The position numbers were made by a program, and so were the translations under genes. From Dehalococcoidia bacterium (GTDB lineage Bacteria > Chloroflexota > Dehalococcoidia > Lucifugimonadales > UBA3495): a stretch of 47,837 nt of DNA. Position 1 is the stretch's first letter; each line of letters begins with the position of its first letter. The notes under the pieces were generated by a model that saw only the letters and a list, made by a program, of their open reading frames with translations, was not told where the DNA came from and searched no databases. Location: NCBI GenBank assembly GCA_022823505.1, contig JAJEIA010000099.1:1-47837 (forward strand), given 5' to 3'. Shown piece by piece: positions 1 to 47,837 of the stretch.

Positions 1-762
1 GAACAGGCCCTCCTCGACGCCGCTGTTGCCGCCGCCCACCACCAGGGTTTCCATGTCCCGGTAGAACGGCCCGTCGCACGTCGCGCAGAAGTGGATGCCG
101 GCGCCGATGAAGTCCTCCTCGCCCGGCACGTTCAGCCGGCGATACCGGGTTCCGGGAGTAAGCAGCAGGGCGGGTGCGCGGTACTCCTGGCCCGACTCGG
201 TGCTGACGGTGCGCACTCCACCGTCTTCCATACCAGGATCGACCGACGCGACGGTTTGGGCGACCAGGATTTCCACGCCGAAACGCTCGGCCTGTTCCCG
301 CATCCGATCGGCAAGTTCCGCACCTGTGATGCCATCGGAGAACCCGGGGTAGTTGTCGATGCGCTCCGTGGAGCCGGCCTGCCCACCGACGCCGCCCTGC
401 TCGATGATCAGCGTGTCCAGCCCCTCACGGGCCGCGTAGATGGCGGCGGTCAGACCCGCCGGCCCGCCACCGACGATGATCAGGTCGTAGTAGGAACGGC
501 TGGCCTGCGGGTTGATGCCCAGACGCGCCGCCAGCTCGGCGTTGGACGGCTCGACCAGGATGGGGCCGCCGCCATCGAAAACGATGGTGGGGATGATCTG
601 CCGGCCGTCGTTCAGCAGCCGAACGGTTTCCTGGGCCTCCGGTTCCTGCTCGATGTCCACCCAGCGATAGGGTATGCGGTGTTCGGCCAGGAACTGCTTG
701 GAGCGGCGGCAGTCAGGGCACCACAGCGCGCCGTACACGGTCATGCCTGGGGATTGCGTCAT
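1..762 (-). CDS. glutaredoxin-thioredoxin reductase fusion (3' end outside window)
   Basis: Only the first 254 residues are in the window; the reading frame runs off base 1. Residues 7-80 form a glutaredoxin-like domain with the redox pair Cys15-Pro-Asp-Cys18 (LWCPDC) and the cis-Pro segment IIPTI. A linker leads to a thioredoxin reductase-type FAD domain with GGGPAG at 98-103, followed by the redox-active CATC (Cys226, Cys229) and the NADPH-binding start VVGGGNSG at 241-248. A fusion of this kind can pass electrons from NADPH through FAD and the CATC disulfide to its own glutaredoxin domain. The start at 762 is chosen because GAGGTG lies about 7 bases upstream. It is the last of the minus-strand genes at this end. 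Family assignment is secure; the physiological substrate is not known. Confidence 0.92.
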   Translation of the reverse strand, partial: MTQSPGMTVYGALWCPDCRRSKQFLAEHRIPYRWVDIEQEPEAQETVRLLNDGRQIIPTIVFDGGGPILVEPSNAELAARLGINPQASRSYYDLIIVGGGPAGLTAAIYAAREGLDTLIIEQGGVGGQAGSTERIDNYPGFSDGITGAELADRMREQAERFGVEILVAQTVASVDPGMEDGGVRTVSTESGQEYRAPALLLTPGTRYRRLNVPGEEDFIGAGIHFCATCDGPFYRDMETLVVGGGNSGVEEGLF

Positions 763-888
763 ATACGCACCTCGCTTCGTATCGCCGGAGGCCTATTGCA
801 ACAGCGCGTGCCTGGGAAATTATGGTAGCCGGAGCGGGACCGTGGCACCCTCCCAAAGGCGCACGGACGGGCGTTGGATTAGCGGAAA

Positions 889-1335
889 CTACTCAGGGTT
901 ATCTTCAGTATATGGCGTGCTTTCAGGTTGGTCCTGTGGATGGTCCATATCTCGGCCAGACCCTGCCCGCTTGATGCGCCACAAGTCATCGGAAGACTTC
1001 AGGGTTTTGCGGAACTCATCCCAACCCGTCGGGTCGGAGTAAGGTGTGGGAGCTTCGCCACGCCAGTAGGCCAGCAGGCCGGGAGGCAATTTTTTCCTCA
1101 GTTCTTCGGTTATGCGCCCCGGATGCTCGCTGGTTAGGGTACGACGGGCCATTTCCTCGATACGTCGCTTCTTTTCCTCCCAATTGGGATCCGGGAGTAT
1201 CTCGTAGTCCTTTAGGGATTCCTCGATTTCCCGCTCAAACTCATCCAGATCGCTATCGTCGAAAGGCCACCAAGCATCGAACTCCTCATCGCTCATCGGG
1301 GGTGGCGTTTGCGGTTCGTGCTTATCGCCGTTCAT
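889..1335 (-). CDS. candidate antitoxin paired with BrnT-like toxin
   Basis: A 148-residue, strongly acidic N-terminal half (MSDEEFDAWWPFDDSD, then EREIEESLKDYE) is followed by a basic stretch and a Pro-rich C-terminal half. The start at 1335 has an excellent ribosome binding site (GGAGG, 7 bases upstream) and overlaps the toxin stop by 14 bases, which implies translational coupling. The order toxin-then-antitoxin and the acidic helix before the basic segment fit the partner of BrnT-type ribonucleases, which is usually a small RHH or BrnA-like protein. I do not see a clear ribbon-helix-helix motif, so the antitoxin role is inferred from position. The C-terminal 60 residues look unstructured. 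Confidence 0.6.
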   Translation of the reverse strand: MNGDKHEPQTPPPMSDEEFDAWWPFDDSDLDEFEREIEESLKDYEILPDPNWEEKKRRIEEMARRTLTSEHPGRITEELRKKLPPGLLAYWRGEAPTPYSDPTGWDEFRKTLKSSDDLWRIKRAGSGRDMDHPQDQPESTPYTEDNPE

Positions 1336-1618
1336 CGTTGCCTCCAAATTGATGCCGGTAAATCCGAGTGAATTTCTCACTCGGATACGCAGTGTACAGA
1401 AACACATGGTCAGTAGTCCGCCGGTACGGAACAACCCACGCAAGGTTATTGATCCGAATGATGTACAAGCGTTGGCCCGGATACCGTTCCTGGTTGGGGT
1501 TCGGTATATCGTCCAGCAAATCCCCAGATGTCAAACGGTATTTTATATCGTTGAACGAGATGCGTCGCTGATATTGCAGCAATCGGTCCTTCGCTTCGTC
1601 CCAAACATACTCGGGCAT
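1322..1618 (-). CDS. BrnT-like toxin (DUF497-type fold)
   Basis: The 98-residue protein begins PEYVWDEAKDRLL and continues ISFNDIKYRL, SGDLLDDI, HPNQE-like PNPNQERYPGQ, then RINNLAWVVPYR and FLYTAYPSEKFTRIYR. This order (W-D-x-A/E-K, ISFxDI, NPNQxxYPxQ, WVVPY, FLxTxYPSxKxTxxY) matches a subgroup of BrnT/toxin-family proteins that carry a small basic RNase fold. Such toxins cleave RNA and are neutralised by the protein encoded next to them. The ATG at 1618 is chosen because the frame upstream of it is a shadow of the CoA-transferase gene; no strong Shine-Dalgarno precedes it. It lies 7 bases after the CoA-transferase stop and overlaps the downstream candidate antitoxin by 14 bases. Confidence 0.72.
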   Translation of the reverse strand: MPEYVWDEAKDRLLQYQRRISFNDIKYRLTSGDLLDDIPNPNQERYPGQRLYIIRINNLAWVVPYRRTTDHVFLYTAYPSEKFTRIYRHQFGGNDERR

Positions 1619-1625
1619 GGGTGGT

Positions 1626-2906
1626 TTACAGGACTCCCGAGTGACGCCAAGCGGACACGTCATCCGACCCGAAGCCCAGCTCGGCCAGGACCTCGTCGGT
1701 GTGCTCCCCCAACGCGGGCGGGTTCCCCGGTTCCAGGGGCGTGTCGGTGAAGGTGGCCGGAGGGCCGGCCATGCGCACCGTGCCCAGGTCCCGGTGGTGC
1801 ACGTCGATAGCCAGGTTGTTGGCCTCCACCTGGGGATGCTCAAACAGCTCTTCCACAAAGCGCACCGGTCCGGCGGGAACCCCGGCGGCGTCCAGCAGCT
1901 CCAGCCACTCGCCGTTGGTCTTGGCCCGGAATATCACCTCGGCGTCCGTCATGAGCCGGGCTCCGAAATCGGCGGCCTCCTCCGAGCGCGGATCGTAGCC
2001 CTCCTCAAAGCGGATGTCGCGGAGGCCGACCACGTCGAGCATCTTGCGACGCAGGCCGTCGTTCAGGCAGCCGACCACGATCATGCCGTCCGCCGTCTGG
2101 TAGAACCGGTAGTAGATGTTGCCGGGAGACTGGAAGTGCTGCGCCTCGTAGACCTTCAGCAGATCGGGGTACGGAGTCCCGGCGGTCCACATGGCGTTCA
2201 CCGACTCCATGATCTCCGCGTGCGACGCCTTGTCGATGTTGTCGATGCGTACGAATCGCATGCCCAGCATGAGCAGGCCGGTCCCCAGCAGCGACGCCTC
2301 CAGCTTCTGACCCTTGCCCTTCTTACCGGTGGGGGCGCCGCGCTCCCGGGCGAACAACGCGCCGCAAACGGCCCACGCCTGGGCGAGCCCGCAGGCGGTG
2401 TCCACCAGTGGGCTCGCCACGATCTGCTGCGGGACGCCGTTCGCGACCTTGCCCTCGGCGGTGGCGATGCCCGACATGCCCTGGATGATGATGTCGTAGC
2501 CGGGCCGGTAGGAGTCGGGCCCCTCGTGCCCGAATGCCGACCCCTCGCAGTAGATGATGGACGGGTTGATACTGGCCAGGGTCTCGTAATCGATGCCAAA
2601 TCGACCCGCCACGTCGGGCCGGTTGTTGGCCAGGATCACGTCGGCCTGCTCGGTGAGGCGGCGCACCACGTCGGCGGATTCCGGCTTGGTCAGGTTCAGC
2701 GTCACGGAACGCTTGCCCCGGTTGTAGGCCATGAAAGGGCGGCCGTCGGTGGGGAGGACGGCCTGAGCGTAGCGCCACAGGTCTCCCCATGGGGGTTCCA
2801 CTTTGATCACGTTGGCGCCCATATCAGCCAGCAACATGCCGGCCGTGGGCGTGGCGATCATGGTGGAGAATTCGACAACGTTGATGCCTTCAAGCGGGCC
2901 GGCCAT
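1626..2906 (-). CDS. CaiB/BaiF family (class III) CoA-transferase
   Basis: The 426-residue length is normal for this family, which moves CoA between carboxylic acids through a ping-pong mechanism with an aspartyl-CoA intermediate. The N-terminus has the family signature LEGINVVEFSTMIATPTAG and the CoA-binding strand GANVIKVEPPWGD. The segment SPLVDTACGLAQA places Asp169 where the family's nucleophilic aspartate is found, and the following GKGQKLEASLLG is the usual motif after it. The gene sits 35 bases downstream of MidA and directly before the toxin gene. The substrate cannot be deduced; families of these enzymes act on carnitine, formyl, succinyl, bile acid or aromatic thioesters. Confidence 0.93.
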   Translation of the reverse strand: MAGPLEGINVVEFSTMIATPTAGMLLADMGANVIKVEPPWGDLWRYAQAVLPTDGRPFMAYNRGKRSVTLNLTKPESADVVRRLTEQADVILANNRPDVAGRFGIDYETLASINPSIIYCEGSAFGHEGPDSYRPGYDIIIQGMSGIATAEGKVANGVPQQIVASPLVDTACGLAQAWAVCGALFARERGAPTGKKGKGQKLEASLLGTGLLMLGMRFVRIDNIDKASHAEIMESVNAMWTAGTPYPDLLKVYEAQHFQSPGNIYYRFYQTADGMIVVGCLNDGLRRKMLDVVGLRDIRFEEGYDPRSEEAADFGARLMTDAEVIFRAKTNGEWLELLDAAGVPAGPVRFVEELFEHPQVEANNLAIDVHHRDLGTVRMAGPPATFTDTPLEPGNPPALGEHTDEVLAELGFGSDDVSAWRHSGVL

Positions 2907-2941
2907 GGCGCAATTCCGTGCGGTACAGGATGGTCGGCCGA

Positions 2942-4282
2942 TTATAGCATCGCAGTTCTGCCCAGCCGGAACCGCTCCGGACCCAGCGTCAGCGCCTCAG
3001 CGGGGATCATAGCGGCCAGTCCTGCCGGAGTGTGCTCGTCAGAGGTAGCGCCGTCCTCGAGCCACAGCATCGCGGCCTCCGCGCGGTCGGCGGTGATGCC
3101 CTTGGCCTGGACGAGCACGCGGAAATCGCCCAGCCCGCCGGGACGCGCCAGGTGGGTGAGCCCGGTCAGCCAATCGCGAGCGTCGTCCGGCTGCGGAAGG
3201 AACGGTTCGGCCAGGGCGTCCGGCAGCGCGCCCTCCGGGTTCATCGGAATCGTGATCCAGCCCGCGTTTGCGCTTTCCCGCGGCAATCCGCTGCGCCGCA
3301 TGGTCTGCAGGCCCAGCCGGGTGAGGAATCGTCCCTGGGGCATGTAGCCCACGGTGGTCAACCCGGCCCGTTCTCCGGCGCGCCGCAGGGATGTGAAATC
3401 GACCTGTGCCGTGATGTCCTGACGACCCGGTTCCGCCAGTGGCGTGTCGGTCTGGCGATGGGAAAGGTAGGTTACGAGCGTTCCGTGGGGCCTCTCAACC
3501 GGATCGTAGAGATCCTCCGCGCTTCGGCCGTAGTCTATGGTGAGCACGAAGCCAGCATCCAGCGCCGACGCCGCCGACGCGGCCCAGTCGTCGAGCAGCA
3601 GGCAGATTTCCGCCGTCTGCCCTTCGGACAGGTCGACGCCCAAATCGGACAGGCGGTTTTCCAACATCGGCGTGGAAGGGTCGCCGGCGATCTCCACCAA
3701 CTGGCCTTCGTAGCCGTCGGCAACGTCCGACTGGATACCGACGTATAGCTCGCGGAGGCGTCCCCGTTCCATCCGCACCCGGTGCACTGGCAGGGCATCC
3801 AACAATTCGTTGGAAATCACGCAGCCCGTTACATCTCGGAACGGCAACCGCAGCGCATCGCCGGTGACGTCGCAATGCGGGATCGAGCCGGACCCCGGTC
3901 CTCTCGCATGACGTTCCAACGCGACGTACCGCAGCGACGCCCCGAACCCGTCGGGAAGATGGCTGGCGGCGTTGCAAATGTCACGACCCAGCAGGCCGTC
4001 TCCGGCCCCGGGTTCGATCACGTGGAACGGGTCGGGCCGATCCAGGAGGTGCCAGAACCGGAACAACTGCACGGCCAGCAACGCTCCGAACGCGGGATGT
4101 ACCTGCGGGCTGGTGTAGTAGTCGGTCCCGACGTTGCCGCGTGCGTAATAGCCGCCAGGTCCGTACAGGGCCCGATCCATATACTCCGCGAACGTGATCG
4201 GGCCGTGGCGGGCGATGCGACGGCGGATGGCCCGTTCCGCCTGGGACGGGGGCAGGTCAGTCGCCGTTGGCGCGGTGACCAT
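2942..4282 (-). CDS. MidA/NDUFAF7-type SAM-dependent methyltransferase, copy 1
   Basis: The protein has 446 residues. The N-terminal ITFAEYMDRALYGPGGYYARG and DYYTSPQVHPAFGALLA are diagnostic of COG1565, followed by the SAM-binding VIEPGAGDGLLGRDI, the acidic NELLDALPVHR motif and LTIDYGRSAEDLY. The eukaryotic relative NDUFAF7 methylates an arginine of a complex I subunit; the bacterial role is less well known. The first codons overlap the end of the upstream membrane-protein gene by 26 bases, so the genes are probably co-transcribed. A second, diverged copy lies at 11980-13269. No strong ribosome binding site precedes ATG 4282, consistent with translational coupling. Confidence 0.9.
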   Translation of the reverse strand: MVTAPTATDLPPSQAERAIRRRIARHGPITFAEYMDRALYGPGGYYARGNVGTDYYTSPQVHPAFGALLAVQLFRFWHLLDRPDPFHVIEPGAGDGLLGRDICNAASHLPDGFGASLRYVALERHARGPGSGSIPHCDVTGDALRLPFRDVTGCVISNELLDALPVHRVRMERGRLRELYVGIQSDVADGYEGQLVEIAGDPSTPMLENRLSDLGVDLSEGQTAEICLLLDDWAASAASALDAGFVLTIDYGRSAEDLYDPVERPHGTLVTYLSHRQTDTPLAEPGRQDITAQVDFTSLRRAGERAGLTTVGYMPQGRFLTRLGLQTMRRSGLPRESANAGWITIPMNPEGALPDALAEPFLPQPDDARDWLTGLTHLARPGGLGDFRVLVQAKGITADRAEAAMLWLEDGATSDEHTPAGLAAMIPAEALTLGPERFRLGRTAML

Positions 4283-4808
4283 TCTGCTGCTGCTCGGCCA
4301 GCCGCACCAGGGTGGCGTTGATTTCGGCCAGGGTATTCATCATGGCCTGCTGTGTAGCGACGTATTGACGACGGTCCTCGTTGGCTTGACGGCGTTCTTC
4401 GAGGAATTCGTCCATCAGACGCTCGTACCGTTCCCGCTGCCGTTCGTCTTCCCGTTCGCGTTTCTCACGTTCCTGATCGTTGCGTTCGCGCTCGGCCTGG
4501 AGCCGCGCTTCGGCGTCGTCAGCGCGTTGGCGTTCCTTGTTCAGCATTATGATGTTGTAACCTCCCGCGAAGGTGGCAAAACCTCCTCCAATTGCGAGGC
4601 AACTGGCCAGAGCCGGCAGGTTGATGTAACTGGCCAACACGCCCGGATTGCAAAGCCCGGCCGCAGAATTCTCCATTATGCAAGGCACTTTGGTGAAATA
4701 CCAGACCAGCCACGCGCCCACCCCCGTAACTACGCCGGCGATGACGGGGGCACGCCAGAAGGCCGTTACATCTTTGAACCTCGACCACCATCGGGTTGGT
4801 TCGGGCAT
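4257..4808 (-). CDS. membrane protein with C-terminal coiled coil, unknown function
   Basis: With the start at 4808 the product has 183 residues. Two hydrophobic segments (APVIAGVVTGVGAWLVWYF and a second around PALASCLAIGGGFATFAGG) are followed by about 90 residues rich in Glu, Arg and Gln with heptad character (RQRADDAEARLQAERER, REREDERQRERYERL), ending in a second helix with NTLAEINATLVRLAEQ. The predicted form is a membrane hairpin with a cytoplasmic coiled coil. A longer frame reaching 4877 overlaps the upstream gene, so the start 15 bases after that gene's stop is preferred, though no clear Shine-Dalgarno is present. I do not recognise the family. Confidence 0.6.
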   Translation of the reverse strand: MPEPTRWWSRFKDVTAFWRAPVIAGVVTGVGAWLVWYFTKVPCIMENSAAGLCNPGVLASYINLPALASCLAIGGGFATFAGGYNIIMLNKERQRADDAEARLQAERERNDQEREKREREDERQRERYERLMDEFLEERRQANEDRRQYVATQQAMMNTLAEINATLVRLAEQQQNGHRANGD

Positions 4809-4822
4809 GGCGGCGGGGGCGA

Positions 4823-5179
4823 TTACCGGTACATCGGCTTGAAGAAGCTGTGCAGAAAGTTGTTGCGGTGGGCCCACGAGTGGGCCCGCTTGAGCACTGT
4901 TTCGGGAATGGGTTCGGACCGGCGGTGGGTGATGCGAAGGGTCTCGTAGTCGGCCAATTCGGGCGGCGCGTCGGCGGTGTAGAGCAGTTCGCAGCCCTTC
5001 CCTTCGGCAAAGAGCTTCAGGCTGTCGAAGCCCTTCACCCGCCGGCCGGGGGTCTGGTAAACGTAGAACTCCACGCTGCCGACCAGTTCGTCGAAGTGGT
5101 CGTTCCCGTTGCCGCGGCCCCCGCCCTGGCGGATCTGGTCGCGGCCGATGCCGTAGCTGCTCAGGCGTCTGCGTTGCAT
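4823..5179 (-). CDS. small hypothetical protein
   Basis: The 118-residue product starts MQRRRLSSYGIGRDQIRQGG and has no membrane segment. It contains a segment predicted to be beta strand (VEFYVYQTPGRRVKGFDSLKLF) and a basic C-terminal helix-rich part (ETVLKRAHSWAHRNNFLHSF). A 30-residue N-terminal extension to 5269 is possible in the same frame but would overlap the previous gene, so ATG 5179 is preferred. It lies between two other unknown small genes on the same strand and is probably part of their transcript. No family is recognised. Confidence 0.5.
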   Translation of the reverse strand: MQRRRLSSYGIGRDQIRQGGGRGNGNDHFDELVGSVEFYVYQTPGRRVKGFDSLKLFAEGKGCELLYTADAPPELADYETLRITHRRSEPIPETVLKRAHSWAHRNNFLHSFFKPMYR

Positions 5180-5226
5180 GAGGACACCACCGGATTGGTT
5201 GCGTAACGTGCCGTCCGAAGGGGCGA

Positions 5227-5541
5227 TCAGCCTTCCCTCAGCAGGGCCGGCTTGATGACGCCGTTCCACGGGTCGTCGGGATCCCGGCGGCGCACGGTAT
5301 CCACCAGGTCCGCGGCCGCATTGCCGTGAAGCAGCCTGAGGTCTTCTATGGTCTGGCGTCCGGCAAGCTTGATTATCGCTTCGCGCAGCGCCTCCACGTA
5401 GGGAACGACGTCACGAGAGGCGGACAGGCTTTCGTGGCGAATCCTGACGTTTTCCAGTTGCTCGACCCAGTCGATCTGGCGTTCCACCTGATCAAAGGGG
5501 TCATCCTCCGGATCCGGAGTTGGGGACATGGTCGTGGTCAT
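5227..5541 (-). CDS. small hypothetical protein
   Basis: The product has 104 residues, acidic at the N-terminus (TPDPEDDPFDQVERQIDWVEQL) and mainly helical by composition. The start at 5541 is supported by GGGAGG 8 bases upstream. It is the first gene of a run of closely spaced minus-strand genes (this one, two small unknowns, MidA, CoA-transferase, toxin pair) that could form one operon. No family is recognised. Confidence 0.55.
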   Translation of the reverse strand: MTTTMSPTPDPEDDPFDQVERQIDWVEQLENVRIRHESLSASRDVVPYVEALREAIIKLAGRQTIEDLRLLHGNAAADLVDTVRRRDPDDPWNGVIKPALLREG

Positions 5542-5581
5542 GACCGGGGCCTCCCTGTTATTCGGAGCTGCGATTATGTCG

Positions 5582-6493
5582 TTATGGATAGATGGCCCAG
5601 CCGACCCGGTCGGTGCTTGCGTGGAAGAAATGACCGTCCGTTGACGTTACGAATACATCGGTGAGATCCGGTCCGCCGAAGCACACGTTGGTGGGACGCG
5701 TGGCAGCCACCGGATGCGTCTCGATGACGCGACCGGTGGGTGAAAAAACATAAAGCATCGGGCCGGGCCCGCCCGTGGGCCAGCCGGCAGTAGCGATGAT
5801 GTTGCCGTCGGCGTCAAGGCACATGCCATCGATGCCGCGATGCACGCGGTTGGCGTCGCGGCCAAAGGTGTGCAGCGTGGTGTACGTCCCCAGGGTGCCG
5901 TCCGCGTTGATGGGGTAGGCGCGGAGTTCCCGGTCGATCTCTATACGGTCGCTGTTGCTCTCCGCCACGTACAGGGTGTTGCCGTCCGGAGAAACCAGGA
6001 TGCCGTTGGGCATGGTGGTGTCGTGGGTGGACCGCACGGTCCGGTAGGAACCGTCGGCCTGGGGCACCGCGCACAGCACCGAGCGATGATCCAGTTGCTC
6101 GACCTCGTGAGGGTCGATGTTTCCGGCGTTCCAGGGGTTGGTGAACCAGATGCGGCCCTGCGAGTCGATGGCCAGGTCGTTGGGCGTGTTCAGCGGTACC
6201 CCGTCCAGGTTGTCGGCAACGGTGACCATGTTGCCATCGGGATCGAAGCGGACTATCGCCCGCCCGTTCTGGCAGCAGCCGAACAGCCGCCCCTGGGCGT
6301 CGAAAGCCAGTCCGTTGGTGCGATTGGTGTTTTCGCGGTAAACGGAGAAGTCTCCTGACTTGGGGTTGTAGGCGTATATTCTGCTGGCGTGAATGTGTGT
6401 GAAAAGTACTACTTCTCCGTTCCATGCCGGCCCTTCGGTGATGCCGCCAGGAGGGTCTTCAAAACGATTGAGGAGGCTGAATCGCCACGACAT
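5582..6493 (-). CDS. SMP-30/gluconolactonase family beta-propeller hydrolase
   Basis: The 303-residue protein is a calcium-dependent six-bladed propeller of the SMP-30/LRE type, which opens sugar lactones and related esters. Metal-binding residues can be placed by family motif: Glu20 in ITEGPAW, Asn163 in MPNGILVSPDG and Asp222 in GIDGMCLDADG. Other typical segments are NGLAFDAQGRLF and NTPNDLAIDSQGRIWFTNP. The start at 6493 is chosen over an upstream in-frame ATG because AAGGAG lies 9 bases before it and homology begins there. No signal peptide is seen, so a cytoplasmic enzyme is expected. The natural lactone is not known. Confidence 0.9.
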   Translation of the reverse strand: MSWRFSLLNRFEDPPGGITEGPAWNGEVVLFTHIHASRIYAYNPKSGDFSVYRENTNRTNGLAFDAQGRLFGCCQNGRAIVRFDPDGNMVTVADNLDGVPLNTPNDLAIDSQGRIWFTNPWNAGNIDPHEVEQLDHRSVLCAVPQADGSYRTVRSTHDTTMPNGILVSPDGNTLYVAESNSDRIEIDRELRAYPINADGTLGTYTTLHTFGRDANRVHRGIDGMCLDADGNIIATAGWPTGGPGPMLYVFSPTGRVIETHPVAATRPTNVCFGGPDLTDVFVTSTDGHFFHASTDRVGWAIYP

Positions 6494-6981
6494 AATGGCA
6501 AACTCCTTGGGTCCGTCGCGCACGGGAGATATGGATGGATCGCGACGGCACTGCCGCCGCCCGATTGTAGCAGGCGACCCCCGGCCCGGCAACGGCGGCT
6601 GTTCCCCACGCGTATCCGCTTTTGACGACCAGGGGTAGTTTTACATCGATGCACAGGATGGACGGGATTTGATTGAATATTCGGAACGTTCCTGCGTCCC
6701 GGACTGCGCCTCAAATGGAGTGGTGTGCCGGCGTTGCCGCATCTTACCCATCTTGTACGTCGATGTGAAAAACAAAGTGGGAACGCCGCCGCGGTTGTGC
6801 GAGGTTGACGCACATCTTGGGCGGACTGCATACTCGTGCGCACCAGCCGATCAGTGCTGCGAACTCAGCAATCGCCAGCCGGACCACTCCTGCCGATTTG
6901 CGGCAACCGCAGTATTCTGGCGGGCGATGGATCGCAATTCTGGCAAACCCAAACCCATCCGGCCAAACGGGGAGGTGAACC
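6494..6981. other. intergenic region between divergent genes
   Basis: About 490 bases separate the divergent SMP-30 and fused CoA-transferase genes. No convincing gene, tRNA or strong hairpin is seen. The stretch around 6648-6672 (cacaggatggacgggatt) looks like a worn fragment of an interspersed repeat. Promoters for both flanking genes should lie here but no clear -35/-10 pair stands out. Confidence 0.5.
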
Positions 6982-9444
6982 GTGGCAGGACCATGTACCG
7001 GCCTGACCGTCCTGGATTTCTCGCTGGGGATGCCGGGGGCTCTGTGCTCCCTGGTGTTGGCCGACTACGGCGCCGAGGTGATCAAGGTCGAACCTCCCGG
7101 CGGGGACCCATTCCGCTTCCAACCGGCCTGGATTTCATGGAACCGCGGCAAGAAGGGCATCGTGCTCGACCTCACTACTGCCGAAGGGCGCGAGCAGGCC
7201 ATCCAACTGGCCGCCAATGCCGATGTCCTTGTGGAGTCCTTCCGTCCCGGGGACATGGCAGGCTGGGGCCTGGACTATGACGCCCTGTCGCAACTCTACC
7301 CGCGGCTGGTCTATTGCTCCATAACTGGCTTCGGGCAAAAGGGGCCGCTGCGCCGGGTGCCCGGATACGAGGGCGTCGTTGCGGCCAAAGCCGGGCGGAT
7401 GCTCAACCTGGAGGGACAGACCAACCGCGATGGTCCCGTGTACTCGGCGGTGAACACCGGCAGCTGGCACGCCAGCCAGGCGGCGGTGCGCGGTATCCTG
7501 GGCGCACTCCGCGTGCGGGATCTGTGCGGACGCGGGCAGTGGGTCCAGACCAGCATCGTGCAGACCCTGGCTTCGCCCCACGACAACAACGTCGGCGACG
7601 GCGGCCTGGTGAACATGCAACTCCGGCGCCGCGACCCGGAACGGTTTCCCGCCCGACCCCGCGGCCGCGGCCTTTCGTCCATCGGTTACGTTCCCGTGCG
7701 CACCGCCGACGGCGCGTGGCTGCAACACGCCAACCAGAGGGTCCCGCACATCCAGGGGCATCTCAAGGCCATCGGCCTCGGCCCCCTGCTGGAGGACGAG
7801 CGCTTCGCCAGGGTTCCCGGCATCAATTTCGAGAACCAGGAACTCCTGCGGCGCGAGATACTCGAGAAGCAACGGGAGAAGATCGCCGACCAGTGGATGG
7901 AGATTTATCTCGAGGACGGCAATATCGCCGCCGAGCCCTACCGCACGAGCGTCCAGGCGATGGATCATCCCGCCGTGGTCGCCAACGGCACCGTGGTCAC
8001 CATCGACGATCCCCGCGTCGGCCCCATGCGTACCCTGGCCCCGCTGGTCGACCTGAAGGAAACCCCGGGCGAACCCAGCGGCCCAGCCCCTGACGTTGGT
8101 CAGCACAACGCCGAAGTCCTGGACTCTCCGCAGCTGCGGTCTCCGGCCGCAAACGGCGCATCGCCCGGCGCCGACGCGCCATCCCACCCGCTGTCCGGGA
8201 TCACCGTCCTGGACCTGGCGACGATCCAGGCCGGACCCTACGGCGCCGCCCTGCTGGCGGATCTGGGAGCGCGGGTCATCAAGGTCGACGCCACCGACCG
8301 GCGTCTGGACGAGGGACGGCGCTCCACCTCGGTGGCCATCGCCGACGCACGGACCTACGCCGGCAAGGAGGGTATCCAGATCGACCTCCAGACCCCCGAG
8401 GGCAAGGAGATCATCCACAAGCTCATCGCCAAAGCCGATGTTCTCTCGCACAACTTCCGCCTCGGCGTGCCGGAGCGCCTCCAGGTCGATTGGGAGACCT
8501 GCCGGAAGATCAACCCCCGCATGATCCACGTCTGGATGGCGACCTACGGCGAGCACGGGCCCCACGCGCGCCGGCCCGGCGCCCATCCCATCCCCGGCGC
8601 CATCATGGGCGGCGCCATGCGACAGATGGGCCGGGGCATGCCCCCGCCCCCGGAACAGGTCATGGACGTCGAGGAGACCGTTGAGGCAACCCGCTGGCTC
8701 ATGAAGTCCAATTGGGGGCCCGACCAGAACACCTCGCCGGCAGTGGCCACCGCCGTCATGCTGGGGCTGCGGGCGCGGGAAGCAACCGGCCAGGGCCAGC
8801 CCATCGAGCTCACCATGCTCAACGCCAACGCCTGGACCAACGCCGACGAGTACTACGACCACGCTGACCGCCCACCCATCGCCATGCCCGACGAGGAGAT
8901 CCACGGCCTCCACGCGCTGTACCGTCTGTACCGTTGCCGGGAAGGCTGGGTGTTCCTGGGCTGTCTGCTCCAGCACGAATGGGAGGCTTTCTGCAATGCA
9001 GTGCAGCGCGAAGATCTCCTGACCGACCATCGCTTCGCAACACCCGAAGCGAGACAGGCCAACGACGATGCCCTGGTCGGCGAGATCTCGGCGATCTTCG
9101 CCGGCCGCGCCGCCGCAGAGTGGGAGGAGTTTCTGACTGCTGCGGACGTCGGTTGCGTCCAGGCCGACGAAGCGGTGGAGGGAGATTTTTACGCCGACCA
9201 CCCTCACGCCAGGGCGAACGAGCTCAGCGTCGAAGTCGAGCACCCGCACGTCGGCAAGTATCGCCGCTACGGAGGGTTGGTCGAATTTTCCCTCACCCCC
9301 GGTATCTACCGGACGTCCATCCAGGTCGGCCAGCACACCAGGCCGTTACTGCGAGAACTCGGATACGCCGACCACGAAATCGAGGAGCTGGGCGCCGCCG
9401 GCGTGGTGCAGTGGGCCGACCCATCGGTGGGTGGCGAACCGTAG
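6982..9444 (+). CDS. tandem (two-domain) CaiB/BaiF CoA-transferase
   Basis: The 820-residue protein consists of two complete class III CoA-transferase units joined by a Pro/Ala-rich linker around residues 370-405. Unit 1 (about 1-370) starts CTGLTVLDFSLGMPGALCS and has GAEVIKVEPPGGDP; unit 2 (about 405-815) starts LSGITVLDLATIQAGPYGA and has GARVIKVDATD. In unit 2 the segment NWGPDQNTSPAVATAV puts an Asp at the nucleophile position before REATGQGQPIELT. In unit 1 the aligned segment NTGSWHASQAAVRG has Ser instead, so only the second active site looks competent. Class III enzymes normally work as interlocked homodimers, and a fusion can give an asymmetric pseudo-dimer. The GTG start at 6982 follows GGAGGTGA by a few bases. 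The substrate is unknown. Confidence 0.9.
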   Translation: MAGPCTGLTVLDFSLGMPGALCSLVLADYGAEVIKVEPPGGDPFRFQPAWISWNRGKKGIVLDLTTAEGREQAIQLAANADVLVESFRPGDMAGWGLDYDALSQLYPRLVYCSITGFGQKGPLRRVPGYEGVVAAKAGRMLNLEGQTNRDGPVYSAVNTGSWHASQAAVRGILGALRVRDLCGRGQWVQTSIVQTLASPHDNNVGDGGLVNMQLRRRDPERFPARPRGRGLSSIGYVPVRTADGAWLQHANQRVPHIQGHLKAIGLGPLLEDERFARVPGINFENQELLRREILEKQREKIADQWMEIYLEDGNIAAEPYRTSVQAMDHPAVVANGTVVTIDDPRVGPMRTLAPLVDLKETPGEPSGPAPDVGQHNAEVLDSPQLRSPAANGASPGADAPSHPLSGITVLDLATIQAGPYGAALLADLGARVIKVDATDRRLDEGRRSTSVAIADARTYAGKEGIQIDLQTPEGKEIIHKLIAKADVLSHNFRLGVPERLQVDWETCRKINPRMIHVWMATYGEHGPHARRPGAHPIPGAIMGGAMRQMGRGMPPPPEQVMDVEETVEATRWLMKSNWGPDQNTSPAVATAVMLGLRAREATGQGQPIELTMLNANAWTNADEYYDHADRPPIAMPDEEIHGLHALYRLYRCREGWVFLGCLLQHEWEAFCNAVQREDLLTDHRFATPEARQANDDALVGEISAIFAGRAAAEWEEFLTAADVGCVQADEAVEGDFYADHPHARANELSVEVEHPHVGKYRRYGGLVEFSLTPGIYRTSIQVGQHTRPLLRELGYADHEIEELGAAGVVQWADPSVGGEP

Positions 9445-9451
9445 GGGAATC

Positions 9452-9560
9452 GTCAGAAGCAGCATTTCCGGGATTTTAGGATTGGCCGGATTGAGACCCT
9501 ACAGCAGTAGACCACTCCCGATCCTGTCAATCTTCTAATCCGGCAAATCCTGCTTCTGAC
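9452..9560. repeat. imperfect palindromic interspersed repeat, copy 1
   Basis: The left arm (9452-9475, gtcagaagcagcatttcc...) and the reverse complement of the right arm (9537-9560) agree at 21 of 24 positions. The right arm is nearly identical to that of a second copy at 44728-44750. The element fills the gap between the CoA-transferase and the HAD gene and could fold into a long hairpin in RNA. Confidence 0.75.
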
Positions 9561-9583
9561 AAGTTTACGAAGGAAGGTCATAC

Positions 9584-9943
9584 TTGGCAGTACTGGTCAG
9601 TTTCGACATCGATGGAACCCTGGAAGCCGGAGACCCGCCCGGACCGGTAACCATGAGCATGGTCCGCAAGGCCCAGGCCCACGGGTGCATTATCGGCAGC
9701 TCTTCCGACCGCCCGCTGCCGGTTCAGCAATCCATCTGGGACCGGCACCGCATCGAGGTGAGCTTTATCTCGCACAAGCAGGACCTTCCGGATGTCAGGT
9801 CGCGCTTCCCGGCCGAGGAGTACTACCACATCGGCGACACTGAGATGGATCAGCAAATGGCCCATGAAGCGGGTTTCCACTTCATCTGGATGGATGCCGG
9901 GCACACCGAACCGTGGATCAGTAACCATGCCAGCCCGGATTAG
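9584..9943 (+). CDS. minimal HAD-superfamily hydrolase
   Basis: The 119-residue protein carries all four HAD motifs in a very short frame: FDIDGTLE near the N-terminus (nucleophile Asp and acid/base Asp), Ser in GSSSDR, Lys in FISHKQDL and the acidic GDTEMDQQMA. There is no cap domain. It should be a cytoplasmic phosphatase or phosphotransferase of small size. Translation is taken to start at TTG 9584, which has AGGAAGG 6-12 bases upstream; no in-frame ATG precedes motif I. The gene begins just after the palindromic repeat. Confidence 0.8.
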   Translation: MAVLVSFDIDGTLEAGDPPGPVTMSMVRKAQAHGCIIGSSSDRPLPVQQSIWDRHRIEVSFISHKQDLPDVRSRFPAEEYYHIGDTEMDQQMAHEAGFHFIWMDAGHTEPWISNHASPD

Positions 9944-9970
9944 GCCCGCAATCCTGACCGCCACGCATCT

Positions 9971-9999
9971 TTAGCCAATTGCCGCGCATCGCATATAAT
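9971..9999 (+). promoter_or_regulatory. sigma70-type promoter for the DUF35/thiolase pair
   Basis: TTAGCC at 9971-9976 and a perfect TATAAT at 9994-9999 are separated by 17 bases. Transcription would start near 10006, giving a leader of about 55 bases before the DUF35 gene. Confidence 0.55.
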
Positions 10000-10060
10000 C
10001 CGCGCCAGATGACGCCGCTCGGGGCGCGCTGCCGCGAGCAAGTCCGCAGGAGGGAGAACC

Positions 10061-10489
10061 ATGTCGACGATCCCAGGGCTGGAGAGACCCGGTCCGGTAC
10101 CCAACGATTTGACCCGGCCTTTCTGGGACGCCTGCAACGAGCGGCGTCTGGTCCTGCAGAATTGCACGGCGTGCCAGCGGATGCACTATCCGCCGGCCCA
10201 ACGATGCGACCAGTGCGGCTCCGCCGACAACTTCGAGTGGAAAGAGGTCGAGGGCAAGGGCCACATCGACGTGTACATGGTGATCCGCGATTCCCGCATC
10301 CGGGGGTTCCGGTCGGCGCAGCCCATCAACTTCGCCGTGATTACCCTGGACGAGGACCCGGGCGTCAACTTCCTGTCCAACCTGCCGGGCACCCCGCCGG
10401 GGGAGGTTCCCGTTGGTGCTCCGGTCGAACTGATATTTGAGGAGACGAGCACCGGCCAGTTGGTCCACGAGTGGCGGGTGGTCAGCTAG
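10061..10489 (+). CDS. Zn-ribbon/OB-fold (DUF35) acyl-CoA-binding partner protein
   Basis: The 142-residue protein has the DUF35 layout: an N-terminal helix (PFWDACNERRLVLQNC), a rubredoxin-like zinc ribbon with four cysteines (CTACQRMHYPP...CDQC), then an OB fold beginning around FEWKEVEGKGHIDVY. Such proteins bind acyl-CoA and pair with thiolase-like enzymes. The thiolase-like gene follows 56 bases downstream, so the two very probably form one complex. ATG 10061 has GGAGGGAGAACC upstream. Confidence 0.9.
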   Translation: MSTIPGLERPGPVPNDLTRPFWDACNERRLVLQNCTACQRMHYPPAQRCDQCGSADNFEWKEVEGKGHIDVYMVIRDSRIRGFRSAQPINFAVITLDEDPGVNFLSNLPGTPPGEVPVGAPVELIFEETSTGQLVHEWRVVS

Positions 10490-10545
10490 GCCGCTCGCGT
10501 CTTTGCAGAGTATCGAAAACAGTGCCGAGGGCACGGGGGGTTCAT

Positions 10546-11841
10546 ATGGTTAGCGACAGGAGTTGGATGCGTCTTCAGGAAGGGATGGGGCTCTGGGAGC
10601 ACCGGGGCAAGGTCGCCGTCGTGGGGTGGGGACAGTCCCACATTGACCGGCGCTGGGACGGCGTCACCATGGACCGCAGCTGCGGCGGCCTGACCAAGGA
10701 GGCCTGCCTGAAGGCAATCGCCGACGCCGGCCTGTCCCTGGACGACATCGACGGGCTCATCACCAGCCCGGAGACCCGCGCCGAGCAGACCTGGGCGCCG
10801 CGTCCCTACTTTGACCCGCCCTACGACACCGAGGACGGCTTGACCTACGCGTCGGCGGAGTGGATCGAGCGGGAGCTGGGGTTGAAGAACGTCCAGTATC
10901 GGGTGTCCGATGCGCCCTACATCGGCCCGATGATGGGCCTGGCCGCCCAGGCGGTGGGCGACGGCCGGTGCGAGACCGCCCTGGTCTGGTACCCGATGGT
11001 CAACCTCGCCGGCCGCTACGGGCACAATAATCCCGCGAACAACAGCGAAGAGGCGCCCGGACCCAGCGCGTTCACGCTGCCCTGGGGTTACCAGAGCGGC
11101 GCCATGTTCAACAACCTGGTGATCTTCCAGCAGTATTGCAAGAAGTACGGCACGTCCCACGACGGGCTGGCCGATCTCTGCCTGAACCTGCGTCGCAACG
11201 GCCTGATGACTCCCTGGAGCTACTACGCGCTGCACGAGCCGTACCAGCTCACGCGTGAGGACTACCTGAACGGCCGCGTGATCGAGGAACCCCTGGTGAT
11301 CTACGATTGCGACCGCCCCGTCAACACCTGCGCCGCCTTCATCTTCACCACCGCCGAGCGCGCCAGGGACCTGCGGCAGAAGCCCATTTACGTGCTCAAC
11401 CACGCCCAGACCGCCGGCCGGGGCCGGAGCACCATGTCGACGCTGGAGGAACACCAGGAGGCCGTGGCCAGCCTGGCGCGGAGGATGTGGGAGGGTTCGG
11501 GCCTTGGCCCCGACGACGTGGACGTCTTCAATCCCTACGACGGCTACCTCACGTTCACGCAGCAGTTCCTCGAGGGATTCCAGTGGCACGGGGTCAAGTT
11601 GGGCGAGGCCCACGACTTCTACGCCGACGACATCCGGGTCGAGGGGCCGCACCCCTTCATGTCCAGCGGCGGCAACAACGGAACCGGCCGGACTCGCGCC
11701 TGTCTCTTCTCGGACAGCCTCGAGCAGCTCCGCGGGACAGCCGGCGCGCGGCAGGTGACGGTGCGGGCCGAGACCGCCCTGGCGGGCTGCAACACGCCCG
11801 ACAGCAACGGTTTTATCATGCTCAGCAAATCCCCCGACTAG
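10546..11841 (+). CDS. thiolase-like protein (SCP2/Ltp type), probable DUF35 partner
   Basis: The 431-residue protein has a thiolase fold: KVAVVGWGQSHIDRR at the N-terminus, the two-half layout, and a C-terminal YDGYLTFTQQFLEGF ... GEAHDFY ... SSGGNNGTGRT. The usual catalytic Cys (in C-x-S-G) is absent; the aligned segment reads VSDAPYIGPMMGLAAQAV. The histidine motif GHPxGATG is also replaced (NNGTGRTR). Members lacking these residues and encoded beside DUF35 proteins, such as the steroid aldolases Ltp2/ChsH2, cleave carbon-carbon bonds by retro-aldol chemistry, so a thiolytic activity is unlikely here. The ATG at 10546 follows a G-rich run; a later ATG at 10567 is also possible. Confidence 0.85.
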   Translation: MVSDRSWMRLQEGMGLWEHRGKVAVVGWGQSHIDRRWDGVTMDRSCGGLTKEACLKAIADAGLSLDDIDGLITSPETRAEQTWAPRPYFDPPYDTEDGLTYASAEWIERELGLKNVQYRVSDAPYIGPMMGLAAQAVGDGRCETALVWYPMVNLAGRYGHNNPANNSEEAPGPSAFTLPWGYQSGAMFNNLVIFQQYCKKYGTSHDGLADLCLNLRRNGLMTPWSYYALHEPYQLTREDYLNGRVIEEPLVIYDCDRPVNTCAAFIFTTAERARDLRQKPIYVLNHAQTAGRGRSTMSTLEEHQEAVASLARRMWEGSGLGPDDVDVFNPYDGYLTFTQQFLEGFQWHGVKLGEAHDFYADDIRVEGPHPFMSSGGNNGTGRTRACLFSDSLEQLRGTAGARQVTVRAETALAGCNTPDSNGFIMLSKSPD

Positions 11842-11867
11842 AACGGTTCCGGCGGAATAAATTCAGT

Positions 11868-11907
11868 GCCCGGCGGCGGGTCTCCACGCAGAGACGTACC
11901 GCCGGGC
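11868..11907 (+). terminator. probable intrinsic terminator after thiolase-like gene
   Basis: A 9-bp stem (gcccggcgg at 11868-11876 with ccgccgggc at 11899-11907) is followed by CTTTC. It lies between convergent genes. The T-run is short, so efficiency is uncertain. Confidence 0.5.
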
Positions 11908-11979
11908 CTTTCACGCCCGGTTGCGAATTCGAGAGCGACGAACATGCGCCACGCCCCAGCGGGCCGCCCGATTTGCCGC

Positions 11980-13269
11980 TCAGTCTTCCGCGCCTCGAAA
12001 TCCCAGCAGCTCGACGCCGGCCTCGACTCCCTTGGCCTGGGCCAGTACTTTGAAGTCGCCGTACTCGTCCGGGTCCACCAGCGTCATCATCGCGATGCGG
12101 CTCAGCTCGGCGCGGGCTGCGGACAGGCCCCGCGTCTCCAACGCTTCCAGGAGTGAACGGAACCCCAGGTCCTCCAGGAACCGGCGCTGGAGCGTGTAGC
12201 CCACGGTTTCCAGTCCTTCCACCTCACCCAGCCGCATGAGGGACGTGAAGTCCACCTGGCAGGTGATGTCCTGCTGCCCAATATCCTGGTAGGGATCGCC
12301 GCCGATGGCGTGCCGGTTGAAACACACCAGCGTACCCTGCGCATTCTCAGGCGAGTACAGGTCTTCGGCCAACTCACCGTAGTCAATCGTGAGCACGAAC
12401 CCGTGGTCCAGGGCTCGGCTGACCTGGCCGACCCAGTCCTCCATCGCAAGATTTACCTCGCCCCGGTATCCCTCGGGCAGAGTCAGGCCCAGCCCGTCCA
12501 GCCTCTGTGCGATGCGATGCGTAGATGGCTCGTCCAGCACTTCGATGAATCGGGCCCCGTCCGTCGTGACGAAGATCTCCTTTACCCTCCCATCCTCGAT
12601 GGCGAACCGGTGCACCGGAAAGTTGTCGATCAGCTCGTTGCACAGGATGCAACCAACAATATTCCGGAACGCGGCGAGTCCTTCCGCCCTGACCTGCTGG
12701 ATTGCCGAAGCCCCGTCGTGACCGCTCGCAGACAGCCTCTCCCGCGTCCCGTCCGGTCCGTCGAACCCGCCGACGGGTGATTGAACCCATCCGGGCTCGT
12801 AGTCCGCCGCCACGTAGTAAAGCGCCTCGGCGAACCGGGGCGCCGTGCGCCGGCAGGCATCGGTGATGGAACGTGCCAGCGCGCCGTCCCCGGAGCCAAC
12901 CTCGATCACATGGAAAACCGGCGGCTCGCCCAGTATCTGCCACATCTGCTCCAGTTGGCGCGCAATCAGCGCGCCAAACGCCGGGTGGCTCGTGGCAGAC
13001 GTGCCGAAGTGGGCGCTGATCCGGTCCCCCCGCGCTGAGTAAAATCCTCCCCGCGGCGAGTACAGGCAGGTTTGCATAAACCGGGCGAATGTGATCCGCC
13101 CGTACCTTTGGATCAGTTCCCTGATCTCCTGCTCAACCGCTGATACCAACGTCGTTTCCCGAGCCGGCCGAAATCTCCCGACGCCTTCGCGCAAGTGTCC
13201 CCTCGACACGCCCCGTTGCGCAAGGGGATAATCGCTCCTCGGCGGACATCCGTCGGGACGATGAAGCAA
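11980..13269 (-). CDS. MidA/NDUFAF7-type SAM-dependent methyltransferase, copy 2
   Basis: The same architecture as the gene at 2942-4282 is seen: ITFARFMQTCLYSPRGGFYSARG, GTSATSHPAFGALIARQL, VIEVGSGDGALARSI (SAM site), NELIDNFPVHR and LTIDYGELAEDLY. The two copies are clearly paralogous but strongly diverged. The frame opens at 13269 (429 residues) but homology begins near residue 42; a TTG at 13149 is a plausible real start and the first 40 residues may not be translated. It converges on the thiolase-like gene and is divergent from the propeller gene. Confidence 0.88.
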   Translation of the reverse strand: MLHRPDGCPPRSDYPLAQRGVSRGHLREGVGRFRPARETTLVSAVEQEIRELIQRYGRITFARFMQTCLYSPRGGFYSARGDRISAHFGTSATSHPAFGALIARQLEQMWQILGEPPVFHVIEVGSGDGALARSITDACRRTAPRFAEALYYVAADYEPGWVQSPVGGFDGPDGTRERLSASGHDGASAIQQVRAEGLAAFRNIVGCILCNELIDNFPVHRFAIEDGRVKEIFVTTDGARFIEVLDEPSTHRIAQRLDGLGLTLPEGYRGEVNLAMEDWVGQVSRALDHGFVLTIDYGELAEDLYSPENAQGTLVCFNRHAIGGDPYQDIGQQDITCQVDFTSLMRLGEVEGLETVGYTLQRRFLEDLGFRSLLEALETRGLSAARAELSRIAMMTLVDPDEYGDFKVLAQAKGVEAGVELLGFRGAED

Positions 13270-13313
13270 CAGAACCAGCCAGCGGGTGCAGACCCCGAGC
13301 GGGAGGTGCGACG

Positions 13314-16300
13314 ATGACGACCAGCGAAATCCGGCAGGACCAGTCCCAGGCCTCGACCATTCCCCAGGAACTGCTCGGCGCCGTGCGGTGGCGCTGCATC
13401 GGCCCGCCCCGGGGCGGCCGGGTGGTGGCGGTCGCCGGTGATCCGGTCAACCCCATGGTCTTCTACTTCGGCGCGTGTGCCGGCGGTGTCTGGAAGACCA
13501 CCGACGGCGGCACCTACTGGGACAACGTGTCCGACGGCTTTTTCAACACCGCAGCGGTGGGCGCCATTGCCGTCGCGCCCTCCGACCCCAACGTCATTTA
13601 CGCCGGCATGGGCGAGGCGTGCATCCGCGGCGACGTGACCTACGGCGACGGGGTGTACCGCTCCACTGACGGCGGGCAGACCTGGACCAACGTGGGCCTG
13701 TCCGACACCCGGCACATCGGCCGGGTGCGGGTGCATCCCACCAACCCCGACCTGGTGTACGTGGCGGCGCTGGGACACGCCTACGGCCCCAACGACGAGC
13801 GGGGCGTGTTCCGTTCCAAGGACGGTGGGAATACCTGGGAGAAGGTATTGTTCCGCAGCGAGGACGCCGGCGCAATCGATCTGTCAATGGACCCCAACAA
13901 CCCGCGCATCCTCTACGCCACCATCTGGGAGACCCGCCGTACCCCGTGGAGTCTCATCAGCGGCGGCCCGGGGAGCGGCATCTTCAAGTCCGTTGACGGG
14001 GGCGACACCTGGACGGAGATCACCGATAACCCCGGCCTGCCCGGCGGCCTCAAGGGACGCATCGGCGTCGCCGTTTCCCCCGCCAAATCGGGCCGGGTCT
14101 GGGCCACCATCGAGTCCGAAGACTGCGGAGTGTATCGTTCCGACGACGGGGGCGAAACCTGGGAGCTGGTCAGCGACGAACGCGATTTGCAGGGCCGGCC
14201 CTGGTACTACCAGCACATCTTCGCCGACCCCCAGGACGCGGACACCGTATGGATCCTCAACTACCAGTGCTGGAAGTCCGTGGACGGCGGGCGCAACTTC
14301 AGCCGCGTCACCACGCCCCACGGCGACGACCACGACCTCTGGATCGACCCCAACAATCCCCTGCGCATGATCGAGGGCAACGACGGCGGAGCCTGCGTCA
14401 GCTTCAACGGCGGCGAGACCTGGTCCAGCATCTACAACCAGCTCACCGCCCAGTTCTACCACCTGACCACCGACAACCGCTTTCCCCACCGGGTCTACGG
14501 AACCCAGCAGGACAACACCGCCATCAGCGTGCCCTCCCGCACCCACAAGGGCGCAATCCCCTGGGGCGACTGCTACGTCGTCGGCAACTCCGAAAGCGGC
14601 CACATCGCCCTGCATCCGGATGATCCCGACACGGTGATCTCCGGGGCCATCGGCAGTTCCGCCGGCGGCGGCGGAAACCTGCTGCACTACGACCACGCCA
14701 CCGGGCAGGTGCGTATCATCACGGTGTGGCCGGAGCTATACACCGGTTGGGGCGCCAAGGACATGCGGTACCGCTTCCAGTGGACCTACCCCATCATGTT
14801 CTCGCCCCACGACCCGCAGACCCTGTACGTGGCCGGCAACGTGGTATTCCGCAGCCGGGACATGGGCAGCAGCTGGGAAGCCATCAGCCCGGACCTCACC
14901 CGCCACGATCCGTCCACCCTGGAGCCATCGGGCGGCCCCGTCACCAAGGACACCTCCGGCGCCGAGGTCTACGCGACCATCTTTGCTTTCGTAGAATCTC
15001 CCCACGAAGCCGGGGTCTTCTGGGCCGGCTCCGACGACGGACTGGTTCACCTGTCCCGCGACGGCGGCGCCACATGGAACACGGCCACCCCGGAAGGCAT
15101 GCCGGAATGGACCCTCATCTGCATGATCGAGGTCTCTCCCCACGACCCGGCAACGGCCTACATCGCCGCCACCCGCTACAAGCTGGACGACACCCGTCCC
15201 ATGCTCTACCGGACCACCGACTACGGCCAGTCCTGGACGCTGATAACCGCCGGCCTGCCCGACGGCGACTACACCCGCGTGGTGCGGGAAGACCCCGCCC
15301 ATCCCGGGCTGCTCTATGCCGGCACCGAGACCGGCGCTTACGTGTCATTCGACCAGGGCGACACCTGGCAGCCGCTGCGGGCCAACCTGCCCGTGGTTCC
15401 CGTGTACGACCTGGCGATCAAGGACGACAACCTGGTCGCTGCCACCCACGGGCGGTCCTTCTGGATCCTGGACGACTTGACTCAATTGCGCCAACTCGCT
15501 CCGGCGCTGGCCGACCAGCCTGTCGCCCTGCTGCAGCCCCGGGACACCTACCGTATCCGGACACCATTCCGGGATCGGAAACCCTCTCCGGGCAAGTTCT
15601 ATCGTGCCGGCCTGGGCGCTGACGTCACCTACAGCGAGTCGCTGGGGCCGGCGGGCCAGACCCTGCGCAAGATGTGGGACGCCGGCGAAAACCCGCCCGA
15701 CGGCGTGATGATCCACTACTACCTGCAGGAGGCGCCCGAGGACGTGACCCTCACCATCCTCGACGGAGCCGGAGAGACCATCCGTACCTACTCCAGCAAG
15801 CCTCCGGAGGCCGGCGAGGATTCCGGGGAATCCCGGCCGCCGGCCCAACCCGGCATGAACCGCTTCGTGTGGAACCTGCGTTATCCGGACGCCCGCAAGG
15901 TGCCCGAGGACAAGACCACCGAGGATGCGGTCATTGGGCCGCTGGCATCACCGGGCGAGTACCAGGTGTCGCTGCGAGTGGGCGACGATACCCAGACCCA
16001 TACCTTCCGCATACTCAAGGATCCCCGCGTGGGTGCCACCCAGGAAGATTTCGACGCCCAGTTCAAGTTCCTGATTGAAATCCGCGACAAGGTGTCGGAG
16101 ACCCACGACGGCATCAACCAGCTGCGCCGGGTCCGCCAGCAGGTGGACCAGTGGGTCAATCGCGCCGAGGGGCATCCCTCAGCGGAAGCGGTGGGAGATG
16201 CGGCCTCGTCGGTGAAGGAGAAATTGGGTCAGATCGAAGAGCAGCTCATCCAGTCGGCGTACCGGGGCGCCCGGGACCGGCTGAACCTGCCGGCGCGACT

Positions 16301-16499
16301 CAACCGCAAGCTGGCGGAAGTGACCGCGGTGGCGGCCGCTGCCGACTTTGCGCCTCCCCATCAGGCTTACCAGGTCTTCGACTACCTCTCCGGCGAGATC
16401 GACCAGCAACTGGCTGCGTTGCAGCGGGTTGTGGATGAGGACGTGGCCCAGTTCGCCAACCTGGTGCGTGACCTGGACATACCGACCATCGCGACATAA
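13314..16499 (+). CDS. sortilin/VPS10-like Asp-box beta-propeller protein
   Basis: This 1061-residue protein contains about eleven Asp-box motifs of the form SxDGGxTW (for example RSTDGGQTW, RSKDGGNTW, KSVDGGDTW, RSDDGGETW, LSRDGGATW), which build one or two large propellers over residues 20-720. A C-terminal part follows with a beta-rich domain and then a helical region (HDGINQLRRVRQQVDQW, VKEKLGQIEEQL). Relatives are often annotated as glycosyl hydrolases with BNR repeats, but no catalytic residues can be pointed out. No signal peptide is visible at the N-terminus. ATG 13314 has GGGAGGTG 7-8 bases upstream. The function is probably ligand or glycan binding; this is uncertain. Confidence 0.85.
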   Translation: MTTSEIRQDQSQASTIPQELLGAVRWRCIGPPRGGRVVAVAGDPVNPMVFYFGACAGGVWKTTDGGTYWDNVSDGFFNTAAVGAIAVAPSDPNVIYAGMGEACIRGDVTYGDGVYRSTDGGQTWTNVGLSDTRHIGRVRVHPTNPDLVYVAALGHAYGPNDERGVFRSKDGGNTWEKVLFRSEDAGAIDLSMDPNNPRILYATIWETRRTPWSLISGGPGSGIFKSVDGGDTWTEITDNPGLPGGLKGRIGVAVSPAKSGRVWATIESEDCGVYRSDDGGETWELVSDERDLQGRPWYYQHIFADPQDADTVWILNYQCWKSVDGGRNFSRVTTPHGDDHDLWIDPNNPLRMIEGNDGGACVSFNGGETWSSIYNQLTAQFYHLTTDNRFPHRVYGTQQDNTAISVPSRTHKGAIPWGDCYVVGNSESGHIALHPDDPDTVISGAIGSSAGGGGNLLHYDHATGQVRIITVWPELYTGWGAKDMRYRFQWTYPIMFSPHDPQTLYVAGNVVFRSRDMGSSWEAISPDLTRHDPSTLEPSGGPVTKDTSGAEVYATIFAFVESPHEAGVFWAGSDDGLVHLSRDGGATWNTATPEGMPEWTLICMIEVSPHDPATAYIAATRYKLDDTRPMLYRTTDYGQSWTLITAGLPDGDYTRVVREDPAHPGLLYAGTETGAYVSFDQGDTWQPLRANLPVVPVYDLAIKDDNLVAATHGRSFWILDDLTQLRQLAPALADQPVALLQPRDTYRIRTPFRDRKPSPGKFYRAGLGADVTYSESLGPAGQTLRKMWDAGENPPDGVMIHYYLQEAPEDVTLTILDGAGETIRTYSSKPPEAGEDSGESRPPAQPGMNRFVWNLRYPDARKVPEDKTTEDAVIGPLASPGEYQVSLRVGDDTQTHTFRILKDPRVGATQEDFDAQFKFLIEIRDKVSETHDGINQLRRVRQQVDQWVNRAEGHPSAEAVGDAASSVKEKLGQIEEQLIQSAYRGARDRLNLPARLNRKLAEVTAVAAAADFAPPHQAYQVFDYLSGEIDQQLAALQRVVDEDVAQFANLVRDLDIPTIAT

Positions 16500-16574
16500 G
16501 CGCCGGCAACGGCTCCGCACACCACCAATGTACATGCCGCCCGTTGCCGCAACGGCGACGAGCGGCGTGGCAAA

Positions 16575-16907
16575 TCAGTCCTCTAGCAGGATGTACACCG
16601 CGCCCGACGGCGACAGGTCGTGGTGCGAGTGCCCCTTGCCGGTGACGTCCTCCATGAGACGGATGTCGCCGGCTCGGAGCACCCGCTTAGAGCCGTCGCT
16701 GGCCCCGATCTCCACCTCGCCGGACAGGTGGATGATCAGCCGGCGCTCCGGCAGGGGATGAAAGTCCATTTGTCGCGATCCGTCAAATTCCTGGACGCGA
16801 ACCTCGGAAACGTTGATCAGCGCCCCCAGCTCCGGATGCTCCTCCAGCTTCAGGTCCTCGATGTGGCTCTCGCCGTCGGCGTCCGAAAAAACCCGATAGA
16901 TTGCCAT
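16575..16907 (-). CDS. small cupin-domain protein
   Basis: The 110-residue protein has a single cupin barrel: HPLPERRLIIHLSGEVEIGASDG, then LRAGDIRLMEDVTGKGHSHHD. A metal site may be formed by the His-rich GHSHH segment, while the first cupin motif lacks the usual HxH. ATG 16907 follows GGGAGG by 5 bases. The gene diverges from moeA, with about 190 bases between. The substrate is unknown. Confidence 0.8.
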   Translation of the reverse strand: MAIYRVFSDADGESHIEDLKLEEHPELGALINVSEVRVQEFDGSRQMDFHPLPERRLIIHLSGEVEIGASDGSKRVLRAGDIRLMEDVTGKGHSHHDLSPSGAVYILLED

Positions 16908-17098
16908 GTTGCCTCCCAAAAAGGTCGTCGGATTTCCGCTCCTCATTCCCGCAGTCTAGCACCGTCGATTGCGTTGCCGTATTGGCGCTGGTCCGTTTGG
17001 ACCGATGTACGCACATCGGCTGCGAGAATCGTTGCGCTGTCCCCCTTCGGGTGTGTATCCTGACCACACAGGCGTTCATAGCTAAATTCGCATTCATA

Positions 17099-18340
17099 AT
17101 GGCGGAATTTTTCAACGTGTTGCCTCCTGCGGAGGCGTTGATGTTGCTCCTGGATCGCCTTCCGGAGCGGCCGGGGACCGGGGTGTGTGTGGTGAGGACC
17201 GTCGACGCACTGGGAAGGGTCGTCGCCACGGACATTCCCGCGACGGAATCCCTTCCCGCCTTTCCCCGCTCCACGATGGACGGCTACAGCGTGCGCGCGT
17301 CCGACACCTTTGGAGCCAGCGACGGATTGCCGGCGTGGTTCACGTTGGTGGGCGAGGTGCCCATGGGACGCGGGCCGGAGGTCAGCCTGGGAGTTGGCGA
17401 GGCGGCCGCGGCCTACACCGGCGGGATGCTGGCGGGAAACGCTGATGCCGTGGTCATGGTCGAGTATACCCAGACCATAGATGACCGCACCATCGAGGTG
17501 ATGCGGCCGGTGGCTCCTGGCGAGAACGTTGCCCAGCCGGGCGAGGATGTCCGCGCGCACGAGACGGTCTTGTCAGTCGGGCACGTGGTCCGACCCCAGG
17601 ACATTGGCGGGCTGCTCGCCCTGGGGATGGAGAGCGTCGAAGTTGCTCGACGCCCGCGGGTGGGCATCCTGTCCATGGGAGACGAGGTGATTCCTCCCAG
17701 CTCAACACCCGGCCCGGGGCAGGTGCGGGACGTCAACACCTATACCGTCGCCGGGCAGGTGACCGCCGCCGGTGGGACTGCCGTGCCCCTGGGATTGGTC
17801 GGAGACGATTACGAGGAGCAACTGGTCGCCGCGCGACGGGGATTGGCTCGGTCGGACATGCTGGTGCTGTCGGCGGGCAGCTCGGTCAGCGCCCGCGACC
17901 GCACCGTGGACATCGTAGCCGAGCTTGGCGAACCCGGCCCATTGGTCCACGGTTTGGCATTGCGGCCGGGCAAGCCGGCCATCGTGGGCCTGTGCGACGG
18001 CAAACCGGTCATCGGGCTACCGGGCAACCCGGTGTCGGCGATGGTGGTGAGTAGCCTCTTGGTGCGGCCTGCGGTGTACCGCCTCATGGGTTGCGTCCAC
18101 CCGCCTCCTCCGACGGACCGGGCGGCAATTCTGGCTCAGGACATACCCTCCGTCCCCGGGCGCGAAGACTACGTGCCGGTGCGGCTGGCGGACAACGGCA
18201 ACGGGGCGGTGAATGCCCATCCGGTGTGGGGCAAGAGTGGCTTTATCTTCACATTGGTCCGGGCGGACGGGTTGGTGAAGGTGCCGGCGGACGCGGGGGG
18301 AATCTACGCCGGCGAGCCGGTACAGGTACGGGAGTTGTGA
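17099..18340 (+). CDS. moeA: molybdopterin molybdenumtransferase MoeA
   Basis: The 413-residue length is standard for MoeA, which inserts molybdate into adenylated molybdopterin in the cytoplasm. Motifs in order are FPRSTMDGYSVRASD (canonical S-x-MDGYA), AAYTGGMLAGNADAVVMVE, GILSMGDEV and GKPVIGLPGNPVSAM. The usual SGGxSxGxxD loop reads SAGSSVSARD, so it is altered. The start at 17099 is chosen from family length; no Shine-Dalgarno is visible, and the frame upstream is not conserved. Four bases separate its stop from the next MoeA-like gene, and six more genes follow on the same strand. Confidence 0.92.
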   Translation: MAEFFNVLPPAEALMLLLDRLPERPGTGVCVVRTVDALGRVVATDIPATESLPAFPRSTMDGYSVRASDTFGASDGLPAWFTLVGEVPMGRGPEVSLGVGEAAAAYTGGMLAGNADAVVMVEYTQTIDDRTIEVMRPVAPGENVAQPGEDVRAHETVLSVGHVVRPQDIGGLLALGMESVEVARRPRVGILSMGDEVIPPSSTPGPGQVRDVNTYTVAGQVTAAGGTAVPLGLVGDDYEEQLVAARRGLARSDMLVLSAGSSVSARDRTVDIVAELGEPGPLVHGLALRPGKPAIVGLCDGKPVIGLPGNPVSAMVVSSLLVRPAVYRLMGCVHPPPPTDRAAILAQDIPSVPGREDYVPVRLADNGNGAVNAHPVWGKSGFIFTLVRADGLVKVPADAGGIYAGEPVQVREL

Positions 18341-18344
18341 GCCC

Positions 18345-20306
18345 ATGGAGGACCCGACACCGCACCGGTCACGCCGTCGCTACTTTCTGCAGGATATTCC
18401 CCTGCAAGAAGCGACGGCCCGCTGGTTCGGCGCCCTGGCTGAGGCCGGAGCCCTCGGCCAGATGCCCGGCGAGGATGTTCCCTTGGCCGCGCCCGACATC
18501 GTGAGCCGGATCACGGCCTGGCCGGTTTGGGCCGTCGCCTCTTCGCCCCACTACGACGCCGCTGCCATGGATGGCATCGCGGTGCGCGCCGCCGACACCG
18601 TGGGAGCCACGGAAACGCGCCCCGTAGACCTGGAAGTGGGCCGACAGGCGGTGTGGCTCGACACCGGCGACCCCATGCCCGTGGGGACCGACGCCGTGGT
18701 GATGATCGAGCACGTGCAGCGTTACCCTGCGGATCCGTCCACGGTGCGGGTGTCCGACCCCGTCGCCCCCTGGCAACACGTCCGGCCGCTGGGCGAGGAC
18801 ATCGTGGCCACCGAGCTGGTTCTGCCGGAAAACCACCGCATCACTCCCGCCGACCTGGGCGCCTGCGCGGCCGCCGGCCTCACCAGCATTCCGGTGCGCC
18901 GCCGCCCTCGGGTCACAATAATCCCCACCGGTGATGAACTGGCGCCCATTGGCGCGCCGAGGAAACCGGGCGACATCCCGGAGTTCAACTCGCTGATCCT
19001 GGCTGCCCTGGTCCGTCAGTGGGGCGGGGAGCCAGTGGTGACCGACCCGATGCCGGACGACTTCGACGCCATCCGTGAGGCCGTTTCCTCTGCTTTGGCA
19101 ACGTCGGATGTCGTGGCGATCAACGCCGGTTCCTCGGCCGGCGACGCGGACTACACCGCCTCGGTGATCGAGTCGCTGGGAACGCTGCAGGTGCACGGCA
19201 TCGCCGTCCGGCCCGGCCATCCGGTGGCGCTGGGCGTCGCTTCGGGCAAGCCGGTCATGGGGTTGCCCGGCTACCCCGTCTCGGCGGCCCTGACCGCGGA
19301 ACTGCTGCTGATGCCGCTGCTGGAATGGTTGCTGGGTTCGTCTATGCCCGCGCGCCCTAGCATCAGCGCGAACATCACCCGCAAGGTGGCCTCTCCCACC
19401 GGAGAGGACGAGTTCCTGCGCGTTGCCGTGGGACGGGTGGGGAGCAAGATGATCGCCACCCCGGTCCAGCGCGGCGCCGGCGTGGTGATGTCCCTGGTCC
19501 GCGCGGACGGCATCGTACGGATCCCCAGGTACACCGAGGGAGTGGAGGCCGGCGCCGAGGTGGAGGTGGAACTGCTCCGCCCGTTGGAGGACGTGCAGAA
19601 CACCATCGTCGCCATCGGCAGTCACGACCTGGCATTGGACCTCATGCGCAGCTTCCTGCGGCGTGGCCGTCCCTCTGTGAACCTGGCGTCGGCCCACGTG
19701 GGCAGCCTTGGGGGGCTGCTGGCGTTGCGTCGCGGCGAGGCCCACGTCTCCGGCTGCCACCTGCTGGACACCGAGACCGGCGAGTACAACACGTCCTACG
19801 TTCGCCGCTACCTGCCGGACACCCCCGTTGCCATCGTTCGCCTGGTCGGCCGGACGCAGGGCCTGATGACCGCGCCCGGAAACCCGCTGAACATCGCGAG
19901 CCTCGAAGACCTGCTGCGGCCGGAGGTCAGGTTCGTGAACCGACAGCGGGGTTCGGGCACCCGGGTGTTGCTGGATTACCGCCTGGGGCAGATGGGGGCG
20001 ACGCCCGATCGTATTGTCGGCTACCGGCGGGAGGAATACAGTCACCTGGCAGTGGCGGCGGCCGTGGCCGGCGGGTCGGCCGACGCCGGTCTGGGCGTCC
20101 TGTCGGCGGCGCGCGCCCTCGAGCTGGCATTTGTGCCCCTGCTCAACGAGGAATACGACCTGATCATCCCGGTGGAACATCACAACAGCGATCACCTGCG
20201 ACCACTGCTGAATCTGCTGGACGACCCTGATTTCAGGTTGGCGGTTGATGATCTGGGCGGGTACGATGTTTCGCGCATGGGCGAACTGCGGGCAACGCTG
20301 CCATGA
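18345..20306 (+). CDS. MoeA fused to periplasmic-binding-protein-like domain
   Basis: Residues 1-425 form a second MoeA (YDAAAMDGIAVRAADT, DTGDPMPVGTDAVVMIE, PTGDELAPIG, NAGSSAGDADYTA, GKPVMGLPGYPVSAA). Residues about 430-640 form a type 2 PBP-like domain (NTIVAIGSHDLALDLM, FVNRQRGSGTRVLLDY, EEYSHLAVAAAVAGGSADAG, PVEHHNSDHLRPLL) resembling the substrate domains of LysR-type and ModA-like proteins. There is no signal peptide, so the domain is cytoplasmic and may sense or deliver molybdate, tungstate or a pterin. Fusions of this kind are known in anaerobes and archaea. The last four bases overlap the next start (ATGA). Confidence 0.92.
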   Translation: MEDPTPHRSRRRYFLQDIPLQEATARWFGALAEAGALGQMPGEDVPLAAPDIVSRITAWPVWAVASSPHYDAAAMDGIAVRAADTVGATETRPVDLEVGRQAVWLDTGDPMPVGTDAVVMIEHVQRYPADPSTVRVSDPVAPWQHVRPLGEDIVATELVLPENHRITPADLGACAAAGLTSIPVRRRPRVTIIPTGDELAPIGAPRKPGDIPEFNSLILAALVRQWGGEPVVTDPMPDDFDAIREAVSSALATSDVVAINAGSSAGDADYTASVIESLGTLQVHGIAVRPGHPVALGVASGKPVMGLPGYPVSAALTAELLLMPLLEWLLGSSMPARPSISANITRKVASPTGEDEFLRVAVGRVGSKMIATPVQRGAGVVMSLVRADGIVRIPRYTEGVEAGAEVEVELLRPLEDVQNTIVAIGSHDLALDLMRSFLRRGRPSVNLASAHVGSLGGLLALRRGEAHVSGCHLLDTETGEYNTSYVRRYLPDTPVAIVRLVGRTQGLMTAPGNPLNIASLEDLLRPEVRFVNRQRGSGTRVLLDYRLGQMGATPDRIVGYRREEYSHLAVAAAVAGGSADAGLGVLSAARALELAFVPLLNEEYDLIIPVEHHNSDHLRPLLNLLDDPDFRLAVDDLGGYDVSRMGELRATLP

Positions 20307-20830
20307 CCGGGCCGCTCGACAAACGCATTGCGCGCCGCTCCGCCGAACTTGAAGCCCGGCTTGCGGCCGACGGCAGCGATCATCCGGACACCCTGCGCGC
20401 GCAGCATCGGCTTGCCCACGCCTACCGCGCCGCCCGCCGGTTCGACGAGGCGCTGCGTTGGTTCAGCCTGGCCGCCGAGAACAGCGCGCGGGTTTTTGGC
20501 CCGGATCATCTCGAAACGCTGCGCTACCGGAGCAGCCTGGCCAATTGCCATTACGCCGCCGGACATACGGACCTGGCCATAGAAATGTTCGCTGCGCTGT
20601 TCGAGGCCCGTCGCGACGCGTTGGGTGAGAGCCATCCCGATACGCTGCGCAGCCGGGGAAGCCTGGCCAATGCGCTGCAAGCGGTCGGTCGCTACGACGA
20701 AGCGGCCACGCTGCATCTCCGCAACGCGGGCGATCGGGCCGAGACCCTGGGCCGCCAGCATCCGTCCACCGAGGCCAGCCTCCGCAATCTCGCCCGGGCC
20801 ACGCGGGACGCCGGCGCGGACGCGACCTGA
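20303..20830 (+). CDS. tetratricopeptide repeat protein
   Basis: The 175-residue protein consists of about 3.5 repeats of 42 residues of the kinesin-light-chain type, each starting HPDTL or HLETL and containing a LA..Y/H...G/RR(F/Y)DEA pattern. It should be a cytoplasmic protein-protein interaction module. The start overlaps the MoeA-PBP stop by four bases (ATGA), so the two are translationally coupled. The partner is unknown. Confidence 0.88.
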   Translation: MTGPLDKRIARRSAELEARLAADGSDHPDTLRAQHRLAHAYRAARRFDEALRWFSLAAENSARVFGPDHLETLRYRSSLANCHYAAGHTDLAIEMFAALFEARRDALGESHPDTLRSRGSLANALQAVGRYDEAATLHLRNAGDRAETLGRQHPSTEASLRNLARATRDAGADAT

Positions 20831-20832
20831 TC

Positions 20833-22146
20833 TTGGCCGCCGGGGAAGCAGCCAGCGGGTCATACGATCCCGAGCGACCGGGTCCCGAAGCAACGACCTC
20901 GGTTCGGGCCTGGTCGGTCCTGCTGCTGAACCGGACCCACCAAAGCACGGTCGTGCTGTCATCCTACGGGCTGGGGCTGTTTCTCCCCTTTGTCCAGGCG
21001 GACCTGGACCTCAGCTATCTGGAGATAGGCGTCCTGCAAGCCGTCTGGTGGGGCACGCCGGCCCTTCTCCTGGTTCCCTTCAGCCTGCTGTTCGCCCGAT
21101 TCAATCCCAACCGCCGGGTGTTGGCTGCGCTGGCCCTGATGGTGCCCTGCCTGTTCAGCCAGGGGCTGGCCATCGGGTTCTGGACCCTTTTGGCATCCCG
21201 TTTCCTCACGGTGCTGGTCCACTCGTCGATGGCCCCGGCGCGGCCGTTGCTGTTGCGCTGGTGGGCCGCGCCCCGGCAGTACTCCCAGGTGACGTCCATC
21301 GGCCTGTCCATGCACTCCACCTTCATGGCGGCGGCCCTGACCTTCGGCCCGATCATCATCGTGGTGCTGGACAGTTGGCGACTGGCCTATTTCGTTCAGG
21401 GCGCGCTGATGGCCGGCCACCTGCTGGTATGGGCTGCGCTGACCTGGGGCGCCCGGGAGCCGGCCCAGGGCCCGGAGGATGCGGTCGCCGCCGCGCCGTC
21501 GCCGGATGGTTCCCAGGACGGATCAACCGCCTCTGAACCGGGCGACCGTCGTCCCTTGGTCCGCTCGCTGGTCTCCTATCCCCACGCCTGGCTGCTGGGA
21601 GTGGTCATGCTGTGGCTGTCGGCATCGTGGACGACGATCCTGACCTTCCTGCCCACGATCCTGGAGCAGCACCGGGGCATCGCGATCACATCCGGCAGCG
21701 TGCTGTTCGGTTTCCTGTACTACGTCCTGATACCGGGGGCGCTGGTGGGCAGTTGGATTTTCAACAACATCACCAACCGGCGGCTGATGGTGCTGTTGCC
21801 GGCCGCGCTGAACCTGGTCGCCACGGTCGGCGCCGTGTTGTCGGGGAACGTGGTCATCGCCGCGCTGGCCCTGACCGGGATGGGAATCGCGTGGGTGTTC
21901 GTCCCGGCGATGGAGATACTGCCCTTCGAGTTCCGGAACATCCGCGCACGGGAAGTTTCCGTATTGTCTGGGCTGGTGCAGACCTTCGGCGCGGTGGGTT
22001 TCGGCGCCGGTCCGGTGATCGCCGGTGCGCTGGCTCAGATGTCCGGTTCCCTGGTAATCGGGGTGCTGGCCGTGGGTGGAATGACCGCGCTGGCGGTCGT
22101 CGCCGCGGCCGCGCTGCCGGGCAGGTTCGGCGGCCGGCTGGTGTGA
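20833..22146 (+). CDS. MFS transporter
   Basis: The 437-residue protein shows about 12 hydrophobic segments with a central hydrophilic loop around residues 210-235. After a short N-terminal tail it reads LSSYGLGLFLPFVQADLDLSY and LEIGVLQAVWWGTPALLL, as in major facilitator proteins with six plus six helices. Substrate is not predictable. Given its position in the moeA block, a role in oxyanion or nutrient transport is possible but unproven. The frame opens at TTG 20833, 2 bases after the TPR stop; the first 25 residues are hydrophilic and the true start could be slightly later. Confidence 0.85.
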   Translation: MAAGEAASGSYDPERPGPEATTSVRAWSVLLLNRTHQSTVVLSSYGLGLFLPFVQADLDLSYLEIGVLQAVWWGTPALLLVPFSLLFARFNPNRRVLAALALMVPCLFSQGLAIGFWTLLASRFLTVLVHSSMAPARPLLLRWWAAPRQYSQVTSIGLSMHSTFMAAALTFGPIIIVVLDSWRLAYFVQGALMAGHLLVWAALTWGAREPAQGPEDAVAAAPSPDGSQDGSTASEPGDRRPLVRSLVSYPHAWLLGVVMLWLSASWTTILTFLPTILEQHRGIAITSGSVLFGFLYYVLIPGALVGSWIFNNITNRRLMVLLPAALNLVATVGAVLSGNVVIAALALTGMGIAWVFVPAMEILPFEFRNIRAREVSVLSGLVQTFGAVGFGAGPVIAGALAQMSGSLVIGVLAVGGMTALAVVAAAALPGRFGGRLV

Positions 22147-22195
22147 TTTGCGCTCACGGCACGGGCATGGCTCGGTAGCGGGCTGAGGCGACAGG

Positions 22196-22835
22196 ATGAC
22201 AATGCACTTCACAGACGCTCAAATTGACGCCCTTGGCGAGCGGCTGCGGCAGGGCGCTCCGCCGGATATCCGCGAGCTGTACGGCGCCTATATGGGTTTC
22301 CTGAACGAATTGAGGGTCGGTCTGCTGGCTGAACTTCGTGGATTGATGCCAGGGTACGAGGTGAACTCGCGCCTGAAACGCATGGAAACGGTTGCGGCGA
22401 AATTGTGGCGGCGCCCCCGAACTGCGGTTGTCTCAAATGCCTGATGTTGTAGGGTGTCGCGTCATCGTGCCGGACCGAGACGCACAGATCGCGGTTGTTG
22501 AACGGCTGGCGAGCGCTTGCAACGTTCGCCAGTTGGATGACAAGAGCGACGATCCAAAGTTCGGATATCGTGCTGTCCATCTCGACATTCGCTACGGCGA
22601 AATATACGCGGAAATCCAGGTGCAGACGCGCAACCAGCATCTGTGGCAGACAGTTTCGGAGCAAGTCGCCGGCTACGACATTTCCATCAAGTACGGTGGA
22701 GGCCACCCGGAAGTCAGCATGGCACTGCTGGATCTGTCGGAACTGGCCTGGCAGTGCGATGTGGCGGGTACGGAATTGCCGGCCGCGGACGTTGACCGCG
22801 TGAGGGACGTGATACTATCAGTTTACGGTGGGTGA
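22196..22835 (+). pseudogene. RelA/SpoT-type small alarmone synthetase, split by a frameshift
   Basis: The N-terminal part is read from 22196 (TDAQIDALGERLRQG..., ending RLKRMETVAAKLWRRP) and the C-terminal part in another frame (PELRLSQMPDVVGCRVIV, FGYRAVHLDIRYG, AEIQVQTRNQHLWQTVSEQ). Together they give a normal synthetase of about 213 residues with the ATP-binding RxKxxxT..KL, the catalytic Asp of PDVVGCRV, YRAVH, EIQVQT and QHLW motifs. The break is at a run of five C at 22414-22418; removing one C restores the frame. The product would make (p)ppGpp or a related alarmone. It may be a real pseudogene, a frameshift-regulated gene or a sequencing error. Confidence 0.8.
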
Positions 22836-22864
22836 GCCGGCCACGGACATCGCGGGGGAGCATT

Positions 22865-23197
22865 ATGGACAAATACTATCTGATCGAACACGACCGTCAC
22901 GGGAAAGTTCCTACTCGGATAACCGAGTACGGCGAATTCAAGGACGCGGAAGAACGGCTTTGCAAACTGGACATTGACCAGCTGGATGAGCTCAACGCCT
23001 GCCTGGGTGCGGGTAAGCCGGTTCGAATGGAGTACGTAGTCATCTGCGCGCAGTCGGTGGAATCGGTCAAGCAGACCCACGCCCGTTACTTCCAGAACGA
23101 TTATGAGGTGCTGACGCCAACGGAAATCCGTTATGCGGCCAGCGCTAATGACAGGGAACCAGAAACCGCGCCTGCTCCGGTTCCGGCAGGGGCATGA
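22865..23197 (+). CDS. small hypothetical protein after alarmone synthetase
   Basis: The 110-residue product (MDKYYLIEHDRHGKVPTRI..., KLDIDQLDELNACLG, RMEYVVICAQSVESV) has no membrane segment and ends in an Ala/Pro-rich tail. ATG 22865 follows GGGGGAG by 4-5 bases. It begins 29 bases after the synthetase and overlaps the next gene by four bases (ATGA). A role as partner or antitoxin of the synthetase is possible by analogy with toxSAS pairs but is only positional. No family is recognised. Confidence 0.65.
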   Translation: MDKYYLIEHDRHGKVPTRITEYGEFKDAEERLCKLDIDQLDELNACLGAGKPVRMEYVVICAQSVESVKQTHARYFQNDYEVLTPTEIRYAASANDREPETAPAPVPAGA

Positions 23198-24585
23198 CCA
23201 CTCAGCTGAGCGTCAACCTGCACACCGCGCCGGCCGACGCCGGCGACGGTTCGATCCTGCCCAACCTGTTGATGTTCGGCGAGGTTCTCCGCCGCCTGGG
23301 GATGGACGTGGGCTCCGGCAACATGCTTGACCTGGTGCGCGCCACCGAGTTCGTGCCCATCGGAGGGAACCGCAACGACTTCCGGCTGGCCGCCCGGGCG
23401 CTGCTGGTCCATCGCCGCAGCGACCTGGAACTCTTCGACGAGGCGTTTCAGGTCTTCTGGAGGCGGCCGGCCCACGGACGAAGCATGCGCGACCTGCGAT
23501 CCATGGGCGAGGAGCGACGCTATCGCACGCCCCGCGTCATGCCCCATCGGGAGGACACCTCCGACGGCCCCCCGGGCAACGACGACCCCGACGATGCCGG
23601 CGACCGGCAGCCCGTGGTGGACCTCCGGCGCTCCTTCAGCGCCCGGGAAGTCCTCCGGCAACGGGATTTCGCCGAATACACGCCGGCCGAGGTCACCGCG
23701 GCGCGAATCCTCATGTCGGAACTGCAGTGGGATCTGGGCGACCGTCGCACCCGTCGGCTGTCCTGGGGCGATGGACGCGATGTCGATCTGAGGCGCACCA
23801 TGCGCCGCAGCCTGACCTACGGCGGCGAGATGCTGGACATTGCCCACCGCCGACGCAAGTCCAAGCCTCGCCCCCTGGTGTTGATCTGCGACGTCAGCGG
23901 CTCCATGGAGCGCTACACCCGCATGCTGCTCCACTTCGTGCACACTGTCGCCGTCAGCGGGCAGCAGCTGGAGGCCTTCCTTTTCGCCACGCGGCTGACC
24001 CGGATCACCCGCCACCTGGAGCATCGTGGCGTCGACCGCGCGGTGTCCGAGGTGGCCCGCGCCGTGCCCGACTGGGCCGGCAGCACCCGCATCGGAGAAG
24101 CGATCAAGGCGTTCAACTACCGATGGGCGCGGCGCGTCCTGCGTGGCGGCCCGGTCGTCCTGGTCATTTCCGACGGGTGGGACCGTGGCGACCCGGACCT
24201 GCTGTCCCGGGAGATGGCCCGCCTCCAGCGCAGTTGCCATCGCCTGATCTGGCTGAACCCGCTGTTGGGCTCCCCGGGATACGAACCGCTGACCCGGGGC
24301 ATGCAGGCGGCGCTGCCCTACATCGACGACTTTCTGCCGGCGCACAACCTGCACAGCCTGCAGGAACTTGCCATCCACCTGAACCGGTTGACGGCGCGGC
24401 GCGCACCCCCGACCACGCGGCGCAAGCCAACGTCCGACGGCGACGATGCCACCGTGTCTGCCGCCACCACGACCCACGACGGCGGCGCGGCTGCTCGTTC
24501 GCGGCGCGAGCTCAACCCGGCGTTGGCCCCGACCTTCCGGCACCCGCTGTGGGGTCACCCCAACATACCGGGCGGGGGCGGCTAA
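23194..24585 (+). CDS. CoxE-like VWA-domain protein
   Basis: The 463-residue protein has the CoxE layout: an N-terminal helical domain (LPNLLMFGEVLRRLGMDVG...), a mid region ending RRTMRRSLTYGG, and a VWA domain with a complete MIDAS start DVSGSMERYTRM (Asp at about 233), with ISDGWDRGDP as the third metal-binding loop. In CO dehydrogenase operons CoxE works with the AAA+ ATPase CoxD in maturing the Mo-Cu site. No ATPase gene is beside it here. The moeA genes upstream on the same strand fit a molybdoenzyme role. The C-terminus is extended by a Thr/Ala/Arg-rich tail. Confidence 0.88.
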   Translation: MTTQLSVNLHTAPADAGDGSILPNLLMFGEVLRRLGMDVGSGNMLDLVRATEFVPIGGNRNDFRLAARALLVHRRSDLELFDEAFQVFWRRPAHGRSMRDLRSMGEERRYRTPRVMPHREDTSDGPPGNDDPDDAGDRQPVVDLRRSFSAREVLRQRDFAEYTPAEVTAARILMSELQWDLGDRRTRRLSWGDGRDVDLRRTMRRSLTYGGEMLDIAHRRRKSKPRPLVLICDVSGSMERYTRMLLHFVHTVAVSGQQLEAFLFATRLTRITRHLEHRGVDRAVSEVARAVPDWAGSTRIGEAIKAFNYRWARRVLRGGPVVLVISDGWDRGDPDLLSREMARLQRSCHRLIWLNPLLGSPGYEPLTRGMQAALPYIDDFLPAHNLHSLQELAIHLNRLTARRAPPTTRRKPTSDGDDATVSAATTTHDGGAAARSRRELNPALAPTFRHPLWGHPNIPGGGG

Positions 24586-24962
24586 CCGGCCTGGCCCGGC
24601 GCGATTTCGTTGTACAGGCTGGCCAGCGTCGTGGCCAGCGCGTGGGGCCGCTCTTCATACTCCGGCGTGGGGTACCACTCGTAGTCGAAGCTGCGCACGA
24701 TGTTACCCTCGATGCTGGTGCGCAGGCTGGACACGATGACGCGGAAGCCCAGGGCGTCGGATGCCTGCTCGGCCAACTGCTCCAGCACGATGTTGGGGCA
24801 ATCGAAAATCACCATAAATCCGCCTTGACGCTGGCCGTCGGTCACCCGGGCGCGGAAAACCTTGCCGAACAGGTCCACGTCCACGATGGTATAGCGGCGT
24901 TCCGCGGCGCCGTGATCCGGCCATCCGATGTAGATGTCGCCGCCGACGTTCCAGTGGTGCAT
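24582..24962 (-). CDS. hypothetical protein
   Basis: The product has 126 residues (HHWNVGGDIYIGWPDHG, RRYTIVDVDLFGKVFRARV, GFMVIFDCPNIVLEQLAEQ), probably an alpha/beta cytoplasmic protein. ATG 24962 is preferred over an upstream start because GGGGAGG lies 7 bases before it. Its last four bases overlap the end of the convergent CoxE-like gene. No family is recognised. Confidence 0.65.
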   Translation of the reverse strand: MHHWNVGGDIYIGWPDHGAAERRYTIVDVDLFGKVFRARVTDGQRQGGFMVIFDCPNIVLEQLAEQASDALGFRVIVSSLRTSIEGNIVRSFDYEWYPTPEYEERPHALATTLASLYNEIAPGQAG

Positions 24963-25095
24963 TGGCAGTCCTCCCCGCGTCCGATGGGTAGAGCAGATTG
25001 GGCAAAATCGTAGCGGCGCCATGAAACCGATGCAAGGGCAAACGCGTATACACACGACAGGAAGAGGAGTGACTGTTCAGAATTGTCGAGAAAGG

Positions 25096-25124
25096 GTCAT
25101 TGCGAGCGCAGCGCGGCAATCTCG
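25096..25124. repeat. short interspersed palindromic repeat, copy 1
   Basis: The sequence gtcattgcgagcgcagcgcggcaat... matches a second copy at 30196-30223 with a single substitution over the first 26 bases. Its ends (TTGC...GGCAA) are imperfectly self-complementary. The same core is a common intergenic repeat in many bacteria. The rest of the 320-base gap 24963-25282 holds no gene that I can see, apart from the promoter of the SppA-like gene. Confidence 0.7.
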
Positions 25125-25242
25125 TTGGGATGGGGAAGTCCGTTGTGCCGGACGTCGCTGCTACGGCGTCGAGAGTGCCACGACGAAAGTGTCTTGCAAT
25201 GGCCACCTCACGGATTCTGAACACTTACGAAGAGAATGTACG

Positions 25243-25271
25243 TTGTACCGTGCGTTCGTGTTTGTGATAAC
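25243..25271 (+). promoter_or_regulatory. sigma70-type promoter close to the sppA-like start codon
   Basis: TTGTAC (25243-25248) and GATAAC (25266-25271) are 17 bases apart. Transcription would start near 25278, only about 5 bases before the ATG at 25283, so the message would be nearly leaderless. No Shine-Dalgarno precedes that ATG. Confidence 0.5.
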
Positions 25272-25282
25272 ATGCCGGCCCC

Positions 25283-26281
25283 ATGATTGAAAAACTCAAC
25301 ATATTGGGACGAGCTGCGAGCAGTTGGTACGTCGCCGGGCCGGCGGCGGTTATCCTCGGCCTCGTCATCGGCGGGGTGGTGTTCTTCTTTGTCGCACCCG
25401 GCAAGCCGTCGGTTGGCGTGATTAACATCCCCTTCACCGTCATCGATGAAGGCTCGGCATTCGTCATCGGCCGGCACCTTGATTACGCCATGCAGGACGA
25501 CTCCATCAAGGCCGTGGTGATCTCCCTTTCCAGCCCGGGAGGCGGCGCGTCTTCCAGCGAGCGCCTGTACATCCATACCCGCCGTCTCCGCGATGAGAAG
25601 CCCGTGGTGATCGTGATGAACGGGCTGGTCGCCAGCGGCGGTTACATGATGTCCATGGCCAGCAACTACACCTACGCTCAGCCGTCGTCGTTGGTCGGCA
25701 ACGTGGGCGTGGTCGGCATATCCGGTGGACCGTTGCCCCCGATATTTCCCGAGATCACAACGACCACCGGCCCTCACAAGCTGACCGGCGGGTCCCGTCA
25801 GCATTGGGTCTCGCTGATCGACCGGCTGAAGGAAGGTTTTGCCCAGATGGTGATCCGCGAACGCGGTGACCGCTTGAAGATGACCAAGGCGGAGCTGCTT
25901 GAAGGGAACATCTACTCTGGATCGCAGGCGGTGTCGCTGGGTATGGTCGATGCCATCGGCGTAACCGGCGACGGGGTGGAAAAAGCCGCCGAACTGGCCG
26001 GAATTGGCAGGTACAACATTACCGACGTGAACGCCGCGGTCTTCGAGAAATACGGATGGCGCGCGCAGCTCGTTCGGTTCTCGCCGGGGGAGATCACGGC
26101 GGATAACGATCGGGCCCCCGACGCGTCGAAATCAGATCAGGACGGTGAAGTCTCTGAGGATCATTACCGGCAGCCCTTGATGGGAGCCCTGGGTCAGGAA
26201 CAGGTGAACCCCCTTTCGGAATTCCCGGTGGAGATCGGGCAGCCGAACATCTATTACCTGTATGCAGGCTATGGCCGCTAA
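25283..26281 (+). CDS. SppA-like membrane-anchored serine protease (S49)
   Basis: The 332-residue protein has one N-terminal membrane segment (AGPAAVILGLVIGGVVFFF) and an S49 peptidase domain from about 45 to 260. The catalytic Ser lies in GLVASGGYMMSMA and the general-base Lys in TTTTGPHKLTGGSRQ, the spacing seen in short SppA enzymes that degrade signal peptides or membrane proteins. Around 80 C-terminal residues after the protease domain are not conserved. The next gene overlaps it by 20 bases. The active site faces the outside by topology. Confidence 0.87.
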   Translation: MIEKLNILGRAASSWYVAGPAAVILGLVIGGVVFFFVAPGKPSVGVINIPFTVIDEGSAFVIGRHLDYAMQDDSIKAVVISLSSPGGGASSSERLYIHTRRLRDEKPVVIVMNGLVASGGYMMSMASNYTYAQPSSLVGNVGVVGISGGPLPPIFPEITTTTGPHKLTGGSRQHWVSLIDRLKEGFAQMVIRERGDRLKMTKAELLEGNIYSGSQAVSLGMVDAIGVTGDGVEKAAELAGIGRYNITDVNAAVFEKYGWRAQLVRFSPGEITADNDRAPDASKSDQDGEVSEDHYRQPLMGALGQEQVNPLSEFPVEIGQPNIYYLYAGYGR

Positions 26282-27599
26282 ACTCGCGGGGATATTGATC
26301 CTCCTGGTGGTCGGTGTCGGCGTGGCTTTCGCCGCAGCCTTCCTGGTTTTCTATCGCGGCAACTATGCGGGTCCGCCGGCGGTGGAGGTCGACTACCTGT
26401 CCCACAGCGTGGTCAGCGCCAACGACGGCACGCAGTGGACGCCATCCGTCGGTGAGCGCTCCGGCGGCCTGGTGCTGCTTGATACCCTGCACAGCAACGG
26501 TTTCTCTTCACGAGAGATACTGACGCTGCGTACGCGCGTAGTCGCCCAGGGATACGACCTGGAGTTGCTCGGCAACTTCGCCCGATCATCGGCGGCGGAC
26601 CGGCGCGCTCAGTACGTGGAACGGCTGCGTGAGGCGGACAGCCTGATCGTCATCACGCCGTTGGTCGCCTACTCGGCCGGCGAGGTTGACGCTATTGAGG
26701 ATTTCGTGCGCAAGGGCGGCAAGCTGATCATGGTTTCCGACCCCGGCCGGCGCGACCAGATGAACACCCTGGCCCAGCGTTTCGGCGTGCAGTTCCGGCC
26801 GGACTACCTGTTCAACCAGCTGGAAAATGACCAGAACTACCAGAATATATTCGTGCGGGATTTCCAACCCGACGAATTGACTGCCGGTCTGGACACCATC
26901 GTGTTGTTCACCGTCGGTTCGATCACGTCTTCCGGCCCCGGCCTCGCGGTGGCGGACGCCAGCACCGAGTCGGTGGTGGCCGAAAACAACGGTGATCTTT
27001 ACGTGATGGCGCGAGCCGACCAGCGGAACGTCGTGGCGATCTCCGATTTCACTTTCATGATACCGCCAAACGATGCCACGGCCGACAACGACCGCCTGCT
27101 TTCGAACATAATCGACTTTGCCACCACCAGCGACCGCGTCTTCGACCTCGCCGACTTCCCGCACTTCTACCAGACCGGACCCGACGACGGCGTCCAGATC
27201 CTTTTGGGCCAGCCCGAACTGCTGGGCAGCGCCGCGAACCTGAAGAGCGGGCTGGAAGAATACGGCATCTCCGCGGATATCCAGGGAACCGAAGACGTGA
27301 GCCGGGACACGGTGTTCCTGGGTCTGCACGACGATGCGCTGCAGGTGCGGCAGTACCTCCAGGCGGCCGGAGTTCGCGTCGACGATACGGTGGGCATGCC
27401 ATCCGGCCTGGAACTCGACCGCGCCGGTACGACGCTCACGGTGCTGGACCGCGAAGGGGGACGGCACGTGCTGATCCTGCTGGCCGACACCCCGGCGGCC
27501 CTGAACCGGGCGGTATCCGGGCTGTTGAGCGGCGGGTTCAGGTCCGATCTGATCAGTGATGTAGTTGGAGTAAGCATCTCAGCGGGAGCGAGTAAGTAG
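26262..27599 (+). CDS. membrane-anchored DUF4350/GldG-like protein
   Basis: The 445-residue protein begins with a single membrane segment (LAGILILLVVGVGVAFAAAFLVF) and is otherwise outside by prediction. Its middle part shows a DUF4350-like glutamine-amidotransferase fold without catalytic Cys: REILTLRTRVVAQGYDLELL, DSLIVITPLVAYSAGEVDAIEDFVRKGGKLIMVSDP, RRDQMNTLAQRFGV. The C-terminal third carries an additional domain (GVQILLGQPELLGSAANL, VLILLADTPAALNRAVSG). It overlaps the SppA-like gene by 20 bases and is followed 3 bases later by the lipoprotein gene, so the three act together. The function is unknown. Confidence 0.72.
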   Translation: MQAMAAKLAGILILLVVGVGVAFAAAFLVFYRGNYAGPPAVEVDYLSHSVVSANDGTQWTPSVGERSGGLVLLDTLHSNGFSSREILTLRTRVVAQGYDLELLGNFARSSAADRRAQYVERLREADSLIVITPLVAYSAGEVDAIEDFVRKGGKLIMVSDPGRRDQMNTLAQRFGVQFRPDYLFNQLENDQNYQNIFVRDFQPDELTAGLDTIVLFTVGSITSSGPGLAVADASTESVVAENNGDLYVMARADQRNVVAISDFTFMIPPNDATADNDRLLSNIIDFATTSDRVFDLADFPHFYQTGPDDGVQILLGQPELLGSAANLKSGLEEYGISADIQGTEDVSRDTVFLGLHDDALQVRQYLQAAGVRVDDTVGMPSGLELDRAGTTLTVLDREGGRHVLILLADTPAALNRAVSGLLSGGFRSDLISDVVGVSISAGASK

Positions 27600-27602
27600 T
27601 CC

Positions 27603-28946
27603 ATGAAAACAAGATGCAAACGGCTCATTCTGCTCGTTCCGGCGCTGGCACTGTTCGCAATGATCGCCTGCACCGCTCCGGCTGCCCAGGAGCCCGAGGC
27701 CGCGCCTGCCAGCTCCGCCCCCGAAGCCATGACCACCCGGGCCCAGGCTATGGAACCTCCCCCGCTGGCCGATTTCAACGAGCAGCGGGAGAGTGTCCAA
27801 GAGGCATGGGACCTGCTGCACGACGATTTTGACCAGTGGCGTGCCGACCTGACCATGTGCCATCCCACCACGATGACCGAAGCCCTGAGCGAGTTTGCCA
27901 TCGATTTCGGCGGCGTCACCGAGGACGCGCGCGACCTGACCCGTACCAAGACCACCGGAGAATTCGCCGACAAGCTGATCACGGCGGCGGAAGGCGAAGA
28001 AACCGCTTTCCGGCAGCTCCGTGACCGCTGGCAGCCCGGCAACGTCTCTTTGTTCGAGAACGTTGAGCAGCAGCGCAATCTGGCGGGCCAGGCCCAGCGC
28101 GAGGCCAAGGACATGGCCATCGAGTTGCGCGCGACCCTGGAGGAGACCGCCGACCCCGAAGAAATCGAGGAATTCGCCGAGGCCTTTGCCGCCATCGAGC
28201 AGGACTGGGAAGAAGCCAACTCAGAGTATGACGAGCTAACCGACGGCGCGTCGGATGACGAGGTCTCCGAGGTCATCAGCGGTCTCAAGGACTTGGACGC
28301 GAAGATGGAGGCTATCGTCGAAGCTGTTGACGAACTGCCCTCACTGAAGAGCGCAAGGGAAGCCACCAAAGCCCTCGAAAAAGCCGGCAAAGACCAGGCC
28401 GATGCAATAGGGGACGCCATCGAAGCGGCCGGCACCGGCGATGACGCCAAGGTGCCCGATTTCAAGGCGGCGGACGCCAGTGTCAAGGCCAGCGAGGAAG
28501 CGCTGGATAGCCTGTCCGACGTGCTAGAGGACATATCCGTCGAGGACACTGCCGACGCCCTGAACGACATCACCCTGTTTGAGCTCGAATATGACAGCCT
28601 GTTGCAGACGTGGGACAGGTTCCACTCCCGGTACAACGCCTGGCGCGCGGACGACGGCGGATGCGACCGCCTCGAGGTCCTGGAATCGCTGACCGAATTC
28701 AGTTCCAACGTGGATGCCGTCGGTGACGGAGTGCGCGGTCTCCCCAAGTCCGGCTACCTGGAGCCCGTCCATCGGCTGCTGGTGGAAGCGATCGAAGGCG
28801 AAGAGCAGGCCTTCCGGAGCCTGCGCGATACCTGGCAGCCCTTCACCCTCGACGCCCTGCGCGCCGTGGACCGGGCGCGAACCATGAGCGACACCCGCCG
28901 CAGCGACGCGGAAATCATCATCCTGGAGCTGGACAACCGCTTCTAG
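27603..28946 (+). CDS. lipoprotein with two internal repeats
   Basis: The 447-residue protein has a lipoprotein signal (KTRCKRLILLVPALALFAMIAC), with Cys about 24 as the lipidated residue. After a Pro/Ala spacer come two copies of one module: residues about 60-180 (EAWDLLHDDFDQWRAD..., AAEGEETAFRQLRDRWQP) and about 320-445 (QTWDRFHSRYNAWRADDGG, AIEGEEQAFRSLRDTWQP). Both modules carry one Cys after the WRAD motif. A helical linker rich in Asp, Glu, Ala and Lys joins them. It closes the SppA/DUF4350-like operon and is followed by a strong hairpin. The function is unknown; a surface scaffold is possible. Confidence 0.78.
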   Translation: MKTRCKRLILLVPALALFAMIACTAPAAQEPEAAPASSAPEAMTTRAQAMEPPPLADFNEQRESVQEAWDLLHDDFDQWRADLTMCHPTTMTEALSEFAIDFGGVTEDARDLTRTKTTGEFADKLITAAEGEETAFRQLRDRWQPGNVSLFENVEQQRNLAGQAQREAKDMAIELRATLEETADPEEIEEFAEAFAAIEQDWEEANSEYDELTDGASDDEVSEVISGLKDLDAKMEAIVEAVDELPSLKSAREATKALEKAGKDQADAIGDAIEAAGTGDDAKVPDFKAADASVKASEEALDSLSDVLEDISVEDTADALNDITLFELEYDSLLQTWDRFHSRYNAWRADDGGCDRLEVLESLTEFSSNVDAVGDGVRGLPKSGYLEPVHRLLVEAIEGEEQAFRSLRDTWQPFTLDALRAVDRARTMSDTRRSDAEIIILELDNRF

Positions 28947-28996
28947 GCTCGTGAACCTGGCGGCCTGCCACCGCTCCATCACTACTGTTTGATCTC

Positions 28997-29031
28997 GCGG
29001 GCGGCGATCCTCAACAGAGATCGCCGTCCGC
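28997..29031 (+). terminator. intrinsic terminator after the lipoprotein gene
   Basis: A 13-bp stem with one G-U pair (gcgggcggcgatc at 28997-29009, gatcgccgtccgc at 29019-29031) and a 9-base loop is followed by TCTTCT. It ends the SppA-DUF4350-lipoprotein transcript. Confidence 0.65.
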
Positions 29032-29083
29032 TCTTCTATCGGCCGACGTGGTGCAATGCGCGGGTCCGCGAGCCACTCGGTGC

Positions 29084-29089
29084 TATAAT
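29084..29089 (+). promoter_or_regulatory. -10 element (TATAAT) upstream of the LLM oxidoreductase
   Basis: A perfect TATAAT lies 33 bases before the ATG at 29122. No good -35 box is seen at 17 bases, so other -35-independent contacts would be needed. Confidence 0.45.
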
Positions 29090-29121
29090 CCCCGAACTCC
29101 AATTGGTGTTACGGTGTGACC

Positions 29122-30177
29122 ATGCGCTTCGGCCATTTTTTCTACCCCATGAAATTCGACGATTCCCGCGATGACGTGGAGATCCAGGAATGCCTGGACG
29201 AGGCGGTGCTGGTCGAAGAGCTGGGGTACGACGCCATCTGGTTCGCCGAACACTACTTCACCGGCGAGTGCGTGTACGGAGACCCCCTGGTGTTCGCCGG
29301 CGCGGTGGCGGTGAAAACCAGCCGCGTCCTGCTGGGCTTCGGCATCATCGAACTGCCGCTCCACAACCCGGTCCGCGTGGCCATGCAGACCGCGCTGCTG
29401 GACAACCTCAGCCGGGGCCGCCTGGTGGTGGGTACCGCCCGAGGCTCCAACTACAACGCCTTCGAGTACATCGGCTTCGGCACCGATCCTGCACTGGGCA
29501 TTGCCCAGATGGAAGAGGCCGAGGAGTTGATGGTCACGGCCTGGACGCAGGATGACGTCTATTTCGAGGGAGAGCACTACCAGGTGGCGTTCCCCTCGGT
29601 TCGGCCCCGGCCCTACCAGAAACCACATCCTCCGTTGGCGCGCGCGTGCATCAACCGCGAATCGATCATGGAGATGGCCCGGATCGGCCGGCCCATCCTG
29701 CTGCGCGGCCGCTCCATCAACAGCACCGCCGCCGACATCGCCCTGTACCGCGACACCATGGCGGAGGCGGGGTTCGACGACGAAACCATCGAGCGCAACC
29801 TGGACCAGATCTGGGTCTGGCGCGAGATCCACGTCGCGGAGACCGATGACCGGGCCATGGACGAATTCCTGCCGGCCAACCTGGCGGCCTACACCACCAT
29901 CCAGGACTACCGGGAGCGGTGGAACCCCAAGGAGTTCCCCATGTCCTACCAGCCACCGCCCATCCAGAAGGAGTCCTACGGCGAGCGGCCCGACCCCGAC
30001 GCGCCGGAAAACCTCGTCGGCAGTCCGCGGCGGGTCGCCGAGCAGTTGGACGAGATGCGTCGCCTGGGCGTCCGCAACCTGATGCTGACCAACCGCGGCC
30101 TGATGTCAGCGGATGCGACCCACCGCTCGCTGAAACTACTCGCCGAACAGGTCATGCCAAAGTTCCGCAACGCCTGA
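29122..30177 (+). CDS. LLM-class flavin/F420-dependent oxidoreductase
   Basis: The protein of about 351 residues is a bacterial luciferase-like TIM barrel. Typical segments are HFFYPMKF, EELGYDAIWFAEHYF, LLGFGIIELPLHNPVRVAMQTALLDNLSRGRL, and VGTARGSNYNAFEY. Such enzymes use FMNH2 or F420H2 to oxidise or reduce small organic molecules in the cytoplasm. The start is GTG 29116 or ATG 29122; neither has a strong Shine-Dalgarno. A RidA gene lies 111 bases downstream. The substrate is unknown. Confidence 0.88.
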   Translation: MRFGHFFYPMKFDDSRDDVEIQECLDEAVLVEELGYDAIWFAEHYFTGECVYGDPLVFAGAVAVKTSRVLLGFGIIELPLHNPVRVAMQTALLDNLSRGRLVVGTARGSNYNAFEYIGFGTDPALGIAQMEEAEELMVTAWTQDDVYFEGEHYQVAFPSVRPRPYQKPHPPLARACINRESIMEMARIGRPILLRGRSINSTAADIALYRDTMAEAGFDDETIERNLDQIWVWREIHVAETDDRAMDEFLPANLAAYTTIQDYRERWNPKEFPMSYQPPPIQKESYGERPDPDAPENLVGSPRRVAEQLDEMRRLGVRNLMLTNRGLMSADATHRSLKLLAEQVMPKFRNA

Positions 30178-30195
30178 ACCGGTGATCCCCGAGGT

Positions 30196-30223
30196 GTCAT
30201 TGCGAGCGAAGCGCGGCAATCCC
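30196..30223. repeat. short interspersed palindromic repeat, copy 2
   Basis: The sequence gtcattgcgagcgaagcg... corresponds to the copy at 25096-25124 with one substitution over the shared 26 bases. It lies between the LLM and RidA genes. Confidence 0.7.
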
Positions 30224-30288
30224 ATCGGGTCAGCGCAACCCTTCGATGACCGACCAACCGAACCCGCATTGAATCGGAGGAAACGGTA

Positions 30289-30678
30289 ATGGAAAAGACC
30301 AGGAACAATCATCCCGACATCGCGCCGTCCGGCCCGACCTTCAGCCGCAGCGTGAAGGTGGGCAACCTGCTGTTCGTCGCCGGCTGTACGGCTCGCGGCA
30401 CCGACGCCCAGGGTAAATCCATGATGGAACAGACGCGGGTGACGCTGGACCGGGTCGCCCGGATCGTGCAGGCGGAGGGAGGGCAGTCTTCGGACATCGT
30501 GAAGATCACGACCTTCGTCACCAGCGTGCCCGCCTGGCAGGAAGGGCGCGAAACCCAGGAGGCGATGTGGGCCGAGTTCTTCGGCGGCGCCTACCCGGCA
30601 AACACCCTGGTGGAAATCACCGCCCTCGCCGAGCCCGGCCTGGACGTCGAGATCGAAGCCATCGCCGAGATCAGCTGA
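30289..30678 (+). CDS. RidA (YjgF) family protein
   Basis: The 129-residue length is standard. The conserved Arg is missing or displaced compared with classical RidA (the usual C-terminal R-x-x-V-E motif reads ALAEPGLDVEIEAIA), while the core SVKVGNLLFVAGCTARG and TTFVTSVPAWQ are typical. RidA enzymes hydrolyse reactive imines or enamines. GGAGGAAAC precedes ATG 30289. It converges on trpG, and a 9-bp hairpin (30688-30696 with 30704-30712) lies at the junction. Confidence 0.88.
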   Translation: MEKTRNNHPDIAPSGPTFSRSVKVGNLLFVAGCTARGTDAQGKSMMEQTRVTLDRVARIVQAEGGQSSDIVKITTFVTSVPAWQEGRETQEAMWAEFFGGAYPANTLVEITALAEPGLDVEIEAIAEIS

Positions 30679-30699
30679 GGGCGGTCGCCGTCCCGACGA

Positions 30700-31287
30700 T
30701 CATTCGGGACGGTGGAACTCCTCAACCTGCTGCAGGTAGTTGCGCAGCAGGTCATGTCCCACCGTGGTCAGGATCGACTCGGGGTGGAACTGGACGCCCT
30801 CCACGGGCAGCTCCTTGTGGCGCACGCCCATGATCAGCCCGTTGTCGGTCCAGGCCGTGACCTCCAGGAAGTCGGGTAGCGTCTCCGGATAGATGACCAG
30901 GCTGTGGTAGCGGATGCCCTCGAACGGGTTGGGCAGGCCGGCGAACACGCCCCTGCCGTCGTGGTGGATCATCGAGGTCTTGCCGTGGCGGATCTCACCG
31001 GCGCGGTCCACCGTTGCGCCGTAGGCGTCGCCGATGCACTGGTGGCCGAGACACACGCCCAGCACCGGCAGCTTGTCGCCGAAGTGCCGGATGACGTCGT
31101 TGGAGATCCCGGCCTCCCGGGGCGTGCACGGCCCGGGTGACACCACGATCCCCTCCGGTTGCATCGCCTCGATGTCTTCAATCGACGTCTTGTCGTTCCG
31201 GACCACCTCGACCTCCGCGCCCAGCTCACACAGGTACTGGTAGAGGTTGTAGGTGAAACTGTCGTAGTTGTCGATCAGCAGCAGCAT
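30700..31287 (-). CDS. trpG: anthranilate synthase glutamine amidotransferase (component II)
   Basis: The 195-residue protein is a class I amidotransferase: LLIDNYDSFTYNLYQYL at the start, nucleophile Cys79 in LGVCLGHQCIG, and His168-Pro-Glu170 in GVQFHPESILT. It releases ammonia from glutamine for TrpE in the first step of tryptophan synthesis; a shared role in folate synthesis (PabA) is common and cannot be excluded. Its ATG overlaps the stop of the VOC gene by one base (TGATG), so it is translationally coupled. It is the last gene of the T-box-controlled operon. Confidence 0.95.
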   Translation of the reverse strand: MLLLIDNYDSFTYNLYQYLCELGAEVEVVRNDKTSIEDIEAMQPEGIVVSPGPCTPREAGISNDVIRHFGDKLPVLGVCLGHQCIGDAYGATVDRAGEIRHGKTSMIHHDGRGVFAGLPNPFEGIRYHSLVIYPETLPDFLEVTAWTDNGLIMGVRHKELPVEGVQFHPESILTTVGHDLLRNYLQQVEEFHRPE

Positions 31288-31727
31288 CAGTACAGCTCCA
31301 CCAGTTCCAGCCAGTTGCCGTCCGGGTCCTGGCAGTAGGACGCCTTGCGCACCATGTTGCCCGCGTCGTCGTACATCGGCACCGGCGGCGTGGGGTAACT
31401 GAGGCCCCGGTTGCGGGTGTTCTCGTAGAAGGCGTCGATGTCCTCGACGTAGAAGGCCAGGTGCGCGGCGCGCACGTCGTTCTTGTCGAAATCGGCGTAG
31501 CCGCCCTCGGGGTTCATGTACTGGATGAGCTCCAGCTGGTGGCCGTCGCCCATGTCGAAGAACGCGCCCTTGATGTGGGTATCGGGGAATCCCAACAGGG
31601 TGGTGGGAAACTCGCCGGTGCGTTCGGTGCGCATGGTCAGGGTCAGGCCCAGCACGTCGGAGTAGAACGCGACGGCGGCCTCCAGGTCTTTCACGATAAA
31701 GCCGGTGTGGAAGAATGATTTCAGCAT
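31287..31727 (-). CDS. VOC (glyoxalase/dioxygenase) family protein inside the trp operon
   Basis: The 146-residue protein has two VOC beta-alpha-beta-beta-beta modules: FFHTGFIVKDLEAAVAFYSDVLGL and AHLAFYVEDIDAFYENTRNRGL. Possible metal ligands are His7 or so in SFFHTGF, Glu in HQLELIQYM and Glu in GNWLELVELY. It could be a lactoylglutathione lyase-like or an isomerase-like enzyme. The start at 31727 follows GGAGG by 6 bases. It lies between trpE and trpG, overlapping trpG by one base, so it is co-expressed under tryptophan control. Confidence 0.88.
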   Translation of the reverse strand: MLKSFFHTGFIVKDLEAAVAFYSDVLGLTLTMRTERTGEFPTTLLGFPDTHIKGAFFDMGDGHQLELIQYMNPEGGYADFDKNDVRAAHLAFYVEDIDAFYENTRNRGLSYPTPPVPMYDDAGNMVRKASYCQDPDGNWLELVELY

Positions 31728-31775
31728 TGTGGCCTCCGGTTACGAATTGGTGGCGGATGGCGGAGATAGTGGTTG

Positions 31776-33236
<1,461 letters not shown>

Positions 33237-33270
33237 GGTTTGATGTCCAATGGTGTTGGGCAGCGACGGC

Positions 33271-33302
33271 AAAACAAAAAGCCCGTCCCCGCGGGACGAG
33301 CC
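33271..33302 (-). terminator. T-box-controlled intrinsic terminator
   Basis: On the minus strand GCTCGTCCC pairs with GGGACGGGC (9 bp, one G-U) around a GCG loop, followed by TTTTTGTTTT. The left arm includes the CGTCCC that alternatively pairs with the T-box motif. Confidence 0.88.
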
Positions 33303-33530
33303 AGTTGGCCGCAATGCCACCCTGCATACGGTGTTCTGCGGGCCTTTAACGTTGCCCCTACGGCCCGTCCTACTCAGTGCAACAACCCTTGGGATTGCAG
33401 CTTTTCGGCGAGCGGCTCCGGGGTCCATTCCGCGTCTGCGCCTGGCGCCGGTTCGCAGCTAACCCGGCTCTCTGGGCCCCGCTGGACGCGTACTAATCCC
33501 CTTCACGGCAGTTCGGTATTCGGATTTGCG
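33271..33530 (-). promoter_or_regulatory. T-box riboswitch, tryptophan type (UGG specifier)
   Basis: Read on the minus strand, the leader shows the T-box motif AGGGTGGCATTGCGG (33323-33309), then CGTCCC at the antiterminator's far side, and a terminator with U-run (33302-33271). Stem I has AGAGAGCCGGG and GCGAACCGG distal elements and the specifier loop GGAATGGACCCCGGAG, in which UGG (33427-33425) is the Trp codon position. CTGAGTAGGACGGG further down resembles the stem III region. Uncharged tRNA-Trp should pair with the specifier and with the T-box, forming the antiterminator and allowing trpE-VOC-trpG transcription. Confidence 0.9.
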
Positions 33531-33536
33531 GCGTTA

Positions 33537-33565
33537 ATTCTATGGCCGCAGGGTTGGGCAGTCAA
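33537..33565 (-). promoter_or_regulatory. sigma70-type promoter of the trp leader
   Basis: On the minus strand TTGACT (33565-33560) and TAGAAT (33542-33537) are exactly 17 bases apart. Transcription would begin near 33530, just ahead of stem I. The target duplication of the insertion sequence ends 9 bases upstream of the -35 box. Confidence 0.75.
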
Positions 33566-33574
33566 CGCCAACCG

Positions 33575-33584
33575 TTTATTCGCG
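33575..33584. repeat. target-site duplication, left (10 bp)
   Basis: The sequence tttattcgcg flanks the insertion sequence and is identical to 34813-34822. Confidence 0.93.
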
Positions 33585-33602
33585 CAGGACGATTGCAAAG
33601 TC
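33585..33602. repeat. IS terminal inverted repeat, left
   Basis: 18 bases, perfectly complementary to 34795-34812. Confidence 0.93.
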
Positions 33603-34745
33603 AGGGTAGATAGCCTGCCAGGTGGGCTATAGTCTGTTGCGGGCGAAAACAGCTGGTCTTGGCGCGCAAAGGCAGGGACATTCGTTGTGGGAGCCACTGG
33701 GCCCGCCGCAAGACATTCAAACTGGCATTGACCAAGGCAGCAAAAATCTCGCCCAACCCAGGACGTCGCAGGGTGTGCCGGTCTTCATCCCAGCTGCGGT
33801 CTTTCACGTGATGCAGACTGTTTTCAACGCTCCAATGCTGGCGAAATAGCCGGAGCAAGGCATGGGGATCACACCGTTCCGGCGGCAGGCTGGTCAGCAG
33901 ATACCAACGCTCCTGGGCCAGCGCGCCGGTGGCTGGCTGGGTTACCGTCTTTGCCACCAGAGCGGCCTGTCTGGCCCCGGGAAACCCCAATTCCTCTCGG
34001 ATATAGTCGGCCAGTTCCGGGCTGGACCACAGTTCTCTCACCTCGATTTGGCCCCCCTTTTTGACACCGTCCTGGCTTGGGGGTCCCCTAACTCCCCTGC
34101 CGCAAACCCAGTGCACAGCGCCCTCTGAGTGGCGGGGCGGTTCCCTTTTACCCGCACCAGGTAGTCCCGACCGTAACTGACGATGGCCTGGCACAAGCCC
34201 TGTTCCGCATACAAGGCGTCCATGGTCAACAGTTCCAATCCCGGATAGCGCTGAAACAACTCCGCCAGATGGCTCCGCAGTACCGCCGGTTCGTACCGGC
34301 GCTCCGCCAGCGGCCACTGGGCCAGGCACAGCTTCAAGTCGTGAGCCAAGACGTTCACCATCGCCAAGGGTTGCCCTCCTGCGTCCCGGGACTGCTTGGC
34401 CCATTTGCCATCCACCGCCGCCGCCAATTCCCCGTCGGACACTACTCCCACCATCCAGTCCAATAATGCCCCCTGCAACTGTGCGAAAGGCACGCCGGCC
34501 AACGCACGGGATATGGTGGTGGCATGGGGAGCCTCTTCACGCTCAAAGCCCAAAGGCTCCCGCAGCATCGGCCAGTGCAACTTCCCGTACCAGGCAATGT
34601 GGGCCATGGTGGTTTGACCGCTCACCAGACCCAATACGGTCAAACGCAAAAGGGCCTGAAAGGGATGCCTCACTCCCCGTCGCCGTCGCGGGTCCGGTAT
34701 CCGCTCCAAACTCTCGAACAAGGAACCGGCCACTGCTGGCGTCAT
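33601..34745 (-). pseudogene. ISAs1-type DDE transposase, one frameshift
   Basis: The N-terminal frame (34745-34038) gives SLFESLERIPDPRRRRGVRHP, Asp112 in AAVDGKWAK and Asp176 in ELLTMDALYAEQ, then KGNRPATQ. The C-terminal frame continues GQIEVRELWSSPEL and contains the catalytic Glu in RQHWSVENSLHHVKDRSWDED. Together they make about 380 residues, the normal length. The two frames meet at A5G6 (minus strand; plus positions 34052-34062), where a -1 step is required. It is either an inactivating indel or programmed frameshifting. ATG 34745 follows GAGGTG. Confidence 0.85.
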
Positions 34746-34794
34746 CTCACACCTCACCGCTGCGTTGCTGCCGTATTTCTACCCCAGACCACAC

Positions 34795-34812
34795 GACTTT
34801 GCAATCGTCCTG
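34795..34812. repeat. IS terminal inverted repeat, right
   Basis: 18 bases, perfectly complementary to 33585-33602. Confidence 0.93.
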
Positions 34813-34822
34813 TTTATTCGCG
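34813..34822. repeat. target-site duplication, right (10 bp)
   Basis: Identical to 33575-33584 (tttattcgcg). Confidence 0.93.
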
Positions 34823-34993
34823 GGTGCATGCCCTGTTTGCCGTTTGCCACGAGCAACAGGGGCACGTGGAAAATGCAGTTGACATGATGCGTATGACATC
34901 CGTGCCTTGCCAAAGTTTCAGTGCGACGGCCAGCCTGACCTGATAGACTGAATCCCACGCAATTGTTGCGCCACCGGAGCGGGCGAGGGTCGC

Positions 34994-35290
34994 ATGGACG
35001 TAAAGGAAGCTGTAGGTATAGCAAAAGGATACGTCATCGACCTCTTTGCCGAAGAAGCCATAACCCACGTAGCGCTCGAAGAGGTCGTTTTCGATGAACC
35101 TTCCGGAGATTGGAAGGTCACGATCGGATTTACGCCCCGTTGGAACCAGTTCAATGCCGCCCTGACATCGGCATTGGGCAACGGGCACCCCGACAGTCGT
35201 AACCGTTCCTACAAAGTCGTCCGCATCAGGGACCTCGACGGGCGTGTAATATCCCTCACCGACCGTCTTCTGGTTCCGAGCAACGACTAG
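34994..35290 (+). CDS. putative antitoxin-like partner of PIN protein
   Basis: The 98-residue protein starts MDVKEAVGIAKGYVIDLFAEE and contains a beta-rich middle (ALEEVVFDEPSGDWKVTIGF) and RSYKVVRIRDLDGRVISL. I recognise the pattern as a small conserved family often found before PIN-domain genes, but have no functional name. GAGGG lies about 7 bases before ATG 34994. Its stop codon is directly followed by the ATG of the PIN gene, so the two are translated together. The antitoxin role is inferred from pairing. Confidence 0.65.
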   Translation: MDVKEAVGIAKGYVIDLFAEEAITHVALEEVVFDEPSGDWKVTIGFTPRWNQFNAALTSALGNGHPDSRNRSYKVVRIRDLDGRVISLTDRLLVPSND

Positions 35291-35752
35291 ATGCCCGCGA
35301 ACGGATACTTCATCGACGCTAATCTTCTTCTCCTTCTGGTAGTGGGCAGCGTGAGCTTGGATGCGATTGCCAGACATCGGCGGCTGCGAGAGTTCACGCA
35401 GGACGACTACGGTATCCTGATCCACCTGATCGATCGAGTTGACCGTGTCCTGGTGACGCCCAACACATTGACGGAAACTTCCAATCTCCTCGGACTCCAC
35501 GGAGAACCGGAACGTTCTCGCTTTTTTGAGCGATTTCGTTTCATCATCGAAGAAACTGATGAGATTGTTGTCGCCAGTGTCGACGCTGCACGCAACGGCA
35601 CTTTCACCAGGCTGGGTCTCACCGACGCTGCGTTGCTGGAAGTAGCTACGGAAGAGACCCCGATTATCACTGTAGATTTGGACCTGTACCTCGCCGCCTC
35701 CTCATCTAACCCTGGCAGCGCGATAAATTTCACCCACCTTCGGAACCTGTAG
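35291..35752 (+). CDS. PIN-domain protein, probable toxin-like nuclease
   Basis: The 153-residue protein has PIN-like acidic positions: Asp9 in GYFIDANLLLLL, Glu in TPNTLTETSNLLGL, Asp in LGLTDAALLEVA and Asp in IITVDLDLYLAA. Such proteins cut RNA with Mg ions. It follows the previous gene with no spacing. The pair looks like a toxin-antitoxin or a related RNA-targeting module. Confidence 0.78.
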   Translation: MPANGYFIDANLLLLLVVGSVSLDAIARHRRLREFTQDDYGILIHLIDRVDRVLVTPNTLTETSNLLGLHGEPERSRFFERFRFIIEETDEIVVASVDAARNGTFTRLGLTDAALLEVATEETPIITVDLDLYLAASSSNPGSAINFTHLRNL

Positions 35753-35772
35753 CGGCAATGCGAGGATGACCA

Positions 35773-36741
35773 TCACGGCGTCAGCAGTATCTTCCCCGTC
35801 GTCTCCCTGCCCTCCAGGCGGCGGTGCGCCTCGGGGGCTTCGGCCAGCGGGAGGTTCAGGGTGACCTTGAGCCTGACCTCGCCCGACTGCACCCAATCCA
35901 GGCATTCCTCGGCGCGCTGCAGTAGTTCCTCGCGCGTGGCGGTGTAGTCGCCCAGGCTGGGGCGGGTCAGGAACAGGGAACCGTTGCGGAGCACGCCGGA
36001 GTCCACCGGCCCGACAGGACCTCCGGCCTGTCCGTAGAGAGCCATGCAGCCGCGCCGACCCAGAACGCGCAGGCCCTTCTCGAAGGTCGTGGCGCCCACG
36101 GCGTCGTAGATGATCTTGACCCCCTGGCCGTCGGTCATCCGCCTTATCTCTTCCTCGAAGTCCTGTCGGGTGTACAGAATGACGTCGTCGGCGCCGGCGT
36201 TGCTGGCGAGCGCGGCCTTGTCGTCGGTGGAAACGGTGGTGTACACGTGCAGGCCCTTGCGTTTCAGCATCTGGATGAGCAGCAGGCCCATGCCGCCCGC
36301 GCCCGCGTGGACCAGCGCGCTCTGGCCGGCCTGGAGCGGCGCGATGTCGTTGACCAGGAAATGGGCGGTCATGCACTGGAGGAGCGTTGCCGCGCCGGTT
36401 TCAAAGTCCATCTCGTCGGGGATGCGCACCAGCAGCCACGCCGGGACCGCCTGCTGCTCGGCATAGGAGCCGGTGTGCATGGCGTAGGCGACCCGGTCAC
36501 CGACGCTGACCTCGGTCACGCCATCACCCACCGCGATCACCTCGCCCGATGCCTCTCGGCCGGGCGTCCACGGGAACGCGGCCGGCGGATTCGTTCCCTT
36601 CCGGCTGGACACGTCGGTGTAGTTGACGCCAATGTTGCGGATGGCCACCACGGCTTCGCCGGGACCGGCGCTGGGCTCGGGCATATCCTCATATCTCAAT
36701 ACGTCGGGTCCGCCGACCTCGTAGGCGCGAATGCCTTTCAT
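35773..36741 (-). CDS. quinone oxidoreductase-like zinc-independent MDR enzyme
   Basis: The 322-residue protein is a medium-chain reductase: GGPDVLRYEDMPEPSAGPGEAVVAI at the start, NYTDVSSRKG, an NADPH fold with GAGGMGLLLIQM, and GVKIIYDAVGATTFEKGL. Structural and catalytic zinc cysteines are absent, as in QOR/zeta-crystallin. It reduces quinones or enones with NADPH. The PrpD-type gene ends 5 bases upstream, so the two form an operon. Confidence 0.9.
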   Translation of the reverse strand: MKGIRAYEVGGPDVLRYEDMPEPSAGPGEAVVAIRNIGVNYTDVSSRKGTNPPAAFPWTPGREASGEVIAVGDGVTEVSVGDRVAYAMHTGSYAEQQAVPAWLLVRIPDEMDFETGAATLLQCMTAHFLVNDIAPLQAGQSALVHAGAGGMGLLLIQMLKRKGLHVYTTVSTDDKAALASNAGADDVILYTRQDFEEEIRRMTDGQGVKIIYDAVGATTFEKGLRVLGRRGCMALYGQAGGPVGPVDSGVLRNGSLFLTRPSLGDYTATREELLQRAEECLDWVQSGEVRLKVTLNLPLAEAPEAHRRLEGRETTGKILLTP

Positions 36742-36746
36742 GGTGT

Positions 36747-38051
36747 CTAACCTCCAAGTACGGATGCCATTCCGGTCACGTTGTCGATGTCAAGGATGCC
36801 GCGAAAGCTGCTGACCGCTTCGTCTATGTGGTCGGCCGGCAGGATGTAGCGGGTGCAATAGAGGAACTTCGCATCCAGCTCCTCCGGGTCCAGGGGCATG
36901 GACGGCGAGCCTCGCGGGTGGTCGATGCGGTGGCGCAGGGTGCGCCCGTCGTTGAGGGTGATTGCCACCTCGGCCGGGTTGAGGGCCAGCGGTGATGCTG
37001 GCAGAGTGGCCTCGATGGAGATGCGCTCCATCATGACGCGGACACCCTCATCCCGGACCGCCGGGTCGGAGAAGAAGTTGATCAACGGAGCGCCGTGGCA
37101 CAGGGTCGCGGCGGCGATGAAGCCGATGGAGCGACGAGCCTGCCACCCGTTCACCGGAAGCACGTGAGGCATCCGCTCGATGTCCTCCGCCGTCACCCCG
37201 ACGTGGACGCTGGCGATATCCGCAGGGGCAAACCGGTGCAAATGGGCAAGCCCCAGGATGGCGTCAATTACGCCGTGGCTGCTGGGGTGGCACGGATACA
37301 GGCGGATGGTTACCCCCGGGGCGGTCAAACGCCAACGCTCCCCCAGATCGTCAAGCATTCCCCCTGGCAAGCCCGCCGCGTTGGGAACGCCCCCGATGCC
37401 TTCGGCGGCGCTCAGCGCGCAGATCACACCCTGCATGGCGGATCTGCCCGCGGCCATGGCCGCCGCGCCGGCGGAACTGTACTCACTTCCGCTGTCGCCC
37501 GAACCCAGCGCCAATCCCGTCGTGAGGGCCACGCCGTCGGGGTCCAGACCCAGCAACATCGAGGATGCCACGGCGGCGCCCACCGCGCCGGCGGCGCCGC
37601 GCGTCGGTTCGGCGGAGGCCAGTCGCGCCGCCACCTCGCATCCCGCGGCGAAGGCCGAAAGCACGCCCGGCCCGGAGTACCCGTGCATCTCGCCCAGCGC
37701 CATCACCGGCGGAAAAACGGCGGCCGTAACGTGTGCCCCCGCGTCGACGGTGTTGTCGTCGTAGTCCAGCAAACGCACCAGGGTTCCGTTCACCAGCGAG
37801 GCATACACCGGCGAGGTGCGCATGCCCATGCCGATGATGGTGCTGCGGCCGTTGCCGCCCATCTCGCGAACCACGCGCGCCAGGGCGACGCCGTCGGGAT
37901 GCGCCGCGCCGGCCAGGGCTGCCCCGGCCGCGTTGAGCATCATCTCGCGGCACAGGTCGTGCACGTCGGGCGGGACTGAGATGCTGGATGCAGCGACGCC
38001 GGCCGCGAACTCGGCGATAAGACGAACGGGGTTGGGATCGTTGTGATTCAT
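36747..38051 (-). CDS. MmgE/PrpD family protein
   Basis: The 434-residue protein matches 2-methylcitrate dehydratase-type enzymes: LCREMMLNAAGAALAGAAHPDG, LVNGTLVRLLDYDDN, HVTAAVFPPVMALGEMHGYSG, YPCHPSSHGVIDAIL. Many members are not methylcitrate dehydratases (for example cis-aconitate decarboxylases), and no prpB or prpC is beside it. ATG 38051 is preferred over an upstream TTG. The gene diverges from hicA with 74 bases between. Confidence 0.88.
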   Translation of the reverse strand: MNHNDPNPVRLIAEFAAGVAASSISVPPDVHDLCREMMLNAAGAALAGAAHPDGVALARVVREMGGNGRSTIIGMGMRTSPVYASLVNGTLVRLLDYDDNTVDAGAHVTAAVFPPVMALGEMHGYSGPGVLSAFAAGCEVAARLASAEPTRGAAGAVGAAVASSMLLGLDPDGVALTTGLALGSGDSGSEYSSAGAAAMAAGRSAMQGVICALSAAEGIGGVPNAAGLPGGMLDDLGERWRLTAPGVTIRLYPCHPSSHGVIDAILGLAHLHRFAPADIASVHVGVTAEDIERMPHVLPVNGWQARRSIGFIAAATLCHGAPLINFFSDPAVRDEGVRVMMERISIEATLPASPLALNPAEVAITLNDGRTLRHRIDHPRGSPSMPLDPEELDAKFLYCTRYILPADHIDEAVSSFRGILDIDNVTGMASVLGG

Positions 38052-38113
38052 GGCAAGGCAAGGATACCGAGGGCCGGCCAATGGCGCAACGCAGGGGCGC
38101 GGAGGTCGGAGTG

Positions 38114-38119
38114 TATAAT
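38114..38119 (+). promoter_or_regulatory. -10 element for hicA, giving a leaderless message
   Basis: TATAAT ends 6 bases before the GTG start at 38126, so transcription should begin at or next to the start codon. No good -35 is visible. Confidence 0.55.
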
Positions 38120-38125
38120 GCCGAC

Positions 38126-38317
38126 GTGGACAGCAGGACGGTGATACGGCGGCTGGAGGATGATGGTTGGTATGTTGACCGCATCAAAGGATCACACCAC
38201 CAAATGAAACACCCGGTGAAACTTGGTACTACCTCGGTACCCCACCCGCAAAAAGACCTCAAGATAGGAACGATACGCAGTATTGAGAGGCAATCCGGCA
38301 TCAGGCTCAGGCGGTAA
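38126..38317 (+). CDS. hicA: HicA family mRNA interferase toxin
   Basis: The 63-residue protein (DSRTVIRRLEDDGWYV, RIKGSHHQMKHP, TSVPHPQKDLKIGTIRSI) is a typical HicA with the double-stranded RNA-binding-like fold and the catalytic His in GSHHQM. HicA cleaves mRNA at the ribosome. The GTG at 38126 is chosen because TATAAT lies directly upstream and family length is about 60; a longer frame from 38081 is unlikely. The hicB gene follows 10 bases later. Confidence 0.88.
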   Translation: MDSRTVIRRLEDDGWYVDRIKGSHHQMKHPVKLGTTSVPHPQKDLKIGTIRSIERQSGIRLRR

Positions 38318-38327
38318 GAGAGGCGTT

Positions 38328-39077
38328 ATGGAGCGAACCTACATCGCACTGGTTGAAAAGGATGCAACCAGTGATTATGGGGTGTTCTTTCCCGACCTGC
38401 CCGGCTGCATCACAGCTGGGACTACATTCGACGAAGCCCGTGCAATGGCACGTGAGGTGTTGGCGCTACACTTGGAAGGGATGGCCGCCGATGAGGAGCA
38501 AATCCCTCCACCCTGCTCCCCGGATGCAGCGTTGGCCCACGAAGACGCCGGCTACGCCATCGCCCTGATTGCGGTGGAGGCTCTGCCGGAGCGTACTGAG
38601 GAGGAAGCGCGAGCGGAGCTTGAAGCATTCCTGGCCTCGGACGAATACCAGGAAATCTACGGTACTCCCCTTACTGAAGAGGAATTGCATAATTTGTACG
38701 AGTCTCCGGATGAGCCGCCCCAATCCACCATCTCTCTCAAACCTGTAACCGACACCGGCGCAGCACGGACCTACGCCGCACTGGTTCGCCAAGTCTCTGA
38801 TGACGGTTTCATGGTCAGCTTCCCGGACCTCCCCGGTTGTACAGCCGCCGCCGGCACCCTTGAGGATGCCTGCGAGGTGGCACGCGAAGCCCTGTCGCTG
38901 CACCTGGAAGGATTGGCAGCGCGCGGCAAGGCCGTGACCGCGCCGAGCCCCGCTAACGTGATATGGGACGAAGTAGACACCGGGGAGGCCGTCGCGCTGA
39001 TCGTTGTGGAGGCGGCCCCCGGGCAAAATGACGAAAAGGGACGACCCGCATTTGAGGTCGTTTCGACTACTACCTGA
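38328..39077 (+). CDS. hicB: HicB antitoxin with tandem HicB domains
   Basis: The 249-residue protein contains two HicB domains: residues 1-80 (YIALVEKD, GVFFPDLPGCITAGTTFDEA, LHLEGMA, YAIALIAVE) and about 143-235 (YAALVRQVSDDGFMVSFPDLPGC, TLEDACEVAREAL, LHLEGLA, AVALIVVE). Each is a complete partial RNase H-like unit that normally masks HicA. An acidic linker (TEEEARAELEAFLAS, LTEEELHNLY) joins them. No C-terminal ribbon-helix-helix or HTH domain is evident, so autoregulation by DNA binding is doubtful. ATG 38328 follows GAGAGG. Confidence 0.87.
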   Translation: MERTYIALVEKDATSDYGVFFPDLPGCITAGTTFDEARAMAREVLALHLEGMAADEEQIPPPCSPDAALAHEDAGYAIALIAVEALPERTEEEARAELEAFLASDEYQEIYGTPLTEEELHNLYESPDEPPQSTISLKPVTDTGAARTYAALVRQVSDDGFMVSFPDLPGCTAAAGTLEDACEVAREALSLHLEGLAARGKAVTAPSPANVIWDEVDTGEAVALIVVEAAPGQNDEKGRPAFEVVSTTT

Positions 39078-39136
39078 GGACCTTCACGGTCTCTATGCCG
39101 GAACACGACCCCACTACCGGGTAGGGAGCAGCGCCA

Positions 39137-40390
39137 ATGACTACACCAAACAACAGCAGTTCCAACTCGGTGGAAGCGCGCCAGTACGACGTGGCCATCG
39201 TCGGCGGCGGCATAATCGGCTTGTCCACGGCGATGCAGCTGCTGGAACGCTCGCCGGACCTGAAGGTGGCGGTGATCGAGAAGGAAGAGCAACTGGCCCA
39301 GCACCAGACCGGCCACAACAGCGGCGTCATCCACTCCGGCATCTACTACCGGCCCGGCTCGTGGAAGTCGCGGTTCTGCGTGGGCGGCAAGGATCGCCTC
39401 ATCCGGTTCTGCGACGAGAACGAGATCGAGTACGACCCCTGCGGCAAGGTCATCGTGGCGACCCATGAAAGCGAGTTGGGACGCCTGGACGATTTGTACG
39501 AGCGCGGCGTCGCCAACGGCGTTCCCGACCTCGAGATGGTGGGATCCGAACGCCTGAAGGAAATCGAACCCCACACCACCGGCGTCCGCGCACTGTGGGC
39601 CCCGCACACCGGCATCGTTGATTACGTGCGCGTCGCGAACGCCTACGCCGGCAAGTTCCAGTCGGCCGGCGGGGACATCTTCACCGGAGCGGCGGTCATA
39701 CGGGCTCGTCAAACCGGCGGCGGCGCTGCCCTGGAGACGGAACGCGGCGCAGTGCAGGCCAGCCACGTCATCAACTGCGGCGGCCTGTACGCCGACAAGC
39801 TGGCCAGGATGATGGGCGAAGAGACCGACGTGCGCATCATCCCCTTCCGCGGCGAGTACTACAAGCTGACGCCGGCCAGCGAAGACCTGGTGAAGGGGCT
39901 GATTTATCCGGTGCCCGACCCGCGCTTCCCTTTCCTTGGCGTGCACTACACGCGCAACATCCACGGCTACGTCGAGGCCGGACCAAACGCGGTCCTGGCG
40001 TGGGCGCGGGAGGGTTACCGCAAGAGCAACATCAGCATCGGCGAGACCGCCGGCGCGCTCACCTTCCCTGGGTTCTGGAAGATGACCGCTCGGCACTGGA
40101 AGACCGGCATGCAGGAGATGCACCGGTCCTACAGCAAGTCCGTGTTCGTCAACGACCTCAAGAAGCTGATCCCTGAGATCCGCGCCGACCACCTGGAACC
40201 GGGCGGCAGCGGCGTGCGCGCGCAGGCGGTGTCCACGTCGGGCGCCATTCTGGACGACTTCCACATCCTGCGAGGACAGCGGGCGTTGCACGTGCTCAAC
40301 GCGCCGTCCCCGGGCGCAACCTCGTCGCTGGCCATTGGAGAATACCTGACCGACATGGCGGTTGAGGACTTCGGACTGGCCGTTCGCTGA
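39137..40390 (+). CDS. lhgO: L-2-hydroxyglutarate oxidase
   Basis: The 417-residue FAD protein has VAIVGGGIIGLSTAMQL at residues 18-35 (dinucleotide site), HQTGHNSGVIHSGIYYRPGS and the closing GIVDYVRVANAYA, all typical of the LhgO/L2HGDH branch of the DAO family. It oxidises L-2-hydroxyglutarate to 2-oxoglutarate, passing electrons to the membrane quinone pool or oxygen. It is monocistronic between hicB and purA. Confidence 0.92.
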   Translation: MTTPNNSSSNSVEARQYDVAIVGGGIIGLSTAMQLLERSPDLKVAVIEKEEQLAQHQTGHNSGVIHSGIYYRPGSWKSRFCVGGKDRLIRFCDENEIEYDPCGKVIVATHESELGRLDDLYERGVANGVPDLEMVGSERLKEIEPHTTGVRALWAPHTGIVDYVRVANAYAGKFQSAGGDIFTGAAVIRARQTGGGAALETERGAVQASHVINCGGLYADKLARMMGEETDVRIIPFRGEYYKLTPASEDLVKGLIYPVPDPRFPFLGVHYTRNIHGYVEAGPNAVLAWAREGYRKSNISIGETAGALTFPGFWKMTARHWKTGMQEMHRSYSKSVFVNDLKKLIPEIRADHLEPGGSGVRAQAVSTSGAILDDFHILRGQRALHVLNAPSPGATSSLAIGEYLTDMAVEDFGLAVR

Positions 40391-40507
40391 GCATACGACC
40401 AACCCGGTATCCGTGCCGGAAACCGCAGCGCGGATGGTCCGTACCCGCTGGGTTTGGCGGGACCGGACCGCTAAGCCGTCGGCCTGTTACCCCAAACGGG
40501 TTTCTGC

Positions 40508-40594
40508 TATACTTGCCGCCTAACCGACAAACGTCATCGCACAAAAAATGTCGTGCCGCCGCCGGCAGCAGCCTGCGGGGGCGATTTTTCAGTT
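40508..40594 (+). promoter_or_regulatory. purA promoter and terminator-like hairpin in the leader
   Basis: TATACT (40508-40513) is a likely -10 box with no strong -35. The leader then contains an imperfect GC-rich hairpin (about 40551-40584) followed by five T (40585-40589), 37 bases before purA. This is the layout of an attenuator, but the stem has mismatches. Confidence 0.4.
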
Positions 40595-40625
40595 TAGTCT
40601 CTAAATTATCCGGGAGTACAGGACG

Positions 40626-41912
40626 ATGCCGGCTTATGCCGTAATTGGGGGACAGTGGGGCGACGAGGGCAAAGGTAAAGTAATCGACTACCTTGCTGGC
40701 CAGTCTGATTGCGTGGTGCGATACGGCGGAGGGAACAACGCCGGACACACGGTGGTCAACGAGCGCGGTGAATTCCAGCTGCACCTGGTCCCTTCCGGCA
40801 TCTGCTGGCCCGGCGTGACGGGCATCATCGGCAACGGCGTGGTCGTCAATCCGGATGTATTGCTCGGTGAGATCGCGGGGCTGCGCGAACAGGGCATTGA
40901 CACTGACCAGTTGTTCGTCAGCGACCGTGCCCACGTCATCATGCCCTATCACATCCTGCTCGACGAGCTCCAGGAGAAAGCTCGCGGTCGCGACGCCATC
41001 GGCACCACCGGACAGGGAATCGGGCCGGCCTACGTGGACAAAGCCTCCCGCGACGGCATTCGCGTCGGCGACTTGCTGGACACCAAGCACCTGCCGGACC
41101 GGGTCAACAATGCCGTGGCCATGAAAAACCGCCTCATCACCGGTGTGTACGACGGCGAACCCGTGGACGCGGCTGAGGTGTTGGCCAAGTGCCAGGCGTG
41201 GGCCGAGCGATTGCGTCCCCAGGTACGCGCCACCGAACAGATGGTCCAGGACCTGCTGGAACGAGGCAAGCGCGTGCTCCTCGAGGGGGCCCAGGGCACC
41301 CTGCTGGACCTCGACCACGGATCGTATCCCTACGTAACGTCTTCGTCGCCGTCTATCGGCGGCGCAATCACCGGCCTGGGCATCAACCCCCAGTCCATCG
41401 AGGGCGTCCTCGGGGTGTTCAAGGCCTATTCGACGCGCGTTGGCGGCGGACCCATGCCCACCGAGATGTACGGACAGGCTGCGGACGACCTGCGCGAGAA
41501 AGCCCACGAGTACGGCACTACCACCGGTCGAGCGCGGCGCGTGGGCTGGTTCGACTCCGTTGCCGCTCGTTACAGCCGTCAAATCAACGGTTTCACTGGC
41601 ATAGTACTCACTCGCTTGGACATCCTGGACGGCATGTCCGACGTGAAAATCTGCGTCGGATACCGCGCTGATGGCGAGGACCTGGAACGGTTCCCGGCGA
41701 ATACCACCCTGCTGGAACGGTGCGAACCGGTATACGAAAAGATGCCAGGGTGGTTGGAACCCACGGCCAGCGCAACACGGGCGGAGCAACTTCCTGCCAA
41801 CGCCCTGGCATACGTGAAGCGGATAGAGGCGCTGGTCGGGTGCGATGCGCAGATTATTTCCACCGGTCCGAGTCGCGAAGAAACCATAGCGATTGAACAA
41901 ATTATCCGGTAG
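40626..41912 (+). CDS. purA: adenylosuccinate synthetase
   Basis: The 428-residue protein begins AVIGGQWGDEGKGKVIDYL, the GTP-binding signature of PurA, and has GGNNAGHTVV, TTGQGIGPAYVDK, EGAQGTLLDLDHGSYPYVTSS and TTTGRARRVGWFD. It converts IMP and aspartate to adenylosuccinate with GTP in AMP synthesis. The length is standard. Confidence 0.97.
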   Translation: MPAYAVIGGQWGDEGKGKVIDYLAGQSDCVVRYGGGNNAGHTVVNERGEFQLHLVPSGICWPGVTGIIGNGVVVNPDVLLGEIAGLREQGIDTDQLFVSDRAHVIMPYHILLDELQEKARGRDAIGTTGQGIGPAYVDKASRDGIRVGDLLDTKHLPDRVNNAVAMKNRLITGVYDGEPVDAAEVLAKCQAWAERLRPQVRATEQMVQDLLERGKRVLLEGAQGTLLDLDHGSYPYVTSSSPSIGGAITGLGINPQSIEGVLGVFKAYSTRVGGGPMPTEMYGQAADDLREKAHEYGTTTGRARRVGWFDSVAARYSRQINGFTGIVLTRLDILDGMSDVKICVGYRADGEDLERFPANTTLLERCEPVYEKMPGWLEPTASATRAEQLPANALAYVKRIEALVGCDAQIISTGPSREETIAIEQIIR

Positions 41913-41919
41913 CACATTT

Positions 41920-41998
41920 AACATTTTCGTAATAACATTGTTGCCGCAGCATCGCCTCCCCGATGGAGGCGAAATAACTAGCTGCGGAGGAAAATGTT
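41920..41998 (+). promoter_or_regulatory. structured leader of doxX with three nested stems
   Basis: Three nested perfect inverted repeats occur directly before the ATG: aacattttc/gaaaatgtt (41920-41928, 41990-41998), ccgcagc/gctgcgg (41944-41950, 41981-41987) and tcgcctcc/ggaggcga (41952-41959, 41965-41972). The 3' arms of the first two contain or abut the Shine-Dalgarno GGAGG (41986-41990), so folding would hide it. No T-run follows. Confidence 0.7.
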
Positions 41999-42466
41999 AT
42001 GGCCACAAATAACGCAACGCAGGCGGATACGTCCATCTTTGGTCGTATCTTCGTGCGATTTACCGACGAGTTTTACTTACTGTTCAGGCTCATCTTTGCC
42101 TTCATTGTGTCGCTTCACGGAGCGCAGAAGGCGTTCCAGATGTGGGGATTTCCACCTCCGGGCAGCGGGCCGCCCGACATCGTTTACGTCGCCGGCTGGA
42201 TCGAGTTCATCTCCGCCCTTCTGATCGGGTTCGGTGTACTCACGCGTCTGGGTGCAGGGGCACTGTGCGTCACCATGGTGATCGCATACTTCATGATGCA
42301 CTTCCCCAATGGCATTGCGCCACATATCTTCCCGGCCGAAGGTGGTTTCACCGCTTCTGGTGGTGAGGTTTCGATCCTTTGGTTTGCCATCGCCGGCATC
42401 ATAGGTATCATGGGCAGCCGGAAGTATGGGCTGGAACGCCTCATACTCAAGAAGGAAATCCTCTGA
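41999..42466 (+). CDS. DoxX family membrane protein
   Basis: The 155-residue protein has four hydrophobic segments (YLLFRLIFAFIVSLHGAQK, VAGWIEFISALLIGFG, GALCVTMVIAYFMMHF, VSILWFAIAGIIGIMG). The first contains the DoxX signature R-x-x...LHGxQK with a Gly/Phe-rich loop after it. Relatives take part in quinone or thiosulfate redox at the inner membrane. GGAGG lies 8 bases before ATG 41999 and is covered by the leader stem. Confidence 0.85.
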   Translation: MATNNATQADTSIFGRIFVRFTDEFYLLFRLIFAFIVSLHGAQKAFQMWGFPPPGSGPPDIVYVAGWIEFISALLIGFGVLTRLGAGALCVTMVIAYFMMHFPNGIAPHIFPAEGGFTASGGEVSILWFAIAGIIGIMGSRKYGLERLILKKEIL

Positions 42467-42541
42467 CGACATCGCAACGCACAAACAAACTCACACCGAC
42501 CGCCCGGCGTCCCCCGTGATGCCGGGCAAAGAGTAGCCATC

Positions 42542-42772
42542 ATGCAGCAACAAGCAGCGCGCTTCGGCATCTACTTCAATTCCACCCAGAATCAGGTGGT
42601 TCGCATCAATTCGCCCTACTGGTTTCCTCCCGAGCCGGACTGGCAGAAAGTCACCGGCGAGGTCAACTCCACCCTGCTGGACCTGCGGCGGATGATCGGG
42701 GAGCAGGGACTGTCTTCCGACCCTGATGGAGTGACCTGGACCACCCTGCCGTTGTTGGACGAAGACAACTAG
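42542..42772 (+). CDS. small hypothetical protein
   Basis: The 76-residue product (RFGIYFNSTQNQVVRINSPY, EVNSTLLDLRRMIGEQG) shows no membrane segment. It starts 75 bases after doxX and its stop is 6 bases before the next start. No family is recognised. Confidence 0.55.
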   Translation: MQQQAARFGIYFNSTQNQVVRINSPYWFPPEPDWQKVTGEVNSTLLDLRRMIGEQGLSSDPDGVTWTTLPLLDEDN

Positions 42773-42778
42773 CCGGTC

Positions 42779-43303
42779 ATGGCCTCGGAGCAGCCGGGAG
42801 CCGTACCGGAACCGGCGGCCCCGGCGGAATACTACCCCCGCCCGCCGGGATGGCGCGGGCGAATGATGGCGGCCAACCCCGAGCAGGCCCGCCGCTGGAT
42901 GCGATGGGCCTGGGTCTCCGGCCTGGTATGGTGGGTGTGGACCATCGGGGTGCTGCTGGTGTGGATGGCCGCCCCGGCCGTGGCGGTATCCGAGGTTGAG
43001 GGCAGCGCCCCCGCGATACCACCGGCCAGGCTGCTCATTTACTACGGTATCGAGGGCTTCGTGATGGCCCTTCTCGCGCTGGGTGTGATGCGCCACTGGA
43101 GGCCGACGGCCGTGCTGCTGGCCGTCGGGTTCGTCGTGTCCAGGATCGTGTTGATCCTTCTCGGCCTGATTACGCTGGACAGCTTCCGCGACGCCATCTG
43201 GCTCGTGATTTACGGCGGGCTGCTGTTCGCCTTCGTACGGGGCGTCCAGGGAGCCTACAGCTACCATTGGTTCACGCGATCACCCATGCCGGGACCCAGG
43301 TAG
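42779..43303 (+). CDS. four-helix membrane protein, unknown
   Basis: The 174-residue protein has a Pro/Ala-rich hydrophilic N-terminus and four membrane segments (VSGLVWWVWTIGVLLVWMA, LLIYYGIEGFVMALLALGV, AVLLAVGFVVSRIVLILLG, AIWLVIYGGLLFAFV). It follows a small hypothetical gene by 6 bases. No family is recognised. Confidence 0.65.
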   Translation: MASEQPGAVPEPAAPAEYYPRPPGWRGRMMAANPEQARRWMRWAWVSGLVWWVWTIGVLLVWMAAPAVAVSEVEGSAPAIPPARLLIYYGIEGFVMALLALGVMRHWRPTAVLLAVGFVVSRIVLILLGLITLDSFRDAIWLVIYGGLLFAFVRGVQGAYSYHWFTRSPMPGPR

Positions 43304-43323
43304 CAACAGGGCCGTACAAAAAT

Positions 43324-43346
43324 GGGGCGGGTTCATCACCCGCCCC
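43324..43346 (-). terminator. intrinsic terminator of the minus-strand LLM gene
   Basis: A perfect 9-bp stem (GGGGCGGGT / ACCCGCCCC) with a 5-base loop is followed on the minus strand by ATTTTTGT. It lies 33 bases after the LLM stop and may also end the plus-strand transcript. Confidence 0.8.
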
Positions 43347-43378
43347 CAAATTGCTTGAGCCACTTACCGCTATCAGGG

Positions 43379-44533
43379 TCAGCTGCCGTTGAACGCCGGC
43401 ATCACGTCCTGCGCAAACCGGGACAACTGGTCCTTGAAGACCTCCCGGGGCATCCCCATCACCGAGCCGAGGTTGATCCGTTCCACGCCGGGGTAACGAG
43501 CCTCGTCTTCCTTGAGGGCGTTGACGACATCATCCGCGGAGCCGCACAGCCACGCGCCGCTCTCCACCGCCTCTTCCAGCGTGGGCAGATGGACGCCACG
43601 TCGCAGCCCGGGATTCGCTACGGCTTCAATCTGATCCTGCTCCAGGCGCATTAGCCCCAGCGGAGCGGCGAACTTCATCGCCTCCTCGAAGTAGGGCTTC
43701 GCTTCCTTGATGGCTGCCTCCCGGTTGGCGCCGATGAAGAAACGGTAGCCCAGCGCAATATCCTCGCCCAGGGCCAGTTCCCTGCCGTACTTCGCGGCCG
43801 CCTGCTGGTACATGGTCAGCCGCTCGTGCCTTGCCGGTTCCGGCGTGTTGGCAACCATGGCCTTGATGCCGATGCGCGCCATGAAATCGACACCCTTGGG
43901 GTTGCCGGAAACCAGCGGCTGCCAGATGTCCACCGGCTGGCGCAGCGGTCGGGGCACCAGGCTGAGTTTCTCCAGGGTGTAGCCGCGGTAGGGCACCTTG
44001 GCCGGGATCTGGTAGTGCTTGCCCTCGTGGGAAAAGGCCTCCTCGTTGAAGGCTTTGACCATGACCTCGACCTGCTCTTCAAACAGCTCGCGGTTGGCGT
44101 CGCCGTCGAACATGGGCGAGCCGAAGGTCTCGACCTCGCGGGAGTGGTACCCACGACCCACGCCGAAGATGATCCGCCCGCCCGACAGGATGTCGGCCAT
44201 GGCGAAGTCCTCCGCCAGCCGCAGCGGGTGCCACATGGGCGTGATGTTGAACCCGCAGCCGTACTTCAGCCGCTGGGTGTTGCAGGCCAGGTACAGCCCC
44301 AGCATGATCAGGTTGGGAATGCACTCGTACCCCTCGGGCTGGAAGTGATGCTCGGCCATCCAGAACTCGTCGTAGCCGTTGTCCTCCAGATGCCTGGAGA
44401 TGTCCAGTGCCCAGTCGAACACCTCTGCCAGTTGCTCGTTGGAGTACCAACGGTCATTGGCGGGAGTGCCCTCCAAACCCAGGTCATTGTCGACCACATG
44501 GCCGGCGTAGGATGCGCTAAAGCTGTTGAACAT
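43379..44533 (-). CDS. LLM-class flavin/F420-dependent oxidoreductase
   Basis: The 384-residue protein is a second luciferase-like TIM barrel (NGYDEFWMAEHHFQPEGYE, PNLIMLGLYLACNTQRLKYGCG, HPLRLAEDFAMADILSGGRIIFGVGRGYHSREVE). It is a different subgroup from the gene at 29122, with the fuller HHF loop. GAGGG precedes ATG 44533. The substrate is unknown; a monooxygenase is likely. Confidence 0.9.
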   Translation of the reverse strand: MFNSFSASYAGHVVDNDLGLEGTPANDRWYSNEQLAEVFDWALDISRHLEDNGYDEFWMAEHHFQPEGYECIPNLIMLGLYLACNTQRLKYGCGFNITPMWHPLRLAEDFAMADILSGGRIIFGVGRGYHSREVETFGSPMFDGDANRELFEEQVEVMVKAFNEEAFSHEGKHYQIPAKVPYRGYTLEKLSLVPRPLRQPVDIWQPLVSGNPKGVDFMARIGIKAMVANTPEPARHERLTMYQQAAAKYGRELALGEDIALGYRFFIGANREAAIKEAKPYFEEAMKFAAPLGLMRLEQDQIEAVANPGLRRGVHLPTLEEAVESGAWLCGSADDVVNALKEDEARYPGVERINLGSVMGMPREVFKDQLSRFAQDVMPAFNGS

Positions 44534-44663
44534 GATTAGGTTCCCTCGTTACGAATTTCCTCAACGGGATCGTTCGATCATCAATTGTACTGCATTTCGT
44601 CGCACCGCAGAGACCGCCGCCGGTGATCCGGGGGGTTGTGCAAAGCCCATCCCGGCGGCAGTT

Positions 44664-44750
44664 GTCAGAATCAGGGTTGCCAGGATTGGAAGATTTTCGG
44701 GATTCACGAACATCCTGACAATCTCAAAATCCGGCAAATCCTGCTTCTGG
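44664..44750. repeat. imperfect palindromic interspersed repeat, copy 2
   Basis: The arms (44664-44687 gtcagaatcagggttgcc..., 44728-44750) are inverted and match the element at 9452-9560; the right arm's 22 bases from 44728 are identical to 9537-9558. It occupies the middle of a 354-base gap between divergent genes (44534-44887), which also holds a TTGACG/TAACCT pair (44791-44820) suited to the downstream dehydrogenase. Confidence 0.75.
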
Positions 44751-44887
44751 CGATGACTTTGCACCTGCCCTGTAGCTCGCTATGCCTTTGTTGACGCTCG
44801 CCGGCGGCCGGTGCTAACCTGCCGCCACGGTCGCCGGAATCCTGGCTATTCGAGGTCTCGGCGCAGCCGCCACCGGAGGGAATTGAA

Positions 44888-45979
44888 ATGAAAGCAGCAG
44901 TTTTGCGCGAAGTTAATCAGCCGGTCGTCGTGGAAGACGTGCAGGTCGACGCGCCGGCGCCCCGTGAGGTGTTGGTGCGAACCGGCGCGTCCGGTGTGTG
45001 CCACAGCGATCTCCACTTCGTCGAGGGGCTCTACACCACGCCCATGCCCTGCATCCTGGGCCACGAGGCCGCCGGCGTCGTGGAAGCGGTGGGCGAGCAG
45101 GTTAGCTACGTCAAGCCGGGCGACTCGGTGATCTCCTGTCTCTCCGTGTTCTGTGGGACTTGCGAATTCTGCACCCGGGGCCAGCCCTACCTGTGTGACC
45201 GGACCGCGGTAACGCGCCGGCGCGACGACCCGCCCCGCCTGCGCAAGGACGGCGAGGCCATCACCCAGTTCGCCCAGTTGGGCTCCTACGCGGCTGAGAT
45301 GCTGGTCCACGAGAATGCCCTGGTCAAGGTCGACGACGACATCCCGTTCCCACAGTTGGCTCTCATCGGTTGCGGCGCGACCACGGGCCTGGGTGCGGTG
45401 CTGAACACCGCGCAGGTCGAGCCGGGAAGCACTGTGGCCGTGGTCGGTTGCGGCGGCATCGGCATCCACTGCGTGCAGGCGGCCGCGCTCGCCGGCGCGC
45501 TCCGCATCATCGCCATCGACACCACCGAGGACAAGCTGGGCTTGGCCCGTGAATTCGGCGCCACCGACGTCATCGACGCCACCGCCGGCAACGTCGCCGA
45601 GCGCATCATGGACCTGACCGACGGCGGCGTGGACTACTCCTTCGAGGCCATCGGCCTGAAGCAGACCGCCGAGGACTGCTACAACATGCTCCGCCCTGGT
45701 GGCGTCGCCACCATCATCGGCATGGTGCCCGAGGGCGTGAAGATCGAACTGGACGCCGGAAACTTCCTGCGGCGGGGCCGCGCTATCCAGGGCTGCACCA
45801 TGGGCTCCAACCGCTTCCGCACCGACATGCCCCGCTACATCGAGTTCTACAAGCAGGGCCGTCTCAAGCTGGACGAGCTGGTCACCCAGGAGTTGGCGCT
45901 GTCGGAAATCAACAAGGCCTTCGCCGACATGAAGGCCCAGACCGTCCGCCGCAGCGTGATCACCGATTTCGATAACTAG
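44888..45979 (+). CDS. zinc-dependent alcohol dehydrogenase (class III-like)
   Basis: The 363-residue protein has the catalytic zinc residues (GVCHSDLHFVEG, GHEAAGVVE), a four-Cys structural zinc loop (CLSVFCGTCEFCTRG...C) and the NAD site VGCGGIGIHCVQAAAL. It resembles the aryl/alkyl alcohol and S-(hydroxymethyl)thiol dehydrogenase branch. GGAGGGAATT lies 7 bases before ATG 44888. It oxidises primary alcohols with NAD; the natural substrate is not clear. Confidence 0.92.
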   Translation: MKAAVLREVNQPVVVEDVQVDAPAPREVLVRTGASGVCHSDLHFVEGLYTTPMPCILGHEAAGVVEAVGEQVSYVKPGDSVISCLSVFCGTCEFCTRGQPYLCDRTAVTRRRDDPPRLRKDGEAITQFAQLGSYAAEMLVHENALVKVDDDIPFPQLALIGCGATTGLGAVLNTAQVEPGSTVAVVGCGGIGIHCVQAAALAGALRIIAIDTTEDKLGLAREFGATDVIDATAGNVAERIMDLTDGGVDYSFEAIGLKQTAEDCYNMLRPGGVATIIGMVPEGVKIELDAGNFLRRGRAIQGCTMGSNRFRTDMPRYIEFYKQGRLKLDELVTQELALSEINKAFADMKAQTVRRSVITDFDN

Positions 45980-46003
45980 GCGACGCCCCAATCCCTGACC
46001 TGC

Positions 46004-46035
46004 GACGCCAGCGTTCCAATTCGAGCGCTGGCGTC
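46004..46035 (+). terminator. intrinsic terminator of the alcohol dehydrogenase gene
   Basis: A perfect 10-bp stem (gacgccagcg 46004-46013, cgctggcgtc 46026-46035) is followed by ATCGTTTGTCTATTTTT. Confidence 0.8.
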
Positions 46036-46069
46036 ATCGTTTGTCTATTTTTCGCCCGTGGGATATGGC

Positions 46070-46714
46070 ATGAGAGCTTACGTCTACGGCGACGAATCCG
46101 GCAATTTTGACTTCAGCGATCAGGAAGGAGCCAGCAGATATTTCATCCTGACCACGGTCGTCGTGGCAGGCCATGCTATCGAAGCGGACCTGATGGACCT
46201 GCGCCGTCAGCTCGCGTGGGAAGGGGAATCGCTGGCAAGCGGTTTCCACGCCACCAACGACAAGCAGCGCGTCCGCGACCGGGTTTTCGCAGTGCTCGAG
46301 CGACACGATTTCAGGGTGGACGCAACGATTTTGGAGAAGCGCAAGACGGATCCAGGAAGACGCTCGCCATCAAGACTTTACAGCCTCGCTTGGTATTTCC
46401 ACCTTATGGGACTGATCCCTGAGCTCGTGGCGGGACACGACGAATTGTTGCTGATAGCGGCATCAATTGGAGACCGCGATATGCGCTTGGAATTCCAGGC
46501 GACGGTTGAAAACATCGCAGATACGCAATCTCCGCCACGCAGTTTGGCTTCCACGATGTGGCCGTCTGCAACGGCGCCGTTGCTACAGGTCGCCGACTAC
46601 TGCGCTTGGGCGATACAGAGGAAATGGGAGCGCTCGGACACCCGAGCATACAACCTGATCCGGCACAGAATCGCCTCGGAATTCGAGGCTTTCAGGGAAA
46701 GCGGATCAATCTGA
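46070..46714 (+). CDS. DUF3800 domain protein
   Basis: The protein of about 214 residues begins RAYVYGDESGNFDFSD and continues RYFILTTVVV, GFHATNDKQRVRD and QVADYCAWAIQRKWE. The Asp/Glu of YGDESG and the late Asp of QVADY form the acidic pattern of this RNase H-like family, frequent near mobile elements and defense genes. GTG 46058 is an alternative start. No strong ribosome binding site is visible. Confidence 0.82.
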   Translation: MRAYVYGDESGNFDFSDQEGASRYFILTTVVVAGHAIEADLMDLRRQLAWEGESLASGFHATNDKQRVRDRVFAVLERHDFRVDATILEKRKTDPGRRSPSRLYSLAWYFHLMGLIPELVAGHDELLLIAASIGDRDMRLEFQATVENIADTQSPPRSLASTMWPSATAPLLQVADYCAWAIQRKWERSDTRAYNLIRHRIASEFEAFRESGSI

Positions 46715-46750
46715 CCGGAACCCAAAACGAGCCGGCTATCCGATTTTTGC

Positions 46751-46791
46751 GAGAGTGGCCAACTCTCATCGGAAGAGGCCCCGGGCCTCTT
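46751..46791. other. two adjacent perfect hairpins before selB
   Basis: GAGAGT/ACTCTC (46751-46756, 46762-46767) and AAGAGGCC/GGCCTCTT (46773-46780, 46784-46791) lie in the gap between the DUF3800 gene and selB. Neither is followed by a T-run, so a terminator is doubtful. Confidence 0.5.
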
Positions 46792-46845
46792 GTCACCAGC
46801 TCAACTACCGGTTCCAGTGTAGTATCGACTGGCAGGAGCGTCAAG

Positions 46846-46851
46846 TATAAT
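46846..46851 (+). promoter_or_regulatory. -10 element (TATAAT) for selB
   Basis: TATAAT lies 47 bases before the ATG; no good -35 is seen. The leader contains a small hairpin (agccc...gggct). Confidence 0.5.
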
Positions 46852-46898
46852 GGCCCAGCCCGTGAAGGGCTAATCAACAACGCTTTCGGATAGCCACC

Positions 46899-47837
46899 AT
46901 GTACGTCATCGGAACCGCCGGCCACGTCGACCACGGCAAATCCACCCTGGTCAAGGCCCTCACCGACATCGATCCCGACCGCCTTCCCGAGGAGAAGGAA
47001 CGGGAGATGACCGTTGACCTTGGTTTCGCCTGGATGACCCTGCCCAGCGGCCGCGAGGTCAGCATCGTCGACGTGCCGGGACACGAGAGGTTCATCAAGA
47101 ACATGCTGGCCGGCGTCGGCGCCATCGACCTCGCCATGCTCATCGTTGCCGCCGACGAGAGCGTGATGCAGCAGACCCGCGAACACCTGGCGATCCTCGA
47201 CATCCTCCGGATCCGTCGCGGCATGGTGGTCATCACCAAGATCGACCTGGTCGACGAGGAGCTGGTCGAGCTGGTCAAGGCCGAGGTCGAGGACACCCTG
47301 GTGGGCACCGCCTTCGAGGGTTGTCCCATGGCGCCGGTATCCGCCTACACGGGCGAGGGCATCGACGACCTCAAGGCGATGATCGACGACATCCTGAACG
47401 ACACCGAGACCCGCCGCGACCTCGGCCGGCCCCGGCTGCCCATCGACCGCTGCTTCACGGTGAGCGGGTTCGGGACCGTGATCACCGGCACGTTGATCGA
47501 CGGCTCGGTGGCCGTGGGTCAGCAGATCGAGCTGGCTCCGTCGGGTCGGCAGGCGCGAATCCGCGGGCTGCAGAGCCACAAATCGCGTCTCGACGCCGCC
47601 GCGCCCGGCGTGCGGCTCGCCCTGAACCTGTCGGGCATTTCCCGCGACGACGTCATGCGCGGCGAGGTGCTCACCAACCCGGGCTGGCTGCGGCCCACCC
47701 GTCGGTTCGACGCCAACCTGCGCATGGTCAAGGGCGCGCCCCACGCGCTGAAACACAACGAAGGCGTGACCTTCCACCTCTTCACCAGCGAGACCACCGG
47801 CCGTGTGCGCCTCCTGGACGCCGACCGCCTGCAACCG
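46899..47837 (+). CDS. selB: selenocysteine-specific elongation factor SelB (3' end outside window)
   Basis: The first 313 residues are present. GTPase motifs are AGHVDHGKST (G1), MTVDLGFAW (G2, with the DLGFA typical of SelB), DVPGHERFIKNM (G3), TKIDLVD (G4) and VSAYTG (G5), followed by a beta-barrel domain with GFGTVITGTLIDG. SelB carries Sec-tRNA to UGA codons marked by SECIS hairpins. The C-terminal winged-helix domains are outside the window. The usual T-G-I-T-I-D of the effector loop reads EREMTVDLG. Confidence 0.92.
   Translation, partial: MYVIGTAGHVDHGKSTLVKALTDIDPDRLPEEKEREMTVDLGFAWMTLPSGREVSIVDVPGHERFIKNMLAGVGAIDLAMLIVAADESVMQQTREHLAILDILRIRRGMVVITKIDLVDEELVELVKAEVEDTLVGTAFEGCPMAPVSAYTGEGIDDLKAMIDDILNDTETRRDLGRPRLPIDRCFTVSGFGTVITGTLIDGSVAVGQQIELAPSGRQARIRGLQSHKSRLDAAAPGVRLALNLSGISRDDVMRGEVLTNPGWLRPTRRFDANLRMVKGAPHALKHNEGVTFHLFTSETTGRVRLLDADRLQP

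Follow-up and report, generated by a model that had tools for sequence, protein, structure and literature searches.

Trp T-boxes have been known from the Chloroflexi since 2008, when two Dehalococcoides genomes were described as having three T-boxes each, two of the three being tied to tryptophan synthesis (trpE and a trpB-like gene; PMC2494555). PMC7583486 describes the T-box discriminator as two helices, A1 and A2, flanking a 7-nt bulge (UGGN-ACC), together with an RRRxG-Stem III-AA motif. In that account, Stem III is indispensable; an antiterminator lacking Stem III could not bind tRNA appreciably. It names a wobble pair (G-U), with which A2 begins at its base, as the chief sensor of the 3'-linked amino acid.

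We analyzed a 47,837-nt contig from a Dehalococcoidia bacterium, which we will call the window. The initial annotation of this DNA had proposed a Trp T-box ahead of trpE-VOC-trpG, to be checked by a covariance search. That search, by E-value, gave a significant match to the Rfam T-box model RF00230 on the minus strand at 33515-33289 (59.5 bits, E = 1.6e-12, model positions 1-219 of 219). At Rfam's gathering threshold (93 bits), there is no match anywhere in the window. Because this cut-off is an annotation threshold and not a structural feature, we still consider the leader to be a T-box. It resembles the RF00230 family and the Chloroflexi Trp T-boxes in its full-length model match, its UGG specifier, its trpE target, and its phylum; the likeness to the Dehalococcoides Trp T-boxes is by their description in PMC2494555. 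The parts of the operon and of its leader are:

30700-31287, minus strand: trpG, anthranilate synthase component II (PF00117; TIGR00566 at 261.8 bits, cut-off 121.05)
31287-31727, minus strand: VOC/glyoxalase-fold protein, 146 aa (PF00903)
31776-33236, minus strand: trpE, anthranilate synthase component I, 486 aa (PF00425 and PF04715; TIGR00564 at 539.6 bits, cut-off 517.7)
33281-33301, minus strand: terminator hairpin, with T5 tail at 33280-33276 (conserved hairpin)
33309-33323, minus strand: T-box AGGGTGGCATTGCGG, with the 7-nt bulge UGGCAUU at 33319-33313 (RF00230 and pattern search)
33324-33339, minus strand: 16-nt linker at the usual site of Stem III, including AACACC at 33335-33330 (spacing and motif counts)
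33340-33362, minus strand: Stem IIA/B pseudoknot, with F-box CGUUA at 33351-33347 (pairing by eye)
33369-33410, minus strand: Stem II with an AGTA/GAA S-turn-like loop (limits by eye; aligns to Stem II of RF00230)
33412-33509, minus strand: Stem I, with AGTA at 33494-33491 and the AGAGA of the apical double T-loop at 33473-33469 (RF00230 and covariation)
33425-33427, minus strand: specifier UGG (Trp) (sequence and conservation)
33537-33565, minus strand: sigma-70-type promoter TTGACT-17-TAGAAT (promoter scan and conservation)

The stretch 33237-33565 on the minus strand runs from the promoter through the last base ahead of the trpE ATG. All of the leader parts that had been annotated (the UGG specifier, the T-box, its CGTCCC partner, the terminator, and the promoter) are at the claimed places. 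The promoter consists of TTGACT (33565-33560), a 17-nt spacer, and TAGAAT (33542-33537) on the minus strand. It is the sole promoter-like site within 33200-33700 (mean of 0.1 in shuffled sequence), and its TTGAC is invariant across the leaders of the genus (14/14). These 14 leaders, which we use throughout, are the window's and those of the trpE loci L036-L046, L061, and L063.

Downstream, we place the trpG ATG at 31287 from the translation, which gives a one-base overlap with the stop codon of the VOC gene. The VOC protein does not match any NCBIfam model at its cut-off, and solved structures match it weakly. The VOC gene is flanked by trpE and trpG in all 12 genus relatives with enough flanking sequence (L038 is cut off) and in 8/8 near sister loci (L047-L053 and L068; 54-62% identity). 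At E = 1e-8, it was not found in L054-L060, L062, L064, or L066. In four loci (L037, L039, L042, and L045), trpE is separated from the VOC gene by an extra ~0.45 to 1.65 kb.

On the other side of the leader, a DDE transposase (DDE_Tnp_1-associated and DDE_Tnp_1; 33601-34757, minus strand) is split across two overlapping frames and ends ~36 bp short of the trpE promoter, on its upstream side. None of 40 trpE loci has a match to the N-terminal part of the transposase, which suggests a local insertion next to a promoter that is intact. A plasmid origin was considered and rejected, as the leader had no blastn match among 72,556 plasmid records. The suspected Chloroflexota origin of this DNA is borne out by the relatives of TrpE, which are up to 97% identical and come from the SAR202 cluster, Dehalococcoidia, or Chloroflexota, apart from a few distant ones from other phyla.

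T-boxes are routine in this lineage: 58/60 relatives have an RF00230 match with E = 0.001 or better. With E allowed up to 10, RF00230 matches the window's assembly (3.7 Mb in 164 contigs) three times, including the match in the window. The other two, at 102.5 and 84.9 bits, are both upstream of acetolactate-synthase-like reading frames, which we named by eye from their translations. RF00230 is also found in the trpE leaders of 13/13 same-genus genomes. Twelve of these leaders (L106-L117) score from 49.6 to 73.9 bits, and L063 scores 60.4 bits. With the window's leader, all 14 lie below 93 bits (range 49.6-73.9), so annotation at the Rfam cut-off would miss every one of them.

To examine Stem I, we aligned 24 trpE leaders, 14 from the genus and 10 from sister lineages. 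The specifier, TGG at 33427-33425, is within GAATGGACC, and the AGTA at 33494-33491 forms the opposite side of the loop. UGG is at the same position in all 24 leaders and in 9/9 further leaders. Across the alignment, 95.8% of the 552 cells are in standard pairs, and 9 of 23 pairs are changed on both sides. None of 500 shuffles attained any of five covariation measures, a control that is inflated by the relatedness of the leaders. When the partners were slid by 1-3 columns, at most 42.3% of the cells were paired, versus 95.8%. We set aside a run of RNAalifold on the whole 14-row alignment (57 pairs, some extending into the promoter; 4 pairs changed on both sides; covariation term of -0.45).

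The genome has one tRNA-Trp that we could find (ARAGORN, run on 30 of 41 tRNA loci), with the anticodon CCA and an encoded 3' end of GCCA; the same tRNA-Trp was seen at both L084 and L100. The anticodon is complementary to the UGG specifier, and the GCCA end is complementary to the UGGC of the bulge, including the discriminator base. For comparison, 46% of the Trp T-boxes in TBDB are reported to have U, not C, at the bulge position that faces the discriminator base (PMC7778990). The UGG specifier, the genome's tRNA-Trp, and the Trp gene downstream support specificity for tryptophan. Given also the RF00230 match, the Pfam and TIGR identities of the genes, and the covariation of Stem I, this looks like a genuine Trp T-box ahead of tryptophan genes, as initially annotated.

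The middle of the leader is conserved as well. The GAA and AGTA of Stem II are retained in most rows of the genus alignment, and the F-box is kept in 14/14 leaders. In the pseudoknot, 33362-33360 pairs with 33352-33350 (IIA) and 33357-33354 pairs with 33343-33340 (IIB). The IIB pairs are GGGC/GCCC in the window, GGAC/GTCC in L041, and GAGC/GCTC in L042.

At the 3' end of the leader, the terminator scan gave just one site in the stretch. Shuffles of the stretch average 0.7 sites, so this prediction on its own is not beyond chance; the hairpin is kept in 14/14 genus leaders, however, and that conservation is beyond chance. CGTCCC (33298-33293) sits within GCTCGTCCC (33301-33293), and the 5' arm of the terminator, GCUCGUCCC (33301-33293), doubles as the 3' strand of the antiterminator. 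With both pairings written out, the antiterminator is at -7.2 kcal/mol and the terminator at -16.2 kcal/mol; both need 33301-33293, so they are mutually exclusive. Among eight antiterminator pairs that we checked across the 14 genus leaders, six are standard in one leader (L036), seven in eight leaders, and all eight in five. Some T-boxes, mostly from Actinobacteria, act on translation instead (class II; PMC7583486), in which case this leader would hide the ribosome site of trpE rather than terminating transcription. We consider this very improbable: the G+C-rich hairpin is followed directly by T5 about 40 nt ahead of the trpE ATG, the terminator hairpin is present throughout the genus, and Stem I is long.

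What sets these leaders apart is the discriminator. The core CATTGCG was said to be unusual in the initial annotation, and it is: the bulge has AUU where ACC is expected. A looser T-box pattern, AGGGTGGNANNGCG, matches just once across the window, with 0.01 matches expected. In the genus, the bulge is UGGCAUU in 7 trpE leaders, UGGCAUA in 4, and UGGCAUC in 3, and it is never ACC. As AU is present in 14/14 leaders, sequencing error can be ruled out. The sister trpE leaders have UGGCAAC (6/10) or UGGCACC (4/10), and 9/9 further sister leaders have ACC. A pattern that leaves both bases open found ACC in each of 52 other T-box loci from the genus and the order; its three extra matches (L028, L035, and L134) are at loci that also carry an ACC core.

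We compared the genus trpE leaders to 71 rows, of which 68 are distinct (the repeats are L017/L122, L028/L130, and L032/L136). These are the 10 sister trpE leaders, the 9 further leaders, 22 non-Trp T-boxes from the genus (20 of the 24 listed for G001-G013, and the window genome's two), and 30 hits from the order, which were chosen by score and hence lean canonical. AU is found in the bulge of 0/71 comparison rows, versus 14/14 genus trpE leaders. Conversely, AA within 5 nt ahead of the T-box is found in 71/71 comparison rows (sister trpE, 10/10; further leaders, 9/9; genus non-Trp, 22/22; best hits from the order, 30/30) and in just one of the 14 genus trpE leaders (L041). The non-Trp T-boxes that we examined from the same genus have the canonical discriminator.

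The F-box CGUUA and the T-box are 23 nt apart in 12/14 genus leaders, 29 nt in L041, and 53 nt in L063. An F-box-like string could be located in 60 of the 71 comparison rows, and in all 60 the distance is at least 34 nt; in the 8 of 10 sister trpE leaders that could be measured, it is 94-136 nt. These distances are rough: the string search may misplace the F-box, the expression differed by group, and the 11 rows that gave no match are left out of the count. We also compared the longest stem in this region to shuffles, which was of little use: stems beating 57 of 60 shuffles were found in 0/14 genus trpE leaders, 3/10 sister trpE leaders, 3/9 trpS-type leaders, 3/22 genus non-Trp T-boxes, and 6/30 hits from the order. 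Because this search was uninformative, the case for the loss of Stem III rests on the spacing and the AA flank. Going beyond the initial annotation, the altered core appears to go along with a missing Stem III region of the usual kind. The genus leaders depart from the RF00230 canon in scoring below the cut-off (14/14), in having AUN instead of ACC in the bulge, and in missing the Stem III region (12/14).

In its place is a short linker with AACACC. This motif occurs within 20 nt ahead of the T-box in 12/14 genus trpE leaders, versus 0/71 comparison rows; any ACC occurs there in 14/14, versus 10/71. In L063, the order is a hairpin, AA, 17 nt containing ACC, and the T-box, which looks like an intermediate form. 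Other parts of the discriminator are retained or variable: UGGC of the bulge is present in 14/14 genus leaders, helix A1 has an A-G mismatch in 8/14 (including the window), and helix A2 starts with a G-U pair in 11 leaders and with an A-U pair in 3. We do not consider this A2 pair to be a mark of the genus, because many comparison leaders have G-C or A-U there. As in the discriminator described in PMC7583486, helices A1 and A2 surround a 7-nt bulge that begins with UGGN, but unlike in that description, there is no RRRxG-Stem III-AA at the usual place and ACC is replaced. The two parts that changed are listed there as contacting each other. Sequence comparison shows a joint change of these two parts of the discriminator in the leader of a single gene, the other parts having stayed. 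Because all 14 leaders are from one genus, the counts are not independent, and the changes may represent one or two events.

More broadly, the AU-core pattern AGGGTGGCAT...CGTCCC has 15 matches in 14 of 301 genomes of the phylum, a sample in which the window's genome is the sole member of its genus. The 14 loci outside the window lack any Rfam match at E = 0.01, and only the window's locus has one. The pattern AGGGTGGCAC...CGTCCC is found in 85/301 genomes by pattern alone, and some of these rows look like chance.

The Trp T-boxes of the sister lineages (SAR202/Dehalococcoidia) are before trpE or before trpS-trpE-trpG. They share the specifier, Stem I, UGGN, and the terminator with the genus leaders, but they have ACC (or AAC, in 6/10 trpE leaders), they have AA beside the T-box (19/19), and the F-box is at least 53 nt from the T-box in all of the 13 (out of 19) that could be measured. 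Nine sister loci lack a T-box directly ahead of trpE (L052, L056-L060, L064, L066, and L075), and in 9/9 of these there is an RF00230 match farther upstream (36.6-120.4 bits), with a UGG specifier and an ACC bulge. This check was confined to sister loci, as distinct from the trpE relatives that belong to other phyla (L065, L067, and L069-L074). In 8/9, the intervening gene is trpS (TIGR00233, above its cut-off), so that L056-L060, L064, L066, and L075 have a Trp T-box and trpS, followed directly, as far as each locus extends, by trpE and trpG. In L057, L058, and L066, the RF00230 match is just 168 nt long. In L052, a 262-aa open frame without an NCBIfam match at E = 1e-20 lies between the T-box and trpE (2173-2958), and the bulge of the leader has UGGU instead of UGGC.

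We think that the leader is very probably a working antitermination switch for tryptophan with a rebuilt discriminator; tRNA binding, antitermination, and the sensing of aminoacylation would follow from the parts and their conservation, the covariation of Stem I, the complementarity to tRNA-Trp, and the mutually exclusive pairings that we observed. Transcription would start downstream of 33537, and the CCA anticodon of tRNA-Trp would dock onto the UGG of Stem I. If the tRNA is uncharged, its GCCA end would pair with the UGGC of the bulge and stabilize the antiterminator, which would occupy GCUCGUCCC, and trpE-VOC-trpG would be transcribed. If the tRNA is charged, the stronger terminator would form. 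In this genus, the discriminator would have been rebuilt: most leaders have lost the usual Stem III region and the AA flank, AUN takes the place of ACC on the 3' side of the bulge, and the T-box is preceded by the short AACACC linker. We speculate, from co-occurrence only, that the functions of the purine string and of ACC have passed to AACACC.

The lost elements (Stem III region, AA flank, and ACC) are conserved or indispensable according to PMC7583486, and its account of Stem III is evidence against a sensor that works in the usual way. Together with the A-G mismatch in helix A1 (8/14), these losses might indicate a decaying T-box, with an eroded discriminator that no longer responds to tRNA-Trp and constitutive leakage through the terminator; folding and termination would remain. 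But the specifier, UGGC, the F-box, and the terminator are intact in 14/14 leaders, compensatory changes maintain the pairs of Stem I, and the new AACACC is common to 12/14. Plain decay would hardly retain the other parts and fix a new motif, so we prefer a working switch and consider decay improbable.

The linker might also act as an extra lock on the OFF state, with its CACC pairing to the GGUG of the T-box without tRNA, so that the end of the tRNA must displace CACC. A CACC-8 nt-GGUG hairpin is the predicted fold of a short segment in 12/14 genus leaders, and the folding energy of this segment is -5.1 to -6.5 kcal/mol in 14/14 (median of -6.1, versus -1.6 to -3.8 in the comparison groups, for a slightly longer segment). 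However, when the upstream 20 nt are shuffled, a stem of at least 4 pairs over the UG of UGG still forms in 2573 of 2800 cases, and 47/71 comparison rows have one. Because the pairing is not beyond what base composition gives, we keep the lock, attractive as it is, as an unlikely rival idea, somewhat less improbable than decay.

The initial annotation suggested that a Trp T-box here widens the known range, which does not hold, given the Chloroflexi trpE T-boxes published in 2008 (PMC2494555). Our literature search did not find a paper on T-boxes together with SAR202. It also found no T-boxes without Stem III, judging by titles and the starts of abstracts; the main comparative surveys (Vitreschak 2008 and Gutierrez-Preciado 2009) were outside that search. 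So, the Trp T-box in Chloroflexota was already known, and the altered discriminator is what looks unusual. A genus that appears to have dropped the usual parts of the discriminator in one leader, while keeping the specifier, UGGC, and helix A2, would be a natural test of the published account of how the discriminator works. Also, scans at the Rfam cut-off overlook the trpE T-box in all 14 leaders that we examined from this genus.
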